Assembly: GCF_003325355.1 (NCBI RefSeq)
Contig: NZ_CP030850.1
Span: 4,147,501 to 4,211,500 of the forward strand
DNA from: Runella rosea
GTDB taxonomy: Bacteria > Bacteroidota > Bacteroidia > Cytophagales > Spirosomataceae
Direction: 5' to 3'
Length of the DNA: 64,000 nucleotides
The notes under the pieces were generated by a model. That model was not told the origin of the DNA. It worked only from the letters and a program-made list of their open reading frames with translations, and made no database searches. This document shows, piece by piece, positions 1-64,000 of this stretch. Each line of letters starts with the position of its first letter. The stretch's first letter is position 1. The position numbers and the translations under genes were made by a program.

Positions 1-142
1 TATTCGGACTAATCCCCCCTAACTCTCCGTTTGGGAGTGCAAAAGTAAATGAAAATATCTTATATACAAAAAAGGTTATCGCTTTTTTTCTAAAAACATC
101 CTAATTTATCCACAACAAACTGTAAACGAGTAGGATAAGATT
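1..142. other. AT-rich non-coding edge of window
   Basis: No open frame or RNA gene is apparent in this stretch. It lies downstream of the first minus-strand gene. It contains one perfect TTATCCACA (106-114), which matches the DnaA-box consensus, but it is single, and the same nonamer also occurs inside coding sequence elsewhere in the window, so I do not read it as an origin. Confidence 0.5.
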
Positions 143-499
143 TTAAAAAAACTCAAGTTCTTCTTTGAAATAGCGAATCACATGCATTTTTAACAGCGTT
201 TCTTGAGAGATGAGACTAAAATGAGGTAGCTTTTCGACTACTCGCCAGTGGGGCCATCCATCTTTATCTAGCCCTTCCAACTCATAAAAACCCGAGAGAC
301 TCAATACTTTGCAGATAGCTATATGCATTAAATCTTGCTTTTGTTCTTTTGTAAACGTGATGGGGCCTTTTCCTAGCTCTTGTACCCCAATCAAAAACAG
401 TACACCATTTAAATCAGCAGGCCTCTTTCCAAGCACATTTTCAAGTACGTTGAGAAGTTCTTCCCACTCTGCCACTAGCTGCTCATCCACATTTGTCAT
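143..499 (-). CDS. Hypothetical protein, 118 aa
   Basis: I do not recognise this family. The product is a small acidic soluble protein with no signal peptide, membrane segment or metal motif. It opens with a Glu/Leu-rich helical stretch, has a central segment rich in Lys/Gln/Asp, and contains a GWPHW motif near residue 81. The ATG at 499 is the only early start. It is followed 48 bp upstream by a carboxymuconolactone-decarboxylase-like gene on the same strand, so the two could be co-transcribed. Composition looks like that of the neighbours and no function can be given. Confidence 0.6.
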   Translation of the reverse strand: MTNVDEQLVAEWEELLNVLENVLGKRPADLNGVLFLIGVQELGKGPITFTKEQKQDLMHIAICKVLSLSGFYELEGLDKDGWPHWRVVEKLPHFSLISQETLLKMHVIRYFKEELEFF

Positions 500-547
500 G
501 TCTTATGCGTTTAATTTGCTCAAGGAGCACTAAAAAATAAAGTTAAT

Positions 548-892
548 TTAGGGATTCTCGGATAAAGCATCCCAATACTCTACGGCTCGGCGGAGGTGAG
601 GTATCACAATTGTACCACCGATAAGTGTTGCAATAGAAAATACTTCCTGAATCTGCGCTTCTGTTACCCCTAGCTCTTTGCACTTACCAAGATGGTATTT
701 CACACAATCGTCACAGCGAAGGACCATTGAACACGCCAGGCCCAACATCTCTTTTGTAGCTTCATCGAGATGCCCAGGAGCGTAGCAATTGGTATCAAGG
801 TTGAATATTCTCTTAATAACGAGATTATCGGAGTCCATAATACGGTCGTTCATCCGACTCCGATAATCGTTGAATTGTTCTACTAATGACAT
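548..892 (-). CDS. AhpD-like / carboxymuconolactone decarboxylase family protein
   Basis: At 114 aa this is the usual size of a single-domain CMD-family protein. The family includes AhpD-type alkylhydroperoxidases and gamma-carboxymuconolactone decarboxylases. The AhpD signature E-x11-C-x2-C-x3-H is complete: Glu48, Cys60, Cys63 and His67 (RCDDCVKYH). That favours a thiol-based peroxidase or disulfide role over decarboxylation, since true decarboxylases lack the cysteine pair. There is no signal peptide, so it should be cytoplasmic. The substrate cannot be told from sequence and no aromatic-degradation genes are nearby. Confidence 0.85.
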   Translation of the reverse strand: MSLVEQFNDYRSRMNDRIMDSDNLVIKRIFNLDTNCYAPGHLDEATKEMLGLACSMVLRCDDCVKYHLGKCKELGVTEAQIQEVFSIATLIGGTIVIPHLRRAVEYWDALSENP

Positions 893-921
893 ACTGTATA
901 TATATAAGGTACAAAATTTAG

Positions 922-3609
922 TTACTCAGGCGTTGTTTCGACAGATGTAGGCAGGCTTCCGTATTTGATTTTATGGACAGATGTGTGTTCTATTAAATCA
1001 GCCACCAAGCCCGTCCAACCCGTTTGATGAGCCGCTCCTAAGCCAGCTCCCGTATCTCCATTGAAGTATTCGTAAAACAGGTACAAATCTTTAAAGTGGT
1101 GGTCTTGCTGAAACAGCTCATTTCCAGTATAAACAGGAATATTTCCAAGCTTATTTCTACGAAAAATACTGATAAGACGTTCTGCGAGCGAAACCGCCGC
1201 TTCTTTCACCGTCATTACATTCCCAGAATTGGTGGGATATTCTATTTCATAATCATCACCATAGTAATTATAGAACTTCAACAGGGAGTCAATAATGAGA
1301 AAATTGAGGGGAAACCAAATCGGGCCCCGCCAGTTGGAATTTCCACCAAAAATACTGCTATCAGATTCAGCAGGGGTATATTTTACCCTCAGAACTTCTC
1401 CATTTACAAAAAACTCATAGGGATGTTCATCATGATATTTTGACAATGCCCGAATTCCATAATCAGAAAGAAACTCGGTTTCATCAAACATACGCTTTAA
1501 GAGCATTTTCATCCGGTGCCCTCTCAGTAAAGCCAGCAAATGTGACTCTCCTTTGCCAGGTTCGTGCCAACGCGAAATCAACGAGGCCAAATCAGGGCGG
1601 TTATTTAGTACCCATTCTACGCGACGCTTAAAGTCGGGAAGTTTGGTAAGAAGTTCTTCATCCAAAATTTCAACGGCAAAAAGCGGAATCAAGCCCACCA
1701 TCGAGCGCACTTTCAACAGTTTACTTTTGCCGTCGGGGGTATGAAGTACATCATAATAAAACTGGTCTTCTTCGTCCCAAAGACTTATTTTTTGATCTCC
1801 AAGGGATTTCATTGCCGCTGTAATGTGCAAGAAGTGCTCAAAGAATTTGGAGGCCATGTCCTGATATACAGGGCGCACTAGCGAAATCTCACAGGCAATC
1901 CGAAGCATATTTAGGGTGTACATCGCCATCCATCCAGTACCATCGGCCTGTTCGAGGTGCCCCCCAGTGGGCAATTCTGCACTTCTATCAAATACCCCAA
2001 TATTATCAAGTCCTAAAAAGCCTCCCGCAAAAATGTTATTTCCTTCCGCATCTTTACGGTTTACCCACCATGTAAAATTAAGGAGCAGTTTATGGAAAAT
2101 CCTTTCTAAGAAGGCTACATCCCCAATTCCATTTAATTCCCGGTCAATTTCATATACTTTCCACGTAGCCCACGCATGTACGGGTGGGTTAACATCCGAA
2201 AAATTCCACTCATAGGCCGGAAGCTGCCCGTTGGGGTGCATATAATACTCTCGAAGAATTACCGCCAATTGACGTTTGGCAAAATAGGGGTCCAAACGAG
2301 AGAGAGTAACGGTATGGAAAGCCAAATCCCACGCAGCAAACCACGGATATTCCCACTTATCAGGCATCGAAAGGATATTCGCAGTATACATGTGTTTCCA
2401 TGTAAGATTGCGAGGGTAAGCGCGGCCTTTAAACTCAAATGGCATTTTAGGATCGCCTTTGAGCCATTCATTTATGTTATAATAGAAAAACTGCTTATTC
2501 CAAAGCATCCCAGCAAAGGCTTGGCGCTGAATGGTGCGCAGTTCAGGGTCGGTCACATTTTGCTGGAGGTCGTCATAAAACTCATCGGCTTCCTCTTGAC
2601 GCAGCTTAAATATTTCATCAAAGTCACTAAAAGAATTTGCCTGATTGGTCTGATTAGAAAAACGCAAACGAATCGAAACACTTTCGCCCGCAGGAACAAC
2701 TTTTTTAAAATGTCCAGCGGCTTTAGAACCTATCTGATTAGGATTTACATACTGTTTTTTGCCCGTAACTACATAATTGTTGATTCCATCTTTGGTGTAC
2801 GGGTTCGCATTGGGCTTTCCAAAAATACGCTCACTGTTGGTTTCATTCTCGCAAAATAGCAGCTCATCCGCTCCTTCTAAAAACAGTTTATATTTTCCGA
2901 GCAAGCGGTGATTTACTTCAATCTGCCGATTGGCGATTCCATTCAGTATAGGTTTATAATTAAATTGATCATATCCCCACGACCAAGTATTTCGAAACCA
3001 AAGGGTCGGTAAAATGGTCAGCGGAGCATCTTCTGTATAACGGTTATGGGCCGTTATTTTGATGAGAATGTCATTTTCGTCGGCCTTTGCGTACTCAATA
3101 AATATATCAAAGTAGCGATTATCGTTAAAAATACCCGTGTCAACAATCTCGTATTCGGGCTGGAGGCGGTTGCGTTTACGGTTCTCCTCGGCAAGTTTGG
3201 CGTAAGGAAACGCCACCTGTGGATATTTATAGAGCATTTTCATGTAAGAATGCGTAGGAGTACTATCTAAATAGTAGTACAATTCCTTTACATCTTCACC
3301 ATGGTTTCCTTCGGGACCAGTTACACCATAAAAACGCTCTTTGATAATTGGGTCTTGGTGGTTCCAAAAACCAAAAGCCAAGCAGATATGGCCTTTATTG
3401 TCAGAAATCCCCCCAAGGCCGTCTTCACCCCAACGATAAGAATAAGAGCGAGAGAGCTCATGGGAAATAAAGCCCCAAGAGTCGCCCCAGTAGCTATAAT
3501 CTTCGCGAACGGTTCCCCATTGGCGTTCGGCCAAATAGGGGCCCCATTTCTTCCAACCTTTATTATCGGCCCGCGCATGAATACGTTTTCTTTCGGCAGT
3601 ATCTTTCAT
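922..3609 (-). CDS. GH63-like glucosidase (MGH1-type)
   Basis: This is a large 895-aa protein of the glycosidase GH63/MGH1-like group, an (alpha/alpha)6-barrel fold that includes processing alpha-glucosidase and bacterial YgjK. Family-like stretches are the N-terminal WGPYLAERQWGTVREDYS, WDLAFHTV near residue 430 (the region of the catalytic Asp) and GPIWFPLNFLIIDSLL near residue 780. No signal peptide is visible, so it is probably cytoplasmic and may act on storage or compatible-solute glycosides such as glucosylglycerate or mannosylglycerate. It is transcribed divergently from the exported nucleosidase gene. Family assignment is firm; the substrate is not determined. Confidence 0.85.
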   Translation of the reverse strand: MKDTAERKRIHARADNKGWKKWGPYLAERQWGTVREDYSYWGDSWGFISHELSRSYSYRWGEDGLGGISDNKGHICLAFGFWNHQDPIIKERFYGVTGPEGNHGEDVKELYYYLDSTPTHSYMKMLYKYPQVAFPYAKLAEENRKRNRLQPEYEIVDTGIFNDNRYFDIFIEYAKADENDILIKITAHNRYTEDAPLTILPTLWFRNTWSWGYDQFNYKPILNGIANRQIEVNHRLLGKYKLFLEGADELLFCENETNSERIFGKPNANPYTKDGINNYVVTGKKQYVNPNQIGSKAAGHFKKVVPAGESVSIRLRFSNQTNQANSFSDFDEIFKLRQEEADEFYDDLQQNVTDPELRTIQRQAFAGMLWNKQFFYYNINEWLKGDPKMPFEFKGRAYPRNLTWKHMYTANILSMPDKWEYPWFAAWDLAFHTVTLSRLDPYFAKRQLAVILREYYMHPNGQLPAYEWNFSDVNPPVHAWATWKVYEIDRELNGIGDVAFLERIFHKLLLNFTWWVNRKDAEGNNIFAGGFLGLDNIGVFDRSAELPTGGHLEQADGTGWMAMYTLNMLRIACEISLVRPVYQDMASKFFEHFLHITAAMKSLGDQKISLWDEEDQFYYDVLHTPDGKSKLLKVRSMVGLIPLFAVEILDEELLTKLPDFKRRVEWVLNNRPDLASLISRWHEPGKGESHLLALLRGHRMKMLLKRMFDETEFLSDYGIRALSKYHDEHPYEFFVNGEVLRVKYTPAESDSSIFGGNSNWRGPIWFPLNFLIIDSLLKFYNYYGDDYEIEYPTNSGNVMTVKEAAVSLAERLISIFRRNKLGNIPVYTGNELFQQDHHFKDLYLFYEYFNGDTGAGLGAAHQTGWTGLVADLIEHTSVHKIKYGSLPTSVETTPE

Positions 3610-3712
3610 CTTAAGTTAAAGTGGGTTAACTGGGAATCCACAAAAATAGTGAATACCCAATACGTTTTTGTGCAAATTTGTACCAAATAAGCATTTATTA
3701 ACCCTTATCGCT

Positions 3713-4549
3713 ATGATATTTAACTCTTTTTTACGTCAGAAGTTAGTAATCCTTCTGATTTTCGCCCCTTTACTGTCTGGTTTTGCGCAGATTTATCCAC
3801 ATAAACCTGTTACGGCGCTGTTGGGCGCTTTGGATGAAGAAATCGAATTATTACGTAGTTCGTTACAAAAACCCAAGATGAAAATGGTTCATGGAATACC
3901 GTTCTACTACGGAAAAATCGGAAAGCACCGCGTTGTAATTGTAAAAACGGGAATCGGAAAGGTCAATGCGACCATGACGGCCGCCTTCTTGCTGCAAAAA
4001 TTTCATCCAGAGCGCGTTATATTCACCGGAATCGCAGGAGGGCTTCATCCTGATTTAAACCCTGGCGACATTGTTATCGGGAAACAAACATTGCAATACG
4101 ATTTCGGGCAATTTACTAACGAGGGCCTCCAAACTGGAAAAACCCGCAACCCAATCAATCGTGAGCTGAACCCTTTGTTTTTTCAAGCCGATTCTTTGTT
4201 GCTGATTGCTGCGCAATCGGCCGCAAAAACCACAGATTTTCAAAAATTAGCCAATCAAGCCAAACTTCCTTATATCATAACAGGTACCATCGTCACGGGC
4301 GATTTGTTTGTTACGTCTGAAACAAAAGTCAACGAGCTCCGTAAACAATTTGATGCCGACGCCACCGAAATGGAAGGCGCCGCCGTGGCCCAATTGTGTT
4401 GGCAACAGCAAGTACCTTGTTTGGTCATCAGAAGTATGAGCGATAAAGCCGACAGCAAAGCGCGGGAAAGTATTGACAGCTTCAAAAAAACAGCCTCTTA
4501 CAATTCGGCCCATCTTTTACTGAATATGTTATCTAAACTGCCTAATTAA
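3713..4549 (+). CDS. Exported 5'-methylthioadenosine/S-adenosylhomocysteine nucleosidase-like protein
   Basis: The phosphorylase/nucleosidase fold (PNP_UDP_1) is clear: TALLGALDEEIELL at the start of the domain, KTGIGKVNATMTA, FTGIAGGLHPDLNPGDIVIG, DATEMEGAAVAQLC with the substrate-binding Glu, and RSMSDKAD with the catalytic Asp. These are the hallmarks of MTA/SAH nucleosidase, which cleaves the glycosidic bond to release adenine. I place the start at the ATG at 3713, 15 codons inside the longest frame, because it opens a good signal peptide (hydrophobic core VILLIFAPLLSGFAQ, likely cut after FAQ), giving 278 aa. Export is atypical because family members are normally cytoplasmic. It could salvage periplasmic nucleosides. 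Confidence 0.85.
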   Translation: MIFNSFLRQKLVILLIFAPLLSGFAQIYPHKPVTALLGALDEEIELLRSSLQKPKMKMVHGIPFYYGKIGKHRVVIVKTGIGKVNATMTAAFLLQKFHPERVIFTGIAGGLHPDLNPGDIVIGKQTLQYDFGQFTNEGLQTGKTRNPINRELNPLFFQADSLLLIAAQSAAKTTDFQKLANQAKLPYIITGTIVTGDLFVTSETKVNELRKQFDADATEMEGAAVAQLCWQQQVPCLVIRSMSDKADSKARESIDSFKKTASYNSAHLLLNMLSKLPN

Positions 4550-4598
4550 TAGACTTTTTGCGCTTAATTTGCTCTTCAACCTTACCTCTTAATCGGTC

Positions 4599-6161
4599 AT
4601 GAAAAAAATCAAATGGTCAGCCTTCGGGTTGGTGTTTTTAGCCATTATTTTGGTACTTACGGCATTTGCTCTCTACAATGGCCGCGACCACCACCCTGGC
4701 TATTCGCTTAATTTAGACATCAAATCGCCCAAAGATTCTGTCACCTACAAAGCAGGATTTTGTGCTTTAAAAATTACTCCCGAAATAACGGAGAAATGGA
4801 GTGACAAAAACAAAGATGCCGCTTTTAACGAAGATGACGGCGATACCTTTGAAGACAAAAACGGTAACGGCAAATTTGATACTTATTGGATAGCTGGCTT
4901 TAGTAAAAAACGCGCGGCCAACGGTGTTCATGATGATTTGTGGGCGAGAACGATGGTTTTGGACGATGGTCATACGCGCATGGCAGTCGTTGCGGTTGAT
5001 TTGATTGGCTTTCCGCACACCAATGTATTGAACGTTCGTAAAAAACTCGCAGACCAATTTGGTATTACTTACACAGTTATATGCAGCACTCACAACCACG
5101 AAGGCCCAGACATGCTCGGCCTGTGGGGCGAGGGAATGTTTACCAGAGGTGTCAATCCCATTTATGAAAAATGGGTAGAAGATCGCATCGTTGAATCAAT
5201 CGGGGTGGCAGTAAAAAACTTAAGAACGGCGCATCTCCGCGTAGCCCAAGATATATCAGGGATAGCCGACTCCCTCAACATGGATACCCGAAAGCCTATT
5301 GTAAAAGATGCAGGCATTTATATTTTACAGGCAACTGATGCCCAAACAGATTCAACGTTGGGCAGTTTTGTGGTTTGGGGAAATCATCCCGAAACCATGT
5401 GGAGCAAAAACACATTGATTACTTCGGACTTTCCCCATTATGTGCGCGAGGGCATCGAAAAGGGCGTGTATGATGATAAAACATTAGCCAAAAAAGGTTT
5501 AGGGGGCATTGTCGTTTATGCTTCAGGTTGTGTTGGTGGCTTAATGACCACGCGCCCCGTTGTTAAAATCAAAGACCCATTTAAAGATATTTATTATGAA
5601 GAACCTACCTTCGAAAAAATTAATGCGCAGGGCACAACCTTGGCTTTATTGGCGCTGAATGCCCTAGAAAAGGCCGAGCCAGTCTCGGGCGGAATCAGTC
5701 TTTTGGCCAAAACGATTGAATTGCCCTTGGGAAATTGGCTATTTCATTTAGGAATTGCGTTGAATGTTATTGAAGGTGGTTACAGTAGTTGGGGACACTT
5801 GCGGACAGAGGTGGCCGCTTGGAACATCGGCGAAGTCAGTTTTATTACCATTCCGGGAGAATTATACCCTGAAATCGCCAACGGAGGAATTGAAACACCC
5901 AAAGAAGGTGATTTCAAGTTGACAAACGCCGTTGAAACCCCGCCATTGCGTCAACTCATGCCTGGGAAGTATAAGTTTGTCTTGGGACTGGCCAATGACG
6001 AACTCGGCTATATCATTCCTAAATCCGAATGGGACAAAGAGACTCCTTTTTTATACGACTCACCCAAGGCACATTACGGAGAAGTAAATTCTTCTGGGCC
6101 CGAAACCGCACCTATGCTGCATAAAACCCTGAAAGAAATGCTCGAAAAACTCTCTCAATAA
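4599..6161 (+). CDS. Neutral/alkaline ceramidase-like hydrolase, membrane-anchored
   Basis: This 520-aa protein has a single N-terminal membrane anchor (about residues 7-27) and a domain resembling the neutral ceramidase N-terminal hydrolase: KAGFCALKITPE opening strand, the metal-ligand motif CSTHNHEGPD near residue 165, and WGNHPETM near residue 268. A Ca2+-loop-like insert, DKNKDAAF...DKNGNGKFD (about 69-94), is embedded in the first part of the domain, much like a dockerin or EF-hand loop. It probably faces the periplasm. Given a serine palmitoyltransferase elsewhere in the window, a sphingolipid amide substrate is plausible but unproven. It starts 49 bp after the nucleosidase gene. Confidence 0.75.
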   Translation: MKKIKWSAFGLVFLAIILVLTAFALYNGRDHHPGYSLNLDIKSPKDSVTYKAGFCALKITPEITEKWSDKNKDAAFNEDDGDTFEDKNGNGKFDTYWIAGFSKKRAANGVHDDLWARTMVLDDGHTRMAVVAVDLIGFPHTNVLNVRKKLADQFGITYTVICSTHNHEGPDMLGLWGEGMFTRGVNPIYEKWVEDRIVESIGVAVKNLRTAHLRVAQDISGIADSLNMDTRKPIVKDAGIYILQATDAQTDSTLGSFVVWGNHPETMWSKNTLITSDFPHYVREGIEKGVYDDKTLAKKGLGGIVVYASGCVGGLMTTRPVVKIKDPFKDIYYEEPTFEKINAQGTTLALLALNALEKAEPVSGGISLLAKTIELPLGNWLFHLGIALNVIEGGYSSWGHLRTEVAAWNIGEVSFITIPGELYPEIANGGIETPKEGDFKLTNAVETPPLRQLMPGKYKFVLGLANDELGYIIPKSEWDKETPFLYDSPKAHYGEVNSSGPETAPMLHKTLKEMLEKLSQ

Positions 6162-6187
6162 AACGAAACGTTGAGTTTGTAAAATTG

Positions 6188-6233
6188 TTTTTTTAAAAGA
6201 AAGATGAAATGTTCTATTTTTCTTTTAAAAAAA
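6188..6233. terminator. AT-rich 15-bp perfect inverted repeat
   Basis: Two perfect 15-nt arms, TTTTTTTAAAAGAAA (6188-6202) and its complement (6219-6233), flank a 16-nt loop directly after the ceramidase-like gene. The stem is almost GC-free, so it would be a weak intrinsic terminator; it might instead be an mRNA end-protecting hairpin. Confidence 0.4.
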
Positions 6234-6314
6234 CGCATATTTCAACCGTGTCTTTAGCGTTACATAGTGTATTCCAAATAATCAGCGTCTAACAGCGCAA
6301 AATCTTCATCACTT

Positions 6315-7943
6315 ATGACAAATCGTGAATTTCATCAACAACTGCTGGACCAACTCCAAAAACGATATGAACAAGTCAAACTTGGCGGCGGACAAAAAAA
6401 CATTGAAAAACACAAAGCCAAAGGAAAACTAACCGCCCGCGAACGCATTGCCTACTTATTGGACGATGAAAATAATTTTGTAGAAATCGGTGCTTTTGTC
6501 GGCGATGGCATGTATGCCGACGAAGGCGGCTGCCCATCGGGGGGAGTGGTGATTGGAATTGGCAAAGTATCGGGTCGGCAGTGTGTGATTGTCGCCAATG
6601 ACGCCACCGTCAAAGCAGGGGCGTGGTTTCCGATAACGGCCAAGAAAAACCTGCGGGCGCAGGAAATTGCCATTGAAAACCGTTTACCCATCATTTATTT
6701 GGTCGACAGCGCGGGCATTTATCTTCCGCTTCAAGCCGATGTTTTTGCTGATAAAGAACACTTTGGACGGATTTTTCGCAATAATGCCATCATGTCGTCC
6801 ATGGGCATTTTGCAGGTAGCGGCCATCATGGGAAGCTGCGTAGCGGGTGGGGCTTATCTGCCGATTATGTCCGACGAAGCCCTGATTGTGGAAGGAACAG
6901 GCTCCATCTTTTTGGCAGGGCCGTACTTGGTCAAAGCCTCCATCGGCGAAGAAGTAGATGCAGAAACTTTAGGCGGAGCGTCTACGCATTGCGAAATTTC
7001 GGGAGTGACCGACAATAAATACCCTGACGACCCTTCTTGTTTGGATGCTATCAAACGAATTTTTGATAAAGTAGGCCACAACGAAACGGCTGGTTTTGAC
7101 CGTATTGCGCCCACACCGCCAGTCAAAAATCCCGATGAAATTTTCGATATTCTTCCCGCCGACCGCAATAAGCCGTATGATATGCGGGAAATTATTGAGC
7201 GGATTGTGGATAATTCAGAATTTGAGGAATATAAAAAGCTGTACGGGCAAACAATCCTATGCGGATATGCGCGCGTAGAAGGTTGGGCGGTGGGTATCGT
7301 GGCCAACCAGCGCAAAATTGTGAAAGCCAAAAAAGGAAGCGGTACAGCAAATGAAATGCAAATGGGTGGTGTCATTTATTCAGATTCGGCGGACAAAGCC
7401 GCTCGGTTTATCATGACCTGTAATCAGAAAAAAATTCCGCTCGTTTTTCTGCATGATGTCACTGGTTTCATGGTGGGCAGTCGGTCTGAGCAAGGCGGAA
7501 TTATCAAAGATGGGGCCAAAATGGTGAACGCCGTGGCCAACTCAATTGTCCCCAAATTTACGTTTATCATCGGCAACTCTTACGGTGCTGGCAACTACGC
7601 CATGTGCGGAAAAGCCTACGACCCTCGATTGATTTTTGCATGGCCCACGTCGCAATTAGCCGTCATGAGCGGGGCATCCGCCGCCAAAACGCTATTACAA
7701 ATTCAGGTAGCAACGCTCAAAGCCAAAGGCCAAACCATCACGCCTGAAGCCGAAAACGAACTATTGACCGAAATCACCGATCGTTATACCACGCAACTTT
7801 CCCCTTATTACGCCGCTTCTCACCTCTGGACCGACGGCATCATTCATCCTTTGGAAACCCGCCATATTATTGCCACGGGAATTGAAGCCGCCAATCACGC
7901 GCCGATTTCCAAACCGTTTAGTGTAGGAGTCATTCAGACCTAA
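6315..7943 (+). CDS. Acyl-CoA carboxylase, carboxyltransferase (beta) subunit
   Basis: This is a 542-aa biotin-dependent carboxyltransferase of the methylcrotonoyl-/propionyl-CoA carboxylase beta family. It has the two crotonase-like halves expected: an N-terminal half with KLTARERIAYLLD, YLVDSAGIYLPLQ and AGGAYLPIMSDE, and a C-terminal half with VFLHDVTGFMVG, GNSYGAGNYAMCGKAYDPR and the MSGASAAKTL region. The AGGAYLPIMSDE form most resembles the methylcrotonoyl-CoA (leucine catabolism) type. No biotin carboxylase/carrier subunit is adjacent, so the alpha subunit must be encoded elsewhere. Family is certain, acyl substrate inferred. Confidence 0.9.
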   Translation: MTNREFHQQLLDQLQKRYEQVKLGGGQKNIEKHKAKGKLTARERIAYLLDDENNFVEIGAFVGDGMYADEGGCPSGGVVIGIGKVSGRQCVIVANDATVKAGAWFPITAKKNLRAQEIAIENRLPIIYLVDSAGIYLPLQADVFADKEHFGRIFRNNAIMSSMGILQVAAIMGSCVAGGAYLPIMSDEALIVEGTGSIFLAGPYLVKASIGEEVDAETLGGASTHCEISGVTDNKYPDDPSCLDAIKRIFDKVGHNETAGFDRIAPTPPVKNPDEIFDILPADRNKPYDMREIIERIVDNSEFEEYKKLYGQTILCGYARVEGWAVGIVANQRKIVKAKKGSGTANEMQMGGVIYSDSADKAARFIMTCNQKKIPLVFLHDVTGFMVGSRSEQGGIIKDGAKMVNAVANSIVPKFTFIIGNSYGAGNYAMCGKAYDPRLIFAWPTSQLAVMSGASAAKTLLQIQVATLKAKGQTITPEAENELLTEITDRYTTQLSPYYAASHLWTDGIIHPLETRHIIATGIEAANHAPISKPFSVGVIQT

Positions 7944-7972
7944 AAATCAAATTTTCAAGGCTTTCAGAGACC

Positions 7973-8755
7973 ATGACAAAAGAATCTGCCGCCAATACCC
8001 CAAAAGTCACCATCATAATGCCCGTATACAACGGCGCAAAAACATTGGAACGAGCAGTCAGTTCAATTCTTAATCAAACCTATCACAACTGGCAACTTCT
8101 TATACTGGACGACGGCTCTACTGATGAAACCGTTGAGGTAGCCCGCCGCTTTCAAGATATGCGGGTGCAAGTATTGACTGACGGTCAACACAAAGGTATC
8201 GCAGCAAGGCTGAATCAGGCGGTTAGCTTGGCTACTGGAAAATACATTGCCCGAATGGACTCAGATGATTTTTCTTATCCTGAGCGTCTTTCCAAACAAG
8301 TACAATTTCTGGAAACGCACCTTAGCGTTGATTTAGTAGGGACCCATATTCGTCTCCTCAACCGCGAAGGTCAAGACATAGGCACTCATATTTTCCCAAG
8401 CCACCATGCTCAAATTACCGCAAGACCTTGGCTCAAAAGTATTTCAGTTGCTCATCCCACTTGGTGTGGCAAAACGGCGTGGTTTCAAAAATGGAAATAC
8501 CGAGACATTTTAAAAAATGAAGATCAAGACCTTCTTCTCCGTGCGCATGAAAGCAGCACTTACGCCAATTTACCCGAAATTCTATTAGACTATACGTTCA
8601 TTTATTCCTTCCAGAAGTCCCTTTTTTCTCGTTGGGGCTCCGCTGTGACAATGCACCATTTTTATATACAAAAGAGGATGCCTATTTGGTATAAAATTAG
8701 CTTATTTTTTGTTTTTATTAAATTTTTCCGTGATTTTTTCACAAAAAGATGTTGA
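7973..8755 (+). CDS. Family 2 glycosyltransferase
   Basis: This 260-aa GT-A fold glycosyltransferase has the standard N-terminus TIIMPVYNGAKTLERAV, ILDDGSTDET for the nucleotide, and a D-x-D element in ARMDSDDFSYPERL (about residue 90). The C-terminus is hydrophobic and basic (FFVFIKFFRDFF), consistent with membrane association. It is the first gene of a four-gene glycan operon (GT2, GT4, sugar-phosphate transferase, acetyltransferase). It probably adds a sugar to a lipid-linked intermediate at the cytoplasmic face. Confidence 0.88.
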   Translation: MTKESAANTPKVTIIMPVYNGAKTLERAVSSILNQTYHNWQLLILDDGSTDETVEVARRFQDMRVQVLTDGQHKGIAARLNQAVSLATGKYIARMDSDDFSYPERLSKQVQFLETHLSVDLVGTHIRLLNREGQDIGTHIFPSHHAQITARPWLKSISVAHPTWCGKTAWFQKWKYRDILKNEDQDLLLRAHESSTYANLPEILLDYTFIYSFQKSLFSRWGSAVTMHHFYIQKRMPIWYKISLFFVFIKFFRDFFTKRC

Positions 8756-8807
8756 CATACCGAAGATAATAGCGTCTAACCAGTAGACCTAAATACTATC
8801 GGTAGGG

Positions 8808-9980
8808 ATGATTCATATTGTACAGACCTTCACCACGCCCACATCGCTTCTCTTTTTAGAAGGGCAGACACATTTTTGGCAGCAGAATGGCTATAAAGTG
8901 CATGTTCTAACCAGCGGCAGTGATGAATTATCGCGTTTCGGGACACTTAATAACGTACCGACTTCCTCAATTTCATTCTGCCGAGCCCCGTTTTCTATCA
9001 TCAAAGACTTCAAAAGTTGCTTTCAGTTAGTCCATTTTTTCCAAAAACTAAAGCCACTTATTGTGCATGGAAACACTCCAAAAGCTGCTTTGTTGACAAT
9101 GATTACGGCGAGAGTCACAAATATTCCAATCCGAATATACGAAATGCATGGCTTACCCCTAGAAACTGCTGGATGGGGAATGAAAATCTTTTACTTTGTA
9201 GCCGAAAAAATATGCTGCCGACTCGCCACTCACGTCATTGCCGTTAGTCCTTCGTTAAGAAAAGTGGTAATTACAAAAAGGCTGGTAGTTCCTTCAAAAA
9301 TATCAGTCATGCACAACGGGAGCTGCAATGGTATTGATGCGATGCTTAAATTCAACCCTTCATTCATTAATACTCAGGAAGTCGAAGCCCTTAAAATTAA
9401 ATACGGTATTGCCCCCAATCAGGCCGTTGTGGGTTTTGTGGGGCGTTTAACCAAAGACAAAGGTGTAATAGAACTATATAAAGCTTGGCAAAAAGTCAAA
9501 CAACGGTTTCCAACGGCGATGTTATTGGTCATAGGCAGTGTAGATGAACGGGTCCCGCTTTCCAATAAATGGTTGGAGAAATTGGCCGCTGATAAAACCA
9601 TTGTCTGTACGGGAGAAGTCAAAAATATGGCATCACACTATGCACTGATGGATTTTATGGTGCTGCCAAGCCACCGCGAAGGCCTCGGGAATGTAGTCTT
9701 AGAAGCGGCTGCCATGAAAAAACCAGCGATTGTTTCATATGTGACGGGGTTGAAAGATACGATTTTGAAGAATCACACAGGTCTTTTTTGCCAAGCTCGT
9801 TCGGCAGACGACCTCATGCTTAAAATCCTCTATTATCTTGAGAATAAACCTATTGCGGAAGCACACGGTATAGCCGCCCGCGCCTGGGTTATTCAACATT
9901 TTTGTCCAGTTGATGTATGGAAAGAAAAATTACAGTTATACCAACGCTTGGTCGCCGCGTACGAATCTGTAATTTTGTAA
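8808..9980 (+). CDS. Family 4 glycosyltransferase
   Basis: This 390-aa GT-B enzyme has an N-terminal acceptor domain and a C-terminal nucleotide-sugar domain with VGFVGRLTKDKGVIELYKAW and the E-x7-E element in SHREGLGNVVLEAAAMKKPAIV. It is the retaining GT4 type used for surface polysaccharide assembly. It ends one base before the sugar-transferase start, so the two are translationally close and almost certainly co-transcribed. The donor and acceptor sugars are not predictable. Confidence 0.9.
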   Translation: MIHIVQTFTTPTSLLFLEGQTHFWQQNGYKVHVLTSGSDELSRFGTLNNVPTSSISFCRAPFSIIKDFKSCFQLVHFFQKLKPLIVHGNTPKAALLTMITARVTNIPIRIYEMHGLPLETAGWGMKIFYFVAEKICCRLATHVIAVSPSLRKVVITKRLVVPSKISVMHNGSCNGIDAMLKFNPSFINTQEVEALKIKYGIAPNQAVVGFVGRLTKDKGVIELYKAWQKVKQRFPTAMLLVIGSVDERVPLSNKWLEKLAADKTIVCTGEVKNMASHYALMDFMVLPSHREGLGNVVLEAAAMKKPAIVSYVTGLKDTILKNHTGLFCQARSADDLMLKILYYLENKPIAEAHGIAARAWVIQHFCPVDVWKEKLQLYQRLVAAYESVIL

Positions 9981-9981
9981 A

Positions 9982-10590
9982 ATGAGCTATCAACGATTTC
10001 TTAAACCGGTCATTGATAAAATTGCCGCCCTTTGTATTCTTCTATTGACCCTCCCCATTACGTTGGTAGTCACCGCATTATTGTATTTTTACAATCAGGG
10101 AAAACCATTTTTCTTTCAATTACGTCCTGGGCAAAACGGTAAAATTTTTAAAATTATAAAATTCAAAACCATGAACGACCGCCGGGCGGTCAATGGAGAA
10201 TTACTACCAGACAGCGCCCGCTTAACGCCCGCTGGACGGTTTGTACGCAAAACATCTTTGGATGAATTGCCGCAGTTAATTAATGTTTTGAAAGGTGATA
10301 TGTCGCTGGTTGGACCAAGGCCACTACTGCCCGAATATTTGCCTCTTTACAGTGAACGTCAGCAACGAAGGCATGAAGTAAAACCAGGTATCACTGGTTG
10401 GGCGCAAATCAACGGACGTAATACCATTTCGTGGTCCCAAAAGTTCGAGTACGATATTTGGTATGCAGAACACATATCTTTGGGCCTTGATATTAAAATC
10501 CTTTGGCTTACGCTGATAAAAGTATTCAAGCGCGAAGGCATCAGTTCGGAGACGTCGGTTACAATGGAGAAATTTAAAGGAAACAATTAA
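9982..10590 (+). CDS. Initiating sugar-phosphate transferase (PglC/WcaJ-type)
   Basis: This 202-aa short-form polyprenyl-phosphate phosphoglycosyltransferase (bacterial sugar transferase family) loads the first sugar-1-phosphate onto undecaprenyl phosphate. It has one N-terminal membrane-inserted helix (LCILLLTLPITLVVTALLYF), FKIIKFKTMND, the catalytic Asp-Glu pair in KTSLDELPQLINVLKGDMS, VGPRPLLPEY and KPGITGWAQINGRN. The length matches PglC rather than long WbaP-type enzymes. It sits between a GT4 and a PglD-like acetyltransferase, so it probably starts an oligosaccharide built on an N-acetylated amino sugar. Confidence 0.93.
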   Translation: MSYQRFLKPVIDKIAALCILLLTLPITLVVTALLYFYNQGKPFFFQLRPGQNGKIFKIIKFKTMNDRRAVNGELLPDSARLTPAGRFVRKTSLDELPQLINVLKGDMSLVGPRPLLPEYLPLYSERQQRRHEVKPGITGWAQINGRNTISWSQKFEYDIWYAEHISLGLDIKILWLTLIKVFKREGISSETSVTMEKFKGNN

Positions 10591-10594
10591 TACC

Positions 10595-11197
10595 ATGCTT
10601 TTATACGGCGCAAGTGGCCATGCCAAGGTCATTATCAGTTGCTTACTGGCAAACGGAGTTCCTATTACTGGAATTTTTGATGATGATTTACAAAAAAAAG
10701 AATTAGGGTCGATTCCTGTTATTGGCAAATATGACCCCGATTTTGATAATGAAAGCTTACTTATCATCGCCATCGGCAACAATCAAATTAGACGCAAAAT
10801 AGCCAGTTCCATTCATCACCAGTTCGGGAAAGTAACGCATCCTTCGGCCATAATCGACGATTCGGTAGAGATTAGTGCAGGTTCTGTCATATTTCATAAC
10901 GTGGTGGTCCAAGCCGATGTAAGTATTGGCAAACACGTCATTGTTAACACTTCATCGTCGGTTGATCATGATTGTATCTTAGGTGATTTCGTACACATTG
11001 CACCCAATGCAACACTCTGCGGAAATGTACAGGTGGGCGAGGGAACGCTCATCGGGGCTGGCACCATTGTTATTCCTAACATCACTATTGGCCAAAACTG
11101 CCTGATTGCGGCGGGGAGTGTTATTACGAAGCACATTCCCGACTTTGCCATTGTCCGGGGAAATCCAGCACGTGTCCTTAAAATTACTTATGATTAA
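10595..11197 (+). CDS. PglD/NeuD-type sugar O/N-acetyltransferase
   Basis: At 200 aa this matches the PglD family, which acetylates UDP-4-amino sugars such as the bacillosamine precursor. An N-terminal Rossmann-like nucleotide-sugar domain (LLYGASGHAKVIISCLL) is followed by left-handed beta-helix hexapeptide repeats (SAGSVIFHNVVVQADVSIG through NITIGQNCLIAAGSVI). The probable catalytic His is in SSVDHDCILGD. It follows the sugar transferase by 4 bp. The matching dehydratase and aminotransferase (PglF/PglE types) are not in the window. Its 3' end overlaps the convergent DUF1469 gene by 14 bp. Confidence 0.88.
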   Translation: MLLYGASGHAKVIISCLLANGVPITGIFDDDLQKKELGSIPVIGKYDPDFDNESLLIIAIGNNQIRRKIASSIHHQFGKVTHPSAIIDDSVEISAGSVIFHNVVVQADVSIGKHVIVNTSSSVDHDCILGDFVHIAPNATLCGNVQVGEGTLIGAGTIVIPNITIGQNCLIAAGSVITKHIPDFAIVRGNPARVLKITYD

Positions 11198-11516
11198 ACA
11201 CCCGAAATAATAATTGACGCACCGCTTGTTGTACCTGCCGTCCGGCTCCTGCCCAAAATACGGTACCTGCCGCCAGCAACCCGAAGACAACAAAAAACCC
11301 TAAGTAGCGGCTATCGAGCCATTCGTTGATACCAACCGCCAACATAATAAACAGAAAAATACCCGTCAGACCTGCCAACAACAACAGCACCACTAAATAA
11401 ATAAGCCGGATGGCAATGTTTTCAAGGCGCTCCTGTGTTTCTGTTTTTATCAAATCCAGGCGCGTTTCTAGGTATTTAAAAAGGTAATTTCGGACCTCTT
11501 CTATTTTTTCAAACAT
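11184..11516 (-). CDS. Phage-holin-family-like (DUF1469/Holin-X) membrane protein
   Basis: This 110-aa membrane protein has an N-terminal amphipathic helix (EEVRNYLFKYLETRLDLIKTE) followed by two transmembrane segments (LIYLVVLLLLAGLTGIFLFIML and YLGFFVVFGLLAAGTVFWAG). That layout fits the DUF1469/Actinobacterial Holin-X group, which is common in bacterial chromosomes and despite its name is not tied to phage. I chose the ATG at 11516 because the longer frame adds 22 residues unlike the family. Stop regions overlap those of the acetyltransferase gene (convergent). Confidence 0.75.
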   Translation of the reverse strand: MFEKIEEVRNYLFKYLETRLDLIKTETQERLENIAIRLIYLVVLLLLAGLTGIFLFIMLAVGINEWLDSRYLGFFVVFGLLAAGTVFWAGAGRQVQQAVRQLLFRVFNHK

Positions 11517-11547
11517 TGGTTTTTGAATTGATGATGTATATTTTTTT

Positions 11548-11580
11548 GTTATCTGACGCTGACAAATAGTGTCTGATAAC
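11548..11580. repeat. Imperfect inverted repeat upstream of DUF1469 gene
   Basis: GTTATCTGACGCT and AGTGTCTGATAAC form 13-nt arms matching at 11 positions around a 7-nt centre, starting 31 bp upstream of the DUF1469 start codon. It could be an operator or a transcript hairpin; nothing else in the window resembles it. Confidence 0.3.
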
Positions 11581-11632
11581 AATTTTACATAAAACTATTG
11601 AGTCTTACAAAGCGTTTCCAATTTGTGGTTCG

Positions 11633-11640
11633 TAACTTTG
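11633..11640 (+). promoter_or_regulatory. Bacteroidota -7 element (TAACTTTG) for ubiE-porT
   Basis: TAACTTTG matches the Bacteroidota -7 consensus TAnnTTTG and lies 79 bp upstream of the ubiE start. No TTG is found at the usual 19-bp upstream spacing, so only the -7 half is supported. Confidence 0.45.
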
Positions 11641-11719
11641 TTGCTTTGAAAAGGGCTAGTTGCAAAACTACAAAGTAGTGTTGTTTTCGCTTTCTTTCTT
11701 ATTTTGACTTCAAACTATT

Positions 11720-12442
11720 ATGACGGTTGTACCATACAAAGATAAAGATTCAAGCAAACGCGAACAGATCGCGGAGATGTTTGATAATGTTTCGCCCAAA
11801 TATGACTTTTTGAACCACCTTCTCAGCGCGGGCATTGATATTTATTGGCGCAAACGCGCTATCAAACTCCTGAAAAAAGAAAACCCACAAACGATTTTGG
11901 ATATTGCTACTGGCACTGGTGACTTTGCCATTGAAGCCCTAGCCCTAAAACCAAAAAAAATTGTCGGTATTGATATTTCGGAAGGTATGCTTTCTGTGGG
12001 GCGTGAGAAAATCAAAAAACTTGGCATGGAAAATGTCATTGATCTCCGTACGGGAGACTCGGCCAATTTACCCTTGGAAACTAATTCTTTTGATGCCGTA
12101 ATTGCCTCGTTTGGCGTTCGAAATTTTGAAAATCTGCTTCATGGCCTCACTGACATGTGTCGGGTGATGAAACCAGGCGGCACATGTGTCATTTTGGAAT
12201 TTTCAAAACCGAAAACTTTTCCGTTCAAACAATTATACAACTTTTACTTTCGTTACATTTTACCGATTGTAGGACGAATGGTCTCCAAAGATTCTGCGGC
12301 GTATACCTATCTTCCCGAATCGGTGCAAGCGTTTCCAGACGGAAACGACTTTTTGAAAATTTACGAACAGGCGGGCTTCAAAAACACAAAATGCATACCT
12401 CTCACGTTTGGAATTTGTTCGATTTACATTGGAAAAAAATAG
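11720..12442 (+). CDS. ubiE: Demethylmenaquinone methyltransferase
   Basis: This 240-aa SAM-dependent methyltransferase carries out the last step of menaquinone synthesis (MenG/UbiE). Family motifs are present: MFDNVSPKYDFLNHLLSAGIDIYWR at the N-terminus, SAM motif I DIATGTGDFAIEAL, GIDISEGMLSVGREK, and ASFGVRNFENL, then EFSKP and ILPIVGRMVSKD. Length is typical. It is translationally coupled to the next gene, since porT starts inside it (52-bp overlap), an arrangement common in Bacteroidota. Confidence 0.95.
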   Translation: MTVVPYKDKDSSKREQIAEMFDNVSPKYDFLNHLLSAGIDIYWRKRAIKLLKKENPQTILDIATGTGDFAIEALALKPKKIVGIDISEGMLSVGREKIKKLGMENVIDLRTGDSANLPLETNSFDAVIASFGVRNFENLLHGLTDMCRVMKPGGTCVILEFSKPKTFPFKQLYNFYFRYILPIVGRMVSKDSAAYTYLPESVQAFPDGNDFLKIYEQAGFKNTKCIPLTFGICSIYIGKK

Positions 12443-13125
12443 TACTCGGATTATTGATAGGCTGCGGCTTCGTTAATAGTGCCGATGCACAAACCGTCGG
12501 CTATTTCCGAAAACATCAGGAGTTTTATGACGATAAGCCAATCCATTATGGTTTTTTGTTTGCGCTGCCCGTTACACGCTTTCGCCTTGTCCATGACGAT
12601 TCATTCTTAACACAAGACACCACAAATCGCATTACGTCGCCAGTTACTGTCGGATTTCGTTTTGGTTTTGTCATGAATGGATACCTCAACGACCACTGGG
12701 ATATTCGCACCACGCCCTCCGTATCGCTCTATAACCGCGCCGTAGAATATGAGTACGGCAGTGGCAAAAAACGCCGAGAACTACGCGAAGCTACATGGAT
12801 AGAAATTCCACTTTTGTTTAAATACAAATCGCAACGGCGGATGAATTCTCGCATGTACATGCTGGCGGGAGCAACGTTTGGGTTTGAAACCAATGTTCGC
12901 AAACGTCAATTACCCGGCTCTGACCGCCTGAATGCCAAAAGCGCCGACTTGACCGTTGATTATGGGTTTGGATTTGAGCAGTTTTTGGCCTACACCAAGT
13001 TTTCTCCTGAGCTACGATTTTCCCACGGAATCGTAAATTTATACCGTACCAACGACCCAAACTCTACAGGTAGCATCCGCCGTCTTACGTCGCATACCGT
13101 TACGTTATATTTGATGTTTGAATAA
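12391..13125 (+). CDS. porT: PorT family outer-membrane beta-barrel protein (T9SS)
   Basis: PorT proteins are needed for the type IX secretion system of Bacteroidota. The product is 244 aa from the ATG at 12391, which gives a signal peptide (KKIVLGLLIGCGFVNSADAQ, cut after DAQ) followed by alternating beta-strand segments such as PIHYGFLFALPVTRFRLVHDD, IEIPLLFKYKSQRRMNSRMYMLAG and SHTVTLYLMFE. The longest frame starts much further upstream inside ubiE, but those residues are an out-of-frame reading of ubiE. The ubiE overlap supports the assignment, since the ubiE-porT pair is conserved in gliding/T9SS bacteria. Other T9SS genes are not in the window. Confidence 0.85.
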   Translation: MHTSHVWNLFDLHWKKIVLGLLIGCGFVNSADAQTVGYFRKHQEFYDDKPIHYGFLFALPVTRFRLVHDDSFLTQDTTNRITSPVTVGFRFGFVMNGYLNDHWDIRTTPSVSLYNRAVEYEYGSGKKRRELREATWIEIPLLFKYKSQRRMNSRMYMLAGATFGFETNVRKRQLPGSDRLNAKSADLTVDYGFGFEQFLAYTKFSPELRFSHGIVNLYRTNDPNSTGSIRRLTSHTVTLYLMFE

Positions 13126-13278
13126 ACCGATTGTTTTTCTAAACTTTGCACTGAGCGTTTACCCAAGCTTGTTGTACGTTATTTATTAAATACTTGTTTA
13201 TCAATTTATTAGTTTATATAAATGTTAAAAACAAGGATAATAGTAGCGCAGAATTATTCACCAACAACTTTCCAAATC

Positions 13279-14238
13279 ATGTCAGAAACTGCACTTCTAG
13301 ACGAAATTCCGTCATTAGATATTTCCGATTTTACCAGTGGAGACCCTGCCCGTAAATTCCAATTTGTCCAAGATTTAGGCACTGCTTTTAACAACATCGG
13401 TTTTGTTTGCATCAAAAACCACGGCCTTTCTGAGGACCTTCGCCTAAAGCTGTATGATTCAGTACAGCAATTTTTCAAACAACCCGATGAAGTAAAGAAA
13501 AAATACGAATTTTCTGAATTGTCGGGTCAACGAGGCTATATCGGCAAAGGAAAAGAAACCGCCAAAGGCTTTAAAGTAGCCGATTTGAAGGAGTTTTACC
13601 ACGTAGGACAACCTGCCCCAGAAGGCGAAATGCCGCACAATATTTTTCCCGAAGAAGTCCCCGAGTTTAAAGAATATACGCTAAAGGTCTACGAAACTTT
13701 TGAGAACACGGGCAAAACCCTCCTGCGGGCCATCGCTGTATATTTGGGGCTGGATGAAAATTATTTTGAAGATAAAGTCCGCAACGGCGACAGCATTTTG
13801 CGGGCGCTGCATTATTTTCCCCTTGACCCCACAACAGTTCCCGACGGGGCCGTTCGGGCGGCGGCGCATGGAGACATCAACCTCATTACCCTGCTCATGG
13901 GGGCCAGTGCCGAAGGTCTTGAAGTACTTCGCCGCGACGGCAAGTGGATTGCTATCACGGCATTACCTGATCAAATCGTGGTCAATGTAGGCGATATGCT
14001 CGACCGATTGACCAATCATAACCTCAAATCCACGATTCACCGCGTGGTCAATCCCCCTCGCGAGAAAATGAATACTTCGCGGTATTCTATTCCATTTTTT
14101 ATGCACCCTCGAGGCGACATGAATTTGACGTGTCTGGAGAGTTGTGTCGATGCCAATCACCCAAAACTCTACGTCGATATGACAGCGGGTGAATTTCTCA
14201 ATGAGCGCCTCATTGAATTGGGTCTAAAAAAAGCATAA
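13279..14238 (+). CDS. Isopenicillin-N-synthase-like 2OG-Fe(II) oxygenase
   Basis: This 319-aa non-haem iron oxygenase has an N-terminal DIOX_N region (IPSLDISDF, GFVCIKNHGLS) and a C-terminal jelly-roll core. The iron triad is complete, His197-x-Asp199 (AAHGDINLITLLMG) and His254 (TIHRVVNP), with the 2-oxoglutarate/substrate-binding Arg268-x-Ser270 (RYS). I chose the ATG at 13279, which begins MSETALLDEIPSLDI as in relatives; the longer frame adds 19 low-quality residues. In bacteria such proteins hydroxylate small metabolites; the substrate is unknown and no beta-lactam genes are nearby. Confidence 0.88.
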   Translation: MSETALLDEIPSLDISDFTSGDPARKFQFVQDLGTAFNNIGFVCIKNHGLSEDLRLKLYDSVQQFFKQPDEVKKKYEFSELSGQRGYIGKGKETAKGFKVADLKEFYHVGQPAPEGEMPHNIFPEEVPEFKEYTLKVYETFENTGKTLLRAIAVYLGLDENYFEDKVRNGDSILRALHYFPLDPTTVPDGAVRAAAHGDINLITLLMGASAEGLEVLRRDGKWIAITALPDQIVVNVGDMLDRLTNHNLKSTIHRVVNPPREKMNTSRYSIPFFMHPRGDMNLTCLESCVDANHPKLYVDMTAGEFLNERLIELGLKKA

Positions 14239-14254
14239 CTTGCTTTTTCTCCAG

Positions 14255-14297
14255 TCGGGTAGTTTTCGGACAAGCAGAAAACTACCCGACAGATTTT
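14255..14297 (+). terminator. Intrinsic terminator after the 2OG oxygenase gene
   Basis: Perfect 13-nt arms TCGGGTAGTTTTC (14255-14267) and GAAAACTACCCGA (14277-14289) with a 9-nt loop are followed by a T-rich run (14293-14297). This separates the oxygenase gene from the transporter gene. Confidence 0.75.
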
Positions 14298-14327
14298 TCT
14301 GTTAACCCCTAAAATTCCTTCTTCAGC

Positions 14328-15533
14328 GTGTCAGAATCACTCCTTCACCCGCCCGTTAAGCGGATTCGACACCTCATCTTTTTGAAAGATGTGCTGATTT
14401 TAGCATTAACCTGCTTTGGAGGGCCACAGGTGCACTTGGTAATGTTTTTGGAACGGTTTGTACAAAAACGCCGCTACCTTACCGAGGAAGAATTGCTTGA
14501 ATTACAGGCGCTTTGTCAAATACTGCCTGGCCCAACCTCTACCCAAACAATTACGGCTTTAGGTTTTAAATTAGGCGGGCCTAATCTGGCCTACGCTACA
14601 GTTTTGGTTTGGTCTTTGCCCGCTGTACTGGTTATGACACTCGCCGCACTCGGGATTTATTACCTCCAGCAAAATCAGATTTCGCTCACTTTTATGCGTT
14701 TTGTGGAACCTATGGCGATTGGTTTTTTGGCGTATGGTGGATACACAATTGGCGCCAAGGTCATTCACAAAAACACGCATTGGTTCATTTTGATTACGGC
14801 AGCCGTAGTCGCTTATTTGTTTCCATCTCCTTATATGACCCCCATTGTGATTGTTTTGGGTGGTTTTGTTACTTCTTTGGGGTTTCGTAAACACGAAAAA
14901 ATGGACAAAAACCCCATTCGCATTCAGTGGGCCAATTTCATCCTATGGCTTGGCGTATTGGTTTTTGCGGCAGCCCTTGGCGCAATTACCCAATCGCTGC
15001 CTGTTCGTCTTTTTGAAAACTTTTATCGTAATGGTAGCCTTGTTTTTGGAGGGGGGCAGGTATTAAATCCGATGCTTTACACGGAGTTTGTTGAATTTAA
15101 ACAATACCTGACCCGACAAGAATTTTTGAGCGGTATGGCTCTGGCACAAGTGATTCCTGGACCAGTTTTTTCTATTGCTTCTTACATCGGGGCTTTATCC
15201 ATGCGCTCCGAAGGTGGGCTAGGAAGTCAACTTTGGGGAAGTTTAGCAGCTACAACTGGAATTTTTTTACCGGGAACATTTTTAATATTCTTTGTTTATC
15301 GTTTCTGGAACAGCCTCAAAAAATACCGTGGGGTACGGGCCTCACTCGAAGGGATAAATGCCGCAAGTGTAGGTCTTACCGCAGCCGCTGTAATCCGGAT
15401 GTTTATCCCGACCGCTACCAATACAACGGCGGTCATTACCATCATAGGGACACTCGGTATACTGCAATACACCAAAACCCCTCCTTACGTGATTGTGCTG
15501 GGGGGCATCTTGTTAGGAATCCTTTTTCATTAA
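14328..15533 (+). CDS. Chromate transporter family (long CHR) membrane protein
   Basis: This 401-aa two-domain CHR protein carries the diagnostic pair of motifs in each half. The first half has LTCFGGPQVHLVMF and ILPGPTSTQTITALGF. The second half has FGGGQVLNPMLYTEF and QVIPGPVFSIASYIG. About ten hydrophobic segments are visible. The family exports chromate in some bacteria, but many members are uncharacterised and may carry other oxyanions. The start is GTG at 14328; there is no regulator or chromate-related gene beside it. Confidence 0.88.
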   Translation: MSESLLHPPVKRIRHLIFLKDVLILALTCFGGPQVHLVMFLERFVQKRRYLTEEELLELQALCQILPGPTSTQTITALGFKLGGPNLAYATVLVWSLPAVLVMTLAALGIYYLQQNQISLTFMRFVEPMAIGFLAYGGYTIGAKVIHKNTHWFILITAAVVAYLFPSPYMTPIVIVLGGFVTSLGFRKHEKMDKNPIRIQWANFILWLGVLVFAAALGAITQSLPVRLFENFYRNGSLVFGGGQVLNPMLYTEFVEFKQYLTRQEFLSGMALAQVIPGPVFSIASYIGALSMRSEGGLGSQLWGSLAATTGIFLPGTFLIFFVYRFWNSLKKYRGVRASLEGINAASVGLTAAAVIRMFIPTATNTTAVITIIGTLGILQYTKTPPYVIVLGGILLGILFH

Positions 15534-15576
15534 TTTTACCGTATATCTTTTCTTTTCAATCATTCCAAACTTTTCT

Positions 15577-17727
15577 ATGAACAGACTAAAAATCACACTC
15601 TTATCTTTTGTTTTGGGGATAAGCGTGTCTTATGCCAGCGACCCTACCGACGAAGGGATGTGGCTTCCTTCTTTGATTGGTAAAAACGAAGCCCAGATGA
15701 AAAAACAGGGCTTCAAGCTAACGACCAAAGATATTTATGATATTAATAATGCCAGTCTTAAAGATGCGATTGTGCGCATGGGAGGCGGTTTTTGTACGGG
15801 AGAAATTGTCTCGGATAAAGGGCTTTTATTTACCAACCACCACTGTGGTTATGATGCCATTGCCACCCTTTCCACCCCCACCGACAATATCTTAGACAAT
15901 GGTTTCTGGGCCAAATCCAACGCCGAAGAACGCCCCGTGGAAGGGTTGTTTATTGATATTTTGGTCAGAATGGAAGATGTGACGGATAAGATTATGCCCG
16001 AACTCAAAGGACTCAGCGAAAAAGACAGAGCCGCAAAAGTCAACCAGTTGGGCAATGAGCTTTCAAAAAAAGCTACCGACGGAACGGATTACAACGCCTC
16101 TGTGCGTGAGTTTGCCAAAGGAAACGCCTATTATTTGTTTGTTTTTGAGAAATTCTCGGACATACGCCTCGTGGGCACCCCTCCCCAGAGCATTGGTAAA
16201 TACGGCGGCGACACCGACAACTGGGAATGGCCACGCCATACGGGTGATTTTTCGGTGTTTCGTATTTATGCCAACAAAAACAATAAAGGCGCGGACTATT
16301 CGCAGGAAAATGTACCCTACAAACCTAAGAAATTTCTACCTGTGTCGCTCAAAGGAATCAAACCTGGAGATTTTACCATGGTTTTTGGTTTTCCGGGCCG
16401 CACCAATCGGTACGAAACCTCAATGGGTATCAAACTGGCAATTGAAAAGGTAAACCCAGGCATTGTTAAAAACCGGGATATTCGCCTAAAGGCCTGGAAA
16501 GAGGAAATGGACAAGGATGTGGCCACCAAGCTGGCCCTTTCGTCAGAGTACGCCAACATTGCCAATTACTGGAAATATTTTATCGGTCAAACCCAACAGC
16601 TTCAACGCCTCAAAGTGTATGATCAAAAGGTAGCAATGGAAGCCAAATTTAACGCATGGGCCAAAGGCAAAGCCGAGTACGAAGGGATTTTTGAGGAATG
16701 GCAGAAAGCATACGCCGCATATGAGCCTTATGCTACCCACTCCACCTACCTTAATCAAGGCATTATCGGAGCCAATGTCGTCAATCTAGCACTGCCGTTA
16801 GTAATGGCCGAAGAACAACTAAAAGACCCCGTGAGAGCAAAGGCAATGGCTGAACGCATGAAAGGTTCGGCGGATGAGTTTTTTAAATCATTCAATTTGC
16901 CTTCCGATCAAAAAATTGTAGCTCAAACGTTACTGGCGTTTTATAACGATATTCCCAAAGAACAGCATCCCGCCATTATTCAGGAGATTTTGGCGAAGTT
17001 TTCGGCTGGAACCCCCGAGGAGTCATTCAAGAAGTTTGCGCAGGAAATGTATCTAACGAGCGTTGTAACCAACAAAGACCGTTTTGCTAAATTTACAGAA
17101 AACCCTTCTACTGAGGCACTTGCCAACGACTGGGCGTTGAAATACTTCAGCGATTTTCGCAAGAATTACCTCACTAAATATTCAAAATATAGCGCTGATT
17201 TTCAGGAAATTGATAAAAAACTTTCGCGTATTTATATCAAAGGATTAACCGAAATGGACCCTTCATTGGTTCAATACCCAGATGCCAACAGCACGTTGCG
17301 CGTCAGCTACGGAAATGTGCAGGATTATGACCCGCGCGACGGTGTACATTACAACTACAAAACAAACATTACGGGCGTGATTGAGAAGTACAAACCCAAC
17401 GATTATGAGTTTGACTTACCCAAAAACTTTTTGGAGTTGTACAAAAACAAAGATTTTGGCCAATACGCTGACGCACAAGGAGAAGTACCCGTAGGGTTTA
17501 TTACCAACAACGACATCACGGGTGGAAACTCAGGAAGCCCCGTTCTGAATGCCAAAGGCGAATTGATTGGTTTGGCGTTTGATGGCAACTGGGAAGCAAT
17601 GTCGGGCGATATTGTATTTGATAAGAAATACAAACGCTGCATCAACGTAGACATTCGCTACGTACTCTGGTGCATCGAAAAACTCGGTGGCTCCGACTTG
17701 GTAAAAGAACTGAAAGTAGTGAAGTAA
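15577..17727 (+). CDS. S46 family dipeptidyl-peptidase (DPP7-like)
   Basis: This 716-aa periplasmic serine peptidase removes dipeptides from peptide N-termini. It has a signal peptide (TLLSFVLGISVSYA), the catalytic His in LLFTNHHCGYDAI (about 88-89), the Asp-bearing GGDTDNWEWPRHTGDFSVF, and the catalytic Ser at about 652 in TGGNSGSPVLNAKGE. The residue 18 positions after the catalytic Ser is Gly (LAFDGNWEAM). In characterised S46 enzymes Gly here gives the DPP7 specificity (hydrophobic P1), while Arg gives DPP11 (acidic P1). Full length, with an inverted-repeat terminator immediately downstream. Confidence 0.92.
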   Translation: MNRLKITLLSFVLGISVSYASDPTDEGMWLPSLIGKNEAQMKKQGFKLTTKDIYDINNASLKDAIVRMGGGFCTGEIVSDKGLLFTNHHCGYDAIATLSTPTDNILDNGFWAKSNAEERPVEGLFIDILVRMEDVTDKIMPELKGLSEKDRAAKVNQLGNELSKKATDGTDYNASVREFAKGNAYYLFVFEKFSDIRLVGTPPQSIGKYGGDTDNWEWPRHTGDFSVFRIYANKNNKGADYSQENVPYKPKKFLPVSLKGIKPGDFTMVFGFPGRTNRYETSMGIKLAIEKVNPGIVKNRDIRLKAWKEEMDKDVATKLALSSEYANIANYWKYFIGQTQQLQRLKVYDQKVAMEAKFNAWAKGKAEYEGIFEEWQKAYAAYEPYATHSTYLNQGIIGANVVNLALPLVMAEEQLKDPVRAKAMAERMKGSADEFFKSFNLPSDQKIVAQTLLAFYNDIPKEQHPAIIQEILAKFSAGTPEESFKKFAQEMYLTSVVTNKDRFAKFTENPSTEALANDWALKYFSDFRKNYLTKYSKYSADFQEIDKKLSRIYIKGLTEMDPSLVQYPDANSTLRVSYGNVQDYDPRDGVHYNYKTNITGVIEKYKPNDYEFDLPKNFLELYKNKDFGQYADAQGEVPVGFITNNDITGGNSGSPVLNAKGELIGLAFDGNWEAMSGDIVFDKKYKRCINVDIRYVLWCIEKLGGSDLVKELKVVK

Positions 17728-17746
17728 TATTCAGTAAGCAGTAAAC

Positions 17747-17788
17747 AGTTTAGAGTAGGCAGTTTTTAAATGCTGCCTACTCTAAACT
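17747..17788. terminator. Bidirectional hairpin between S46 peptidase and der
   Basis: Perfect 16-nt arms AGTTTAGAGTAGGCAG (17747-17762) and CTGCCTACTCTAAACT (17773-17788) flank a TTTTTAAATG loop. The position between two convergent genes fits a shared terminator, although T tracts are short. Confidence 0.6.
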
Positions 17789-17793
17789 ATATT

Positions 17794-19101
17794 CTATTTC
17801 TCTCTGAAGAAAATGGTAATCGGTGCCCCTTCAAAACCGAAATTGTCACGCATCCGGTTTTCCAAATACCGCACATACGGCTCCTTAATGTGTTTGGGAT
17901 AGTTACAAAACATCACGAAGGTCGGCGACGGTGTCGGTAACTGAATCATGTACTTGATTTTGATGTGCTTACCACGGTGCGCAGGCGGCGGATATTTCTC
18001 AATTTCGGCCTGCATCACTTCGTTCAATCTGGAAGTTGTAATCTTCTTCGTCTTATTTTCGTACACCTCCATTGCTTTTTCCATTACTTGGAAAATCCGC
18101 TGTTTTTCAACCACGGAAGCAAAAATAATGGGCATATAATCCATCGGAGCCAAGCGTTCGAGCATCTCTTTTCGGAGCTTATCAACCGTTTTTGAGTCTT
18201 TTTCGACCAAATCCCATTTGTTAATCATAATCAGAATGCCCTTTTTGGCCTTGTGTGCCATCCCGATGATGTGCATATCTTGGGCTTCCAAGCCACGGGT
18301 TGCATCGAGCATCACGATGACTACGTCTGATTCTTCCATCGCTTTTACGGTACGCAATGTAGAGTAAAATTCAATGGCGTCTTTTACCTTGGCTTTACGA
18401 CGGATACCAGCGGTATCAACCAAAATAAAATCTTTTCCGAAAGCTTTGTAATGGGTGTTAATAGCATCGCGCGTGGTGCCTGCAATATCCGTTACGATGC
18501 TGCGCTCTTTGCCCGTCAAAACATTCAAAAACGACGATTTTCCCACATTGGGTCGTCCCAAGATGGAGATTTTCGGAATTCCTGCATCGGGGTCTTCTAT
18601 CCCAGCTGTTTTGAAGTGTTTTACCACATCGTCTAGTAAATCGCCCGTTCCGTGGCCTGTTTGCGAAGAAACGGGATAAGGATCACCCAAACCCAACTCA
18701 TAAAACTCCGCCGTAGCGTGTTGGCGTTCAACCGTTTCGGCTTTATTGGCAACCAAAAAAACAGGTTTTTTAGATTTGCGCACCACATTGGCAAAATCTT
18801 TATCCAAATCGGTAAGCCCAGACATACTGTCTACCATAAACAAAATCACGGTGGCTTCTTCCATGGCGATTTCGACCTGCTCGCGGATGGCATCTTCAAA
18901 TACATCTTCCGAGCCTACCACATATCCGCCCGTATCAATGACGGTAAAATACTGCTCCGTCCAAAAAGCATGGCCGTAGTGGCGGTCACGCGTTACGCCG
19001 CTTTGGTCATCCATGATGGCCTGGCGTTCTTTAATCAAACGGTTAAAAAGCGTTGATTTGCCCACATTGGGGCGTCCTACTATTGCTACTATATTTGACA
19101 T
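17794..19101 (-). CDS. der: Ribosome biogenesis GTPase Der (EngA)
   Basis: This 435-aa protein has the tandem GTPase domains unique to Der, which acts in 50S subunit maturation. The first G domain has GRPNVGKSTLFNRL and DTGGY, with NKAE as G4. The second has GRPNVGKSSFLNVL, DTAGIRRKAKVKDAIEFYS and NKWD. A C-terminal KH-like domain follows (PPAHRGKHIKIKYMIQ). Length is typical. It lies downstream of era on the same strand, separated by about 320 bp of non-coding sequence, so it may be transcribed separately. Confidence 0.97.
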   Translation of the reverse strand: MSNIVAIVGRPNVGKSTLFNRLIKERQAIMDDQSGVTRDRHYGHAFWTEQYFTVIDTGGYVVGSEDVFEDAIREQVEIAMEEATVILFMVDSMSGLTDLDKDFANVVRKSKKPVFLVANKAETVERQHATAEFYELGLGDPYPVSSQTGHGTGDLLDDVVKHFKTAGIEDPDAGIPKISILGRPNVGKSSFLNVLTGKERSIVTDIAGTTRDAINTHYKAFGKDFILVDTAGIRRKAKVKDAIEFYSTLRTVKAMEESDVVIVMLDATRGLEAQDMHIIGMAHKAKKGILIMINKWDLVEKDSKTVDKLRKEMLERLAPMDYMPIIFASVVEKQRIFQVMEKAMEVYENKTKKITTSRLNEVMQAEIEKYPPPAHRGKHIKIKYMIQLPTPSPTFVMFCNYPKHIKEPYVRYLENRMRDNFGFEGAPITIFFREK

Positions 19102-19420
19102 TGTAATAAGTGTAAAGGAGAGAGTGTAAAGTGAAGGGTTTTACTTATTACGCTCTCTTGATCGTTTGATAGGCAAATAATTTTTTTTTACTCGCCTACA
19201 TTTTTGTCTAATTCAATAAAACTTAATATTATTTATTACTCCAATTCTTACGATAAGCCCGTGCATTATTCCGTTTCTTATCATATACTAAGTGGAATTT
19301 CAGAAGAAATTGGCTATATATTTGAAGATTTTGTATAAAATAACAATGCCTCAAACGCGAGAAAATCAGCCAATGATTAGGAAGTTACCTTACAAAAACG
19401 CGGCGTTTTCTTAATTGCAC
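19102..19420. other. Non-coding interval between era and der
   Basis: This 319-bp AT-rich stretch has no coding frame or RNA gene that I can recognise. At its upper end, 19393-19410, a short hairpin (AAAACG/CGTTTT) followed on the minus strand by a T run could be a weak terminator for era. No consensus -33/-7 pair for der was found. Confidence 0.5.
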
Positions 19421-20347
19421 TTAGCCTTCGTACCCAAACTGTTTCAATTTCTGTACTTTATTGCGCCAATCAGGCTCCACTTTAACGTATTGTTCTAAGA
19501 ACACCTTTTTACCAAAGAACTGTTCCAAATCTGCGCGTGCGGCCGAACCTATTTTTTTGAGCATGGTTCCTTTGTCACCAATAATGATTCCTTTTTGGCT
19601 CTGACGTTCCACCAAAATCACCGCCCTAATGACCAGAATATCCTTTTTATCTTTAAACTCCTCCACAATGATTTCGGTACTGTAAGGAATTTCTTTTTTA
19701 TAATTCAGGAACACTTTTTCCCGGATTATTTCGGCCGCAAAAAAGCGCTCAGGTTTATCAGTCAGCTCATCCTTGGGGAAATACGGCGGATGAACCGGCA
19801 AACATTCCATGATGGCCGTAAATAATGTATTTATTCCTTCCTGTTTGAGCGCAGAAATGGGAATGATGGCCGCCGTAAAAAGTTTTTCTTTCCAAAAAGC
19901 GATTTTTTCATTGATTTGTTCCTCCGTGGCAAGGTCGGTTTTGTTGATGATCAAAATGACTGCTCCTTCGGTTTTGGCCAATCGTTCGAGCACCTCTTCG
20001 TCATCGTGTTTCTCAAAAATATCAGTCACAAAAAGTACCACGTCGGCGTCTTCAAGCGAGCCCTGCACAAAATCCATCATCGATTCGTGCAGTTTGTATT
20101 GAGGCTTAATAATCCCTGGGGTATCGGAGTAAACCAACTGAAAATCAACACCTTCGTGTACACCGTTCAAAATTCCCATGATTCGGTGGCGCGTTGTTTG
20201 CGCTTTAGAGGTGATAATTGACATCTTTTCGCCCACCAATACATTCATCAACGTCGATTTTCCTACGTTGGGTTTTCCCACAATACTCACGAATCCTGCG
20301 CGGTGATTGGGGTTGTTGTAAACTTCTATATTTTCTGTAGTATCCAT
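19421..20347 (-). CDS. era: GTPase Era
   Basis: This 308-aa Era binds 16S rRNA during 30S maturation. G1 is GKPNVGKSTLMNVLVG, the switch region has TTRHRI, G3 is DTPGI, and G4 is NKTD. The C-terminal KH domain contains ERQSQKGIIIGDKGTMLKKIG. Length and domain order are normal. It is transcribed away from the initiator tRNA gene and towards der, so three translation-related genes cluster here. Confidence 0.97.
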   Translation of the reverse strand: MDTTENIEVYNNPNHRAGFVSIVGKPNVGKSTLMNVLVGEKMSIITSKAQTTRHRIMGILNGVHEGVDFQLVYSDTPGIIKPQYKLHESMMDFVQGSLEDADVVLFVTDIFEKHDDEEVLERLAKTEGAVILIINKTDLATEEQINEKIAFWKEKLFTAAIIPISALKQEGINTLFTAIMECLPVHPPYFPKDELTDKPERFFAAEIIREKVFLNYKKEIPYSTEIIVEEFKDKKDILVIRAVILVERQSQKGIIIGDKGTMLKKIGSAARADLEQFFGKKVFLEQYVKVEPDWRNKVQKLKQFGYEG

Positions 20348-20430
20348 TCGTATTCCGTCTTTACTGGACTATTTTTCCTTTCTTTGGGTTAAAGAAAAAT
20401 AATCAATAAAATATTTTTTCACAAAGATAG

Positions 20431-20460
20431 TTGTTTTTTCTATAAAAGCTCTTACCTTTG
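20431..20460 (+). promoter_or_regulatory. Promoter of the initiator tRNA gene (TTG-N19-TACCTTTG)
   Basis: TTG at 20431-20433 and TACCTTTG at 20453-20460, separated by exactly 19 bp, match the Bacteroidota sigma-A consensus TTG-N19-TAnnTTTG. The tRNA begins 12 bp after the -7 box. Confidence 0.8.
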
Positions 20461-20472
20461 CACTCCCAACAT

Positions 20473-20545
<73 letters not shown>

Positions 20546-20550
20546 CAACA

Positions 20551-20585
20551 AAAACCTGTAAGCTTTTCACTTACAGGTTTTTTTT
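20551..20585 (+). terminator. Intrinsic terminator of the tRNA gene
   Basis: AAAACCTGTAAG and CTTACAGGTTTT form a strong stem around a short loop and run into a T8 tract, 5 bp after the tRNA. It lies between the tRNA and the convergent oxidoreductase gene. Confidence 0.9.
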
Positions 20586-20601
20586 ATGCCTAAATTTTTT
20601 T

Positions 20602-21705
20602 CTACAACTTCACAGGCTTCCCCGTTTTTGAAGATTGCACCGCTGCCTCCAAAATTTCGACCACTATTTGATTAATTTCCAACGAAGAAAGGTCTTTTTG
20701 GGGCTTAATATCTCCCTTTACGACGGCTGCAAAGTAAGAGAATGGGTCATCATAAGGAGCAGAAAGGGTAGGAATATCGCGCTTTTCTTCTGAGGCATCC
20801 CGTTTTACACCATCACCAAGGCGGACACGCATTTGTTGGGTTTTATCACATACAACGTAGCCTTTTTGCCCATAAATTTCCATGTCCTTACGATCAAATG
20901 GCCAATTCCACGAAGCCTGAATAATAGCCTGTGCTTTGGGGTAAGTCAAAATAATGGTGGCTTCGTCGTCTACTTTTGGATACACATCAGGTTTTATTTG
21001 TTGGGTCACGGCCGTTACAGTCAGTGGGCGTTCGCCTTTCATGAGCCACGTCATCAGGTTGGCTCCGTAGCAACCAAAATCAATAATAGCCCCACCACCA
21101 TTTTGAACGGGGTCGGTCAACCAACTCAAAAATTCCTGCGAGCAACCAATTTCTTTGGGGCCACGGTGCCCATCATGCACTACAACTTTACGAATATCCC
21201 CCAGCGTATTTTGGGTATGAATCAAACCATACGCCTGCTGATGGCTTGCATACCAAGTAGTTTCAAAGTTAGTTAGTAATTGAATATTGTGCTTTTTGGC
21301 CAACGCAATCATCGCCTTGGCATGAGCGGTATTGACCGCCAGCGGTTTTTCAACCATGACGTGAATGCCTTTGGGCGCACAAATGTCAACGACTTGTTTA
21401 TGCTCATAAATGCTGTTGAACGCACAAACAGCTTCTGGCTTTGTAGCCGCAATCATGGCTTCGAGTGATGCATACCAAAGCGACTCGGGCAGTTTATAGC
21501 GCTTCAGATAGCGCATCGCCAATTCTTTATTTGGCTCCGCCACACCTACAATCTCAACATCTCCCTGCGCAGGACGCCGTAAAATCTGGTGTACATGGTC
21601 GTGAGTAAAGCCCGCAATACCTAACCTGAGTGGTTTGGCAGCAACGGCGGATGCCCATAAAAATAAAATGAGCGACAGAAAGCGTAGCGAAGGGTTCATA
21701 ATCAA
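20602..21705 (-). CDS. Gfo/Idh/MocA family oxidoreductase, exported
   Basis: This 367-aa NAD(P)-dependent sugar/cyclitol dehydrogenase-family protein has an N-terminal signal-like segment (FLSLILFLWASAVAA) ahead of the Rossmann fold (LRLGIAGFTHDHVHQIL). The family EKPLAVN motif sits near residue 130 and GGAIIDFGCYGANLMTWL in the C-terminal alpha/beta domain. Secreted members are frequent in Bacteroidota and often carry their NAD cofactor bound. The start could also be the second Met at 21699. Substrate unknown. Confidence 0.87.
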   Translation of the reverse strand: MIMNPSLRFLSLILFLWASAVAAKPLRLGIAGFTHDHVHQILRRPAQGDVEIVGVAEPNKELAMRYLKRYKLPESLWYASLEAMIAATKPEAVCAFNSIYEHKQVVDICAPKGIHVMVEKPLAVNTAHAKAMIALAKKHNIQLLTNFETTWYASHQQAYGLIHTQNTLGDIRKVVVHDGHRGPKEIGCSQEFLSWLTDPVQNGGGAIIDFGCYGANLMTWLMKGERPLTVTAVTQQIKPDVYPKVDDEATIILTYPKAQAIIQASWNWPFDRKDMEIYGQKGYVVCDKTQQMRVRLGDGVKRDASEEKRDIPTLSAPYDDPFSYFAAVVKGDIKPQKDLSSLEINQIVVEILEAAVQSSKTGKPVKL

Positions 21706-21763
21706 CGAGTTTTGGTACTATTGGTACTAAAAGTAAACGCTGTTCTAAACTTCCCCATTGGTT

Positions 21764-21810
21764 TTCAACAAAAACGGGCGCTTTCATTGAGAGCGCCCGT
21801 TTTTGTTGAA
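21764..21810 (-). terminator. Intrinsic terminator downstream of spt
   Basis: This is a 19-bp perfect inverted repeat: TTCAACAAAAACGGGCGCT (21764-21782) and its complement (21792-21810) with a 9-nt loop. On the minus strand the GC-rich stem is followed by a T-rich arm, immediately after the serine palmitoyltransferase stop. Confidence 0.85.
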
Positions 21811-21823
21811 AAAAATATTTTAG

Positions 21824-23092
21824 TTACGCAGGCACAGCCAAATTAGCGCGGTAGATACCCGCATCTAATTTTCCCCGCATTGTGTCAAACGCGTTCAATG
21901 TCTTCTCTACGTCTTCAAGCGTGTGTGAGGCGGTAGGAATAAGGCGTAAAATAATTTGCCCTTTCGGAATCACTGGATACACGACAATAGAACAGAAAAT
22001 GCCCATATTTTCGCGTAAATCACGTACCATGTTGGTCACTTCTGGCAAGCCCCCTTCCAATCCTTGCATAAAGACTGGCGTTACAGGCGACTCGGTATCA
22101 CCAATGTTAAAGCCCCGGCTACGCAAGCCATTTTGGAGCGCATGAACGATTTCCCACAATTGAGTCCGTAATTCGGGATGCGCTTTGATAAGCTCCAACC
22201 GTTTACGGCCTCCTTCTACATACGGCATTGGCAATGCCTTTGCGTAAGTCTGTGAGCGCATGTTGTATTTGAGGAACATGATAATATCTGGATCATCGGC
22301 CGCCACAAACGCACCGATGGCGGCCATTGACTTGGCAAATGTGGAGAAATAGAGGTCAATATCTTCGGATACACCAAACATCTCCCCTACACCACCGCCG
22401 TTTTCGCCCATCGTTCCAAAACCATGTGCATCATCAACCAACAAACGGAAATTATATTTTTTCTTGAGTTCAACGATTTTATCCAAACTCCCGACTTTGC
22501 CCGACATTCCAAAAACACCTTCCGTAATCACCAATATCCCTCCGCCTTTCTCTTCGGCGAGTTTGGCCGCCCTAATCAGGTTTTTCTCCAAACTGGCCAT
22601 GTCATTATGGTTGTACTTATAGTATTGCCCCATTTTGGCTTTGTGCAGTCGAATCCCGTCAATCAAACAGGCATGGGCTTCGGCGTCGTATACAATCACG
22701 TCGCGGTGGTCGCACACACACTCAATGACCGACATCACCCCCTGGTATCCATAATTGAGCAAAAACGCATCTTTCTTTCCCACAAACTCCGCCAACTCTT
22801 TCTCAAACAGTTCGTGCAAGTCCGAATTTCCAGACATCATACGGGCACCCATTGGATAAGCAAGGCCCCATTTTGCAGAAGCTTCCGCATCGGCTTTGCG
22901 CACTTCGGGATGATTGGCCAAACCCAGATAGTTGTTCAGGCTCCAGTTGAGCACGTTCATACCGCGAAACTTCATGTGCGGTCCGATTTCGCCTTCCAGT
23001 TTCGGAAATGAGAAATAATGATGACTGTTTAGCGCTTTTGCAGAAGCCCCAATTGGTCCCCAGTTGTTGCGTAGTTTCTCGAAAATATCCAC
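21824..23092 (-). CDS. spt: Serine palmitoyltransferase / alpha-oxoamine synthase
   Basis: This 422-aa PLP enzyme of the alpha-oxoamine synthase family condenses serine with an acyl-CoA to start sphingolipid synthesis. Visible elements are NWSLNNYLGLANHP, the PLP-stacking His140 (DAEAHACLIDG), DDAHGFGTMG (231-240) and the Schiff-base Lys254 in STFAKSMAAIG. The sequence matches the Bacteroidota Spt type better than KBL or BioF (GPHMKFRGMNVLNW, MSGNSDLHELFE). Bacteroidota membranes contain sphingolipids, which supports the call. It has its own promoter and terminator, so it is monocistronic. Confidence 0.87.
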   Translation of the reverse strand: MDIFEKLRNNWGPIGASAKALNSHHYFSFPKLEGEIGPHMKFRGMNVLNWSLNNYLGLANHPEVRKADAEASAKWGLAYPMGARMMSGNSDLHELFEKELAEFVGKKDAFLLNYGYQGVMSVIECVCDHRDVIVYDAEAHACLIDGIRLHKAKMGQYYKYNHNDMASLEKNLIRAAKLAEEKGGGILVITEGVFGMSGKVGSLDKIVELKKKYNFRLLVDDAHGFGTMGENGGGVGEMFGVSEDIDLYFSTFAKSMAAIGAFVAADDPDIIMFLKYNMRSQTYAKALPMPYVEGGRKRLELIKAHPELRTQLWEIVHALQNGLRSRGFNIGDTESPVTPVFMQGLEGGLPEVTNMVRDLRENMGIFCSIVVYPVIPKGQIILRLIPTASHTLEDVEKTLNAFDTMRGKLDAGIYRANLAVPA

Positions 23093-23142
23093 TTTACTAT
23101 GCTGTTTTTTGGGTTTGATACCGTTTTTGAATAAATTTTGTG

Positions 23143-23172
23143 CAAAATTATATATTCCTAACTCAATTTCAA
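23143..23172 (-). promoter_or_regulatory. Promoter of spt (TTG-N19-TAATTTTG)
   Basis: On the minus strand TTG (23172-23170) is followed after 19 bp by TAATTTTG (23150-23143). Both boxes and the spacing match the Bacteroidota consensus. The spt start codon is about 50 bp downstream. Confidence 0.7.
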
Positions 23173-23273
23173 AGAGTTAGCCACTATGTCGTGATTAAGA
23201 CAAAGTTTAATACTACGAATTTTACCCCAAAATTAAAAATGAATCCGGGCGAATAATCCATCCGTGAATATTC

Positions 23274-23281
23274 TAACTTTG
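23274..23281 (+). promoter_or_regulatory. -7 element TAACTTTG before the coiled-coil gene
   Basis: TAACTTTG matches TAnnTTTG and ends 40 bp before the start codon of the Ala/Glu/Lys-rich protein. No TTG lies at the expected -33 spacing. Confidence 0.45.
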
Positions 23282-23321
23282 TGTGTTGCCTTATTTTACA
23301 TACTTTAAACCAATAAACTTT

Positions 23322-23678
23322 ATGGACGAACAATTGAAATCTGCCGCAGAACAAGCCAAAGCGAAAGCACAAGAATTAGCGGCTGAAGCACAAGAGAAAT
23401 TTGAGGAAATAAAAGGTGAAATCACCGAAAAACTACAAAGTGTTGACGTAGAAGCGCTGAAAGCGCAAGCATCAGCCAAAGCCGAAGAAATGAAAGCCGA
23501 AGCAACCGAAGCCTTTGCAGAAGCCAAAGTAAAAGCCGGAGAGTTGGCCGTGGAAGCACAAGAAAAGTTTGAAGACCTAAAGGAAGAAGCCGAAGAAGCC
23601 ATTGAAAAAGCCACGGGCTTCATTAAAGGTCTTTTCAGTAGCGACGAAGAAGGCGAAGCGAAAGAAGAAAAGAAATAA
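23322..23678 (+). CDS. Ala/Glu/Lys-rich amphipathic helical protein
   Basis: This 118-aa, highly charged low-complexity protein is built from an imperfect 11-residue periodicity (AKAQELAAEAQEKFEEIKGE; later KAGELAVEAQEKFEDLKEE). It is predicted to be one long amphipathic helix, like LEA or apolipoprotein-type proteins. The last part (ATGFIKGLFSSDEEGEAKEEKK) is a short hydrophobic patch with an acidic-basic tail. I chose the ATG at 23322; the longer frame adds 13 unrelated residues. No signal peptide. Function unknown; a stress or membrane-surface role is only a guess. Confidence 0.7.
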   Translation: MDEQLKSAAEQAKAKAQELAAEAQEKFEEIKGEITEKLQSVDVEALKAQASAKAEEMKAEATEAFAEAKVKAGELAVEAQEKFEDLKEEAEEAIEKATGFIKGLFSSDEEGEAKEEKK

Positions 23679-23703
23679 TTGAGCGCAGGCTGTAAACAAT
23701 CCA

Positions 23704-24966
23704 TCAATGGGTGTTTGCGGCCTGCATTTTTTTCTTTTTAGAAATATTCATTTCAGCTACAGGAAACTGAAGGGAAGAAAGGTGAATGTAGTAAAATAAA
23801 AAGGTCATCCAGGGGAAAAACAAAAACTGCCCAGCATTAAGGTTGGACTCAAAGTACGGAATCACCATCAGGGCGGGCAAAAAAACAAAGGATTGACTAT
23901 CAAAGCGTACGTACTTCAGGAGGGCATTGAGTGCAAAAAAAACAGCAAAGCACAAAAAAGAAAAAATCCCCCCCGAAAACAGAATTTCTAAGTACGAATT
24001 ATGCGATGCCAAGTCGGTTCGTATCCCTGCATAAAATTGGAGTCCCGCCCGAAAACTGTCAAATCCAAAGCCCGTAAAAAGTACTTCTGGATTGTTTATA
24101 AATATCCCCAAAGCCTGCTCGGCCAATTTAAACCGCACTTCCCCTTTCTGCTTTCTAATATCTGCGTACTGCGCCCGCAAGTTCACTACCGAGTCTGGAC
24201 TAGCGATGATATAATAAGCAAACCCAAGAATGCACAAGGTGGCCGCTACTTTTAGGTAAATGGAAATTTGTTTGCTGCGTAGCACCAAGACCAGCGTAGA
24301 AAGCGCCAAAGCCGCAAAACTGCTGCGTGAACCCGTCAAGACGATGGCCCATAGGGCTAAAAAAACCACTAAAAAAAATAGATTACGGGCCCATTTAGCC
24401 ATGGGCCGATTGGCAAACAAATCAAAACCCATGACAATAAATATTGTACATCCCCATCCGATTACATTCGCTTTGTAGGAGCCGATAGATTGCCCATATA
24501 CGTTTTCCGATTGAAAAGCCACGCCTGTGATGAGCATTACAAGCACGGGATAGAAGTATGCCAAGCTAAAAATCTGCAATAATTTGATTTTGGCTTCGTC
24601 TTTGGAATAATGGGCAAAAAGATAAACGATGAAGTAGTTGGTATAAATTAAAAAAGGAATCCAAGCCACAATACGTTCAAAACTGCGCAAAAAATCAACG
24701 CTAAACGGTAAAACAACCAAATTCAAAAACAGAAATAAGTACAAAACCCAGTTCTTTTTTTTATCGAAAATGTACTTTATTTCCCCTTGAGCCAATATAA
24801 TACCAGCCAAGGAAAAAACGACTAAACCCGTTCGAAAGAGCTTGGCCGCCTGAAAGTCCTCTCCCCGCAAGCTGTACCCAAATACCACTAAAAATACATT
24901 GAGAAAATACAAAACAAGATGCCAGTCCCAATGCTGTTGATTCCGAAACAGATTACGCCAGTGCAT
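23704..24966 (-). CDS. O-antigen ligase/polymerase-like membrane protein (Wzy_C)
   Basis: This 420-aa polytopic protein has about ten to twelve hydrophobic segments and the Wzy_C motif LASHNSYLEILFSGGIF, whose His sits in the large periplasmic loop used for glycan transfer in O-antigen ligases. It is the last gene of a minus-strand envelope-glycan group (two GT4-type transferases, a methyltransferase and this). It could ligate or polymerise lipid-linked glycan at the periplasmic face; sequence alone does not separate ligase from polymerase. Confidence 0.85.
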   Translation of the reverse strand: MHWRNLFRNQQHWDWHLVLYFLNVFLVVFGYSLRGEDFQAAKLFRTGLVVFSLAGIILAQGEIKYIFDKKKNWVLYLFLFLNLVVLPFSVDFLRSFERIVAWIPFLIYTNYFIVYLFAHYSKDEAKIKLLQIFSLAYFYPVLVMLITGVAFQSENVYGQSIGSYKANVIGWGCTIFIVMGFDLFANRPMAKWARNLFFLVVFLALWAIVLTGSRSSFAALALSTLVLVLRSKQISIYLKVAATLCILGFAYYIIASPDSVVNLRAQYADIRKQKGEVRFKLAEQALGIFINNPEVLFTGFGFDSFRAGLQFYAGIRTDLASHNSYLEILFSGGIFSFLCFAVFFALNALLKYVRFDSQSFVFLPALMVIPYFESNLNAGQFLFFPWMTFLFYYIHLSSLQFPVAEMNISKKKKMQAANTH

Positions 24967-25032
24967 TAGTTTAGAGTTTACAGTTCACCGTTTGTCAAAA
25001 ATCCAGTCGAGCGCACGATTGCCATCCGACTA

Positions 25033-26166
25033 TTATTTACGGATCACTGATTCAAGCATTTCCACAAAATTGCGTAACATTTCGTCTTTTGAAAACTTTT
25101 GGATAAAACTTAGGCCATTTTCCGCTTTTTGTATGCGCAACTCGGGCATTTCAATGCACTCAGTTACTGCGTCGGCCAATGCTTGGCTGTTTCCTGATTC
25201 TACCAACCATCCGTTCTTTCCGTTGTCCAATACTTCTGGAATCCCACCCACCGACGTACTTATGACCGATATTCCGTGGGCCAATGCTTCAATATTAGCT
25301 ACCCCAAACGCTTCGGTATAGGAAGGTACACAAAAAATATCGTAGGTACTCATGTACTCAAATACTCGCTCCTGAGGCTGTGGCCCCACATAATCAAGCG
25401 TTACATTGAAAACTCCTGCAAAAAGGGACCGTAAATGCCGTTTAAATGAAGGCTCAGGCCCCACGACGGTCAATCGAAATTGATATTCTGTTATTTTTTG
25501 AAGAGCCTGCACCAGCACTGGTAGATTGCCAACCAAATAATCTGCTTTAACAAACAATACGTTGATGGTTGACCCAAAAGCGCGTTGCGGGTTAAATTTC
25601 AACCCCTCCAACGGAATACATTTATACAAACGTCTCACTTTGGCTTCGGGCAGGTGATACGTATTGATGAGGCGTTGTTTTAAAAATTCCGAATTGGCAA
25701 TCACAAGCCGATGCTTAGCGGCCGAGAGCTTTTCAAATTGCTGAAACGTAAACCGTTTTAGCCACAAAGGCGTGAATTCTGCATTTTCCCACGTAGCTAG
25801 CATATTTTTCTCATCGTTAATCATCCCCACTGTCGGCTTTGGCGACACCAAACTTGCCCACGTACCATTAAACGAATTAATAAAAACCACTACATCAAAA
25901 TCATACCACTCTTCGATTTTTTTTATCTGACGATAATAGATAAACCAACGCAAAATCTGTCCTACTGGCTTGAGTAAACGGGGAATGTTGAGCGAAACCT
26001 TGTTCACATAGGGTAGCTGCTTCAGGCGTTGTTCTGAAATATCTTCCGTTAAAACCCTGATTTCGTGTTGCGGAAACAGGGTATTGATTTCTGGTACGAT
26101 ATTGGCAAATCTTACTGGGCCGTTGGTAATATTTTCAAAGGCATTGGTACAAAAAAGTATTTTCAT
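25033..26166 (-). CDS. Family 4 glycosyltransferase
   Basis: This 377-aa GT-B glycosyltransferase begins MKILFCTNAFENITNGPVRF and has the C-terminal donor domain with CVPSYTEAFGVANIEALAHG, which holds the E-x7-E element, and STSVGGIPEVLDNGKNGWLV. It is transcribed 3 bp after the upstream methyltransferase gene, so these two are one operon. The substrate is unknown. Confidence 0.9.
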   Translation of the reverse strand: MKILFCTNAFENITNGPVRFANIVPEINTLFPQHEIRVLTEDISEQRLKQLPYVNKVSLNIPRLLKPVGQILRWFIYYRQIKKIEEWYDFDVVVFINSFNGTWASLVSPKPTVGMINDEKNMLATWENAEFTPLWLKRFTFQQFEKLSAAKHRLVIANSEFLKQRLINTYHLPEAKVRRLYKCIPLEGLKFNPQRAFGSTINVLFVKADYLVGNLPVLVQALQKITEYQFRLTVVGPEPSFKRHLRSLFAGVFNVTLDYVGPQPQERVFEYMSTYDIFCVPSYTEAFGVANIEALAHGISVISTSVGGIPEVLDNGKNGWLVESGNSQALADAVTECIEMPELRIQKAENGLSFIQKFSKDEMLRNFVEMLESVIRK

Positions 26167-26169
26167 TCT

Positions 26170-26931
26170 TTACTTTCTGGCGATATAAATTTTCTCGTTG
26201 GGGGAGATTCCATACCGCTTGTTATCTATCTGTTGAGCATAGGTATCATCTTCTACCTCAAAGCCTTGGGCCTGCAACCGGTCGGCATAATCGACGCCAT
26301 AGTACCAGCGTTGGTCATGACCGTGGTACAGGCCCAGCTTCTCTTCTTTCGTCAAACTTGTATCTGACAACGAATAGGCCTGCTTATAATTGATTGGGTC
26401 ATGAAAAATAGCGTATCCGCCAGGTTTGAGTACCCTATACACTTCTCTCATCGCCTTGGTATCTTCAGGCACCATAACTAACACACCGATAGCGATGACC
26501 ACGTCAAAAGTATTTTTCTCAAACTGAATATCATCAATTGACATCACACAATCAGGTTTGTCGGTAATACTGTTGGTAAACGACGTCATGTTATCGGCCG
26601 TGAGATAGTCGATATATTGATTTCCTTTAACAGTCATCGACAGGCAAGTATCCGGGGCAAAATGCAGTACTTTTTTGAGAGGTGCATCATAAAAGCCCAG
26701 TCGGTCGCGTAAGGTAAGATAAGCGTACCGATGTCGTTCAAGCGATTTACAGCTCGGACAATAGGCATTCTTCCGGTATCGAAAAGGCATAAAGGCCTTG
26801 TAATGATTTTCGCAAATAGGGCACTCCACCGTGTCTCCCATTCGGTATGGAATACTCCTTACCTGTAAGCGCATATTGCGCAAACGGTTCATAAAAACTT
26901 GACTGGTAATTAATTGAGCGTAGGGTTTCAT
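26170..26931 (-). CDS. SAM-dependent methyltransferase with N-terminal zinc-finger-like region
   Basis: This protein of about 253 aa has a Methyltransf_11-type core (VLHFAPDTCLSM for motif I, FDVVIAIGVLVMVPEDTKAMREVYRVLKPGGYAIFHDP for motifs II-III). Ahead of it is a four-cysteine cluster, CPIC near the start and CPSC 22 residues later, that could bind zinc. I chose the ATG at 26931; 26892 is also possible. It is joined to a GT4 gene by a 3-bp gap, so it probably methylates a glycan sugar or its precursor. Confidence 0.83.
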   Translation of the reverse strand: MKPYAQLITSQVFMNRLRNMRLQVRSIPYRMGDTVECPICENHYKAFMPFRYRKNAYCPSCKSLERHRYAYLTLRDRLGFYDAPLKKVLHFAPDTCLSMTVKGNQYIDYLTADNMTSFTNSITDKPDCVMSIDDIQFEKNTFDVVIAIGVLVMVPEDTKAMREVYRVLKPGGYAIFHDPINYKQAYSLSDTSLTKEEKLGLYHGHDQRWYYGVDYADRLQAQGFEVEDDTYAQQIDNKRYGISPNEKIYIARK

Positions 26932-27081
26932 GTATATACATACGATAAGGTAACAACGAAATTTTATGGCAGTGGTGTGGTCAAGCAACTAACATTTGCG
27001 GTACAGCGATGTAGTAGCATTATCCAAATCAAAGAACATTTGCTTTCGTAGCCTCTCTATTTTTTTGGCGTACTTACTATT

Positions 27082-28161
27082 TTACGCTTCAAAAACCCTC
27101 ACAATGTCCCGGTAATTTGTTGTATCAGCTATTTCAAAGTTTTGTTTGCCAATCGCCAAAAGGTCAATCTTTGGGGCAATTTTTAGGCATTCTATAAGTG
27201 GGTAAAATGTATTGTCAAATAATAAATGCGACTGATGGCCCAGCAACTGAAGTGTACCTTCGGTCCGTAATGTAATGATAGGTTTTCCAAACGACATGGC
27301 CAAATCAATGGAGCCTGAATGATCAATTCTTACAAAGGGCAACACCACAACGTCTGACGCATTGAAAAAAAACTGAACGTCTGCATCATCAATAAACCGA
27401 TGATGCCAGTGAATGGTTGGATTATTTTTACTTTCGGCCAATAGTGATTCCCAATAATTAGCATCATAACTTTTACCAGCAATTAAAAGAACTGCATTTG
27501 AAGAACCTAACGCTGAGTAGGCTTTCAACAAATGATGGATGCCTTTGTAAGGCTTTATTTCTCCGAAAAATAAAAACACAAAAGCGGCCTGATCTACTCC
27601 CAATTTTTGACGACTTTCTGCTTTGGTAAACTCATTAGGGTAATACGTATGATACGGTAAATCCTGAATAACCGAAATAACCTCAGGTTTTAATCCAAAC
27701 CGGCGAATCGCCTGTTGCTTAGTCGTTTCCGAATAAACCCTGATAGAATCGCACCGATGTAAAAAAAAGCGATAAACGTGCTTTTCCAAACCTAACCAAA
27801 CCCCTGCGTGGTTTTGCAGGTTGTGCAATGTATGTACGATTCTGACCTGTTGGAAAGATTTTGCCCACAGGATTTCAGCCATAAAAACCAGCGATTTTAT
27901 CCAGCTCCAAACTAATGATTTTCCAAGAATAAAGCTATGGACCCAATCATAATACAGTACCTCTGGATGGTGTGTTTTCAGGGCTTGAAAGGTACTTCCC
28001 AAGGTATATTTTTTACCAATGTTCACCGTCATTCCATGTTTTCGTAAATACCGCACCAATTCGTATTGAAAAGGGTTTTCGGCACCTGCATCGGGTAAAA
28101 CAACGACTTTGGGTAAAGAGGAAGACAATGGAAAACGGTTTAAAAAAATTCGGAACGACAA
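27082..28161 (-). CDS. Glycosyltransferase, GT4-like
   Basis: This 359-aa GT-B protein has a C-terminal domain beginning VFLFFGEIKPYKGIHHLLKAY and ending with a donor-site region (NASDVVVLPFVRIDHSGSIDLAMSFGKPIITL). In that region the usual E-x7-E is altered: Asp precedes LAMSFGKP where Glu is common. It is the first gene of the minus-strand glycan group, about 150 bp ahead of the methyltransferase. Family firm; activity unproven because of the altered motif. Confidence 0.83.
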   Translation of the reverse strand: MSFRIFLNRFPLSSSLPKVVVLPDAGAENPFQYELVRYLRKHGMTVNIGKKYTLGSTFQALKTHHPEVLYYDWVHSFILGKSLVWSWIKSLVFMAEILWAKSFQQVRIVHTLHNLQNHAGVWLGLEKHVYRFFLHRCDSIRVYSETTKQQAIRRFGLKPEVISVIQDLPYHTYYPNEFTKAESRQKLGVDQAAFVFLFFGEIKPYKGIHHLLKAYSALGSSNAVLLIAGKSYDANYWESLLAESKNNPTIHWHHRFIDDADVQFFFNASDVVVLPFVRIDHSGSIDLAMSFGKPIITLRTEGTLQLLGHQSHLLFDNTFYPLIECLKIAPKIDLLAIGKQNFEIADTTNYRDIVRVFEA

Positions 28162-28282
28162 AAATACAAATTGTGCTTAGAAATGTACGGGTAAGCGCTT
28201 TTGTATATTTACATTGTCATCTGGAAAGCCCCTATTTCCAAGTACCATGGCTACGTAGCAAAACTTTCAACTCCTTTATTCA

Positions 28283-29575
28283 ATGAAAAAAACAGCGAAT
28301 ATTCTTTTTTTCGTCCTGAGCTTTTCGGTTGCTTTTGCCCAACCGGTAGAGAAACTGTACAAAGTCGTAGTTGCTCCCGACCATTTTGACTGGAACTACA
28401 AATCGGGCGAAAATGTAAAGTTTACCATTTCAGTCTTACAGAATGGCAACCTCGTCAAAAACGCCCGTGTACGCTATGAAATAGGACCCGAGAAAATGGA
28501 GCCCACCAAAAAGGAGACCGTCACGCTCCCCAGTGGTAGTATCACACTTGACGGAGGAACGATGAAAACGGGGGGATTTCTGCGCTGCATCGCCATTGCT
28601 GAAATCGACGGAAAAGAATACCGAAATCTCGCCACGGCGGGCTTCGACCCACTCACTATTCAACCTACGGTAGAGAATCCCAACGATTTTGACACTTTCT
28701 GGCAAACGGCAAAGGCTGATCTAGCCAAGATACCGATGGATGCAAAAATGACTCTTTTACCCGAACGCTGCACCGAAACGGTGAATGTGTATCACCTCAA
28801 TTTGCAGAATTTCCGCAACGGTTCCCGTTTGTACGGCATTTTGTGCGTCCCCAAAAAAGAAGGAAAATACCCGGCGCTTCTGCACGTTCCCGGGGCGGGC
28901 GTCCGTGCTTACTACGGAGATATTGCCAACGCCGCTAAAGGCATCATTACTCTGCAAATCGGTATTCATGGTGTTCCGGTTACGATGGACCCTTCGAACT
29001 ATCTTGATTTAGGGGCCGGCGCTTTAAACGGCTACATGAATTACGGTTCCGACGACCGCGACCGTTTTTACTACAAGCGGGTATATTTAGGCTGTGTTCG
29101 GGCCAATGATTTTCTAACGAGCCTCCCTCAATTCGACGGCAGCAATCTGGCCGTAACGGGCGGAAGCCAAGGCGGAGCCCTTTCTATCATTACGGCAGCG
29201 CTTGACCCGAGGGTCAAATGGCTGGGAGCATTTTATCCTGCATTATCAGACGTTACGGGCTATTTGAAAGGTCGCGCGGGAGGTTGGCCGCATTATTTTG
29301 ACAAAAATGCGTTGGCCTACAATAATAAACCTGAAAAAATAACGACACTCGGCTACTATGATGTAGTAAATTTTGCCCGTCGTGTGAAAGTACCCGGATC
29401 TTATTCATGGGGATTCAATGATGAAACTTGCCCTCCCACATCCATGTATGCTTCCTATAATGTGATTTCGGCTCCCAAAGAATTGTATTTAGCCCTTGAA
29501 ACCGGTCACTGGACCTATCCTGAACAACAGGAGCGGATGACCGCTTGGCTGGTCAATAAGCTAACCAATAAATAA
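28283..29575 (+). CDS. Acetylxylan-esterase-like (AXE1) alpha/beta hydrolase, secreted
   Basis: This 430-aa protein has a signal peptide (FFVLSFSVAFAQ), an N-terminal beta-sandwich-like region (about 25-130) and a C-terminal AXE1/cephalosporin-C-deacetylase hydrolase domain. The nucleophile elbow is VTGGSQGGALSII, with the acid in SWGFNDETCPP and the His in ETGHWTYPEQ. Such enzymes remove acetyl groups from plant polysaccharides. No other polysaccharide-utilisation genes (SusC/SusD) are adjacent, so its substrate is uncertain. Confidence 0.88.
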   Translation: MKKTANILFFVLSFSVAFAQPVEKLYKVVVAPDHFDWNYKSGENVKFTISVLQNGNLVKNARVRYEIGPEKMEPTKKETVTLPSGSITLDGGTMKTGGFLRCIAIAEIDGKEYRNLATAGFDPLTIQPTVENPNDFDTFWQTAKADLAKIPMDAKMTLLPERCTETVNVYHLNLQNFRNGSRLYGILCVPKKEGKYPALLHVPGAGVRAYYGDIANAAKGIITLQIGIHGVPVTMDPSNYLDLGAGALNGYMNYGSDDRDRFYYKRVYLGCVRANDFLTSLPQFDGSNLAVTGGSQGGALSIITAALDPRVKWLGAFYPALSDVTGYLKGRAGGWPHYFDKNALAYNNKPEKITTLGYYDVVNFARRVKVPGSYSWGFNDETCPPTSMYASYNVISAPKELYLALETGHWTYPEQQERMTAWLVNKLTNK

Positions 29576-29578
29576 CTG

Positions 29579-29606
29579 AAAAAGCCGAGTTGACACTCGG
29601 CTTTTT
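29579..29606 (+). terminator. Intrinsic terminator after the esterase gene
   Basis: AAAAAGCCGAGT and ACTCGGCTTTTT form a 12-bp stem with a TGAC loop and a T5 end, 3 bp after the stop codon. The symmetric A/T tracts could also serve the convergent pspC-like gene. Confidence 0.88.
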
Positions 29607-29624
29607 GTTTGATTTTCAGGCTGT

Positions 29625-29858
29625 TTATACTTGATGAATTTCGACCGTTTCGTTGTTGGTTTGACGAACTCCTTTAGGCATGATGGCCCAGAGGATGATG
29701 TAAAAAACGATGACGGGTACGTGGATAAAAGCGAAAAAAGACGCTATCCACAAAATACGCATTAAGGTTGTATCTATTCCAAAATAGTCGGCTAAACCAG
29801 CAGCTACACCACCTATTTTACTTTCTGAAGGGATTCGATGCAATTGTTTCGTTGTCAT
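29625..29858 (-). CDS. PspC domain protein
   Basis: This 77-aa small membrane protein matches the PspC domain (phage-shock protein C-like): LHRIPSESKIGGVAAGLADYFGID with the typical two Gly motifs, then one hydrophobic segment (MRILWIASFFAFIHVPVIVFYIILWAIMP). It is a stand-alone PspC with no pspA/pspB nearby. It is convergent with the esterase gene and has a well-formed promoter. Confidence 0.9.
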   Translation of the reverse strand: MTTKQLHRIPSESKIGGVAAGLADYFGIDTTLMRILWIASFFAFIHVPVIVFYIILWAIMPKGVRQTNNETVEIHQV

Positions 29859-29919
29859 GGCTTTATATATTTTAATGTTTTTAAGGCTGTTTTTGTTTTC
29901 TTTGGCTGTTATGTTGAAT

Positions 29920-29949
29920 CAAAGGTACTATGCATTACCAAGTAATCAA
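29920..29949 (-). promoter_or_regulatory. Promoter of the pspC-like gene (TTG-N19-TACCTTTG)
   Basis: On the minus strand TTG (29949-29947) and TACCTTTG (29927-29920) are exactly 19 bp apart. This is the same geometry as the tRNA-fMet and spt promoters. The start codon is 62 bp downstream. Confidence 0.75.
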
Positions 29950-30015
29950 AACAGATATGGACCAGTGGTGTAAAGATTAGGCAAACGGTTCTTTTTAGGG
30001 AAGAATAAAGATAAA

Positions 30016-31011
30016 TCAGGTTTTTCTAACCTGAATTTTAAAGGCTTCAGCAGGGTTGCGAATCAGCAGTTGGTCAAAATCGGATTGCGTAAAGCCTTTT
30101 TGACGCAGAATAGGAAATACTTTTTCAAAAATGGCGGTGAAGCCTATGAAATTTCCACCGTTGGATTCGCCGGGTTTGTACCAACCGGCATCGTGGGAAA
30201 TGAGAACACGGTGCAGCAAACGATTGGATTTAAGTAGGTCAAGCCAAGACGCGTAGTTTTCTACATCGCCCCAGCCCATGCCGTCAAGACTGACCCAAGC
30301 GCCCATTTGGGCCGCCTTTGTGTACAAATTTTTATTGGATTCGCTCTGCGCATGAACCCAAACAAAAGCACTCGGGTGTAGGCCCATCCGCTGCAATTCT
30401 TCAATTTCTTCAAAAGCCGCCAAAGCGGGGCCGGTGTGGGAGCAAATGGTCAGGCCGGTCCGTAAATGGGTCAGACCAGCGGCGCGAACCAGTTTTCGAT
30501 GCAATTCGGAGAGCGCCCCTGGGTTTACGCTTATTTTTATGAAGCCTGGGCGCACGTCGGTGCCGTCAATACCTTTTTCAAATTCAGCAGTCCAACGGTC
30601 GGCTAGTTGCTCCGCGGTTTCGGTAAACGCCCACTTTGGTAAATATTTATTATCCACCGCGCCATAATACCCCGTATTGGTCAGGATTTGTAAACCGCTC
30701 TTTTGCGCGGCCAATTGCAGCAAATGAACATCGCGCCCCAAAAAGGCGGGTGTGCAATCTAAAAACGTTTTTACGCCCTGTTTTTTTACTTCTAACAAAT
30801 ACGGCAGTACCACTTTCAGCACCTCTTCCCGATTCCATCGGTCGAAACTGATTTTATCTGCTCCGATAAAATCCACGAGCAGGTGTTCATGAATGAGCGT
30901 CTTCCCCATTTGTTGCGGGCGAATCGTTCCATTTACCGTAATGATCTGCTCTGTTGGTTGCAAAAAAGGGACAGCAGAGGCTGTCAGCAGGAATTGGCGA
31001 CGTGTAAGCAT
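30016..31011 (-). CDS. Phosphotriesterase-family metal-dependent hydrolase
   Basis: This 331-aa amidohydrolase-fold protein of the PTE family carries HEHLLVDF for the first metal pair, a bridging Lys in GFIKISV (candidate carboxylated Lys), His in CSHTGPA, His in WVHAQSES and Asp in LISHDAGW. A twin-Arg-like N-terminus (MLTRRQFLLTASAVPFL) suggests Tat export. Family members act as lactonases, phosphotriesterases or sulfo-lactonases, and the substrate cannot be told. It follows the GRAS-domain gene by 15 bp, so the two probably share a transcript. Confidence 0.87.
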   Translation of the reverse strand: MLTRRQFLLTASAVPFLQPTEQIITVNGTIRPQQMGKTLIHEHLLVDFIGADKISFDRWNREEVLKVVLPYLLEVKKQGVKTFLDCTPAFLGRDVHLLQLAAQKSGLQILTNTGYYGAVDNKYLPKWAFTETAEQLADRWTAEFEKGIDGTDVRPGFIKISVNPGALSELHRKLVRAAGLTHLRTGLTICSHTGPALAAFEEIEELQRMGLHPSAFVWVHAQSESNKNLYTKAAQMGAWVSLDGMGWGDVENYASWLDLLKSNRLLHRVLISHDAGWYKPGESNGGNFIGFTAIFEKVFPILRQKGFTQSDFDQLLIRNPAEAFKIQVRKT

Positions 31012-31026
31012 AAGAGATTGTTGAAG

Positions 31027-32100
31027 TTAGGGTTTGGCCCAAAATACATTGGTGATCTCTTCGTTTTTGAAAACAACCGCGTAGCGCTGCGGCAAATCGA
31101 CCCGCAAAACGGCACCGTTCATTTCCTGTATTTCACCAAACGAAGTAATCGGTTTTTCCAACGTAAAACCTGTTGTTCTAAATAACTCCAACCATTGGTG
31201 CGCAGCATATTGTTTTTCCACGCGCACTTCTTCGGTATGACCCAGAACATCGTCTATCTCACGACTAAAAAACAGTTTCAATGCCGCCTTTTCTTTATTC
31301 GTAATGTCCAGACTGTCAATCACTTCAAATACCAGTCCGTAGTGAGTTACGGCATTACGAAAGCGAGTGGCATAGTGCGGCTCAAAATGATCGGAAACCG
31401 GTTCAGACAAAACAAATGCCTTAGGTGCCAAATCGCGGATGTGTCCAAAAACCGTTTCACGTTGTGCAGCCTGTTGGATATGATGTAAGGCAAAAGACGC
31501 GTTGACCACTAAGGTATCGTAATGAGTCGGCAACAATGCCTGTATTTCAGCCAATGTCATTTTCTCAACAAACCCAACGGATGCAGTGAAATGTACCTGA
31601 AAAGGGAGGTGCAATTCCGCAAAATTCTTTTCTGCCGCTCGAACGGCATCGGCAAAAGGTTCAATGCCCACCACCGTTATCTGCTTTACTCGACAACCAT
31701 TCTGTTGTGCCAATAAACGCAGTACGTTCACGACTTGCATTCCGGTCCCGATGCCAATGTCCAGCAGCACGGGATATTCTGCATTTTTTAAACTTTCCGT
31801 CAATAACGCATTAGCGCACTGTTGGGTAAGGGCCGCCAACGGTAATTGTTGAATAAGCAATTCAAACAACCGAATCTGCGGAATCTCAAACTGTTGGACA
31901 TAGATATGCTCATTCGACTGCCCGCCTGCTACGTGTTTACGCATGGCTTTGGCCAACACATACCCAAACATTGCCTCCGAGTCGTCGAGCGTTTCAAGAC
32001 ATTGCTGATAGATTGCTTCCAACTCCGCTTTATCGGCTTCGGTGAGTTGGTCGGGGAGGCGTTGAGCAAGGGATTGGAGTTGAGGCAAAAAGCGTTTCAT
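31027..32100 (-). CDS. Bacterial GRAS-domain protein (methyltransferase fold)
   Basis: This 357-aa protein matches the GRAS domain better known from plant transcription regulators. The order of GRAS landmarks is kept: the VHIID-like VLLDIGIGTGMQ (111-122), ITVVGIEP (141-148), LVVNASFALHHI (187-198; plant form VNxxFxLH), RFRNAVTHYGLVFEVIDSLD (226-245), REIDDVL (260-266) and a C-terminal W-x-L-F-x-x-x-GF (283-292). The fold is a SAM methyltransferase and the glycine-rich loop is intact, so small-molecule methylation is plausible. It is co-directional with the phosphotriesterase-like gene. Rare family in bacteria. Confidence 0.8.
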   Translation of the reverse strand: MKRFLPQLQSLAQRLPDQLTEADKAELEAIYQQCLETLDDSEAMFGYVLAKAMRKHVAGGQSNEHIYVQQFEIPQIRLFELLIQQLPLAALTQQCANALLTESLKNAEYPVLLDIGIGTGMQVVNVLRLLAQQNGCRVKQITVVGIEPFADAVRAAEKNFAELHLPFQVHFTASVGFVEKMTLAEIQALLPTHYDTLVVNASFALHHIQQAAQRETVFGHIRDLAPKAFVLSEPVSDHFEPHYATRFRNAVTHYGLVFEVIDSLDITNKEKAALKLFFSREIDDVLGHTEEVRVEKQYAAHQWLELFRTTGFTLEKPITSFGEIQEMNGAVLRVDLPQRYAVVFKNEEITNVFWAKP

Positions 32101-32125
32101 ACCGATACATTAGAATTTCAAATTT

Positions 32126-32157
32126 AAAAAAAGCCACGACGCAAACGCATCGTGGCT
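32126..32157 (-). terminator. Intrinsic terminator downstream of the FadB-like gene
   Basis: On the minus strand AGCCACGA and TCGTGGCT form a stem around a 10-nt loop and are followed by a T7 run (plus-strand A run at 32126-32132). It separates the FadB-like gene from the GRAS gene. Confidence 0.85.
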
Positions 32158-32199
32158 CTATAAAACTTTCCAAGTTTTGAAAAGGTGGAAAGTTTACTC

Positions 32200-34602
32200 T
32201 TAATTCCTCGGCGGCTTGCCTCCAGTCAATAAACCCTGCATCCGCTCCATGGTTTTCTTTTCACCCGTCAGCGACAGGAAGGCTTCGCGCTCCAGATCAA
32301 GCAAATACTGCTCAGTGACGTTTTGAGGGTAACTCAAATCACCGCCGCAAATGACGTAAGCCAATTTGTCCGCGATTTTGGCATCGTGCTCGGTAATGTA
32401 ATTCGCCATACGCATACTGCCGATACCTGCTTTAAACAAAGCAATGCCCGTTTTTCCCTGCACTTTGATGTCAGTGCGGTGCTTGGGTTGGGTATAACCG
32501 TTTTCGGCCAGATCAATGGCCGCCTGCTTCGCTTCGGCAATCAGGCGACTGCGGTTCAGTACGATCTGATCGCGGTCGGCTTTTATATAATTCATTTCTA
32601 CGGCCTCCTGCGCCGAAGTGGAAACTTTGGCTTGGGCAATATTCATGAACGCCGATTGCAGAATGTTCAACTCCGGATCACCGGCTTGATACAAATCCGA
32701 ACAGCGAAGTGCCATTTCTTTGGTGCCGCCACCAGCAGGAATCAGACCAACCCCCAACTCCACCAGTCCCATATAGGTTTCGGCATGGGCAACCACTCGG
32801 TCGGCGTGGAGGTTCAGCTCGCAGCCACCGCCCAAGGCCAGCGAGTGGGCGGCCGTTACTACCGGAATAGAAGAATACCGCGCCCGCATCATGGTTTGCT
32901 GGAATTGCGCAATCATCATGTTGATTTCATCATAATCCTGCTCAATGGCAAACATGAACAGCATGGCCAAATTGGCACCCGCCGAAAAAGCTTCGTTGGA
33001 ATCGTTTCCTACCACCAATCCGCGAAAATCTTTTTCCGCTACGGCGTAGGCACGGTTGAGACCTTCCACTACTTCCGCGCCGAAGGTGTTCATTTTTGAG
33101 TGGAACTCCACGCCCGCAATTCCATCGCCCAAGTCATAGATAGAAGCGCCAGCATTTTTCCAGATGATATTTTGGGATTTGTTTTCAAGAATGATAAACG
33201 CCTCCTGTCCCGGAATGGCTTTATACGATTTTGATGGAATGTCGTAATACAGCTTTTGGCCGTTTTGCACTTTATAAAAGCTTTCATTGCCCGCCGCCAG
33301 CATATCATAGACCCACTGCGCCGGCTTGGCATCCAGTGCTTCCATGATCTCGACCATTTTTTGTACGCCGACGGCATCCCAGGTTTCAAAGACGCCCATT
33401 TGCCAGCCAAAGCCCGCGCAGATGGCCTGGTCGATGCGGTATAATTCATCGGCAATTTCGGGAATACGATTGGAGGCATACCGGAAACTGCTCGCAAACG
33501 TACGGCGGTAAAATTCGCCGGCTTTATCAGTTCCTTTGAGCAATACCCCAAAACGCTTTTTGAGGTCGTCGATGGTTTTTGTTTTTTCCAGTGTTTCAAA
33601 TCGTACCTTCACCGAAGGTTTGTATTCCAACGTACTGAGGTCTAAAGCAAGAATAACGGTTTTGCCTTTTTCGTCTTTGGTTTTCTTATAAAAGCCCTGT
33701 CCCGTTTTATCACCCAACCATTTTTTCTCCATCAGGCTCGCCATAATAGGAGAAATTTCAAACGCCGCCCGCGACTCATCGTGCTGCATTTGCACCAAAT
33801 TATTGGCCACATTGACGGTTGTATCCAATCCCACCACATCTGACAGGCGGAATGTTCCGGATTTAGGACGACCTACCACCGGCCCGGTCAATTTATCAAC
33901 TTCTTCTACCGTCAGGCCCATTTCAGCAGCTACGCGCATGGTTTCGACCAATGCGTGAATACCCAGGCGATTGGCAATAAAGCCGGGCGTATCTTTACAG
34001 AGTACGGTTGTTTTTCCTAAAAACAAATCGCCATAATGCAGGAGAAAATCAAGAATTTGAGGGTTTGTCTTTGGCCCGGGAATGACTTCAAACAAACGCA
34101 GATAGCGCGGCGGGTTGAAAAAGTGGGTCCCGCAAAAATGCAGCTGAAAATCTTCGCTACGACCTTCCGACATCAAATGGATCGGAATCCCGGATGTATT
34201 GGATGTAATGAGGGTTCCGGGTTTGCGCAGGGCATCGACCTTTTCAAACAAAGAACGTTTGATATCCAACCGCTCTACGATTGCTTCCAGTACCCAGTCG
34301 TAATTTTTGATTTCGGCTAAGTTATCGTCAAAGTTTCCAAGTTTGACTCGATTAGCAAATTTAGGGCTGTACAAAGACGCCGGCGTAGCTTTCAACGTAT
34401 TTTGAAAGGCCTCATTGACGATGCGGTTGCGCACAGCGGGATGCTCTAAGGTCAATCCCTTGGCCTGTTCGGCGGCGTTCAGTTCTTTCGGAACAATGTC
34501 TAACAACAATACTTCTACGCCAATATTAGCAAAGTGGCACGCAATGCGCGACCCCATAATGCCCGAGCCTAATACGGCTACTTTTTTAATGCTGCGGTTC
34601 AT
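32200..34602 (-). CDS. Fused 3-hydroxyacyl-CoA dehydrogenase / enoyl-CoA hydratase
   Basis: This 800-aa bifunctional beta-oxidation enzyme has an N-terminal NAD-binding domain (VLGSGIMGSRIACHFANIGVEVLLLD), the catalytic His in GTHFFNPPRYLRLFEV and two dehydrogenase C-terminal domains. A C-terminal crotonase domain (about 480-690) has AFSAGANLAML for the oxyanion hole and both catalytic glutamates in GGGCELNLHADR and GLVELGVGLIPAGGG. The domain order is the reverse of E. coli FadB. No thiolase is adjacent. Its promoter carries the AGTATGCAAGCATACC operator shared with the acyl-CoA dehydrogenase gene. Confidence 0.92.
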   Translation of the reverse strand: MNRSIKKVAVLGSGIMGSRIACHFANIGVEVLLLDIVPKELNAAEQAKGLTLEHPAVRNRIVNEAFQNTLKATPASLYSPKFANRVKLGNFDDNLAEIKNYDWVLEAIVERLDIKRSLFEKVDALRKPGTLITSNTSGIPIHLMSEGRSEDFQLHFCGTHFFNPPRYLRLFEVIPGPKTNPQILDFLLHYGDLFLGKTTVLCKDTPGFIANRLGIHALVETMRVAAEMGLTVEEVDKLTGPVVGRPKSGTFRLSDVVGLDTTVNVANNLVQMQHDESRAAFEISPIMASLMEKKWLGDKTGQGFYKKTKDEKGKTVILALDLSTLEYKPSVKVRFETLEKTKTIDDLKKRFGVLLKGTDKAGEFYRRTFASSFRYASNRIPEIADELYRIDQAICAGFGWQMGVFETWDAVGVQKMVEIMEALDAKPAQWVYDMLAAGNESFYKVQNGQKLYYDIPSKSYKAIPGQEAFIILENKSQNIIWKNAGASIYDLGDGIAGVEFHSKMNTFGAEVVEGLNRAYAVAEKDFRGLVVGNDSNEAFSAGANLAMLFMFAIEQDYDEINMMIAQFQQTMMRARYSSIPVVTAAHSLALGGGCELNLHADRVVAHAETYMGLVELGVGLIPAGGGTKEMALRCSDLYQAGDPELNILQSAFMNIAQAKVSTSAQEAVEMNYIKADRDQIVLNRSRLIAEAKQAAIDLAENGYTQPKHRTDIKVQGKTGIALFKAGIGSMRMANYITEHDAKIADKLAYVICGGDLSYPQNVTEQYLLDLEREAFLSLTGEKKTMERMQGLLTGGKPPRN

Positions 34603-34651
34603 TTATGTATCTATGAATTAGTAATTATATGATCGGATGAATTTTGCCCTT

Positions 34652-34684
34652 CAAAAGTAAAAAAAAAAAGTATGCAAGCATACC
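34652..34684 (-). promoter_or_regulatory. fad operator and -7 box of the FadB-like gene
   Basis: On the minus strand the -7 box TACTTTTG (34659-34652) is preceded by the inverted repeat AGTATGCAAGCATACC (34669-34684 in plus orientation). The operator lies between the -33 and -7 positions, where a bound repressor would block RNA polymerase. The identical 16 bp recur at 44255-44270 in front of the acyl-CoA dehydrogenase gene. Confidence 0.75.
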
Positions 34685-34817
34685 ATTATCAAAAATTGTC
34701 TCTTAAAATAGTCTAAAAAATTAGGTTTTAGGTGATAGACCGAAGGCAGGAGGCACGAGTCCAGCTAAAGTCCGACGCATGTGGGCCAAATTCCATCCAA
34801 CTATGGAGTTAAAATCG

Positions 34818-34825
34818 TAACTTTG
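34818..34825 (+). promoter_or_regulatory. -7 element TAACTTTG before prfA
   Basis: TAACTTTG fits the -7 consensus and lies 60 bp upstream of the prfA start codon. No -33 TTG is seen at the standard spacing. Confidence 0.4.
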
Positions 34826-34885
34826 CGGTTTGAATCCGTTAGTACTCATGCATGTTAACGGATAACGATTAACCATTAATGACCA

Positions 34886-35962
34886 ATGTTAGAACAGTTA
34901 GAGGCCATAAAAGAGCGTTTTGATGAAATTGCACAGCGAATTGTGCAACCGGAAGCAATGGCTGATCAAAAGCGCTTCTCAAAAATGAGTAAGGAGTACA
35001 AAGATCTGGACAAGGTTGTTCAGAAATACCAAGCCTATAAAAAAGTATTGAGCGATATTGACGGCGCGAAAGAGCTAATTGCCACGGAGAGTGATGAAGA
35101 AATGCGTGACATGGCCAAAGCGGAACTGATTGAGCTTCAGCCACAAGCTGAAGAATTGGAAGCTACGCTGAAAGAAATGCTCATTCCGAAAGACCCCAAC
35201 GACAGCCATAACGTAATTCTGGAAATCAGAGGCGGTACCGGCGGCGACGAAGCAGCCATTTTTGCGGGGGATCTCTTCCGTATGTACCAGCGTTTCTGCG
35301 ACCGTATGGGTTGGAAAATGGAACTTATGGATTTTACAGAAGGAAGCACAGGCGGTTATAAAGAGATCATTGCGAGCGTAACCGGTGAAGACGTCTACGG
35401 AAAGCTCAAATTTGAGTCGGGCGTACACCGCGTACAGCGCGTTCCGGTCACGGAATCACAGGGTCGTGTGCATACATCTGCCGCCACCGTGGCCGTAATG
35501 CCCGAGGTGGAAGACGTTGAAGAAGTAGAAATCAACCCTGCCGATATAGAGATCATTACGTCCCGTTCAGGAGGTGCTGGTGGTCAGAACGTTAACAAGG
35601 TAGAAACCAAAGTACAGTTGACCCACAAACCCACGGGCATTGTGGTGGTGTGTCAGGTAGAGCGCAGTCAGCACGGAAACCGTGAACGCGCCATGAATAT
35701 GTTGCGTTCAAAACTCTACGAAATGGAGTTAAAAAAACAAAACGATGCCGTATCTTCTCAACGTAAAAGTCTGGTAGGCAGCGGCGACCGTTCGGACAAA
35801 ATCAGGACCTACAATTACCCCCAGAGCCGCGTGACGGACCACCGCATCGGTTATACGGTTTATAATTTACCAACCGTAATGGACGGTGAAATCGGCGATT
35901 TTATTGAGCAGCTGCGGATTGCCGAAAACGCCGAGCGCATGAAAGAAGGAATGCCGGCCTAA
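34886..35962 (+). CDS. prfA: Peptide chain release factor 1
   Basis: This 358-aa class I release factor recognises UAA and UAG. The GGQ peptidyl-hydrolysis motif is in [18 protein letters not shown]. The stop-codon tripeptide is of the RF1 P-x-T type ([14 protein letters not shown]), whereas RF2 has SPF. Length is typical for RF1. The N-terminal helical domain starts [19 protein letters not shown]. Confidence 0.97.
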
Positions 35963-36048
35963 GCGTTGATTTTTAGATTTAGGAGGATTTTTGTTAGATT
36001 TGTTTTTAACACAATCCAACATTCTCCTACTATCTATTGGCAACGAAA

Positions 36049-36477
36049 ATGGAAAAGCAGATTACCAAAAAATACGATAATGGTGAAGTGACTGTCGTTT
36101 GGCAACCCCACATGTGCATTCACTCCACCATTTGTTTTAAAGGGCTACCCATGGTTTTTGACCCTCGCAAACGTCCGTGGATTACCCCCGAAGGCGGCAC
36201 GACCGACGCCATTGTGGAGCAGATCAAAAAATGCCCTTCGGGAGCTTTATCCTATTACATGAACAATGAAATAGAGGGGCCCGTAGAACTGGAAGGCGAT
36301 ACGGTAGTGGAAATTTTGTCTAACGGACCTTTGTTGGTCTACGGCAATTTGAAAGTGAAAGATACCGCAGGCAATGAAACTAAAAAGTCGCAGGTAACGG
36401 CTTTTTGCCGCTGCGGCCATTCTGGAAATAAGCCCTATTGTGATGGTTCACATGTAAAGGTAAAATTTGAAGGATAG
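36049..36477 (+). CDS. Fused 4Fe-4S mono-cluster (Fer4_19) and CDGSH iron-sulfur protein
   Basis: This 142-aa protein joins two small iron-sulfur domains. The N-terminal part (VTVVWQPHMCIHSTICFKGL and IKKCPSGAL) is the divergent 4Fe-4S mono-cluster type. The C-terminal part has the CDGSH/mitoNEET motif FCRCGHSGNKPYCDGSH. I chose the ATG at 36049; the TTG four codons earlier is a weaker start. It is probably cytoplasmic and involved in redox or Fe-S handling. It stands between prfA and an acyltransferase-like gene with no clear partner. Confidence 0.9.
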   Translation: MEKQITKKYDNGEVTVVWQPHMCIHSTICFKGLPMVFDPRKRPWITPEGGTTDAIVEQIKKCPSGALSYYMNNEIEGPVELEGDTVVEILSNGPLLVYGNLKVKDTAGNETKKSQVTAFCRCGHSGNKPYCDGSHVKVKFEG

Positions 36478-36571
36478 CCCCGATAGTACATCATCCTCGC
36501 TTTTGAGTAAAGTTAAATAACCGTTCCTTCAACCTTTATCTAAATACTCACTACTCATCTACCCTTAACCT

Positions 36572-37696
36572 ATGAGTCAACCTTCTACCGATACCCGACC
36601 GCATCGGCTATTGTCTTTGGACGCCCTGCGCGGTTTTGATATGTTTTGGATTACTGGCGGCGAAGAAATCTTTCACCTTTTGGCCAAAGCTACGGGCTGG
36701 TCGGTGGCCATTGTGATGGCGGAGCAACTCTCTCACCCCGACTGGAACGGTTTTCGCGCCTACGATCTTATTTTCCCCTTGTTTCTTTTCCTATCAGGGG
36801 TTTCGGCTCCTTATTCGTTGGGTACTCGTCTGGAGCGCGGGGATGACAAAGGCAAGATGCTCCGTAAAGTAATTCAAAGGGGTTTGACCTTGGTTATTTT
36901 GGGAATTATCTACAACAATGGTCTACAAATCAGGCCTTTGGAAGATATGCGTTTCCCGAGCGTATTGGCACGTATTGGGTTGGCGGGGATGTTTGCCCAA
37001 ATTATTTATCTGTATACAAGTACGCGAGTTCAGTATATTTGGTTTGTGAGTTTGCTGATAGGGTATTGGGCTTTTGTGATGTTGGTTCCTGTGCCAGGGT
37101 GCGGTGCTGGTCTTATGACCATGGAGTGTAATCCCGTCAGCTATCTCGACCGTTTGATTATTCCGGGCCATCTGCACAAAGATATTCACGACCCAGAAGG
37201 GCTCATTTCTACGGTGCCCGCCATTGCAACGGGTTTATTGGGGATTTTTGCAGGAAATCTACTCCGTGCCGATGAGCGCTCGACTTCCCGGACCCAAAAA
37301 GTATTGTTTTTGTTTGTCGCTGGCATTCTTTTTCTGATTATAGGAAAACTCTGGGATTATGTCTTTCCCATCAATAAAAATCTGTGGACCAGTTCGTTTG
37401 TAATAACGGTTGGCGGATGGAGTCTCATTCTTTTATCCCTATTTTACTGGCTTATCGACGTGCAGGGATGGAATCGTTACGCCTGGGTATTGGCGGTGAT
37501 CGGTATGAATTCCATTCTGATTTACATGGCGCAACACTTCATTGATTTTGAGCATACATCGGAGCGTCTTTTTCGGGGCATTGTCAAGTATTTTTCGGAG
37601 CCATACCAAAAAGTATTCTATGCGATTGGCTATGTCATTGTAGAGTGGCTGATGCTCTGGTTCCTGTACAAGAAGAAGGTATTTTTGAAGGTGTAA
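36572..37696 (+). CDS. HGSNAT/DUF5009-like membrane acyltransferase
   Basis: This 374-aa polytopic membrane protein belongs to the heparan-alpha-glucosaminide N-acetyltransferase-like (DUF5009) family. Its N-terminus RLLSLDALRGFDMFWITGGEE is the family signature, followed by about ten hydrophobic segments, including DLIFPLFLFLSGVSAPYSL and NSILIYMAQHFIDF. It is thought to transfer acetyl groups across the inner membrane to an extracytoplasmic sugar, but bacterial members have little experimental support. A strong terminator follows it. Confidence 0.85.
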   Translation: MSQPSTDTRPHRLLSLDALRGFDMFWITGGEEIFHLLAKATGWSVAIVMAEQLSHPDWNGFRAYDLIFPLFLFLSGVSAPYSLGTRLERGDDKGKMLRKVIQRGLTLVILGIIYNNGLQIRPLEDMRFPSVLARIGLAGMFAQIIYLYTSTRVQYIWFVSLLIGYWAFVMLVPVPGCGAGLMTMECNPVSYLDRLIIPGHLHKDIHDPEGLISTVPAIATGLLGIFAGNLLRADERSTSRTQKVLFLFVAGILFLIIGKLWDYVFPINKNLWTSSFVITVGGWSLILLSLFYWLIDVQGWNRYAWVLAVIGMNSILIYMAQHFIDFEHTSERLFRGIVKYFSEPYQKVFYAIGYVIVEWLMLWFLYKKKVFLKV

Positions 37697-37727
37697 TCTC
37701 GCAGACAGCGTACCTTGAAAGTCCCTT

Positions 37728-37762
37728 CCCCACGGCTCTTTGGTAAGGAGCCGTGGGGTTTT
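37728..37762 (+). terminator. Intrinsic terminator after the HGSNAT-like gene
   Basis: CCCCACGGCTC (37728-37738) and GAGCCGTGGGG (37748-37758) form an 11-bp GC-rich stem followed by TTTT. Strong on the plus strand; on the minus strand there is no T run. Confidence 0.9.
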
Positions 37763-37765
37763 GTT

Positions 37766-39493
37766 TTAACTATCCTGCAAATCAGCGGCAGGCTCGGGCG
37801 GATTTTTCCACTCCACTCTCAGTACCCGTGCTTTTACCCCCAAATCGGCCATGAAGTGCATCCAATGTAGCTGTTGGGAGGACAAATGATCGGTGGGAGA
37901 TTTTACTTCGATCAACTCCAGTCCATTTTCATCCCAAACCATCAGATCGGGAAAACCGCGCGTATTTTCGCGGAGGTTAGTGGCCATTTCCAGCAAAATT
38001 GCCCGCAGCTGCATCGGTGTTAAATTCAAGGCCATGAGTTTTACCAATTCCAACAATACTTCATTCCAATCTACTAATACGTTGGCAATGTCGAATTTTT
38101 CGATGAACGTACTTTCCAATACCTGTGCTATCTTTTCGGGCGTGTCCAACTCCGACAACCGTTGTCGAATTTGTGTAACACGCTTACGGTAAAAGTCAGG
38201 TTGGTAAAAGTCAGAAGGCATTCGTTGCAACGGATGATGAATGGCCTGAACGTTGGTATCGTAGATAATATCCCAGAAAATAAGCCCAAATAATCCACGC
38301 CAAGGATAATTTTCAGCATGAACCGCTACGCGACCGTTGTTGATAAAATAGTCAACCACACCCTGTTCTACCCGATATTTAAAATCAATCGAAATCTGTA
38401 CACTTTCCGAATCCTGCAAAAATCGCGTCACACTTTTCTTGACTCGCTTCTTGGCATTGGCTATTTTTTCCTGAAAATCCAGAGCAAAAAAGCGCTCGTC
38501 GGCATTTTGAGGGTCTTGGGCAATGGCTTCGCAGAGAGCAATGGCTTCTTCCAAATATCCCATGCGATGCAGCAACCTCACCCGCCGCTCCCGCGAAGGA
38601 ATGTGGTCGGTCAATTGATAGACCGTCAGCGCTTGTTCAGGCAATTTTTGCCGCTCCAAATACATCCCTATACGATTAATCAATTTTATATATCCTGGTT
38701 GCGCTACTTCTCCTAGTTTATGAATCGAAGCTTGCCAATTCATAAACCAATCAAAAATTTCCTCAGGGGGAGTAGTAGCTTCCTGCATTTCGTAGAATTG
38801 CTCCGCCGTCAGTGAGACCATCAATTTATCTTCGGCATCTTGACGAGTAGGAAACCGAGCGGTGTAGGCATCGTCGCGGTAGCGTTCAAAGTTTACTTTG
38901 CCCAAATCTCGCACCACAAACTCAGTCATATCGGCGTGACGATTGCCAAAAAACAAAAATTTTAGCATCATTACTTCCACCTCAAATCCTACTTTAATGA
39001 CCGTTTCTTCAGGCGCTGTGCTGATTTGTTTGACCAACAAATCAAACGTATAGGTATAATTCAAATACCGAATCAAGTCAGGTTTTTTGAGAGGTTTGAG
39101 CGAGAGTTCGTTGGGCGGGGCCAGCTTAATCCATTCTTCTTTGGTAAATAAATTAAGGACTTCCAGCGCGTAGGATTCGTGCTGGGCGCTCAATTCTTTG
39201 ATAAAACCTTTGTCTTCCAACTCGTACAAAGCGGCAGGAATATCTTCTATTTCGTTGTATTTCAGCTTACTCGTCCGAAAAAATAACCCGCGCCGATTGC
39301 TAAAACGCACAAACAGACATTGCGCATCTTCTGATAACGCCCGAAAACCTCGAATAAACTCTTTTTCGTCGCTGTTTAGAATATCACCATACAGCTTTTC
39401 TACAAACGTCACCAAAAATAAGAAGTAATCCAGATAGTATTTGGGAGGCAGCTCAGTAGGTGCCGCAGTTTCCCGTGAGGGGATTGATTCCAT
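37766..39493 (-). CDS. FAN1-type VRR-NUC structure-specific nuclease
   Basis: This 575-aa protein has an N-terminal helical region, a helical-repeat middle (LPEQALTVYQLTDHIPSRERRVRLLHRMGYLEEAIALCEAI, TPR-like) and a C-terminal VRR-NUC nuclease domain. The nuclease motif PDLMVWDENGLELIEVKSPTDHLSSQQLHWM keeps the PD...E-x-K core (Asp, Glu and Lys). This is the architecture of FAN1, which cuts flap structures and resolves interstrand crosslinks. I start at the second Met (39493, MESIPSRE). The gene is convergent with the HGSNAT-like gene and stands alone. Confidence 0.87.
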   Translation of the reverse strand: MESIPSRETAAPTELPPKYYLDYFLFLVTFVEKLYGDILNSDEKEFIRGFRALSEDAQCLFVRFSNRRGLFFRTSKLKYNEIEDIPAALYELEDKGFIKELSAQHESYALEVLNLFTKEEWIKLAPPNELSLKPLKKPDLIRYLNYTYTFDLLVKQISTAPEETVIKVGFEVEVMMLKFLFFGNRHADMTEFVVRDLGKVNFERYRDDAYTARFPTRQDAEDKLMVSLTAEQFYEMQEATTPPEEIFDWFMNWQASIHKLGEVAQPGYIKLINRIGMYLERQKLPEQALTVYQLTDHIPSRERRVRLLHRMGYLEEAIALCEAIAQDPQNADERFFALDFQEKIANAKKRVKKSVTRFLQDSESVQISIDFKYRVEQGVVDYFINNGRVAVHAENYPWRGLFGLIFWDIIYDTNVQAIHHPLQRMPSDFYQPDFYRKRVTQIRQRLSELDTPEKIAQVLESTFIEKFDIANVLVDWNEVLLELVKLMALNLTPMQLRAILLEMATNLRENTRGFPDLMVWDENGLELIEVKSPTDHLSSQQLHWMHFMADLGVKARVLRVEWKNPPEPAADLQDS

Positions 39494-39656
39494 ATAATAT
39501 ACGTTCAACTTTTGGAGAAATACACCAGGCCGCTACCCATCAAAAGGGAAGTTTTACAGTAAAAACAATTTGAATATCAATTTTATCTGCAAATTCGTTA
39601 AAATGGTACGAAATTCGCTTTTTGCGGTGATGTTATTCCCTAACTTTTCATTTGTG

Positions 39657-41222
39657 ATGAATCCAAAGCTAACGGCCTTTTACTATTTACTGATCCAATC
39701 ATTTTTTTGTTCGTTCATTGCCTTTAGCCAGCCAAAGGTAGAAAATCTGGGCAATTCTGTTAATTCTGAATACAACGAAATCAATCCAGTTATCTCTCCA
39801 GACGGTAAAACATTGTTTTTTGCGCGAGTAAGCCATCCCCAAAACGCGCATGGATTGGAAGGTAGCCAAGATATTTGGTTTTCTGAACTCACCAATAATC
39901 AATGGGGTTTAGCCCGTCGCATGACTCCACCGATTAACAAAGAAGAATACAATTGCGCTTACAGCATCACCCCCGACGGTAATACATTGCTTATCATGGG
40001 GGCTTACGAAAAAGGCACTTACCAAACACGTGGTTTTTCGTTTAGCAAACGCACCGCAAACGGTTGGTCGGCACCTCAAAAACTCGCCATTGCTGGTCTT
40101 GAAGGAATGAGTAAAGGGGAATACATGTGCGGATTTTTGTCAAACGACGGTAAAACGCTAATAATGGCCTTCAGTGAGAAAAAGAAAAGTACCAAAGATG
40201 ATATCTATGTAAGCTTTCAGCAAAAAAACGGTACGTGGACCAAGCCAACAAGTTTGGGCCTTGATGTAAATACCGACGATTTTACGGAAACCACGCCTTT
40301 TTTAGCCGCTGACGGGGCCACCCTGTATTTTTCTAGCGACCGAACTGGCGGACAGGGGAGCAATGACATTTATTACACCAAGCGCATTGACAAAACGTGG
40401 AAAGTTTGGTCTAAGCCCGTCAATTTAGGCCCAGCCATCAACACCGATGGCTATGACGCATATTACACCATTGCGGCTGCAGGCGATTATGCATACATGG
40501 TTTCCAAAAAGAATACGCTCGGCAAAGGAGATATTGTAAAAATCAAGATTAAATCCGATGAGCCCAGTACCCCTTCCATTGTGCCCACACCCGATCCCGT
40601 GGTGTTGTTGAGCGGCAAGGTATTGGATACCAAAACAGGAAAACCGATTGACGCCCGAATCATTTACGAAAATCTGGCCGACGGCACCGAAGTAGGTACA
40701 GCACAAACCGACCCCCGAACGGGCGAGTATAAAATTGTCCTTCCTAAAGGCATTAAATATGGCGTACGAGCCGTTGCGAAAGACTTTATTGCCGAAGCAC
40801 AAAACATTGACTTGACTAATGTAACTGATTATAAAGAAGTTGCAGGAACAAACCTAAAATTAGTCCCCATCGAAATCAACGCAGTCGGGGTCTTGAATAA
40901 TTTATTTTTTGATACGGGTAAAGCCGAAATACGCCCTGAATCTAATCCCGAATTGGACCGAATGGTGTTGACATTCAACGAAAATCCAGGCTTAGTATTG
41001 GAAATAGGTGGCCACACCGACAATGTAGGAAGCGATGCTTCTAACATCAAACTCTCTCAAGACCGCGCGGACTCAGTGAGAGAGTATTTTATAGGAAAAG
41101 GAATTGAGCCCGACCGCGTGCAAAGCAAAGGCTACGGAGAATCAAAACCCAAAGCCTCCAACGATACAGACGAAGGCAAGCAAATCAACCGTCGGGTAGA
41201 ATTCAAGATTTTGAAGAAATAA
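39657..41222 (+). CDS. OmpA-family protein with WD40-like PD40 repeats
   Basis: From the ATG at 39657 (which gives a signal peptide FYYLLIQSFFCSFIAFSQ) the product is 521 aa. The first ~270 residues are PD40/TolB-like beta-propeller blades with recurrent SPDGKTLFFAR, TPDGNTLLIMGAYE and AADGATLYFSSDRTGG. A carboxypeptidase-regulatory-like (CarD) beta domain follows (LSGKVLDTKTGKPIDARI), then a C-terminal OmpA peptidoglycan-binding domain (NLFFDTGKAEIRPESNPELD, GHTDNVGSDASN). The layout is that of T9SS-linked PorE-type proteins of Bacteroidota. Confidence 0.88.
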   Translation: MNPKLTAFYYLLIQSFFCSFIAFSQPKVENLGNSVNSEYNEINPVISPDGKTLFFARVSHPQNAHGLEGSQDIWFSELTNNQWGLARRMTPPINKEEYNCAYSITPDGNTLLIMGAYEKGTYQTRGFSFSKRTANGWSAPQKLAIAGLEGMSKGEYMCGFLSNDGKTLIMAFSEKKKSTKDDIYVSFQQKNGTWTKPTSLGLDVNTDDFTETTPFLAADGATLYFSSDRTGGQGSNDIYYTKRIDKTWKVWSKPVNLGPAINTDGYDAYYTIAAAGDYAYMVSKKNTLGKGDIVKIKIKSDEPSTPSIVPTPDPVVLLSGKVLDTKTGKPIDARIIYENLADGTEVGTAQTDPRTGEYKIVLPKGIKYGVRAVAKDFIAEAQNIDLTNVTDYKEVAGTNLKLVPIEINAVGVLNNLFFDTGKAEIRPESNPELDRMVLTFNENPGLVLEIGGHTDNVGSDASNIKLSQDRADSVREYFIGKGIEPDRVQSKGYGESKPKASNDTDEGKQINRRVEFKILKK

Positions 41223-41229
41223 CATCCAC

Positions 41230-41267
41230 GTCAATTAACTACGAAAGATAACTCGTAGTTAATTGAC
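41230..41267. terminator. 15-bp inverted repeat between convergent genes
   Basis: GTCAATTAACTACGA (41230-41244) and TCGTAGTTAATTGAC (41253-41267) pair perfectly around an 8-nt loop, in the gap between the convergent OmpA-like and Hsp20-like genes. T tracts are absent, so it is a probable rather than certain terminator. Confidence 0.55.
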
Positions 41268-41277
41268 AATGAACACC

Positions 41278-41682
41278 TTACTCAATATCTACATCAATGT
41301 GTCGACGGAAGTTACGCGTCGGATGATTATAGGGTAATGTTATGTTAAGTTCACGGGTTGACTGCTCATAATGCGCCACGATTTTGTCAACATTGACGTC
41401 GTTAGGCAAAAATAAATTGCCCAGCGTACGTGCAGTTTGCAGGTTATCCATCCCGTCGGGGCGGTCTGCAAAGAGGGGTAATAAATGATATACCCACAAA
41501 CGATTGTTCAGCACATCTACCTGAAAACTATCGGGGCCTAGACCAGCCGCTTTGATTCGTACTTCATACCCTTTTTCGTCTTGAGTGATGGCTAAATCAG
41601 GTTCACTCATTCCACCATTGGTCGTATTAGCGTAATCTATTGCGGTCAGAATTTCTTGCGGAATTTGAATTTTTGCTTTCAT
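41278..41682 (-). CDS. Divergent Hsp20/alpha-crystallin-like protein
   Basis: At 134 aa the protein resembles a small heat-shock protein: an N-terminal IPQEILTAIDYANTT arm, then beta strands PDLAITQDEKGYEVRIKAAG and PDSFQVDVLNNRLWVYHL, an insert, and NLFLPNDVNVDKIVAHYEQSTRELNITLP, where the family has the conserved A-x-x-x-n-G-v-L strand. The A-x-x-n-G-x-L motif is degenerate (STRELNITLP), so this is a divergent member. It may be a chaperone holdase, though function is not demonstrated. Confidence 0.65.
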   Translation of the reverse strand: MKAKIQIPQEILTAIDYANTTNGGMSEPDLAITQDEKGYEVRIKAAGLGPDSFQVDVLNNRLWVYHLLPLFADRPDGMDNLQTARTLGNLFLPNDVNVDKIVAHYEQSTRELNITLPYNHPTRNFRRHIDVDIE

Positions 41683-41765
41683 CTTGCTATTTGGCTAGTT
41701 GGTTTTAAATTCTCAAACAGCGTACCAAGACTTATTTTATGACAAAATGACTATTTATTGTAAAA

Positions 41766-42281
41766 TCATTTGTCAAAATGGCGCAAAAATTCCACTATTT
41801 CCCCCATTTGATACGGTTTTTCCCCATCAATGATCATCAGATTCTTTAATTCTTGGGGAGGTTGGCCATATTTCAAAAAGCTTTCCCAAATATGATTGAT
41901 GTACCAAACGGGCTCTTCACCCCAGCGAGTGTCGGCGGCTTTACGAATCCGAAATGTTTCTTCTGAAATATGGGTGAAAAAGCAAAAATCGTACAACGCA
42001 TTCAAGTCATCGTCAACAAATGCTAAAACCCCTTCAATGACCAGTACCTCAAAGTCTTGATGCAAAAATCCAGTAGCTTTCCTTAATAACTCAAAGTCAA
42101 TAGATTCTGGCGTTTCCCAATCTGTACGGTCACGAATCAGGGGAATGTCATGAAGGATTTTAACGAAATCGTCTTGGTGTAAGGCTATTGCTCGTTTATT
42201 TTGAGCACGGAAATGCCAAACCAATGTTTCGGCAAGCGTCGTTTTTCCTGACCGGCTGCGTCCGCCAATGCCAATAATCAT
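41766..42281 (-). CDS. Uridine-kinase-like P-loop small-molecule kinase
   Basis: This 171-aa P-loop protein opens with MIIGIGGRSRSGKTTLAETLVWHF (Walker A GGRSRSGKTT). A Walker-B-like DDFVKI and a later VLVIEGVLAF follow, as in uridine kinases and nicotinamide riboside kinases. I chose the ATG at 42281 because the longer frame carries 14 residues that break this alignment. It is shorter than true uridine kinases (about 210 aa), so the substrate is uncertain. Confidence 0.75.
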   Translation of the reverse strand: MIIGIGGRSRSGKTTLAETLVWHFRAQNKRAIALHQDDFVKILHDIPLIRDRTDWETPESIDFELLRKATGFLHQDFEVLVIEGVLAFVDDDLNALYDFCFFTHISEETFRIRKAADTRWGEEPVWYINHIWESFLKYGQPPQELKNLMIIDGEKPYQMGEIVEFLRHFDK

Positions 42282-42343
42282 GGTAGGTGAAGAGTGAGGG
42301 TTCAGCCACAAACATAAACCCAAACTCCCTTATAAACAACAAA

Positions 42344-42361
42344 TCCCGACAAATGTCGGGA
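42344..42361 (-). terminator. Hairpin downstream of the acyl-CoA dehydrogenase gene
   Basis: TCCCGACA and TGTCGGGA pair around AA. On the minus strand the stem is followed by a T-rich TTTGTTGTTT. It lies 57 bp after the acyl-CoA dehydrogenase stop and is plausible as its terminator. Confidence 0.55.
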
Positions 42362-42418
42362 CTGTTGCTTCGGTTTTTAGTTGATGATAAATTTTTTTGG
42401 GTCTAAACCCCATTCCGT

Positions 42419-44212
42419 TTACAATACCACCTCTTTTTCGGTGGCTATTGTCAATATTTCGTTGTCTTTCAAACGCACCGCTAAGCCAAGCGTTTTGGGA
42501 ACTTCATAATGGAAGAAAAATTTCATCGTATGAATTTTTCCTTCATAAAACGCCAACTCTTCGCCGTCAGGATTTTGGGTAACAATGGTGCGCTGCGCTA
42601 CAACGGCCTGCTTCAACCACTGCCACGCCACGGTACTGATACCAAACATTTCCATGTATAAGGTTGCGTCCATCAAAAAGCGCTCAATATCGCCCTGCAT
42701 CGCATACGGCATCAAAGCCATCGTTACTTCCTGCAAACGTCCCAATTCAGCTTTCAATTTTTGGGCGTAAGGTTTCAGATTGTCGTAGGTTTCGGCCTCG
42801 GCAATGGTCTTAGCCACTTCTCCAAAAAGATACTGAGCAGGTTTGCCACCCTTCATGGTCATCTTACGACCAAGCAAATCCTGCGACTGAATTCCAGTGG
42901 TTCCTTCGTAGATCGGGGTGATGCGAATATCACGGTAAAGTTGTTCCAACGGAAAATCTTCCGTAAAACCATATCCTCCTAGTACTTGTAGTCCATTGCT
43001 TACCGCAACCAATCCCATTTCAGTCGGGTAGGTTTTTGCCACTGGTGTCAGCAACTCAAGCATCAAATGGTATTTTTCCTTTTCTTCGGGGTCTTCACTC
43101 GCGTGGGCAATATCGGCACAGCGGGCGGTTTCCATCAAAAGAGATAGCGAACCTTCCACGATTGCCTTTTGCAGCAGCAACATTCGTTTTACATCTGGGT
43201 GTTGAATGATTGGAATTTGCGGACTGTCCAAGGCTGACTTTTGGTTCAGTCTACGACTTTGTGGACGCTCTTTGGCGTACTGCAACGAAGCGCAATACGC
43301 CGCCGAAGCAATTGCCACGCCCGTCATTCCTACACCGATACGGGCTTCGTTCATCATCTGAAACATGTAATTAAGCCCTCGGTGCGGTTCACCCACCAGC
43401 CAACCGTGGCAATCATCGCGGTCGCCCATGGTCAGGTGCATGGCAGGCACACCCCGCTGGCCTAATTTATGATAGATTCCTGTGGAAGTTACGTCATTTT
43501 CGGTGCCGTCAAGGCGGTATTTAGGTACTACAAAAAGAGAAATGCCTTTGGTACCTTTGGGGGCACCGTCAATCCGTGCCAACATCAGGTGAATGATATT
43601 TTCGCACTGATCATGATCGCCCGCCGAAATAAAGACCTTTTGGCCCTTGATTTGGTAAGAGCCATCGGCCTGAGGGGTAGCTGAAGTTGTAATATCTGAT
43701 AATGAACTGCCCGCCTGGGGCTCGGTCAGCGCCATTGTGCCCTGCCATTTTCCGCCGAGCATTTTTTCTACGTAGGTTTGTTTTAATTCCTCCGAAGCAA
43801 ACGAGGCAATCAGCCGGGCCGCTCCTGACGTGAGCCCAGTGTACATCATGCCGTTGTTAGCCGCCATTAAGATAAACCCAAGAATGGAATTAACAATTTC
43901 GGGCAATTGCTGGCCACCATCTTCAAAAGAGAAACCCGTTCCGATCAGTCCCGCGTCGCCCATTGCTTTGAGGTATTCACCTACTTTTGGATGTACCGTT
44001 ACTTTACCATTTTTCAGTTCTGGCTGATTCCGGTCTAAATCACGAAAATGCGGAAACATGATATTGTCGCCTATCTGGGTCACGGCATCAATTGTCATAT
44101 CAAACGTTTCGCGGTCATGAGCGCTGTAGTAGGGGTAGTGCGTTAACTCAGTAGCATTAAATACTTCGTAGAGAAGAAAATTAAGGTTACGACGGCTATA
44201 ATACTGGGCCAT
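42419..44212 (-). CDS. Acyl-CoA dehydrogenase (long, C-terminal extension type)
   Basis: This 597-aa FAD enzyme does the first beta-oxidation step. The core shows MALTEPQAGSSLSDI, GQKVFISAGDHD, and the C-terminal active-site region RITPIYEGTTGIQSQDLLGRKM with the catalytic Glu. The extra ~120 residues at the C-terminus are those of the Acyl-CoA_dh_C (DmdC-like) subfamily, which often takes medium- to long-chain acyl groups. The gene is monocistronic. Its promoter contains the same inverted repeat as the FadB-like gene. Confidence 0.93.
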   Translation of the reverse strand: MAQYYSRRNLNFLLYEVFNATELTHYPYYSAHDRETFDMTIDAVTQIGDNIMFPHFRDLDRNQPELKNGKVTVHPKVGEYLKAMGDAGLIGTGFSFEDGGQQLPEIVNSILGFILMAANNGMMYTGLTSGAARLIASFASEELKQTYVEKMLGGKWQGTMALTEPQAGSSLSDITTSATPQADGSYQIKGQKVFISAGDHDQCENIIHLMLARIDGAPKGTKGISLFVVPKYRLDGTENDVTSTGIYHKLGQRGVPAMHLTMGDRDDCHGWLVGEPHRGLNYMFQMMNEARIGVGMTGVAIASAAYCASLQYAKERPQSRRLNQKSALDSPQIPIIQHPDVKRMLLLQKAIVEGSLSLLMETARCADIAHASEDPEEKEKYHLMLELLTPVAKTYPTEMGLVAVSNGLQVLGGYGFTEDFPLEQLYRDIRITPIYEGTTGIQSQDLLGRKMTMKGGKPAQYLFGEVAKTIAEAETYDNLKPYAQKLKAELGRLQEVTMALMPYAMQGDIERFLMDATLYMEMFGISTVAWQWLKQAVVAQRTIVTQNPDGEELAFYEGKIHTMKFFFHYEVPKTLGLAVRLKDNEILTIATEKEVVL

Positions 44213-44254
44213 TGGCAGTTAAGCATTTAGAAGGTTCAGCAATCAGGTTTTATT

Positions 44255-44284
44255 AGTATGCAAGCATACCGAATTGCAAAGATA
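44255..44284 (-). promoter_or_regulatory. fad operator and -7 box of the acyl-CoA dehydrogenase gene
   Basis: On the minus strand TATCTTTG (44284-44277) is a good -7 box, and AGTATGCAAGCATACC (44255-44270) lies 6 bp downstream, over the expected transcription start. The repeat is identical to 34669-34684. Position fits repression. Confidence 0.75.
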
Positions 44285-44314
44285 TATAAAAACTTTATAA
44301 GATAAACTGACCTA

Positions 44315-44340
44315 CAAAAAAAGCGGCTCGAAAGCCGCTT
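44315..44340 (-). terminator. Intrinsic terminator downstream of the molybdenum hydroxylase pair
   Basis: On the minus strand AAGCGGCT-TTCG-AGCCGCTT is followed by a T7 run (plus-strand A run at 44315-44322). It lies 59 bp after the large-subunit stop and forms the boundary with the acyl-CoA dehydrogenase operator region. Confidence 0.88.
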
Positions 44341-44399
44341 ATATGATGTTCATCCACTTACCCTTTCCAATTCTTGAAGATATGGAAAGGGTTCAGTTT

Positions 44400-46553
44400 T
44401 TACGCCAACGTATTCAAATCAAAAGGTAATTTTCGAATCCGTTTGCCCGTCGCGGCAAAAACAGCATTGGCCAATGCTGGAGCTATCGGCGGCAATCCAG
44501 GCTCTCCTACTCCACCTGGTTCGGCACCGCTTTCTACGATATGAATCTCAACCGCAGGCATTTCGTTAAAACGCATTACATGGTATTGATGGAAATTGGT
44601 ATGGTCGGCTTGTCCGTGGGTAAACGTTACCCCTTTTTTAACTGCCGCCGTAATTCCCATCACAATGTTGCCTTCAGTTTGGGCTTTCACGTTGTCTGGG
44701 TTTACGTAGTGACCACAGTCAATGACCGACACCACTTTTTCGACCTTTACGCCCGCTCCGTGTTTGGCTACCGTAATGCAACACGCACTGATGCTTCCAA
44801 ACGATTTGAAAACAGCAATGCCTTTTCCGTGTCCAGCGGGAAGTTTTTCACCCCATTTGGCTTTTTCGCCCAATGTTTCGAGCACTTTTTTGAATCGCTC
44901 ATCGGTCATCATTTCCAAACGCGCTTTCAGTGGGTCTTTGCCCGCCGAATGGATAAGTTCGTCCAAAAACCCTTCCTGGCTGAACCCAAAATTGGACGCA
45001 TACACCGAGCGCCACCATACAATCGGAATCTCTGTATCGACGTGCGTAAACGACACTTTGAAGGCTGGAATGGCATATTTTTGTTCTTTTTGGCTCAATT
45101 CACCACAAATCCAATCGTCAGGTTTATCGTTTGGTGCTTTAAATACCTGAAATTGAATAGATTCTCCAATAGGATGGTGGTGATAAGCTACAATATTGCC
45201 TTTCTCATCAACCCCTCCCTGCATCCGAGCCATCATACCCGGGCGGTACGGCCCTTGGGTGATGTCATCTTCGCGCGTCCAAACCAATTTTACTGGTTTT
45301 TTCACTTCTTTTGACAGAAAACAGGCTTCCAGCAAAAAGTCATGGTAGGCTTTGCGACCAAAGGCTCCGCCCAGCAATGCTACGTTTATTTTTATTTGTT
45401 CGGGTTTGATTTTGAGGTACCCAGCCAAGTCACGCAAGGCCCAATCTGGCCCCTGAATTGGTGCCCAAACTTCCACCGTACCGTCTTCTTTTACGTGCGC
45501 AATGGCATTTTCTGGCTCCATAGGCGCGTGTGCCAAAAACGGAGTTTCATAAAGCGCTTCCACTTTTTTGGCTGCCCCCGCAAATGCCGCTGCAAAATCA
45601 CCCGATTCTTCGCCTTTCAACCCTTCTTTGATAGCGGCTTCCGCACATTTTTTGTAATAAGCATCGGTAGTTAAGGTATGGGGTATTGTTCCGTTGTCCC
45701 AATGAACTTTTACCACTTTTTTGGCCGATAAGGCCGCCCAATAGTTGTCTGCGATGATTGCCACAGCTTCGGCCGTGCGGTGGGGCATAGGCCGCTCGCA
45801 CTTCAAAACTTTTTGTACTCCCTTGATTTTGAGCGCTTCTGTGTCATCAATTGATACTACTTTCCCAAAAATGTGGGGATTGTGAATCATGACGGCATAG
45901 ACCATTCCAGGTACGTCAACATCGATACCAAAAACGGCTTTGCCCGTTACCCGCGCGGGGACGTCTAATCGAGGAGCATATTTTCCTACAATCTTAAAGT
46001 CTTTGGCCTCTTTGAGTGCGGGATTTTTGGGTACTTCAAATTTTGAAGCTTCGTCGGCTACTTCTCCGTAAGTCAACGATTTTCCACTTGGTTTGTGGAA
46101 AACTTTGGCTTCTTTGGCATAACATTCGCTTTCGGGAACGCTCCAGCGCTGAGCGGCTGCTTTCACCAACATTTCCCGGGCAGCGGCTCCTGCCTGACGA
46201 ATAGGTTTCCATAATGCTCGCACGCTACTGCTTCCGCCAGATGTTTGGTCACCGTACTTTCCTTTTCCGTCTGATTGCCAAATGGTTACTTGGTCAAGGC
46301 GCACTTCAAGTTCTTCGGCCAACAGCGACGGTACAGCCTGCGTGGAGCCTTGACCCATATCAGGTCGCGGATTAATCAAAATGATTTTTCCGTTTGGCTC
46401 AATCACAATAAATGGATTGATTTCGAGGGCCAATGCAGAAGGGCCTGCTCCGTTTAATGGAATGACCGTTGGCTTAGAGGAAGCCGAAAGACCCATCATC
46501 AGACCTGCCGATGATAAGCCAAGTGTTTTTATAAAATCTCTACGATTGCTCAT
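44400..46553 (-). CDS. Molybdopterin-binding aldehyde/isoquinoline oxidoreductase large subunit, Tat-exported
   Basis: This 717-aa xanthine-dehydrogenase-family large subunit has an N-terminal Tat signal ([19 protein letters not shown]). It aligns with IorB-type subunits: molybdopterin-binding segments [47 protein letters not shown] and [21 protein letters not shown], with the catalytic Glu region [10 protein letters not shown] near the C-terminus. Its small iron-sulfur partner is encoded 57 bp upstream on the same strand. The substrate is uncertain; periplasmic aldehyde or N-heterocycle oxidation is likely. Confidence 0.9.
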
Positions 46554-46610
46554 CTTTATTGTCTTTTTTTATTGCCTCTGACACATCACTATTCATCCGC
46601 AAGTTGTGGT

Positions 46611-47099
46611 TTATTTTCCGCCAGTTACGTCGGCTTTAGGCGTATCTTTTGCCGCTCGTTTAATCGCTTTACGAATACGGTCATACGTACCACAACGACA
46701 AATATGTCCGCGCATGGCGGAATCAATATCGGCATCGGTAGGATTTGCTTTTTCTTTCAATAAAGCACTTGCTGCCATGATTTGGCCCGACTGGCAATAA
46801 CCACACTGCGGCACTTGCTCCTCAATCCACGCCTGTTGTACAGGATGCAGATTTTCTTCGGTGCCAAGGCCTTCGATGGTCGTAATTTTTTTACCGATTA
46901 CGGCCTGAACAGGAAGCACACACGAACGGGTAGGCTTGCCTTCTAAATGAACAGTACAGGCACCACACTGCGCAATTCCGCAGCCAAATTTGGTACCTTT
47001 CAGTCCTACAAAATCGCGGATTGCCCAGAGGAGCGGCATTTTGGGGTCAATATCAAGGGAAAAGTTTTTTCCGTTGACATTCAGAGAAATCGCGGCCAT
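46611..47099 (-). CDS. (2Fe-2S) small subunit of molybdenum hydroxylase (IorA-type)
   Basis: This 162-aa protein has two 2Fe-2S domains: plant-ferredoxin-type [17 protein letters not shown] (residues ~39-55) and the helical second domain [17 protein letters not shown] and [17 protein letters not shown]. It passes electrons from the molybdopterin large subunit encoded directly downstream. No FAD subunit is nearby, as expected for the IorAB type whose acceptor is a cytochrome. No signal peptide is seen, so it probably co-exports with the Tat-signal-bearing partner. Confidence 0.93.
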
Positions 47100-47248
47100 A
47101 GCTTCGAAAAGGTTCTATTAGAGGTTATTTTTAAGTAAAGTTTAAGAGAATATGGGGCAAAACCAAGTTTTACGGATGAAAGCACAATTTTCCAAACTCA
47201 AAATACATAAAACTTGCCTGAAATGCCCGTAGATATAAGGTCCTTATT

Positions 47249-47878
47249 TTATTTTCCAAACGGATTTTGGAAAAGATGCTTAATATCTGTTTCAACAAAA
47301 TGGGCTTTTTTAAGAAGAGCTTTTTTTAACAATTTAATATATTCTGATTTGGGAATCTCAATGGCTCCAAATCTGCGTACATTGTCATTGATGAACTGCG
47401 TGTCCAGAAGGTCGTAGTTTTGCTGTTTAAGAATTTCAATTAAATAATGAAAAGCGACTTTGGAGGCATTGCTTACGGTGTGAAACATGGATTCTCCAAA
47501 AAAAACACCGCCAATGGCAACACCATATAAACCACCGACCAGTTCATTATTTTCGTAGGTTTCGACGCTATGTGCAAAACCCATTCGATTCAACTCAGAA
47601 TACGCGCTGATGATTTCATCAGAAATCCACGTGGATTCTTCATCCTGTCTGGGCAAAGCGCAGCCTTTCATTACTCCCTCAAAATCAGCATTAACTCGAA
47701 TCTCAAATTGTTGTTTATTAAGGATTGGGCGCAGTGATTTTGAAGGTTTGTAGGTATCGAGCGGAATAATGGCCCGGGGGTCTGGAGAGTACCAATAAAG
47801 CGTACCATCGGCATCGGCCATTGGAAAAATTCCATTCATGTACCCATAAATAAGATCGTCGGCCGACAAAAAATTCAT
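47249..47878 (-). CDS. aat: Leucyl/phenylalanyl-tRNA-protein transferase
   Basis: The 209-aa product transfers Leu or Phe from tRNA to N-terminal Arg/Lys of proteins (N-end rule). Family motifs are DLIYGYMNGIFPM, YWYSPDPRAIIPLD, WISDEIISAYSELNRMGFAHSVE, LVGGLYGVAIGGVFFGESMF and DTQFINDNVRRFGAIEIP. I use the ATG at 47878; the longer frame needs a TTG start and overlaps the -7 box TATTTTTG at 47902-47909. Divergent from the GDSL lipoprotein gene. No clpS neighbour is seen. Confidence 0.93.
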   Translation of the reverse strand: MNFLSADDLIYGYMNGIFPMADADGTLYWYSPDPRAIIPLDTYKPSKSLRPILNKQQFEIRVNADFEGVMKGCALPRQDEESTWISDEIISAYSELNRMGFAHSVETYENNELVGGLYGVAIGGVFFGESMFHTVSNASKVAFHYLIEILKQQNYDLLDTQFINDNVRRFGAIEIPKSEYIKLLKKALLKKAHFVETDIKHLFQNPFGK

Positions 47879-47931
47879 AAAAAACCACCCGTATTTCAAC
47901 CCCAAAAATACAATAAAAACGTCAACGAGCG

Positions 47932-48633
47932 ATGAAATGGATGATAAGTATTCTAATTTTGATGATGGCTTGTGCCTCCGAATCTCCTATGAACAACGAC
48001 CAGACTCCAGCGCCTACACTCGTCCCCGGACAATACCGTTATTTGTCACTTGGCGATTCTTATACCATTGGTGAACGAGTAACGCCCGAAGAACGGTGGA
48101 GCGTTATTTTGAGTGATTTGTTGCGCAAAAACAACATAAACATCGCCAATCCAGAGATTATCGCCAAAACAGGCTGGACTACGGCCGAACTGATGGAAGG
48201 CATTAAAGGCCGAAATCCTAAAGGCCCTTACAATTTGGTTTCTATCTTAATTGGGGTAAATAACCAATACCGGGGCCAATCCATTGAGCGATACCGCGAA
48301 GAGTTACAGGAACTTCTTCAACAAGCCATTGGGTTTGCGGGCGGAAATATCGAACGCGTTTTTATGCTTTCAACCCCCGATTGGGGCGTGACACCGTTTG
48401 CCAAAGGAAGCGATCAGGCCAAAATTGCCACAGAAATTGATGCTTTTAACAAAGCGGCCAAGGAAGAATGTGAAAAATCAGGGATTGTGTTTATTGATAT
48501 AACGCCGCTCTCGCGAACGGCTCGCAATGATGCTTCACTTATTGCGGATGACGGGCTTCATTTTTCAGGAAAAATGTACCGTCAGTGGGCTGAATTTGCC
48601 TTACCAACGGTACAAAATCGGGTAAATAAATAA
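47932..48633 (+). CDS. SGNH/GDSL hydrolase, putative lipoprotein
   Basis: This 233-aa esterase/lipase-type SGNH hydrolase has a short signal ending in the lipobox LMMAC (Cys14), so it is probably a lipoprotein. The catalytic Ser is in block I (LSLGDSYTIGE). Block III is IGVNNQYRG with the oxyanion Asn, and the Asp-x-x-His dyad is in ADDGLHFSGKMY. Substrate unknown. It is transcribed divergently from aat across 53 bp. Confidence 0.9.
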   Translation: MKWMISILILMMACASESPMNNDQTPAPTLVPGQYRYLSLGDSYTIGERVTPEERWSVILSDLLRKNNINIANPEIIAKTGWTTAELMEGIKGRNPKGPYNLVSILIGVNNQYRGQSIERYREELQELLQQAIGFAGGNIERVFMLSTPDWGVTPFAKGSDQAKIATEIDAFNKAAKEECEKSGIVFIDITPLSRTARNDASLIADDGLHFSGKMYRQWAEFALPTVQNRVNK

Positions 48634-48725
48634 GTAGGGTAAAACGTGTTACAGGAAAATAGAGTATCCTAAAACGATTTTGAATCTCTCCATATATATA
48701 CGTATTGAATTAAAAAAAGTCACTT

Positions 48726-49340
48726 TTATTGATTAAAAAAATAAACTATCCCCAACGATGCCCGAAAAGTGCGCACATCGGGACGGTCTTCAAACCCCTG
48801 ACCGTTTGCTAAAAAGCTATTAAACTTCCCAAAAGTACCGCCAATCCGACCATTAATCGACAATGTAGGGGTTATAAAATAGTTTACGCCCCCTCCCAAC
48901 CATACCCCAGGGCCTTTCAACTGAAACTCGTAAAATCGACCATTCAATAAAACGGGCTTTATTTTCAGGTTTGTCAATGCGTATCCACCTTCTATAAACG
49001 GGCGCACTTTTTGCAATGTTCCGCCAAAATTAGCCCTTATGCCAGCAACTAGTGTTGCCATTTGATTGATGTCCCATTCTGACTTAAATTTTAGGGTTTG
49101 GGCTTCATATTGGGCAAATGCCTCAAAACGCTGGTTAAAACCGTATCCCAAACGCACCCCAACTCCTATTCCATTTGGATCTGATTCATCTAGTTGGTCA
49201 AAAAAAGTGGATGACCATTGAACAAGACTGCCGTACAAGTGCACGTTTACACCTTCAGTATTGGACTGAATATCCTGCGCACGTAGTAAAGTTGAAGCGG
49301 TCAGAAACAAGAGGGGCAATAGAATTATCTGTCGTAGCAT
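48726..49340 (-). CDS. Small outer-membrane beta-barrel protein
   Basis: This 204-aa protein has a signal peptide (ILLPLLFLTASTLLRAQ) followed by alternating strand segments, GIGVGVRLGYGFNQRFEAFAQYE, MATLVAGIRANFGG, VWLGGGVNYFITPTLSINGRIGG and the C-terminal FRASLGIVYFFNQ ending in a hydrophobic residue pattern typical of barrels. It starts 12 bp after the kinase gene and is the last gene of the minus-strand kinase/phosphatase operon. That placement ties an outer-membrane component to the phospho-signalling cluster. Function unknown. Confidence 0.8.
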   Translation of the reverse strand: MLRQIILLPLLFLTASTLLRAQDIQSNTEGVNVHLYGSLVQWSSTFFDQLDESDPNGIGVGVRLGYGFNQRFEAFAQYEAQTLKFKSEWDINQMATLVAGIRANFGGTLQKVRPFIEGGYALTNLKIKPVLLNGRFYEFQLKGPGVWLGGGVNYFITPTLSINGRIGGTFGKFNSFLANGQGFEDRPDVRTFRASLGIVYFFNQ

Positions 49341-49352
49341 TGTTTTAAAAGG

Positions 49353-51101
49353 TTAAAATGGAACGGTAAGAGTGGTACGAGTGGTACGTAGATTATTGAT
49401 GCGGCGGCCTTGCTGAAACACCACCTCATCGCTGGCTTTATCACTATATTCGGGGTATTTGATGCCTATCCATTGATTGTTAACCGCTTCAACGGCTTCA
49501 AATTGAACGGCTAAAAGTGCTTTTTGTGAATTGGAAGCAGGTCGAGCCGACGTAACGCGGGCCCGCACCCGAGCTCCTGTTGATACCACCATTAAACCAT
49601 CAATTTGAACGGGCGATACCGCTCTCAGCCAAACGATTTGCCCCGCCACCGCGTCCGATGAAATTGTTTGAGCGAACTCTACCGCAAAAGGCTCATTTTT
49701 CACTTCGACCGTTGCCATCCGAACGGGCACCTTGCGTTCTGGTTCTTTTGGTTTTTCTTCTTTTTCAACTGGCTTCGGCTCTTCCTTTACAGGGTTTTTA
49801 TCTTCTGGTTTTTCGTCCACTGGCACCTTCTTTTTCCCTGGGTTGGACGGAGTATTGTCAACAGGCTTTGAGGGTTTTTCAATCGGAAGGGCTGATTCTT
49901 GTTTAGGTGGCAAACGCACTTCCGCTTGAGCAATTATAGGAAGGCTGTCTTGTTTTTTTTCAATCACCCTGCTGACTACCATTTTTGTTGTGTCTTTTTG
50001 AACCAGACCAAACGTTGGTTCTTTACGGTCATCATCATTTTTATTTACGCCAACGAGCCAAAACCCAACAATTCCCGCCGCAATAACGATTGCTCCCAAC
50101 AATATCAATCCTTCCAAACTCAGCAGATTGGCCTTGAGTTGTTGTGTTCCAGATTGCCTCTTAGGTTGCGTGTCAGCACCCACCAACCGCGTAGGTGCCA
50201 CTTGCGGTTTATCAGTTTTAACATTTGCCAGACGAGTGGCGGGTAATGGTTTGGGAGTCGTATCAAAAATTTGGAGGTTAATCGGCCCAGGTGCAACTAC
50301 CAACGCCAATGCCTGCCGCAATTCGAAGGCTTTAGAAAATCGTTTTTCAGGTTTCTTTTGAAGCAGTATTTCCAGAATTTCGTCTATCTGTTTGGGCAAA
50401 TCGCCCACCCGAGTTCGTGCCGAAATGGGTTTTTTAGTCAGAATTTGGTTGATAAGCGTTGTATCTGTAGCGGGTTCAAATGGCAGTTTTCCCGTCAATA
50501 GTTCATACAATAATACCCCAACGGCGTACAGATCCGACTGCGCCGAGGGCTCCGCGCCATTCAATAATTCAGGGGCCATGTATTCCAACGTACCAACCAC
50601 CCTATCTACGCGGGTGAGGCGCTGACTGCCAACCATCCGCGCAATGCCAAAATCCATCAATTTAACCGTTCCTTCACGGGTGAGCATCAAGTTGGCGGGT
50701 TTGATGTCTCGGTGCAAAATTCCTTTATAATGTGCGTGCTGCAACCCATCAAGTGTCTGAATAACAATCCTGATGGCTGTTTCTAATGGCAGTTTTCCTT
50801 GCTTAGAGACCAAGCGCTCTAAAGTCATTCCGTCCACCAACTCCATCACCATCACGTTGTCGGATCGAACTTGAAGGAAATTGTATAACGTCGCCACATT
50901 CGGATGGTTAAGTTGGGCAGAAAGCACGGCCTCATTTCGAAATCGTTCCATGAATGTAGTGTCGCGCAACAAATGTGGATGCAACATTTTGATAGCAACA
51001 GAACGTCGAAGAAACGTATCGGTGGCCCGATACACCGTCCCCATACCTCCTTCGCCGAGGAGTTCTTCGATGTGATAGTTGTGAAGGGTTCGGCCAATCA
51101 T
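49353..51101 (-). CDS. Transmembrane Ser/Thr protein kinase
   Basis: This 582-aa Hanks-type kinase has a complete active site: glycine loop GEGGMG (16-21), Lys38 (AIK), HRDIKPANL with Asp132, DFG 150-152 and APE 176-178. A hydrophobic segment (about 329-352) then crosses the membrane. A Pro/Lys/Glu-rich linker (about 385-465) follows, then a C-terminal domain (about 470-582) that is probably periplasmic. There are no PASTA repeats, so the sensor domain is of another, unrecognised type. It lies in an operon with PP2C and a second kinase. Confidence 0.93.
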   Translation of the reverse strand: MIGRTLHNYHIEELLGEGGMGTVYRATDTFLRRSVAIKMLHPHLLRDTTFMERFRNEAVLSAQLNHPNVATLYNFLQVRSDNVMVMELVDGMTLERLVSKQGKLPLETAIRIVIQTLDGLQHAHYKGILHRDIKPANLMLTREGTVKLMDFGIARMVGSQRLTRVDRVVGTLEYMAPELLNGAEPSAQSDLYAVGVLLYELLTGKLPFEPATDTTLINQILTKKPISARTRVGDLPKQIDEILEILLQKKPEKRFSKAFELRQALALVVAPGPINLQIFDTTPKPLPATRLANVKTDKPQVAPTRLVGADTQPKRQSGTQQLKANLLSLEGLILLGAIVIAAGIVGFWLVGVNKNDDDRKEPTFGLVQKDTTKMVVSRVIEKKQDSLPIIAQAEVRLPPKQESALPIEKPSKPVDNTPSNPGKKKVPVDEKPEDKNPVKEEPKPVEKEEKPKEPERKVPVRMATVEVKNEPFAVEFAQTISSDAVAGQIVWLRAVSPVQIDGLMVVSTGARVRARVTSARPASNSQKALLAVQFEAVEAVNNQWIGIKYPEYSDKASDEVVFQQGRRINNLRTTRTTLTVPF

Positions 51102-51134
51102 TTCAGTAAACAGTAACGGTTAATTATATGTATA

Positions 51135-51983
51135 TCAGGCAATTTCTTCGGTTGGGCGGAGGGCTTGCGGTGCTTCTGAAGAGAGCCGCTCAATCAATAA
51201 CACCGTGATATTGTCGTGTCCACCGCGTTGTTTGGCGGCTTCTACCAACTGCTGCGCCGATTCATTTAAGGTCGGTATGAGCATCAGTTGCGCAATTTCA
51301 TCATTGGTGAGATAGTCATACAGACCATCGGTACTGAGCAACAGGCGATCATCGTTTTCGAGAGAATGTGTCATCGCTTCAACATCAATTTCCACTTTGT
51401 TGTGGGTACCCATGGCGCGGGTAAGTACGTTTCGTTCTGGATGTTTTTCGGCTTCCAAAGGAGCAATAACCCCTTGCTGAACAAGCATTTGAACGTATGT
51501 ATGATCAGTTGACAATTGCAGAAGCTGACCATTTTTGAGCAGATATAATCGGCTATCACCGACATGCGCAATGTACAATTTAGCATCACACACCACCACC
51601 GCCGTGCAGGTTGTGCCCATGCCGCGCTGACGTGCATTGCGGCTTGCCGCCTGCCAAATGGCACGATTGGCTTTTGTAAATGCCAGAAACAAACTTTCTT
51701 CGGGTGTTTCTTCCCGTTGGTAATACGTTTTGGCAATGGTTTCAACCGCCATTTGAGAAGCAATTTCTCCAGCGGCGTGCCCTCCCATGCCATCTGCCAC
51801 AATCGCCAAAAAACCTTTTGATGTCCGTACTAACAAATCTGCCGGACGCACAAACCGCGCCGCGTCTTCATTGTTGGTACGCACACAACCTACATCCGAT
51901 ACCACCACGGCCCGTAAGTCGCTGAAAGATTCTGACGGGGAGGTGTCAGTTGCTTTATTTGATAACCATTTTTTCCAGAACAT
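51135..51983 (-). CDS. PP2C-family Ser/Thr protein phosphatase
   Basis: From the ATG at 51983 (MFWKKWLSNK) the product is 282 aa. All PP2C motifs are present: SDVGCVRTNNEDA, VADGMGGHAAGE with the metal Asp residues, GMGTTCTAVV, HVGDSRLYLL, LSTDGLYDYLTNDE and GGHDNITVLLIE. It has no membrane segment, so it is cytoplasmic and is the natural antagonist of the two flanking kinases. It starts 23 bp after the upstream kinase stop. The longer frame would add 32 residues and overlap that kinase. Confidence 0.95.
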   Translation of the reverse strand: MFWKKWLSNKATDTSPSESFSDLRAVVVSDVGCVRTNNEDAARFVRPADLLVRTSKGFLAIVADGMGGHAAGEIASQMAVETIAKTYYQREETPEESLFLAFTKANRAIWQAASRNARQRGMGTTCTAVVVCDAKLYIAHVGDSRLYLLKNGQLLQLSTDHTYVQMLVQQGVIAPLEAEKHPERNVLTRAMGTHNKVEIDVEAMTHSLENDDRLLLSTDGLYDYLTNDEIAQLMLIPTLNESAQQLVEAAKQRGGHDNITVLLIERLSSEAPQALRPTEEIA

Positions 51984-52006
51984 GGCACGTAGAGGTTCGA
52001 TGTAGG

Positions 52007-52891
52007 TCAATGATTTTTTGTTCTTATCCAACGTTTTACGGAGATTTTTCCCATAAAATCCGTGAAGGTATCCACCCATTCTGCAAGCGAAAATCCGTTG
52101 TCTGCTGGGCTTGTTAATTCTTGCAGCAGTTCCGCCGCCGTCATTCGATTGGCGCTATTGATTCGCAACAACTTATGAATGAGACGCTTGCTTCTTTTTG
52201 TCAAATGTGGAACCAATAAATCGGGGGAAGTGTACTGTCCCCGTTCAATTTTTAAGCGAACTTCCGTTTCGCTGCGACCGTCGAAAGGCAAATGCCCCGT
52301 CAGCATTTCGTAGAATAAAACCCCTAACGACCAACAATCAGACTGAATGCTTACTTTGCCGTGAAACTGCTCAGGAGCCATGTAATGCGACGTTCCGACG
52401 ATGTATCCTTCCTGCGTGAGTTTGGGCGTATAAGTCGATTTGGCGATTCCAAAATCCAACAATTTGGCAAAACTCTCACGATTTACTTTTACGTTTCCCG
52501 GTTTCAAATCCCGGTGGATGATGTGTCGTTCGTGCAAATAAATCACCGCCAACACAATCTGTTCCATTACCTTCCAGACAAACGCTTCGGGCAGTCGGCC
52601 TTGACGTTTGATGAGTTTTTCGAGCGTAATTCCTTCGACATATTCCATGATAATGCAGGGCGTACCGTTTTCAATCGTGTATTCGTAAAGGGCCGCAATG
52701 TGAGGATGTTGCACAGAAGCCTGAATGTAAGCCTCGTTACGAAAGCGGGCGGCTTGGTCGGCTCGGTAGAGGACTTTCACCGCCGCTGGGCGGCGAGAGG
52801 TTTGGTGTTGTGCCTGATACACTTCGCCCATTCCTCCCGAGCCTAGCCATTGCGTTAAAACGTAGCCTTTTATGTTTTGGCCTAATTGCAT
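52007..52891 (-). CDS. Soluble Ser/Thr protein kinase
   Basis: This 294-aa Hanks-type kinase is catalytic domain only. It has glycine loop GSGGMG (17-22), Lys39, HRDLKPGNV with Asp128, DFG 146-148 and APE 172-174. No transmembrane segment follows; the end is a short helical tail. It starts the kinase/PP2C/kinase/barrel gene set, 90 bp after the FHA-protease gene, and I found no separate promoter in that gap, so it may be transcribed from the operator A promoter. Confidence 0.93.
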   Translation of the reverse strand: MQLGQNIKGYVLTQWLGSGGMGEVYQAQHQTSRRPAAVKVLYRADQAARFRNEAYIQASVQHPHIAALYEYTIENGTPCIIMEYVEGITLEKLIKRQGRLPEAFVWKVMEQIVLAVIYLHERHIIHRDLKPGNVKVNRESFAKLLDFGIAKSTYTPKLTQEGYIVGTSHYMAPEQFHGKVSIQSDCWSLGVLFYEMLTGHLPFDGRSETEVRLKIERGQYTSPDLLVPHLTKRSKRLIHKLLRINSANRMTAAELLQELTSPADNGFSLAEWVDTFTDFMGKISVKRWIRTKNH

Positions 52892-52951
52892 TTTAGTGGA
52901 TTTTCAATGATTAATTTTACCGAACAAAACATCTGACTATCAAAAAATTAC

Positions 52952-52975
52952 GCTTTTAATCGTGAATTAAAAAGC
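52952..52975 (-). terminator. Weak hairpin between FHA-protease and kinase genes
   Basis: On the minus strand GCTTTTTAAT and ATTAAAAGC pair with one bulge, followed by TTTTTT. It may attenuate rather than stop transcription into the kinase genes. Confidence 0.3.
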
Positions 52976-52981
52976 CCTTAA

Positions 52982-54670
52982 TTATTCGCTTTTAGGCGTT
53001 TTTAACAATTCCATTCCGTACTTGATGGGGATGGCGAAAGAGATAATTCCCTGCCGAGCGTCGCCGCCACCCGCATAATAAATCCCGATGACATTTCCTT
53101 TTTCGTCAAACATCGGCCCGCCGCTGTTGCCGCCGCCCGTGGCGTTTAGGTCTAGTTGGTAGCTATCACCGAAACCTGATTGTTTGGTTGAAAATTCGGT
53201 GGAGCTTGCCACTACTTGCTGCACATGACCCGGCGAAGTAACGGGCGAAGCCACTTCAAACACCTCGGCATTGGGCTTGAAAGGGTCATTTGATTTACGA
53301 ACCACGCGCTGCTGCGGAGCACCGCCCGGATAGCCCATCACGATAATTTCTTCGCCCGCTTTTACCGAACCGTAATTGTCTTTGAGCGTCACGGGAGCCA
53401 GATTGTTGACATCCACCTTAATAAGCGCCACATCATGACTTTGTGAAGGCGTAATCAAACGAGCTTCATACGGCTGTGAGGTGTTGGCAAAGACTACTTT
53501 TAAGTATTTGTTGCGGCCTTCCACTTGCGCCGGGCGACCATCCACCATGGTAGCTTCCGAAGGCACCCAGCCAAAAATCTGTTCGGCACCCACGGTTGGT
53601 TCTTTGGCCAATACAGGTTGACCCGTTTTATCAAGCCCCTGCACCAAAAAGCCTGGGAAGTTGTTCCAAGCAAAGCCCGAATAGCGCGTTTTCCAAGCGG
53701 CGCCCACGTGGCGGTTGGTCAAAATCTGACCATCGGAACTTACTACAAATCCGCTGCCCGTTCCAGTAGAGCCCACGGGTAAGCCTACCAACGATTTTTT
53801 CTTGGTAACCAAATAAGGCTCGATGCCATTTTGGGTCTGCACAAACAGCGGACGGAATGTACCTTGCGCATCAGGGCGGTATTCATGATACAATTCTTCG
53901 TTTTCCTGCACTTCGTACAATTCCCACGAAATAAAAATCTTCACTACTTTATCGGTGTTGGCGGAAGCGATGGCCGCGGTAGAAATTGGCTTGCCCTGCT
54001 CTACTTTTTCCTGCAATGCCACCATTTGGATGCGTGCTTCTTCTTGTTGTTTTTGGAGCGCCTGATTGTATTTAGCATCCAGTTCCGCCTGTTCTTCTCG
54101 GGTCGAATTCCAGAAAACAAATCCTAAAGAGCCAAAAATCACACAAGCGGCGGCCATAGCAGCCCAAAGCGTACGACGAGATTTGCTGCGTTCGGTACTA
54201 ATTACTCGCTCAAATGTCTGCTTGCCAATGCCCGTTTTGATAGGCGTTGACTCAGAAACTTCCAACGGAACAAATTCATTGGTTGGTTTAACAACTTCTA
54301 CCAATCGAGTGGCGGGCATTAATTCGGCGGGACGCGGGTCAATGTCAAAAATAAAAGCGGGGCCATTGTTGCCGAGTTGGATTTCGTCACCTGGTTCGAT
54401 GGGAGTCTGTCCTTTTACGCGTGTTTTGTTGACAAAAATTCCGTTGCGGCTGTTGTTGTCAATCAATACAAAAGCCAGTGGGCCTTCTTTGACGATTTTG
54501 CCATGCTCGCGGCTCACAACCGTATCAATTTCAGGGTCGAACTGAATATCGCTCTCGTTTGAGCGGCCCAGCGTAAGTTCGTTATGACTGTTAAAATCAA
54601 ATTCTTCCACCTGATTTGCTTTGGCTCCCACAAGGTGACGAATGACGAATTGTTTGACGGTAGCGTTCAT
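52982..54670 (-). CDS. FHA domain / transmembrane / trypsin-like serine protease
   Basis: This 562-aa protein has an N-terminal FHA phosphothreonine-binding domain (about 25-110) with GRS (35-37), SREHG (53-57) and NGIFVN (76-81). A Pro-rich linker leads to a transmembrane segment (about 167-187) and a short coiled coil (190-215). The C-terminal half is a trypsin/HtrA-like protease with His321 (TNRHVG), Asp413 (SHDVALIKVD) and Ser516 (TGGGNSGGPM). The FHA part should face the cytoplasm and the protease the periplasm. This links kinase output to extracytoplasmic proteolysis. Sits directly upstream of the kinase set. Confidence 0.93.
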   Translation of the reverse strand: MNATVKQFVIRHLVGAKANQVEEFDFNSHNELTLGRSNESDIQFDPEIDTVVSREHGKIVKEGPLAFVLIDNNSRNGIFVNKTRVKGQTPIEPGDEIQLGNNGPAFIFDIDPRPAELMPATRLVEVVKPTNEFVPLEVSESTPIKTGIGKQTFERVISTERSKSRRTLWAAMAAACVIFGSLGFVFWNSTREEQAELDAKYNQALQKQQEEARIQMVALQEKVEQGKPISTAAIASANTDKVVKIFISWELYEVQENEELYHEYRPDAQGTFRPLFVQTQNGIEPYLVTKKKSLVGLPVGSTGTGSGFVVSSDGQILTNRHVGAAWKTRYSGFAWNNFPGFLVQGLDKTGQPVLAKEPTVGAEQIFGWVPSEATMVDGRPAQVEGRNKYLKVVFANTSQPYEARLITPSQSHDVALIKVDVNNLAPVTLKDNYGSVKAGEEIIVMGYPGGAPQQRVVRKSNDPFKPNAEVFEVASPVTSPGHVQQVVASSTEFSTKQSGFGDSYQLDLNATGGGNSGGPMFDEKGNVIGIYYAGGGDARQGIISFAIPIKYGMELLKTPKSE

Positions 54671-54769
54671 TGTTGTAATGTTTTTCGGATTTTTATGATG
54701 ACTATTTCTTTTTGAATATCAGTGAGTTGCTTTATTTTCAGTGCTTTTGTTGCCTCGCTTCTGATGATA

Positions 54770-54863
54770 CAAAGTTCCTCCAAAAAGCCACGCTGGTAAA
54801 TCCGGAAACACCTACATTTTGGGTAAGGGGAAACCTGTATTTTGAAGTATAGGAAAACCTGTA
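54770..54863 (-). promoter_or_regulatory. Operator/promoter A: three palindromes plus -7 box
   Basis: Three palindrome-like sites occur at 54801-54816 (TCCGGA-AACA-CCTACA), 54824-54839 (TAAGGG-GAAA-CCTGTA) and 54848-54863 (TATAGG-AAAA-CCTGTA), 23 and 24 bp apart. On the minus strand the next elements are TTA-N19-GAACTTTG (box at 54777-54770), a weak promoter. Spacing and much of the sequence match operator B exactly. Confidence 0.8.
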
Positions 54864-54864
54864 G

Positions 54865-56670
54865 TTAGCCCAAAACCGTGGCGGCAAGCCGCCCGATATT
54901 GAGGGTACGAGCGTTTGAATCAATGATTTCGCGGTAAAGCCCTCCTGCCTCGTACAGCGTTTCATGGCTACCTTTACCAATGATTTCACCTTCCTGCATC
55001 ACATAAATTTGGTCAGCGTCCATGATTTGGCTGATGCTGTGCGAGATAATCAATACCGTACGATTTTTCTTGATGGCATCGATACTGTCTTTGATTTGCT
55101 CCGCCGTAATGGCGTCCAAACTTGCAGTGGGTTCGTCTAAGAAGATAATGGGTGGATTTTTGAGGAATAAACGCGCAATAGCAATCCGCTGCTGCTGCCC
55201 ACCCGACAGCGCTTTGGCTTCAGTTTGATAACCATTGGGCATCTGTAAAATTTGTTCGTGCAGACTCGCCTGTTTAGCAGCCGCTACGATTTCGTCTAGG
55301 GTGGCTTCCAATTTTCCGTAACGAATATTTTCTTCGATGGTACCCGAAAAAATATGGTTTTTCTGCATCACCAAACCCACATTTCGACGAATCCAGTGCG
55401 GGTCGTATCCCGTCAAGGGTTTTCCATCGAGCAAAATTTCTCCACGGGTTGGTGAATAAAAGCCCGCCAATAAATTCATGGCTGAGCTTTTTCCTGCCCC
55501 CGACAAACCCACCAATGCCGTTGTTTTTCCCGCTTCCAAATGCAGATTTACACCTTTTAAGGCCTGCTTTCCATTGGGGTAGACAAAATCAACGTCTTTC
55601 ATTTCAAACGTTCCCGCAAAAGATTTATGCACAAGATTCCAGTGATTTATCGTTTTGCTTTGGCTGTTTTCGAGATATGAGTTATTCTCAATCATGTCAA
55701 AAAAGCCCTCCGCGTAGGTGAGGGCTTCGCTGTATTCGTCATAAATGCGGTGAAGGTGCCGTACGGGCGCCGAAACGTTGTTGAACAACATCAAGTGCAG
55801 CAAAATCGCCCCGACGGTCATTTGTTGGTTCAGGACAAAGTAAATGGTGACCACAAAAACCATGACTACGCCTAATTGCTCCGCAATGCTTTTCAGGCCA
55901 TCAAAAAGATAATTGGTTCGATGGTGTTTTACTTCGCTGTCGGAGAGTTGTTGCGTTAATTTCCATTGGCGGCTTGTCTCGTATTCTTCTCTTACAAAAG
56001 ATTTTACGACAAAAATAGATTCAATAAGGTTAAAAAGTGTGTTGGCTTTTTCTTCACGAAACTGTTGAATATTTCGCCGAATCAGTTTTTGCCGCTTGGA
56101 TTGTTCCCGACTGATGAGCGCATAAAGTGGCATGATGAGGGTAGCACACACGCCCACCCAAATGTTTTTTTTGTACATCAAAGCCAAAGCCAACAGCGCA
56201 TTCGCGAACATGGGCACAATGTCGACAAACAAATTTTTGACGGTTTTGGTCAGACTCTCGATGCCTTTGTCGATCCGTTTTTCAAGCTTTCCAATTTGGT
56301 TTTGCGAAAGCGCAAAAAAAGACAAATGATACGACACCATTCGCTTGATGGAGTAATTGTGTAAATCGGCCGCCAGGCGAAACCGCAGGCGGTCGCTCAA
56401 GAATTTTTGCCCCAATTGTACCAGCAAATTGATAATTTCTTTGGCAAACAAAACCAACACTAGCCCGCCAACTATCCAAGCGATTTGTTGTTGGGTTTGT
56501 TTTTTTTTATCAAGAATATCCTGAACGGTATTGACGGTATATTCCATCACCAAAGGAGTTACTTGTGCCAATAAAGCCCCTACTCCCGTGAGAATAAAGG
56601 CACCGATTAAACTCTGACGATACTTTTGAACAAATGGCCAAAGCTTTTTTATAAGGGTGACGGTCGACAT
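54865..56670 (-). CDS. ABC exporter, fused permease-ATPase
   Basis: This 601-aa half-transporter has an N-terminal six-helix ABC_membrane domain and a C-terminal nucleotide-binding domain. The latter has Walker A GLSGAGKSS, signature ALSGGQQQRIAIARLF, Walker B IIFLDEPTASLD and the H-loop ISHSIS. It should work as a dimer. The start is the ATG at 56670 (MSTVTLIKKLWPFVQKY); the longer frame adds 44 residues with no family support. It follows the two-TM protein gene by 49 bp, so both are probably expressed from promoter B. The cargo is unknown. Confidence 0.92.
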   Translation of the reverse strand: MSTVTLIKKLWPFVQKYRQSLIGAFILTGVGALLAQVTPLVMEYTVNTVQDILDKKKQTQQQIAWIVGGLVLVLFAKEIINLLVQLGQKFLSDRLRFRLAADLHNYSIKRMVSYHLSFFALSQNQIGKLEKRIDKGIESLTKTVKNLFVDIVPMFANALLALALMYKKNIWVGVCATLIMPLYALISREQSKRQKLIRRNIQQFREEKANTLFNLIESIFVVKSFVREEYETSRQWKLTQQLSDSEVKHHRTNYLFDGLKSIAEQLGVVMVFVVTIYFVLNQQMTVGAILLHLMLFNNVSAPVRHLHRIYDEYSEALTYAEGFFDMIENNSYLENSQSKTINHWNLVHKSFAGTFEMKDVDFVYPNGKQALKGVNLHLEAGKTTALVGLSGAGKSSAMNLLAGFYSPTRGEILLDGKPLTGYDPHWIRRNVGLVMQKNHIFSGTIEENIRYGKLEATLDEIVAAAKQASLHEQILQMPNGYQTEAKALSGGQQQRIAIARLFLKNPPIIFLDEPTASLDAITAEQIKDSIDAIKKNRTVLIISHSISQIMDADQIYVMQEGEIIGKGSHETLYEAGGLYREIIDSNARTLNIGRLAATVLG

Positions 56671-56719
56671 GAACTTTAGGAGTGAGAAGTGAGGAGGTAG
56701 GACGGGCCGCGTACTAATT

Positions 56720-58051
56720 TTACAATTTCTGCATAAACTCACGGGTGTTGAGCGTGGCATCTGATTCGTAATCATAAAATAGCTCAACCATAGAAGATAC
56801 AATGTGCGGGTCGTCAGTGAGAAAAGCGGTCAATTTTGAAGGGCGGCCGCTGGAGTTGGAGCCACTCCCCAAAATACACACACACAAGGTTTTCTGAATA
56901 CCAGGGGTGTTTTCACGAGGAGTGCTTATGAACAATTGAATGGGCAGCGTTTTGTTGACTTTGGTAACGCGAACCCCCAAGTCCAGCATTTCGCGCATGG
57001 CCTGCGAATGTTGGTTGTAGAGTTGACGAATCAAAACCGACTGCGCATCGGTTTCTTCCTGTCCGTTCATGGCAATCATAAAACGGTTGTGGTGGGGTAC
57101 GGTTTCATTAACGGCCAGCGCCGAATTGCTACCACTACGGTAGGTTTCGACCAAGACATGTTCGTTGAATATTTTGCCTAAATATTTTAAAAAGGCGTGG
57201 CTTGAACCTTCATTTTGGTCATTGAGCGTTACAAATTCTACACGGGCACCGCTGCCGATTTTTTGCAGATAAATGGCTGTTTCTTTGAGTTTATTTTCAA
57301 CATCGGTACAATCCCGCAATAACGCTTCGGCACGACGAGCGTAATCAAATTGGGTAGCGTGGCGCAGTTCATGGGGTTTTAAATCGGCGTGTTTGGCTAC
57401 TAAATCCATCCGAAAAGGGGAGATTGCCTCAATTTTGGCCGTATTTGACAGCACCAATAAGCTATTTCCCTGTATTTTTGAAAGTTCTATTACTTTATCA
57501 ATACCTTCCAACACATCTTTGGTCCCTTCCATGAGTTGCACTTTCTCGTTGACCTTGCCGCTCACTTCCATCATGATGCCGTTCAGCGACTTGGTCGCCT
57601 GCACCAACAACCCTGTTTGGGTTTTAATGTGGTCCATTTCTTGTTGATTGAGGCGTTCTTTTTGCCGATTTATTTTCTCGGTAGTAACCGTCAAAAACAA
57701 CCCAATAAAAATCCCGACAATGCCCCCCACCAAACCAGCGATGTCCAACTCACGAATGTACTTATCAATGCCTGGGCTGAAATAATTTTGGGGGTCAGTC
57801 CACTTACCATTGATAGATTGAAAATCAGACAGGTAGTGCATCGTATCGTAAAAAATATAATACCACTTTAAGCCCAAAGAAATGAGCAAAACAATGAAAG
57901 GAATCAGAAAGAAGAACGTAAAAAGCAGGGTGTGTTTTTTGGTAATATCAAACAAAACCGCAAAAAAGCCCTCATCATGGGCATTGTTTGGATGAATTTG
58001 AGGCTTAGAATGCTCTATTGAGGCAGCGTTGGATTCCATGAGTGAAAACAT
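56720..58051 (-). CDS. Uncharacterised two-TM membrane protein with coiled coil and soluble C-terminal domain
   Basis: I do not recognise this family. The product is about 443 aa. A cytoplasmic N-terminus is followed by TM1 (LLFTFFFLIPFIVLLISLGLKWYYIF) and, after an 80-residue loop, TM2 (AGLVGGIVGIFIGLFLTVTTE). A long amphipathic helix or coiled coil (KINRQKERLNQQEMDHIKTQ onward) leads to a globular alpha/beta C-terminal domain with GSGSNSSGRPSKL and LTDDPHIVSSMVELFYDYES. That end recalls PLD-like regulatory domains without an HKD catalytic motif. Start 58051 (58039 also possible). It is the first gene after operator B. Confidence 0.7.
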   Translation of the reverse strand: MFSLMESNAASIEHSKPQIHPNNAHDEGFFAVLFDITKKHTLLFTFFFLIPFIVLLISLGLKWYYIFYDTMHYLSDFQSINGKWTDPQNYFSPGIDKYIRELDIAGLVGGIVGIFIGLFLTVTTEKINRQKERLNQQEMDHIKTQTGLLVQATKSLNGIMMEVSGKVNEKVQLMEGTKDVLEGIDKVIELSKIQGNSLLVLSNTAKIEAISPFRMDLVAKHADLKPHELRHATQFDYARRAEALLRDCTDVENKLKETAIYLQKIGSGARVEFVTLNDQNEGSSHAFLKYLGKIFNEHVLVETYRSGSNSALAVNETVPHHNRFMIAMNGQEETDAQSVLIRQLYNQHSQAMREMLDLGVRVTKVNKTLPIQLFISTPRENTPGIQKTLCVCILGSGSNSSGRPSKLTAFLTDDPHIVSSMVELFYDYESDATLNTREFMQKL

Positions 58052-58075
58052 TTTTATCGTTATGATTGAACGATA

Positions 58076-58169
58076 CAAAGTTCCTTCAAAACCCAATGCC
58101 CGTAAATCCGGAATCACCTACATTTAGAATACAGGAAAACATACATTTAGACGTACAGGTTTTCCTATA
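58076..58169 (-). promoter_or_regulatory. Operator/promoter B: three palindromes plus -7 box
   Basis: Sites are 58107-58122 (TCCGGA-ATCA-CCTACA), 58130-58145 (TACAGG-AAAA-CATACA) and 58154-58169 (TACAGG-TTTT-CCTATA), again 23 and 24 bp apart. The minus-strand promoter is TTA-N19-GAACTTTG (box 58083-58076), 31 bp from the first site, the same as in operator A. Confidence 0.8.
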
Positions 58170-58181
58170 GAGAAGCAAAAA

Positions 58182-58487
58182 TCAAAGAATTCCTGACCAA
58201 CCAAGCCCAAAACTCACCGCATTGGCAACCAATCCAATGAGAACGCTTTTTGGCCAATTTATACTCCATAAACTCCTTATCCACAGGCTTTCCACGAGTG
58301 CAACGAGTAGCTCTAAAAAATAAATATTACCCCCAAATTGATAATAATAGTAGACAAGAAACGTCCAGGTCGATACGTTAATCAGGGCACCTAGCCCAAC
58401 AATAGATGTCAGGTGGTCATTACGTCGCAAAAACAACCAGAGGATGGGAATCTCAACCAGCCACGTTTTGAGAAGATGAATCCACAT
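58182..58487 (-). CDS. Small polytopic membrane protein, 101 aa
   Basis: The real start is the ATG at 58487 (MWIHLLKTWLVEIPILWLFL); the longer frame upstream of it is an out-of-frame reading of the preceding 57-aa gene. The protein is almost wholly hydrophobic, with about three membrane segments (WLVEIPILWLFL, LGALINVSTWTFLVYYYY and SVLIGLVANAVSFGLGW) and the charged loop LLVALVESLWIRS. It starts one base after the stop of the small upstream gene, so it is translationally coupled. I do not recognise a named family. Confidence 0.75.
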   Translation of the reverse strand: MWIHLLKTWLVEIPILWLFLRRNDHLTSIVGLGALINVSTWTFLVYYYYQFGGNIYFLELLVALVESLWIRSLWSINWPKSVLIGLVANAVSFGLGWSGIL

Positions 58488-58488
58488 G

Positions 58489-58662
58489 TCAGTGCTTTTG
58501 GCGAGCTCGGCGATACCGCACAAACAGCAAAACGGCAATGGACAAAACACCAACCAATAATAATACATCAGAAACTGGTGAGCCAGTTGGCGTTTGTACG
58601 AGGTCTGCAAAAGCAACTCGGGAAGCAGCCATCAAAAAAAGAAACAAAGGAAGCTTTTTCAT
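58489..58662 (-). CDS. 57-aa small membrane protein, paralogue of 58723-58908
   Basis: ATG at 58662 and TGA at 58491-58489 give a 57-codon frame: signal-like start MKKLPLFLFLMAASRVAFAD, a short Pro/Thr/Ser linker, a hydrophobic helix (DVLLLVGVLSIAVLLF) and a basic tail VRYRRARQKH. It matches the adjacent 61-aa protein in layout and tail (both contain RYRRAR). The signal peptide, linker, TM helix and Arg-rich end resemble a C-terminal sorting-signal layout. The overlap of the next gene's ATG with this gene's stop region supports the frame. Short length makes it easy to miss. Confidence 0.8.
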   Translation of the reverse strand: MKKLPLFLFLMAASRVAFADLVQTPTGSPVSDVLLLVGVLSIAVLLFVRYRRARQKH

Positions 58663-58722
58663 AAAGGATAGTTAGGGTAAACATTTAATAACCAATACAT
58701 TAAAAGCATATACATCCCCAAA

Positions 58723-58908
58723 TTAAGGCTTGTTTCGAGCGCGACGGTAACGGATATAAAATAACGCAGCTATGGCCACCACTCCTGCCACTAACAACAA
58801 TTCTGTACTACTATCATTGGATTGACTCGATTGATTATAATTCCCAACCTCATCAGCCCAAACCGACGATACCATGAATTGTGCAACCAGAAAAAATAAT
58901 TTTTTCAT
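58723..58908 (-). CDS. 61-aa small membrane protein
   Basis: A signal-like N-terminus (MKKLFFLVAQFMVSSVWAD), a Ser/Asn/Gln linker, a hydrophobic helix (ELLLVAGVVAIAALFYI) and a basic end RYRRARNKP make up the whole protein. Its ATG overlaps the stop codon of the upstream MFS gene (ATGA at 58905-58908), so the two are coupled. The paralogous gene at 58489-58662 follows. Such short proteins often act as regulators or partners of the membrane protein encoded beside them, which here is inference. Confidence 0.8.
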   Translation of the reverse strand: MKKLFFLVAQFMVSSVWADEVGNYNQSSQSNDSSTELLLVAGVVAIAALFYIRYRRARNKP

Positions 58909-59978
58909 GAATTGTAAAGGGTTTTATGAAGTTTGAACGCGTAGAAATATAATCCCCAAGCGCACAGTCCTAACAAGATTAATTGAGGTAAAAAATAAAT
59001 CTCTGACAGCAGCGAAGAATAAGGAATGACTCCACCCAAGGCAATCGCCAGGCCAAACGTTGCCCCGCTGATGGTAGCCGGCAGTTTTGGGAAAATCCGC
59101 TGCAAAGCCGTCACGCTCACCGGTGTAACCGACTGTAACAATCCAGTTCCAAGCATTAACCAGAATAATTTTCGATACCCCCACGACAACGCTGGAACCG
59201 CAACTGCCAAGGCGGTCAGTGTGTACAATCTCGCTCCCATGCGGTCGGCCAACCAACCTCCCACGAGTTTTCCAATCATGGCGGCCAAGGCGGTATAAAA
59301 CAGCCATTCGTATTGATGCGTATACAGTAATTGAACAAAATTCCAGACCGCCGACCGCATGGCAATGGCCGCCAGCAACAAAATCATGAGATAATCGTGC
59401 GTATCGAGCAGCGGTTGCTCTTTCCATTGAGTATCCCTTTTTTGAGCGTCAGGGAATTTTGCCCAACCCAAAAACAATATCACCAAGGCTAAACCCGCCA
59501 TCAGAAAATACATAACCCACTGCCAATGAAGGGCCGCCGCCCATCCGCCCAATGCCAACCCCAAAACCCCAAATGCCGAAAACATTCCCACAAAAACCGA
59601 CTTTTGTGGGAAACTCATCAACGTAGTACCTCCGCCAGCCACGTGAAAAAAAGCTGAACTGATACCCGCCAACGCCGTAAAAAACCAAACATTTGTCGTT
59701 GAAAAGAGAAGTGCGGCAATCATGGCTGCCAATGAAATCACCGAAGCGGCCCGAAACTGACCGACTCGGTCCAGCCATATACCCGCAGGAAGCTGACCGC
59801 CAAAAGCCAATACATTGTAGAGCATTACTACTCCTGCAATCTGCCCAAAATCGGCCCGATGCGCCAAGCCTCCCATCAAATATCCCGCCGCCGCATCAGA
59901 CAAACCATGCCCGAGCCCTAAGGCAAAAACCGTAGGTTGACAGTGTTGAAAAAGAACGTTTTTTGGGACGAAAAACAT
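58905..59978 (-). CDS. MFS transporter
   Basis: This 357-aa member of the major facilitator superfamily has about 11-12 transmembrane segments. Conserved loop elements include GLAHRADFGQIAGVVMLYN, the motif-A-like GQLPAGIWLDRVGQFRAA between TM2 and TM3, and its second-half counterpart GKLVGGWLADRMGARLYT. It is shorter than typical drug exporters (400 aa). The substrate is unknown. Its stop overlaps the start of a small membrane-protein gene. A TAAATTTG -7 box lies 70 bp upstream. Confidence 0.85.
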   Translation of the reverse strand: MFFVPKNVLFQHCQPTVFALGLGHGLSDAAAGYLMGGLAHRADFGQIAGVVMLYNVLAFGGQLPAGIWLDRVGQFRAASVISLAAMIAALLFSTTNVWFFTALAGISSAFFHVAGGGTTLMSFPQKSVFVGMFSAFGVLGLALGGWAAALHWQWVMYFLMAGLALVILFLGWAKFPDAQKRDTQWKEQPLLDTHDYLMILLLAAIAMRSAVWNFVQLLYTHQYEWLFYTALAAMIGKLVGGWLADRMGARLYTLTALAVAVPALSWGYRKLFWLMLGTGLLQSVTPVSVTALQRIFPKLPATISGATFGLAIALGGVIPYSSLLSEIYFLPQLILLGLCAWGLYFYAFKLHKTLYNS

Positions 59979-60046
59979 GGGTTTAGGCTAAGTTTTACTT
60001 TGGGCATCAAGTTGTTATCAAATATCACATAAATGCTGAATTTAAG

Positions 60047-60054
60047 CAAATTTA
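60047..60054 (-). promoter_or_regulatory. -7 element TAAATTTG of the MFS operon
   Basis: On the minus strand TAAATTTG matches TAnnTTTG and lies about 70 bp upstream of the MFS start. No -33 TTG is seen at 19 bp. Confidence 0.4.
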
Positions 60055-60136
60055 CCTAACTGAAATGCATGGCATAGACCTTTTGAATTTCTTTTTTCAT
60101 TCAGGAATCCCGCCGCCACAACTCAGCACTAAGACA

Positions 60137-60175
60137 TCCATAATTACCTATATTTTAGCTATAGGAAAACCTATA
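60137..60175 (+). promoter_or_regulatory. Operator C: perfect palindrome upstream of histidine kinase genes
   Basis: TATAGG-AAAA-CCTATA (60160-60175) has perfectly matched 6-bp arms. A second CCTATA half site lies exactly 23 bp upstream (60147-60152). It precedes a poor -7 box (TACGTTTTG, 60203-60211) and the sensor kinase start at 60248. It belongs to the same motif family as operators A and B. The kinase operon may therefore be autoregulated. Confidence 0.7.
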
Positions 60176-60247
60176 TATTTGGACTATCGGCTTGGAAATG
60201 ATTACGTTTTGTACTTATTTTCCCTATTCTACAATCAAGGGAAGTCG

Positions 60248-62293
60248 ATGAAGAAATGTTTGTTTTGCTTTTGCTGTCTTTGCTTTTCGGCTCACGCCCA
60301 AAAAACGGATTCTTTGCTACGAGTATTGGCAAAAACAGCGGTTGATACCAATAAAGTAAACATTTTGTACGACCTAGGACGGGCTTTTTGGCTTCAGGGA
60401 AACGATTCATTGGGAAAAGTGTATTGTAATCAATCAGTCTTGCTGGCGCAAAAACTTCATCATTTACGCGGCGAAGCCAAAGCAAGGTTACAATTGGTTC
60501 GAATTGAAAATGAATACCTTACCGACCTAAACACCGCTTACGCCCACCTCGACGCCACCTTAAAAATTGCAAAATCTCTTCCTGATAAATCATTGGAGGG
60601 ACAAGTGTATTTTCGTCGGGCCCAACTGTATGAGAGTTTTTTCGAGAAACAATCACAGGTAAATCAACTGCTTAACAAAGCCTTACAATTGTTTATTGAA
60701 AACAAAGATAAAGTCTGGCAAGGTACCGTATATGCCGAAATGGCTCTTTTGCTCATCAGCGACGGTAAATACGCCGCCGCCATAGACTTGATGCTCAAAG
60801 CGCGCAGACTTCAGGAAGAAACCAATGACCTGATGGCCTTACGCTCTACCATTCCCAATTTAGGGAGTTTTTACCGCGAAATGGGCCGCTACGAAAACGC
60901 CTTGGCCTGCTTCAAAGAAGCCGAAGTCATTGCCCAAAAACTTAATGACGAACGCCTACGGGCATACATTTTTAGCCAACGCGCCGAGATTTTTGAAAAC
61001 CAGGGTAAATACAAAGAAGCATTGGATTCCTATCAACGCGCGGCCAAAATCCACGAAATTTCGAAGGCAACTCAGTGGTTGCCAAGGGCCTACGGGCGAA
61101 TTGGCGGAGCGTATTTTAAACTAAAAGAATACGGAAAAGCACTGCAATACACCCATGCTGCCGATAGTTTATACAAAAGCCAAATAGACTCCAACGAATC
61201 CTTGGACCATCTTTCACAAATCAATTTCGGCAAGATTTATTTGGTTTTTAAACAATACAAAAAAGTGATTTCGTACGCTCAAACTGGGTTGGAATGGGCG
61301 GCGGGATCTGAGCCACCATTGCGCAAGGAAATGGCCGAATACCACCGTCAACTGGCCGAAGCTTATGAATCGTTGGGGCAATCTCAAAAGGCGCTTTTTC
61401 ATTTAAAAAACTATAAAGCCGAATCAGACAGTATTCTCAACAATGAAGCACTCCAGAAAATTACCGTTTCTTCGATGACCTATGAATTTGAAAAACAACA
61501 ACAAGCCAACAAACTTCGTATCCAAACCCTTGAAAACGAACAACTTACCCAAACGCGCAACATTCTTATTGGACTTTCTCTTTTGGGGATAGTAGGATTG
61601 GTGTTTGTGTTGTGGTCTAATCGTAGGTTAAAAATCAAAAATAAAGAACTGAAAACGAAAAATCGAGAAATTGAAGAAGCACTTTTCAAGGGACAAAAAA
61701 TTGAACGCAAACGCGTAGCTTCCGAACTTCACGACAACCTCAATACCAAACTTGCCGCCGTCAGATGGCATTTGGAAGCCATGCAAGCCGAAGACTTTAA
61801 TCCTTTTAACCAAAAGATTCACAGTCGGTTGATTGACATGGCCAATGATGTTTACGCCGATGTCCGGTTAATTTCGCACAATATGCTCCCAGCCGAACTA
61901 GAAATCCATGGACTGGTATCTGCTTTACAAAAATTGGTGGAAAAACTGAACGTAAACACAAAAACCGAATTTCATTTAGTAGCCGATGCAGACCAAACGC
62001 GCCCTCCGTCGCAGGTAGAACATGAGCTTTATAACATCGCCATGGAATTGGTCAATAACGTGCTCAAACACGCCCAAGCCACAGAAGTGTGGATAAGTTT
62101 GAGCCAAACCGAAACCCAACTCTCGTTGACTGTCAGCGACAACGGCGTTGGAATGCCCACCGAAAGTCAAACGGAAGGAATGGGGATGCAAAATTTACAA
62201 AACAGAGTGGATGTTTTATCCGGAAAGCTAACGCTTGGCAGTTCACCCGAAACTGGCACCAAAGTGAGCGTTGAAATACCTATTCGATTATGA
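60248..62293 (+). CDS. TPR sensor histidine kinase (HisKA_3), copy 1
   Basis: From the ATG at 60248 (signal peptide ending SAHAQ) the product is 681 aa. A long periplasmic TPR array (about 25-420) precedes a transmembrane helix (about 438-460), a coiled coil, the HisKA_3 dimerisation/phosphoacceptor region ERKRVASELHDNLNTK with His495, and a HATPase domain with N box ELVNNVLKHA (600) and G1 DNGVGM (about 631). Such kinases usually phosphorylate LuxR/NarL-type response regulators. The upstream 61 codons of the longest frame hold operator C and are not coding. It overlaps the next kinase gene by 4 bp (ATGA). Confidence 0.93.
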   Translation: MKKCLFCFCCLCFSAHAQKTDSLLRVLAKTAVDTNKVNILYDLGRAFWLQGNDSLGKVYCNQSVLLAQKLHHLRGEAKARLQLVRIENEYLTDLNTAYAHLDATLKIAKSLPDKSLEGQVYFRRAQLYESFFEKQSQVNQLLNKALQLFIENKDKVWQGTVYAEMALLLISDGKYAAAIDLMLKARRLQEETNDLMALRSTIPNLGSFYREMGRYENALACFKEAEVIAQKLNDERLRAYIFSQRAEIFENQGKYKEALDSYQRAAKIHEISKATQWLPRAYGRIGGAYFKLKEYGKALQYTHAADSLYKSQIDSNESLDHLSQINFGKIYLVFKQYKKVISYAQTGLEWAAGSEPPLRKEMAEYHRQLAEAYESLGQSQKALFHLKNYKAESDSILNNEALQKITVSSMTYEFEKQQQANKLRIQTLENEQLTQTRNILIGLSLLGIVGLVFVLWSNRRLKIKNKELKTKNREIEEALFKGQKIERKRVASELHDNLNTKLAAVRWHLEAMQAEDFNPFNQKIHSRLIDMANDVYADVRLISHNMLPAELEIHGLVSALQKLVEKLNVNTKTEFHLVADADQTRPPSQVEHELYNIAMELVNNVLKHAQATEVWISLSQTETQLSLTVSDNGVGMPTESQTEGMGMQNLQNRVDVLSGKLTLGSSPETGTKVSVEIPIRL

Positions 62294-64000
62294 AAAAAAC
62301 CGTATGCTTCCTTCTTTTTTTTACCTTTTCCTTGGGTTTTATTCATGCTCAAAACCCACTGCTAGACAGTCTTATCCACCACATAAAAGACTTATCCACA
62401 CAAAAAGCCTCTAGCCAACGAGATACTAATATTATTTTGAGTCTGAGCTTACTGACCGAGCGCTCACTTAATATGGGCGATTCCCGTAATCAGTTTTTTT
62501 TGGATTCGTTACAACGTTTTACAAAAAAAACCAATTGGCCCAAAGGTTTAGGCTTACATGAGCGGGCTTTGGGAAAACAAAACGACGTGAAGGGAAACTA
62601 TACCGAAGCGCTCAAGCATTACACCAACGCTATTCAACTCCTCAAAAAAGCAGGAGGGGATTCGTTTGAACTGGCTTATGCTTATGTATTGGCCGCTTTT
62701 GTTTTAAACAATAATGGGTTGACGGACAAATGCATTGAGATGCTGAATGAAGCCCTTCCTTATGCCAAAGCCACTAAAAACAAGAACAATCTCTGCTGGA
62801 TTTATGACTTTCTGGGCGACTACAATTACTATGATTCATTTGGTATCAGGAATTACAAAAAAGCCCTGTTTTACTACAAAGAAGTGGAAAAAAACATTCC
62901 CTACACCACTAGCCCAACGCTAAAGGCCGATAATCCGCATTGTCTGGCCAATGTGTACATGAAACTCGGTGACGAAAAAAAAGCCAATGACTACCGCGAC
63001 AACGCCTTACGCATTGCCAAACATTACAACAACCGTGTTGTCATTTTTGCTACTTACGCCGATTTAGCCGACATTTATGAGCAACAAAAATCGTACGAAA
63101 AAGCCCTCGAATATCGCAAAGCTAGTCTTGAATATGCCCAAAAATCAGGTTGGAAAGAAATGGAATCGCGGGCCGAAAATTACATTTACCAAACATACAA
63201 GCGCACAGGCGACTACAAAAATGCCCTCAAATACTACGAACTTCATAAAACACACGAAGACAGTTTAGGCCGATTTTCGGTCCAAAAAGCCTACGCCGAA
63301 CTTCAAGCTAAGTACGAAGCCGAGAAACAGCAATTGCGTATCACCGATTTAGAAAATGAGCAATTAATTCAAACCCAAAATTTTCTAATCGGACTTTCTG
63401 TCTTAGGGGTATTGCTAACTTGTTTTATTTTCTGGTCCAACCGAAAGCTAAAGGCAAAAAATCAACAACTAAAAACCAAAAATCGCGAAATAGAAGATGC
63501 ACTTTTGAAAGGACAAACAATTGAGCGAAAGCGCGTTGCCTCAGAACTTCACGATAATCTTAACACAAAGATAGCTGCATTACGCTGGCGTTTGGAAGCC
63601 CTTGACACCTCAAAATACCCCGAAGCTGACCAAAAAATCCACGCAGGCCTTCTCCAAACCCTCGAAGATGTATATGCCGATGTACGGCTTATTTCGCATA
63701 ATTTGCTTCCGACCGAACTCGAAACGCAAGGGTTAGTAGCAGCCTTACAAAAGTTGACCGAAAAACTCAACGTCAATGCAAAGACTGTTTTTCACTTAAT
63801 AACCAACGGAATAACAGAGCGTCTTAACCCCAAAATTGAATATCAATTGTACAGCGTAGCCCTAGAATTGGTCAATAACGTACTCAAACACGCCCAAGCA
63901 CAACAAGTTTGGATAAGTATTTCCCAAAACCATGAAGTAGTCAGCCTGACTGTCAGCGACGACGGAGTGGGCATGTCTAACGTAGAAAAGGCCACGGGCG
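62290..64000 (+). CDS. TPR sensor histidine kinase (HisKA_3), copy 2, cut by window end
   Basis: The frame opens at ATG 62290 (overlapping the previous stop TGA) and stays open to the end of the window, 570 codons, so the 3' end is missing. It has a signal peptide (VCFLLFFTFSLGFIHAQ), TPR-type helices, a transmembrane helix (about 364-386), ERKRVASELHDNLNTKIAAL with His421, the N box ELVNNVLKHAQ (about 526) and DDGVGM (about 558). It is a close paralogue of copy 1, strongest in the kinase part. A response regulator gene is expected next but lies outside. Confidence 0.92.
   Translation, partial: MKKTVCFLLFFTFSLGFIHAQNPLLDSLIHHIKDLSTQKASSQRDTNIILSLSLLTERSLNMGDSRNQFFLDSLQRFTKKTNWPKGLGLHERALGKQNDVKGNYTEALKHYTNAIQLLKKAGGDSFELAYAYVLAAFVLNNNGLTDKCIEMLNEALPYAKATKNKNNLCWIYDFLGDYNYYDSFGIRNYKKALFYYKEVEKNIPYTTSPTLKADNPHCLANVYMKLGDEKKANDYRDNALRIAKHYNNRVVIFATYADLADIYEQQKSYEKALEYRKASLEYAQKSGWKEMESRAENYIYQTYKRTGDYKNALKYYELHKTHEDSLGRFSVQKAYAELQAKYEAEKQQLRITDLENEQLIQTQNFLIGLSVLGVLLTCFIFWSNRKLKAKNQQLKTKNREIEDALLKGQTIERKRVASELHDNLNTKIAALRWRLEALDTSKYPEADQKIHAGLLQTLEDVYADVRLISHNLLPTELETQGLVAALQKLTEKLNVNAKTVFHLITNGITERLNPKIEYQLYSVALELVNNVLKHAQAQQVWISISQNHEVVSLTVSDDGVGMSNVEKATG

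Follow-up and report, generated by a model that had tools for sequence, protein, structure and literature searches.

Three promoter regions in a signalling gene cluster of Runella rosea carry similar palindromic repeats, which raises the question of whether they are operators of one regulator, as an earlier note on this DNA had proposed, and what that regulator may be. The window, that is, the whole 64,000-nt stretch analysed, contains three arrays of these repeats, designated A, B and C. Array A precedes a predicted minus-strand operon encoding a protein with an FHA domain and a trypsin-like protease (52982–54670), a Hanks-type Ser/Thr kinase (52007–52891), a PP2C phosphatase (51135–52079), a Ser/Thr kinase with a C-terminal extension (49353–51101) and a beta-barrel outer membrane protein (48726–49340). 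Array B precedes a second predicted minus-strand operon, comprised of genes for a two-TM protein with no family assigned (TM2, 56720–58039; its AlphaFold model is poor, mean pLDDT 49.6) and an ABC transporter with membrane and ATPase parts (54865–56670, start chosen by eye). Array C lies between the divergent genes of an MFS transporter (58905–59978, minus strand) and TPR-HisKA_3 histidine kinase 1 (60248–62293, plus strand, start chosen by eye; HisKA_3 1.7e-07, HATPase_c 1.4e-14), the latter followed on the same strand by a second TPR histidine kinase gene (62290–64000, continuing past the window end to 64107). A role of the cluster in anti-phage defence was considered and rejected, as PADLOC matches of the kinases are generic and the two-TM protein has none.

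Structure of the arrays

Sites of the TATAGG-N4-CCTATA type had been placed at 54801, 54824 and 54848 (A), 58107, 58130 and 58154 (B) and 60160 (C), and these coordinates are correct on re-reading of the sequence. The claimed triplication of the palindrome in A and B holds for the distal and middle sites; the proximal ones, at 54801 and 58107, are half sites, having 5 mismatches out of 12 (counted by eye), with the CCTACA half alone fitting. Array A consists of the distal palindrome TACAGGTTTTCCTATA (site 1, 54848–54863), TACAGGTTTCCCCTTA (site 2, 54824–54839) and a proximal site with one good half, TGTAGG (site 3, 54801–54816), and array B, of TATAGGAAAACCTGTA (site 1, 58154–58169), TGTATGTTTTCCTGTA (site 2, 58130–58145) and the proximal half site TGTAGGTGATTCCGGA (site 3, 58107–58122), all on the minus strand. 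Sites 1 have one mismatch to the palindrome and sites 2 have three. The half site presumably resembles the GerE/LuxR consensus.

The site spacings, 23 and 24 bp when re-measured, are the same in A and B, as is the distance from the start of TRYAGG in site 3 to TTTG of the –7 box, 43 bp in both; this box, GAACTTTG, is found on the minus strand at 54770–54777 for the FHA-protease/kinase operon and at 58076–58083 for the two-TM/ABC operon. The weak –33 element described for these promoters is also seen, as TTTA directly adjoining the proximal site on its inner side (54797–54800 in A).

Array C contains a palindrome without mismatches (60160–60175). The half site reported at 60147 is present and forms part of a second, degenerate site of the proximal type, TATAGGTAATTATGGA (60137–60152, minus strand), facing the MFS gene. 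Besides the kinase gene, array C faces the MFS gene, which is likely a further target. On the MFS side, TTTG at 43 bp is missing in Runella rosea and found in two Runella relatives. For the kinase promoter, the candidate –7 box ACGTTTTG (60204–60211, plus strand) is uncertain, its TTTG being 48 bp from the palindrome start (by eye), not 43; the 43-bp geometry is that of A and B. We gave up the possibility that C is what is left of a split two-TM/kinase array, as an array also accompanies the MFS orthologue in two Runella relatives and in a different genus (L208).

Frequency in the genome and conservation in relatives

The single palindrome is not enriched: with at most three mismatches, 19 matches are seen in the window vs. 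14.84 expected (18 of 100 shuffles give as many), and with at most two, 118 places are found in the whole 7.16-Mb genome vs. 285 for the reversed control. With at most one mismatch, the window has three matches vs. a mean of 0.06 (maximum 1) in 200 dinucleotide shuffles, and the genome has six, three of them in this cluster. Triple half-sites spaced 22–25 bp, a pattern picked after the sites were seen, occur twice in the window vs. a mean of 0.005 (maximum 1) in 200 dinucleotide shuffles. Single-site searches were rejected as a detector, as they mix true sites with background (13 matches at E 0.12–8, seven of them sites of A, B and C and six others). When the genome was scanned with an array-plus-promoter model, with 150 of 3369 first-look candidates scored, convincing matches were found only at A (3.9e-24), B (1.1e-21) and C (3.4e-9), the next scores belonging to the reverse match of B itself (0.026) and to two further places (0.56 each). 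Random genome-wide occurrence, which the earlier note would have held against its proposal, is observed for single sites, common at chance level, and not for the array, which has no convincing match elsewhere among the scored candidates.

In relatives, the array is found upstream of the FHA gene in 11/11 orthologues fetched; 24 of the 26 named TM2 loci also have it upstream, with some genomes shared between these loci, the 200-genome searches and the model. Thirty of 200 family genomes contain TM2, all with the array, at 32–543 bp from the match start; where TM2 and the FHA cluster are on different contigs (L141, L143), the array still precedes TM2. In one genome (G005) the FHA gene was not found, and the response regulator described below and TM2 with its array remain. 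The two-TM/ABC pair lacks the array in two MAGs titled Gemmatimonadaceae; among the Bacteroidota relatives examined, all that retain the FHA or two-TM gene also retain the array, and the loss in close relatives named as a counter-argument is thus not observed.

The geometry of the arrays is retained as well. In 48 of 51 arrays, the proximal half-site precedes TTTG by exactly 43 bp; most of the 51 come from a model that includes this geometry and therefore favours arrays keeping it. Among distances arising by chance, the most frequent is 32, with 12 occurrences, and three arrays of G035 have no pair at 43. The distance from site 2 to site 3 is 22–23 bp in 33/33 arrays, and that from site 1 to site 2, 24–26 bp in the 18 arrays with a recognisable site 1. 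Eight Runella A promoters are more similar to the window in the sites (identity 0.94) than in the spacers (0.79) or the 5'UTR (0.70). Arrays also precede genes of probable secreted proteins in two relatives (G035 and G129). A weak promoter-only match (model positions 55–100) occurs in four genomes; in L155, the one read, the array is absent.

The neighbouring response regulator and alternative readings

The gene just past the window end (64104–64751 in window numbering, L005:604–1251, minus strand), convergent to the second histidine kinase gene, encodes, as predicted, a NarL/GerE-type response regulator, with both domains above the cut-off (Response_reg 5.1e-23, GerE 2.4e-16) and Asp55 invariant in 11/11 aligned sequences. 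The kinase genes adjoin the regulator gene here and in relatives. Three features of a NarL/FixJ-type two-component regulon are present: a receiver with a GerE/LuxR HTH, a neighbouring HisKA_3 kinase and a conserved inverted repeat, as a putative operator, ahead of the predicted target promoters.

Arrays at E<=1e-6 are found in 37 of 200 family genomes, in searches where part of the first-look candidates was scored (150, 68, 20 or 15 per genome), with stricter filters over 40 genomes. An orthologue of the regulator with at least 66% identity is present in 35 genomes, all 35 with arrays; these counts concern this one regulator and take in related genomes, ignoring kinship. As to the two remaining array genomes, G035 has a 62% orthologue, and G002, a fragment in a decayed cluster. 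More divergent orthologues in G088 (60%), G123 (55%) and G034 (51%) are accompanied by weak arrays (1.2e-4, 0.002 and 0.0038, respectively), each of which scores highest in its genome, is directly divergent from the kinase gene and lies at most 2.7 kb from the regulator gene; in G129 (64% orthologue) the weak arrays are more remote, at 11 kb from that gene or on a separate contig.

Array conservation, near-uniqueness and co-occurrence with the regulator support the proposal of one regulator for the FHA-protease/kinase, two-TM/ABC and histidine kinase operons; therefore, one two-component system very probably controls the Ser/Thr-kinase/phosphatase/FHA-protease operon, the membrane-protein/ABC operon and its own kinases. 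From these sequence data, we consider it likely that the arrays serve as the operators through which the neighbouring NarL/GerE regulator governs a dedicated, self-controlling two-component regulon of Spirosomataceae.

Alternatively, the arrays could be read by some other transcription factor, encoded away from the cluster and conserved across the same genomes, with the neighbouring two-component system being just one of its targets. This would agree with the regulator gene itself having no array at a reported score in the Runella rosea genome scan, and with two-TM/ABC operons keeping arrays on contigs other than that of the FHA cluster; still, we find it improbable, since array and regulator co-occur almost without exception across the 200 genomes (this regulator alone being examined), the array tracks the regulator better than TM2 (at 1e-30, TM2 has no match in 7 of 37 array genomes), and three genomes have weak arrays beside divergent regulator genes. 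Chance, or some other constraint such as coding, would agree with single sites of two to three mismatches being no more frequent than expected at random, but is hardly credible as the source of triples exceeding expectation this far, of arrays kept between genes in many genera, and of sites more conserved than spacers.

The regulator might also bind the arrays and act as a repressor, as the proximal site abuts the –33 element, where it could block RNA polymerase by competing with sigma. We regard this as rather unlikely, given the poor –33 elements and the nearly invariant distance to the –7 box (in mostly model-selected arrays), which would fit a fixed activating contact, whereas a repressor should tolerate more variation.

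In the preferred reading, activation by the neighbouring regulator, the TPR histidine kinases (60248–64107) would phosphorylate the response regulator, whose dimers would occupy, possibly cooperatively, one or two palindromes TRYAGG-N4-CCTRYA (core mostly TTTT) and next bind the promoter-proximal half site 22–23 bp downstream. This half site, centred at about –43, lies beside the poor –33 element and 43 bp ahead of the TTTG in the –7 box; the regulator bound there may contact RNA polymerase and substitute for a strong –33 element, by class II activation. The site position typical of this class, at a fixed distance and adjoining or overlapping the upstream core element, is seen in the same 48 of 51 mostly model-selected arrays, and not at C for the kinase, where the distance is 48. 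Within the window, the regulon would take in the operons behind A (FHA-protease/Ser-Thr kinase/PP2C/outer-membrane) and B (two-TM/ABC), together with the histidine kinase genes and, probably, that of the MFS transporter.

Known systems and implications for Spirosomataceae

A two-component system whose regulator acts directly is known in another member of the Bacteroidota, Porphyromonas gingivalis: in its FimS/FimR system, FimR binds the mfa1 promoter and acts as an activator, as stated in passages of PMC1974823. Its targets are fimbrial, those passages give no operator sequence, and the likeness of FimR to the regulator studied here is one of description. The window kinase matches the NCBIfam FimS model weakly (73.4 bits, cut-off 600) and does not qualify as a FimS orthologue; its match to the LiaS model is also weak (99.0 bits, cut-off 450), and the closest solved structure to the regulator by sequence is VraR (2.6e-28). 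The envelope-stress systems VraSR and LiaSR autoregulate their own operons and have targets other than those here; they are Firmicutes systems, and the likeness consists in sequence matches. The DevR structure is also among the matches of the regulator (2.7e-19). NarL regulons of the DevR/DosR type have several or paired boxes per promoter, of which the proximal is placed at the –35 element and overlaps the core promoter. The arrays share with them a NarL-type regulator, several boxes per promoter and a proximal box at the core promoter, and differ in the phylum and sigma consensus, the core promoter here being of the –7 TAnnTTTG type (PMC9723704).

Tentatively, with a little less than even confidence, we suggest that the regulon spans the family and follows a strict promoter grammar, in which a palindrome is joined by a single half site at a fixed position that takes the place of the –33 element. 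The whole Ser/Thr kinase-phosphatase-FHA-protease network would then be under one two-component system, with targets turning over between genera (those of signalling and transport in most of them, and the probable secreted proteins in G035 and G129) while operator and regulator stay fixed.

As far as our limited literature search goes, operators of NarL-type regulators in Bacteroidota are little described, and the arrays would provide a compact, testable regulon for this phylum. It would couple a eukaryote-type Ser/Thr kinase module without assigned function to histidine/aspartate signalling, and the fixed distance to the TTTG-type –7 box may serve as a model for an activator working with the Bacteroidota sigma factor. 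Target genes in other Spirosomataceae genomes would be predictable from the array.

Probable operator arrays in the window and in the genome

All sites claimed in the earlier note are found at their positions, 54801, 54824 and 54848 (array A, before the FHA-protease/Ser-Thr kinase operon), 58107, 58130 and 58154 (array B, before the two-TM/ABC operon), and 60160 (array C, between the divergent MFS gene, 58905-59978, minus strand, and histidine kinase 1, 60248-62293, plus strand). The equal geometry described there for A and B also holds, with site spacings of 23 and 24 bp in both arrays, and the proximal TRYAGG is 43 bp from the TTTG of GAACTTTG in A as in B. Site 60160 matches TATAGG-N4-CCTATA exactly, 54848 and 58154 have one mismatch each, 54824 and 58130, three each, and 54801 and 58107, five each (counted by eye).

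Triple half-sites are observed twice in the window (mean 0.005, maximum 1 in 200 dinucleotide shuffles), and palindromes with no more than one mismatch, three times (mean 0.06, maximum 1 in the same shuffles), for a pattern picked once the sites had been seen. Single sites with at most three mismatches are at the chance level in the window, 19 compared to 14.84 expected, and genome-wide the 118 sites with at most two mismatches, compared to 285 for the reversed control, are no excess over chance.

The 7.16-Mb Runella rosea genome was scanned with R1, a sequence model of 11 arrays with their promoter, built from this genome and seven relatives. Among the 150 of 3369 first-look candidates that were scored, A, B and C match R1 with E values of 3.9e-24, 1.1e-21 and 3.4e-9, respectively, and the remaining matches up to E 10 are B read on its opposite strand (0.026) and a pair at 0.56. 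As far as the arrays show, the regulon in this genome is the cluster itself.

Geometry of the arrays

Fifty-one arrays have been examined, comprising chosen R1 matches, two-TM loci of named genomes and A promoters, with C-type arrays, those of another Runella (genome G002) and later-fetched ones left out. A TRYAGG-type half-site and TTTG are exactly 43 bp apart in 48 of the 51, an upper estimate because R1, which found most arrays, contains this distance; the three arrays lacking the pair (L146, L150, L151) all belong to one genome, G035. All 33 arrays measured have 22 or 23 bp from the middle site (site 2) to the promoter-proximal half site (site 3), and the 18 in which the distal palindrome (site 1) can be recognised have 24–26 bp from it to site 2; therefore, differences in length arise in the spacing of the sites and spare the 4-bp core and the interval from site 3 to the –7 box. 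Both halves are perfect in 18 of 26 middle sites and in none of 26 proximal ones, and the core of site 2, in gene-ward reading, is TTTT in 19 of 26. Judged by sequence, a single palindrome together with the proximal half site makes up the minimal unit, the third site being an extra of some promoters. If the –7 box is placed as in Flavobacterium psychrophilum, at –12 to –5 (PMC9723704), the site 3 centre is predicted near –43.

Array C is oriented towards both the MFS gene and the kinase, and on the minus strand consists of a palindrome and a proximal-type site. On the MFS side, TTTG at 43 is present at loci L158 and L159 and absent in R. rosea, L156, L157 and G002; the MFS orthologue of genome G150 (56%) has an array of its own in which TTTG is at 43. 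On the kinase side, TTTG is at 48 (by eye).

Distribution of arrays, regulator and probable target genes

In a first set of 59 genomes (R. rosea included, 22 from other families), strong arrays (E<1e-5) and regulator orthologues of roughly 60% identity or above pick out an identical group of 15 genomes, to which G002 belongs with no more than a regulator fragment; the 22 from outside the family all lack a strong array. The second set comprised 200 evenly drawn family genomes, R. rosea included; the counts of both sets ignore relatedness. Thirty-seven of the 200 carry an array at 1e-6, and 35 encode a regulator orthologue of 66% identity or higher, every one of the 35 being an array genome; the other two array genomes are G035 (62% orthologue) and G002. 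Genomes G088 and G129 (regulator 60 and 64%) have weaker arrays only (1.2e-4 and 2.3e-5, respectively), in G088 between the kinase and FHA genes, in G129 at 11 kb from the regulator gene and on another contig. Weak arrays of G123 (regulator 55%; 0.002) and G034 (51%; 0.0038) are divergent from their own kinase, at most 2.7 kb from the regulator gene, and G137 (55%) has no array at 1e-6. Among genomes with a best regulator match of 49–54%, a scan at E 0.05 covered G034, G018, with one match at 0.043, and G013, with none.

Near full-length FHA-protease orthologues were found in 11 of 58 relatives searched, and comparison of the fetched clusters places an array upstream in every one of the 11; the 43-bp distance is kept in 12 of 12 promoters, window included. 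In eight Runella A promoters, conservation is 0.94 in sites versus 0.79 in spacers and 0.70 in the 5'UTR. The two-TM gene (1e-30) is present in 30 of the 200 family genomes, with an array 32–543 bp from the match start in all 30. Upstream arrays also accompany 24 of 26 two-TM loci in named genomes (Runella, Dyadobacter, Larkinella, Arundinibacter, Emticicia, Spirosoma, Rhabdobacter, one Spirosomataceae MAG and two MAGs titled Gemmatimonadaceae), a set not independent of the genome sets, as several genomes are common to both and some provided R1 rows. The two Gemmatimonadaceae-titled MAGs have no array before this gene at E up to 1. Their two-TM/ABC pairs (L177, L178), 60–68% identical and without arrays, may reflect either transfer or misbinning. 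In a Larkinella (L143) and in Rhabdobacter (L141) the pair and the FHA cluster are on different contigs, the array still preceding the pair; in Arundinibacter a small membrane-protein gene sits between array and two-TM gene. The two-TM protein itself (56720-58039, minus strand) is strongly conserved, at 61–90% in 18 relatives, yet it reaches the cut-off of no Pfam model and matches neither an NCBIfam nor a PADLOC family.

Cluster content also varies. In G002 (L136, L137) the cluster is decaying, with kinase and regulator reduced to fragments; the array is kept beside what by eye is the beginning of a two-TM gene, and no two-TM match was found. Genome G005 gave no FHA match; it has the regulator and a two-TM gene with an array. 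On the FHA operon strand of Arundinibacter, the kinase comes after the outer-membrane gene, the regulator being convergent, and G025 has this same gene order on a short contig. DUF3592 proteins follow arrays at L140 and L144 (above the cut-off) and L142 (below it). The proteins encoded behind the seven array matches of G035 (L145-L151; 1.3e-11 to 0.0011) all have a signal-like N-terminus by eye, the one at L149 when read from an internal start, and among six of these proteins scanned, type IX secretion tails score above the cut-off in two and below it in one. The G035 arrays probably precede secreted proteins, and the target set has apparently changed. Downstream of the G129 arrays lie the genes of a 2722-aa protein and of a putative lipoprotein of 427 aa, judged so by eye. 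At L154:6418-7392 and L205:1647-4017, divergent paralogous kinases have weak arrays facing small proteins that by eye resemble DNA-binding proteins of the LytTR type; these may be sister regulons.

The probable regulator and its possible role

A receiver–GerE protein with VraR, DesR, RcsB and NarL as nearest solved structures is encoded just beyond the window (64104-64751, minus strand), in convergent orientation to the second kinase gene. Its start is likely an internal ATG giving 215 aa, as most relatives begin there. Mostly broad literature queries, at listing level, yielded no paper that we recognised on this operator or regulator; FimR is treated in PMC1974823, and PMC10036542 concerns a Spirosoma network, in the consulted passages of which neither LuxR nor a response regulator nor FHA is mentioned.

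The results are economically accounted for by a NarL-type regulator that would fill the distal palindrome first and the proximal half site next, the latter standing in for the poor –33 element, with the distance from site 3 to the –7 box possibly kept fixed through RNA polymerase contact. Its probable targets, among them kinases, a phosphatase, the FHA-protease, an outer-membrane protein and an ABC transporter, suggest that the regulon may serve a response to envelope state.
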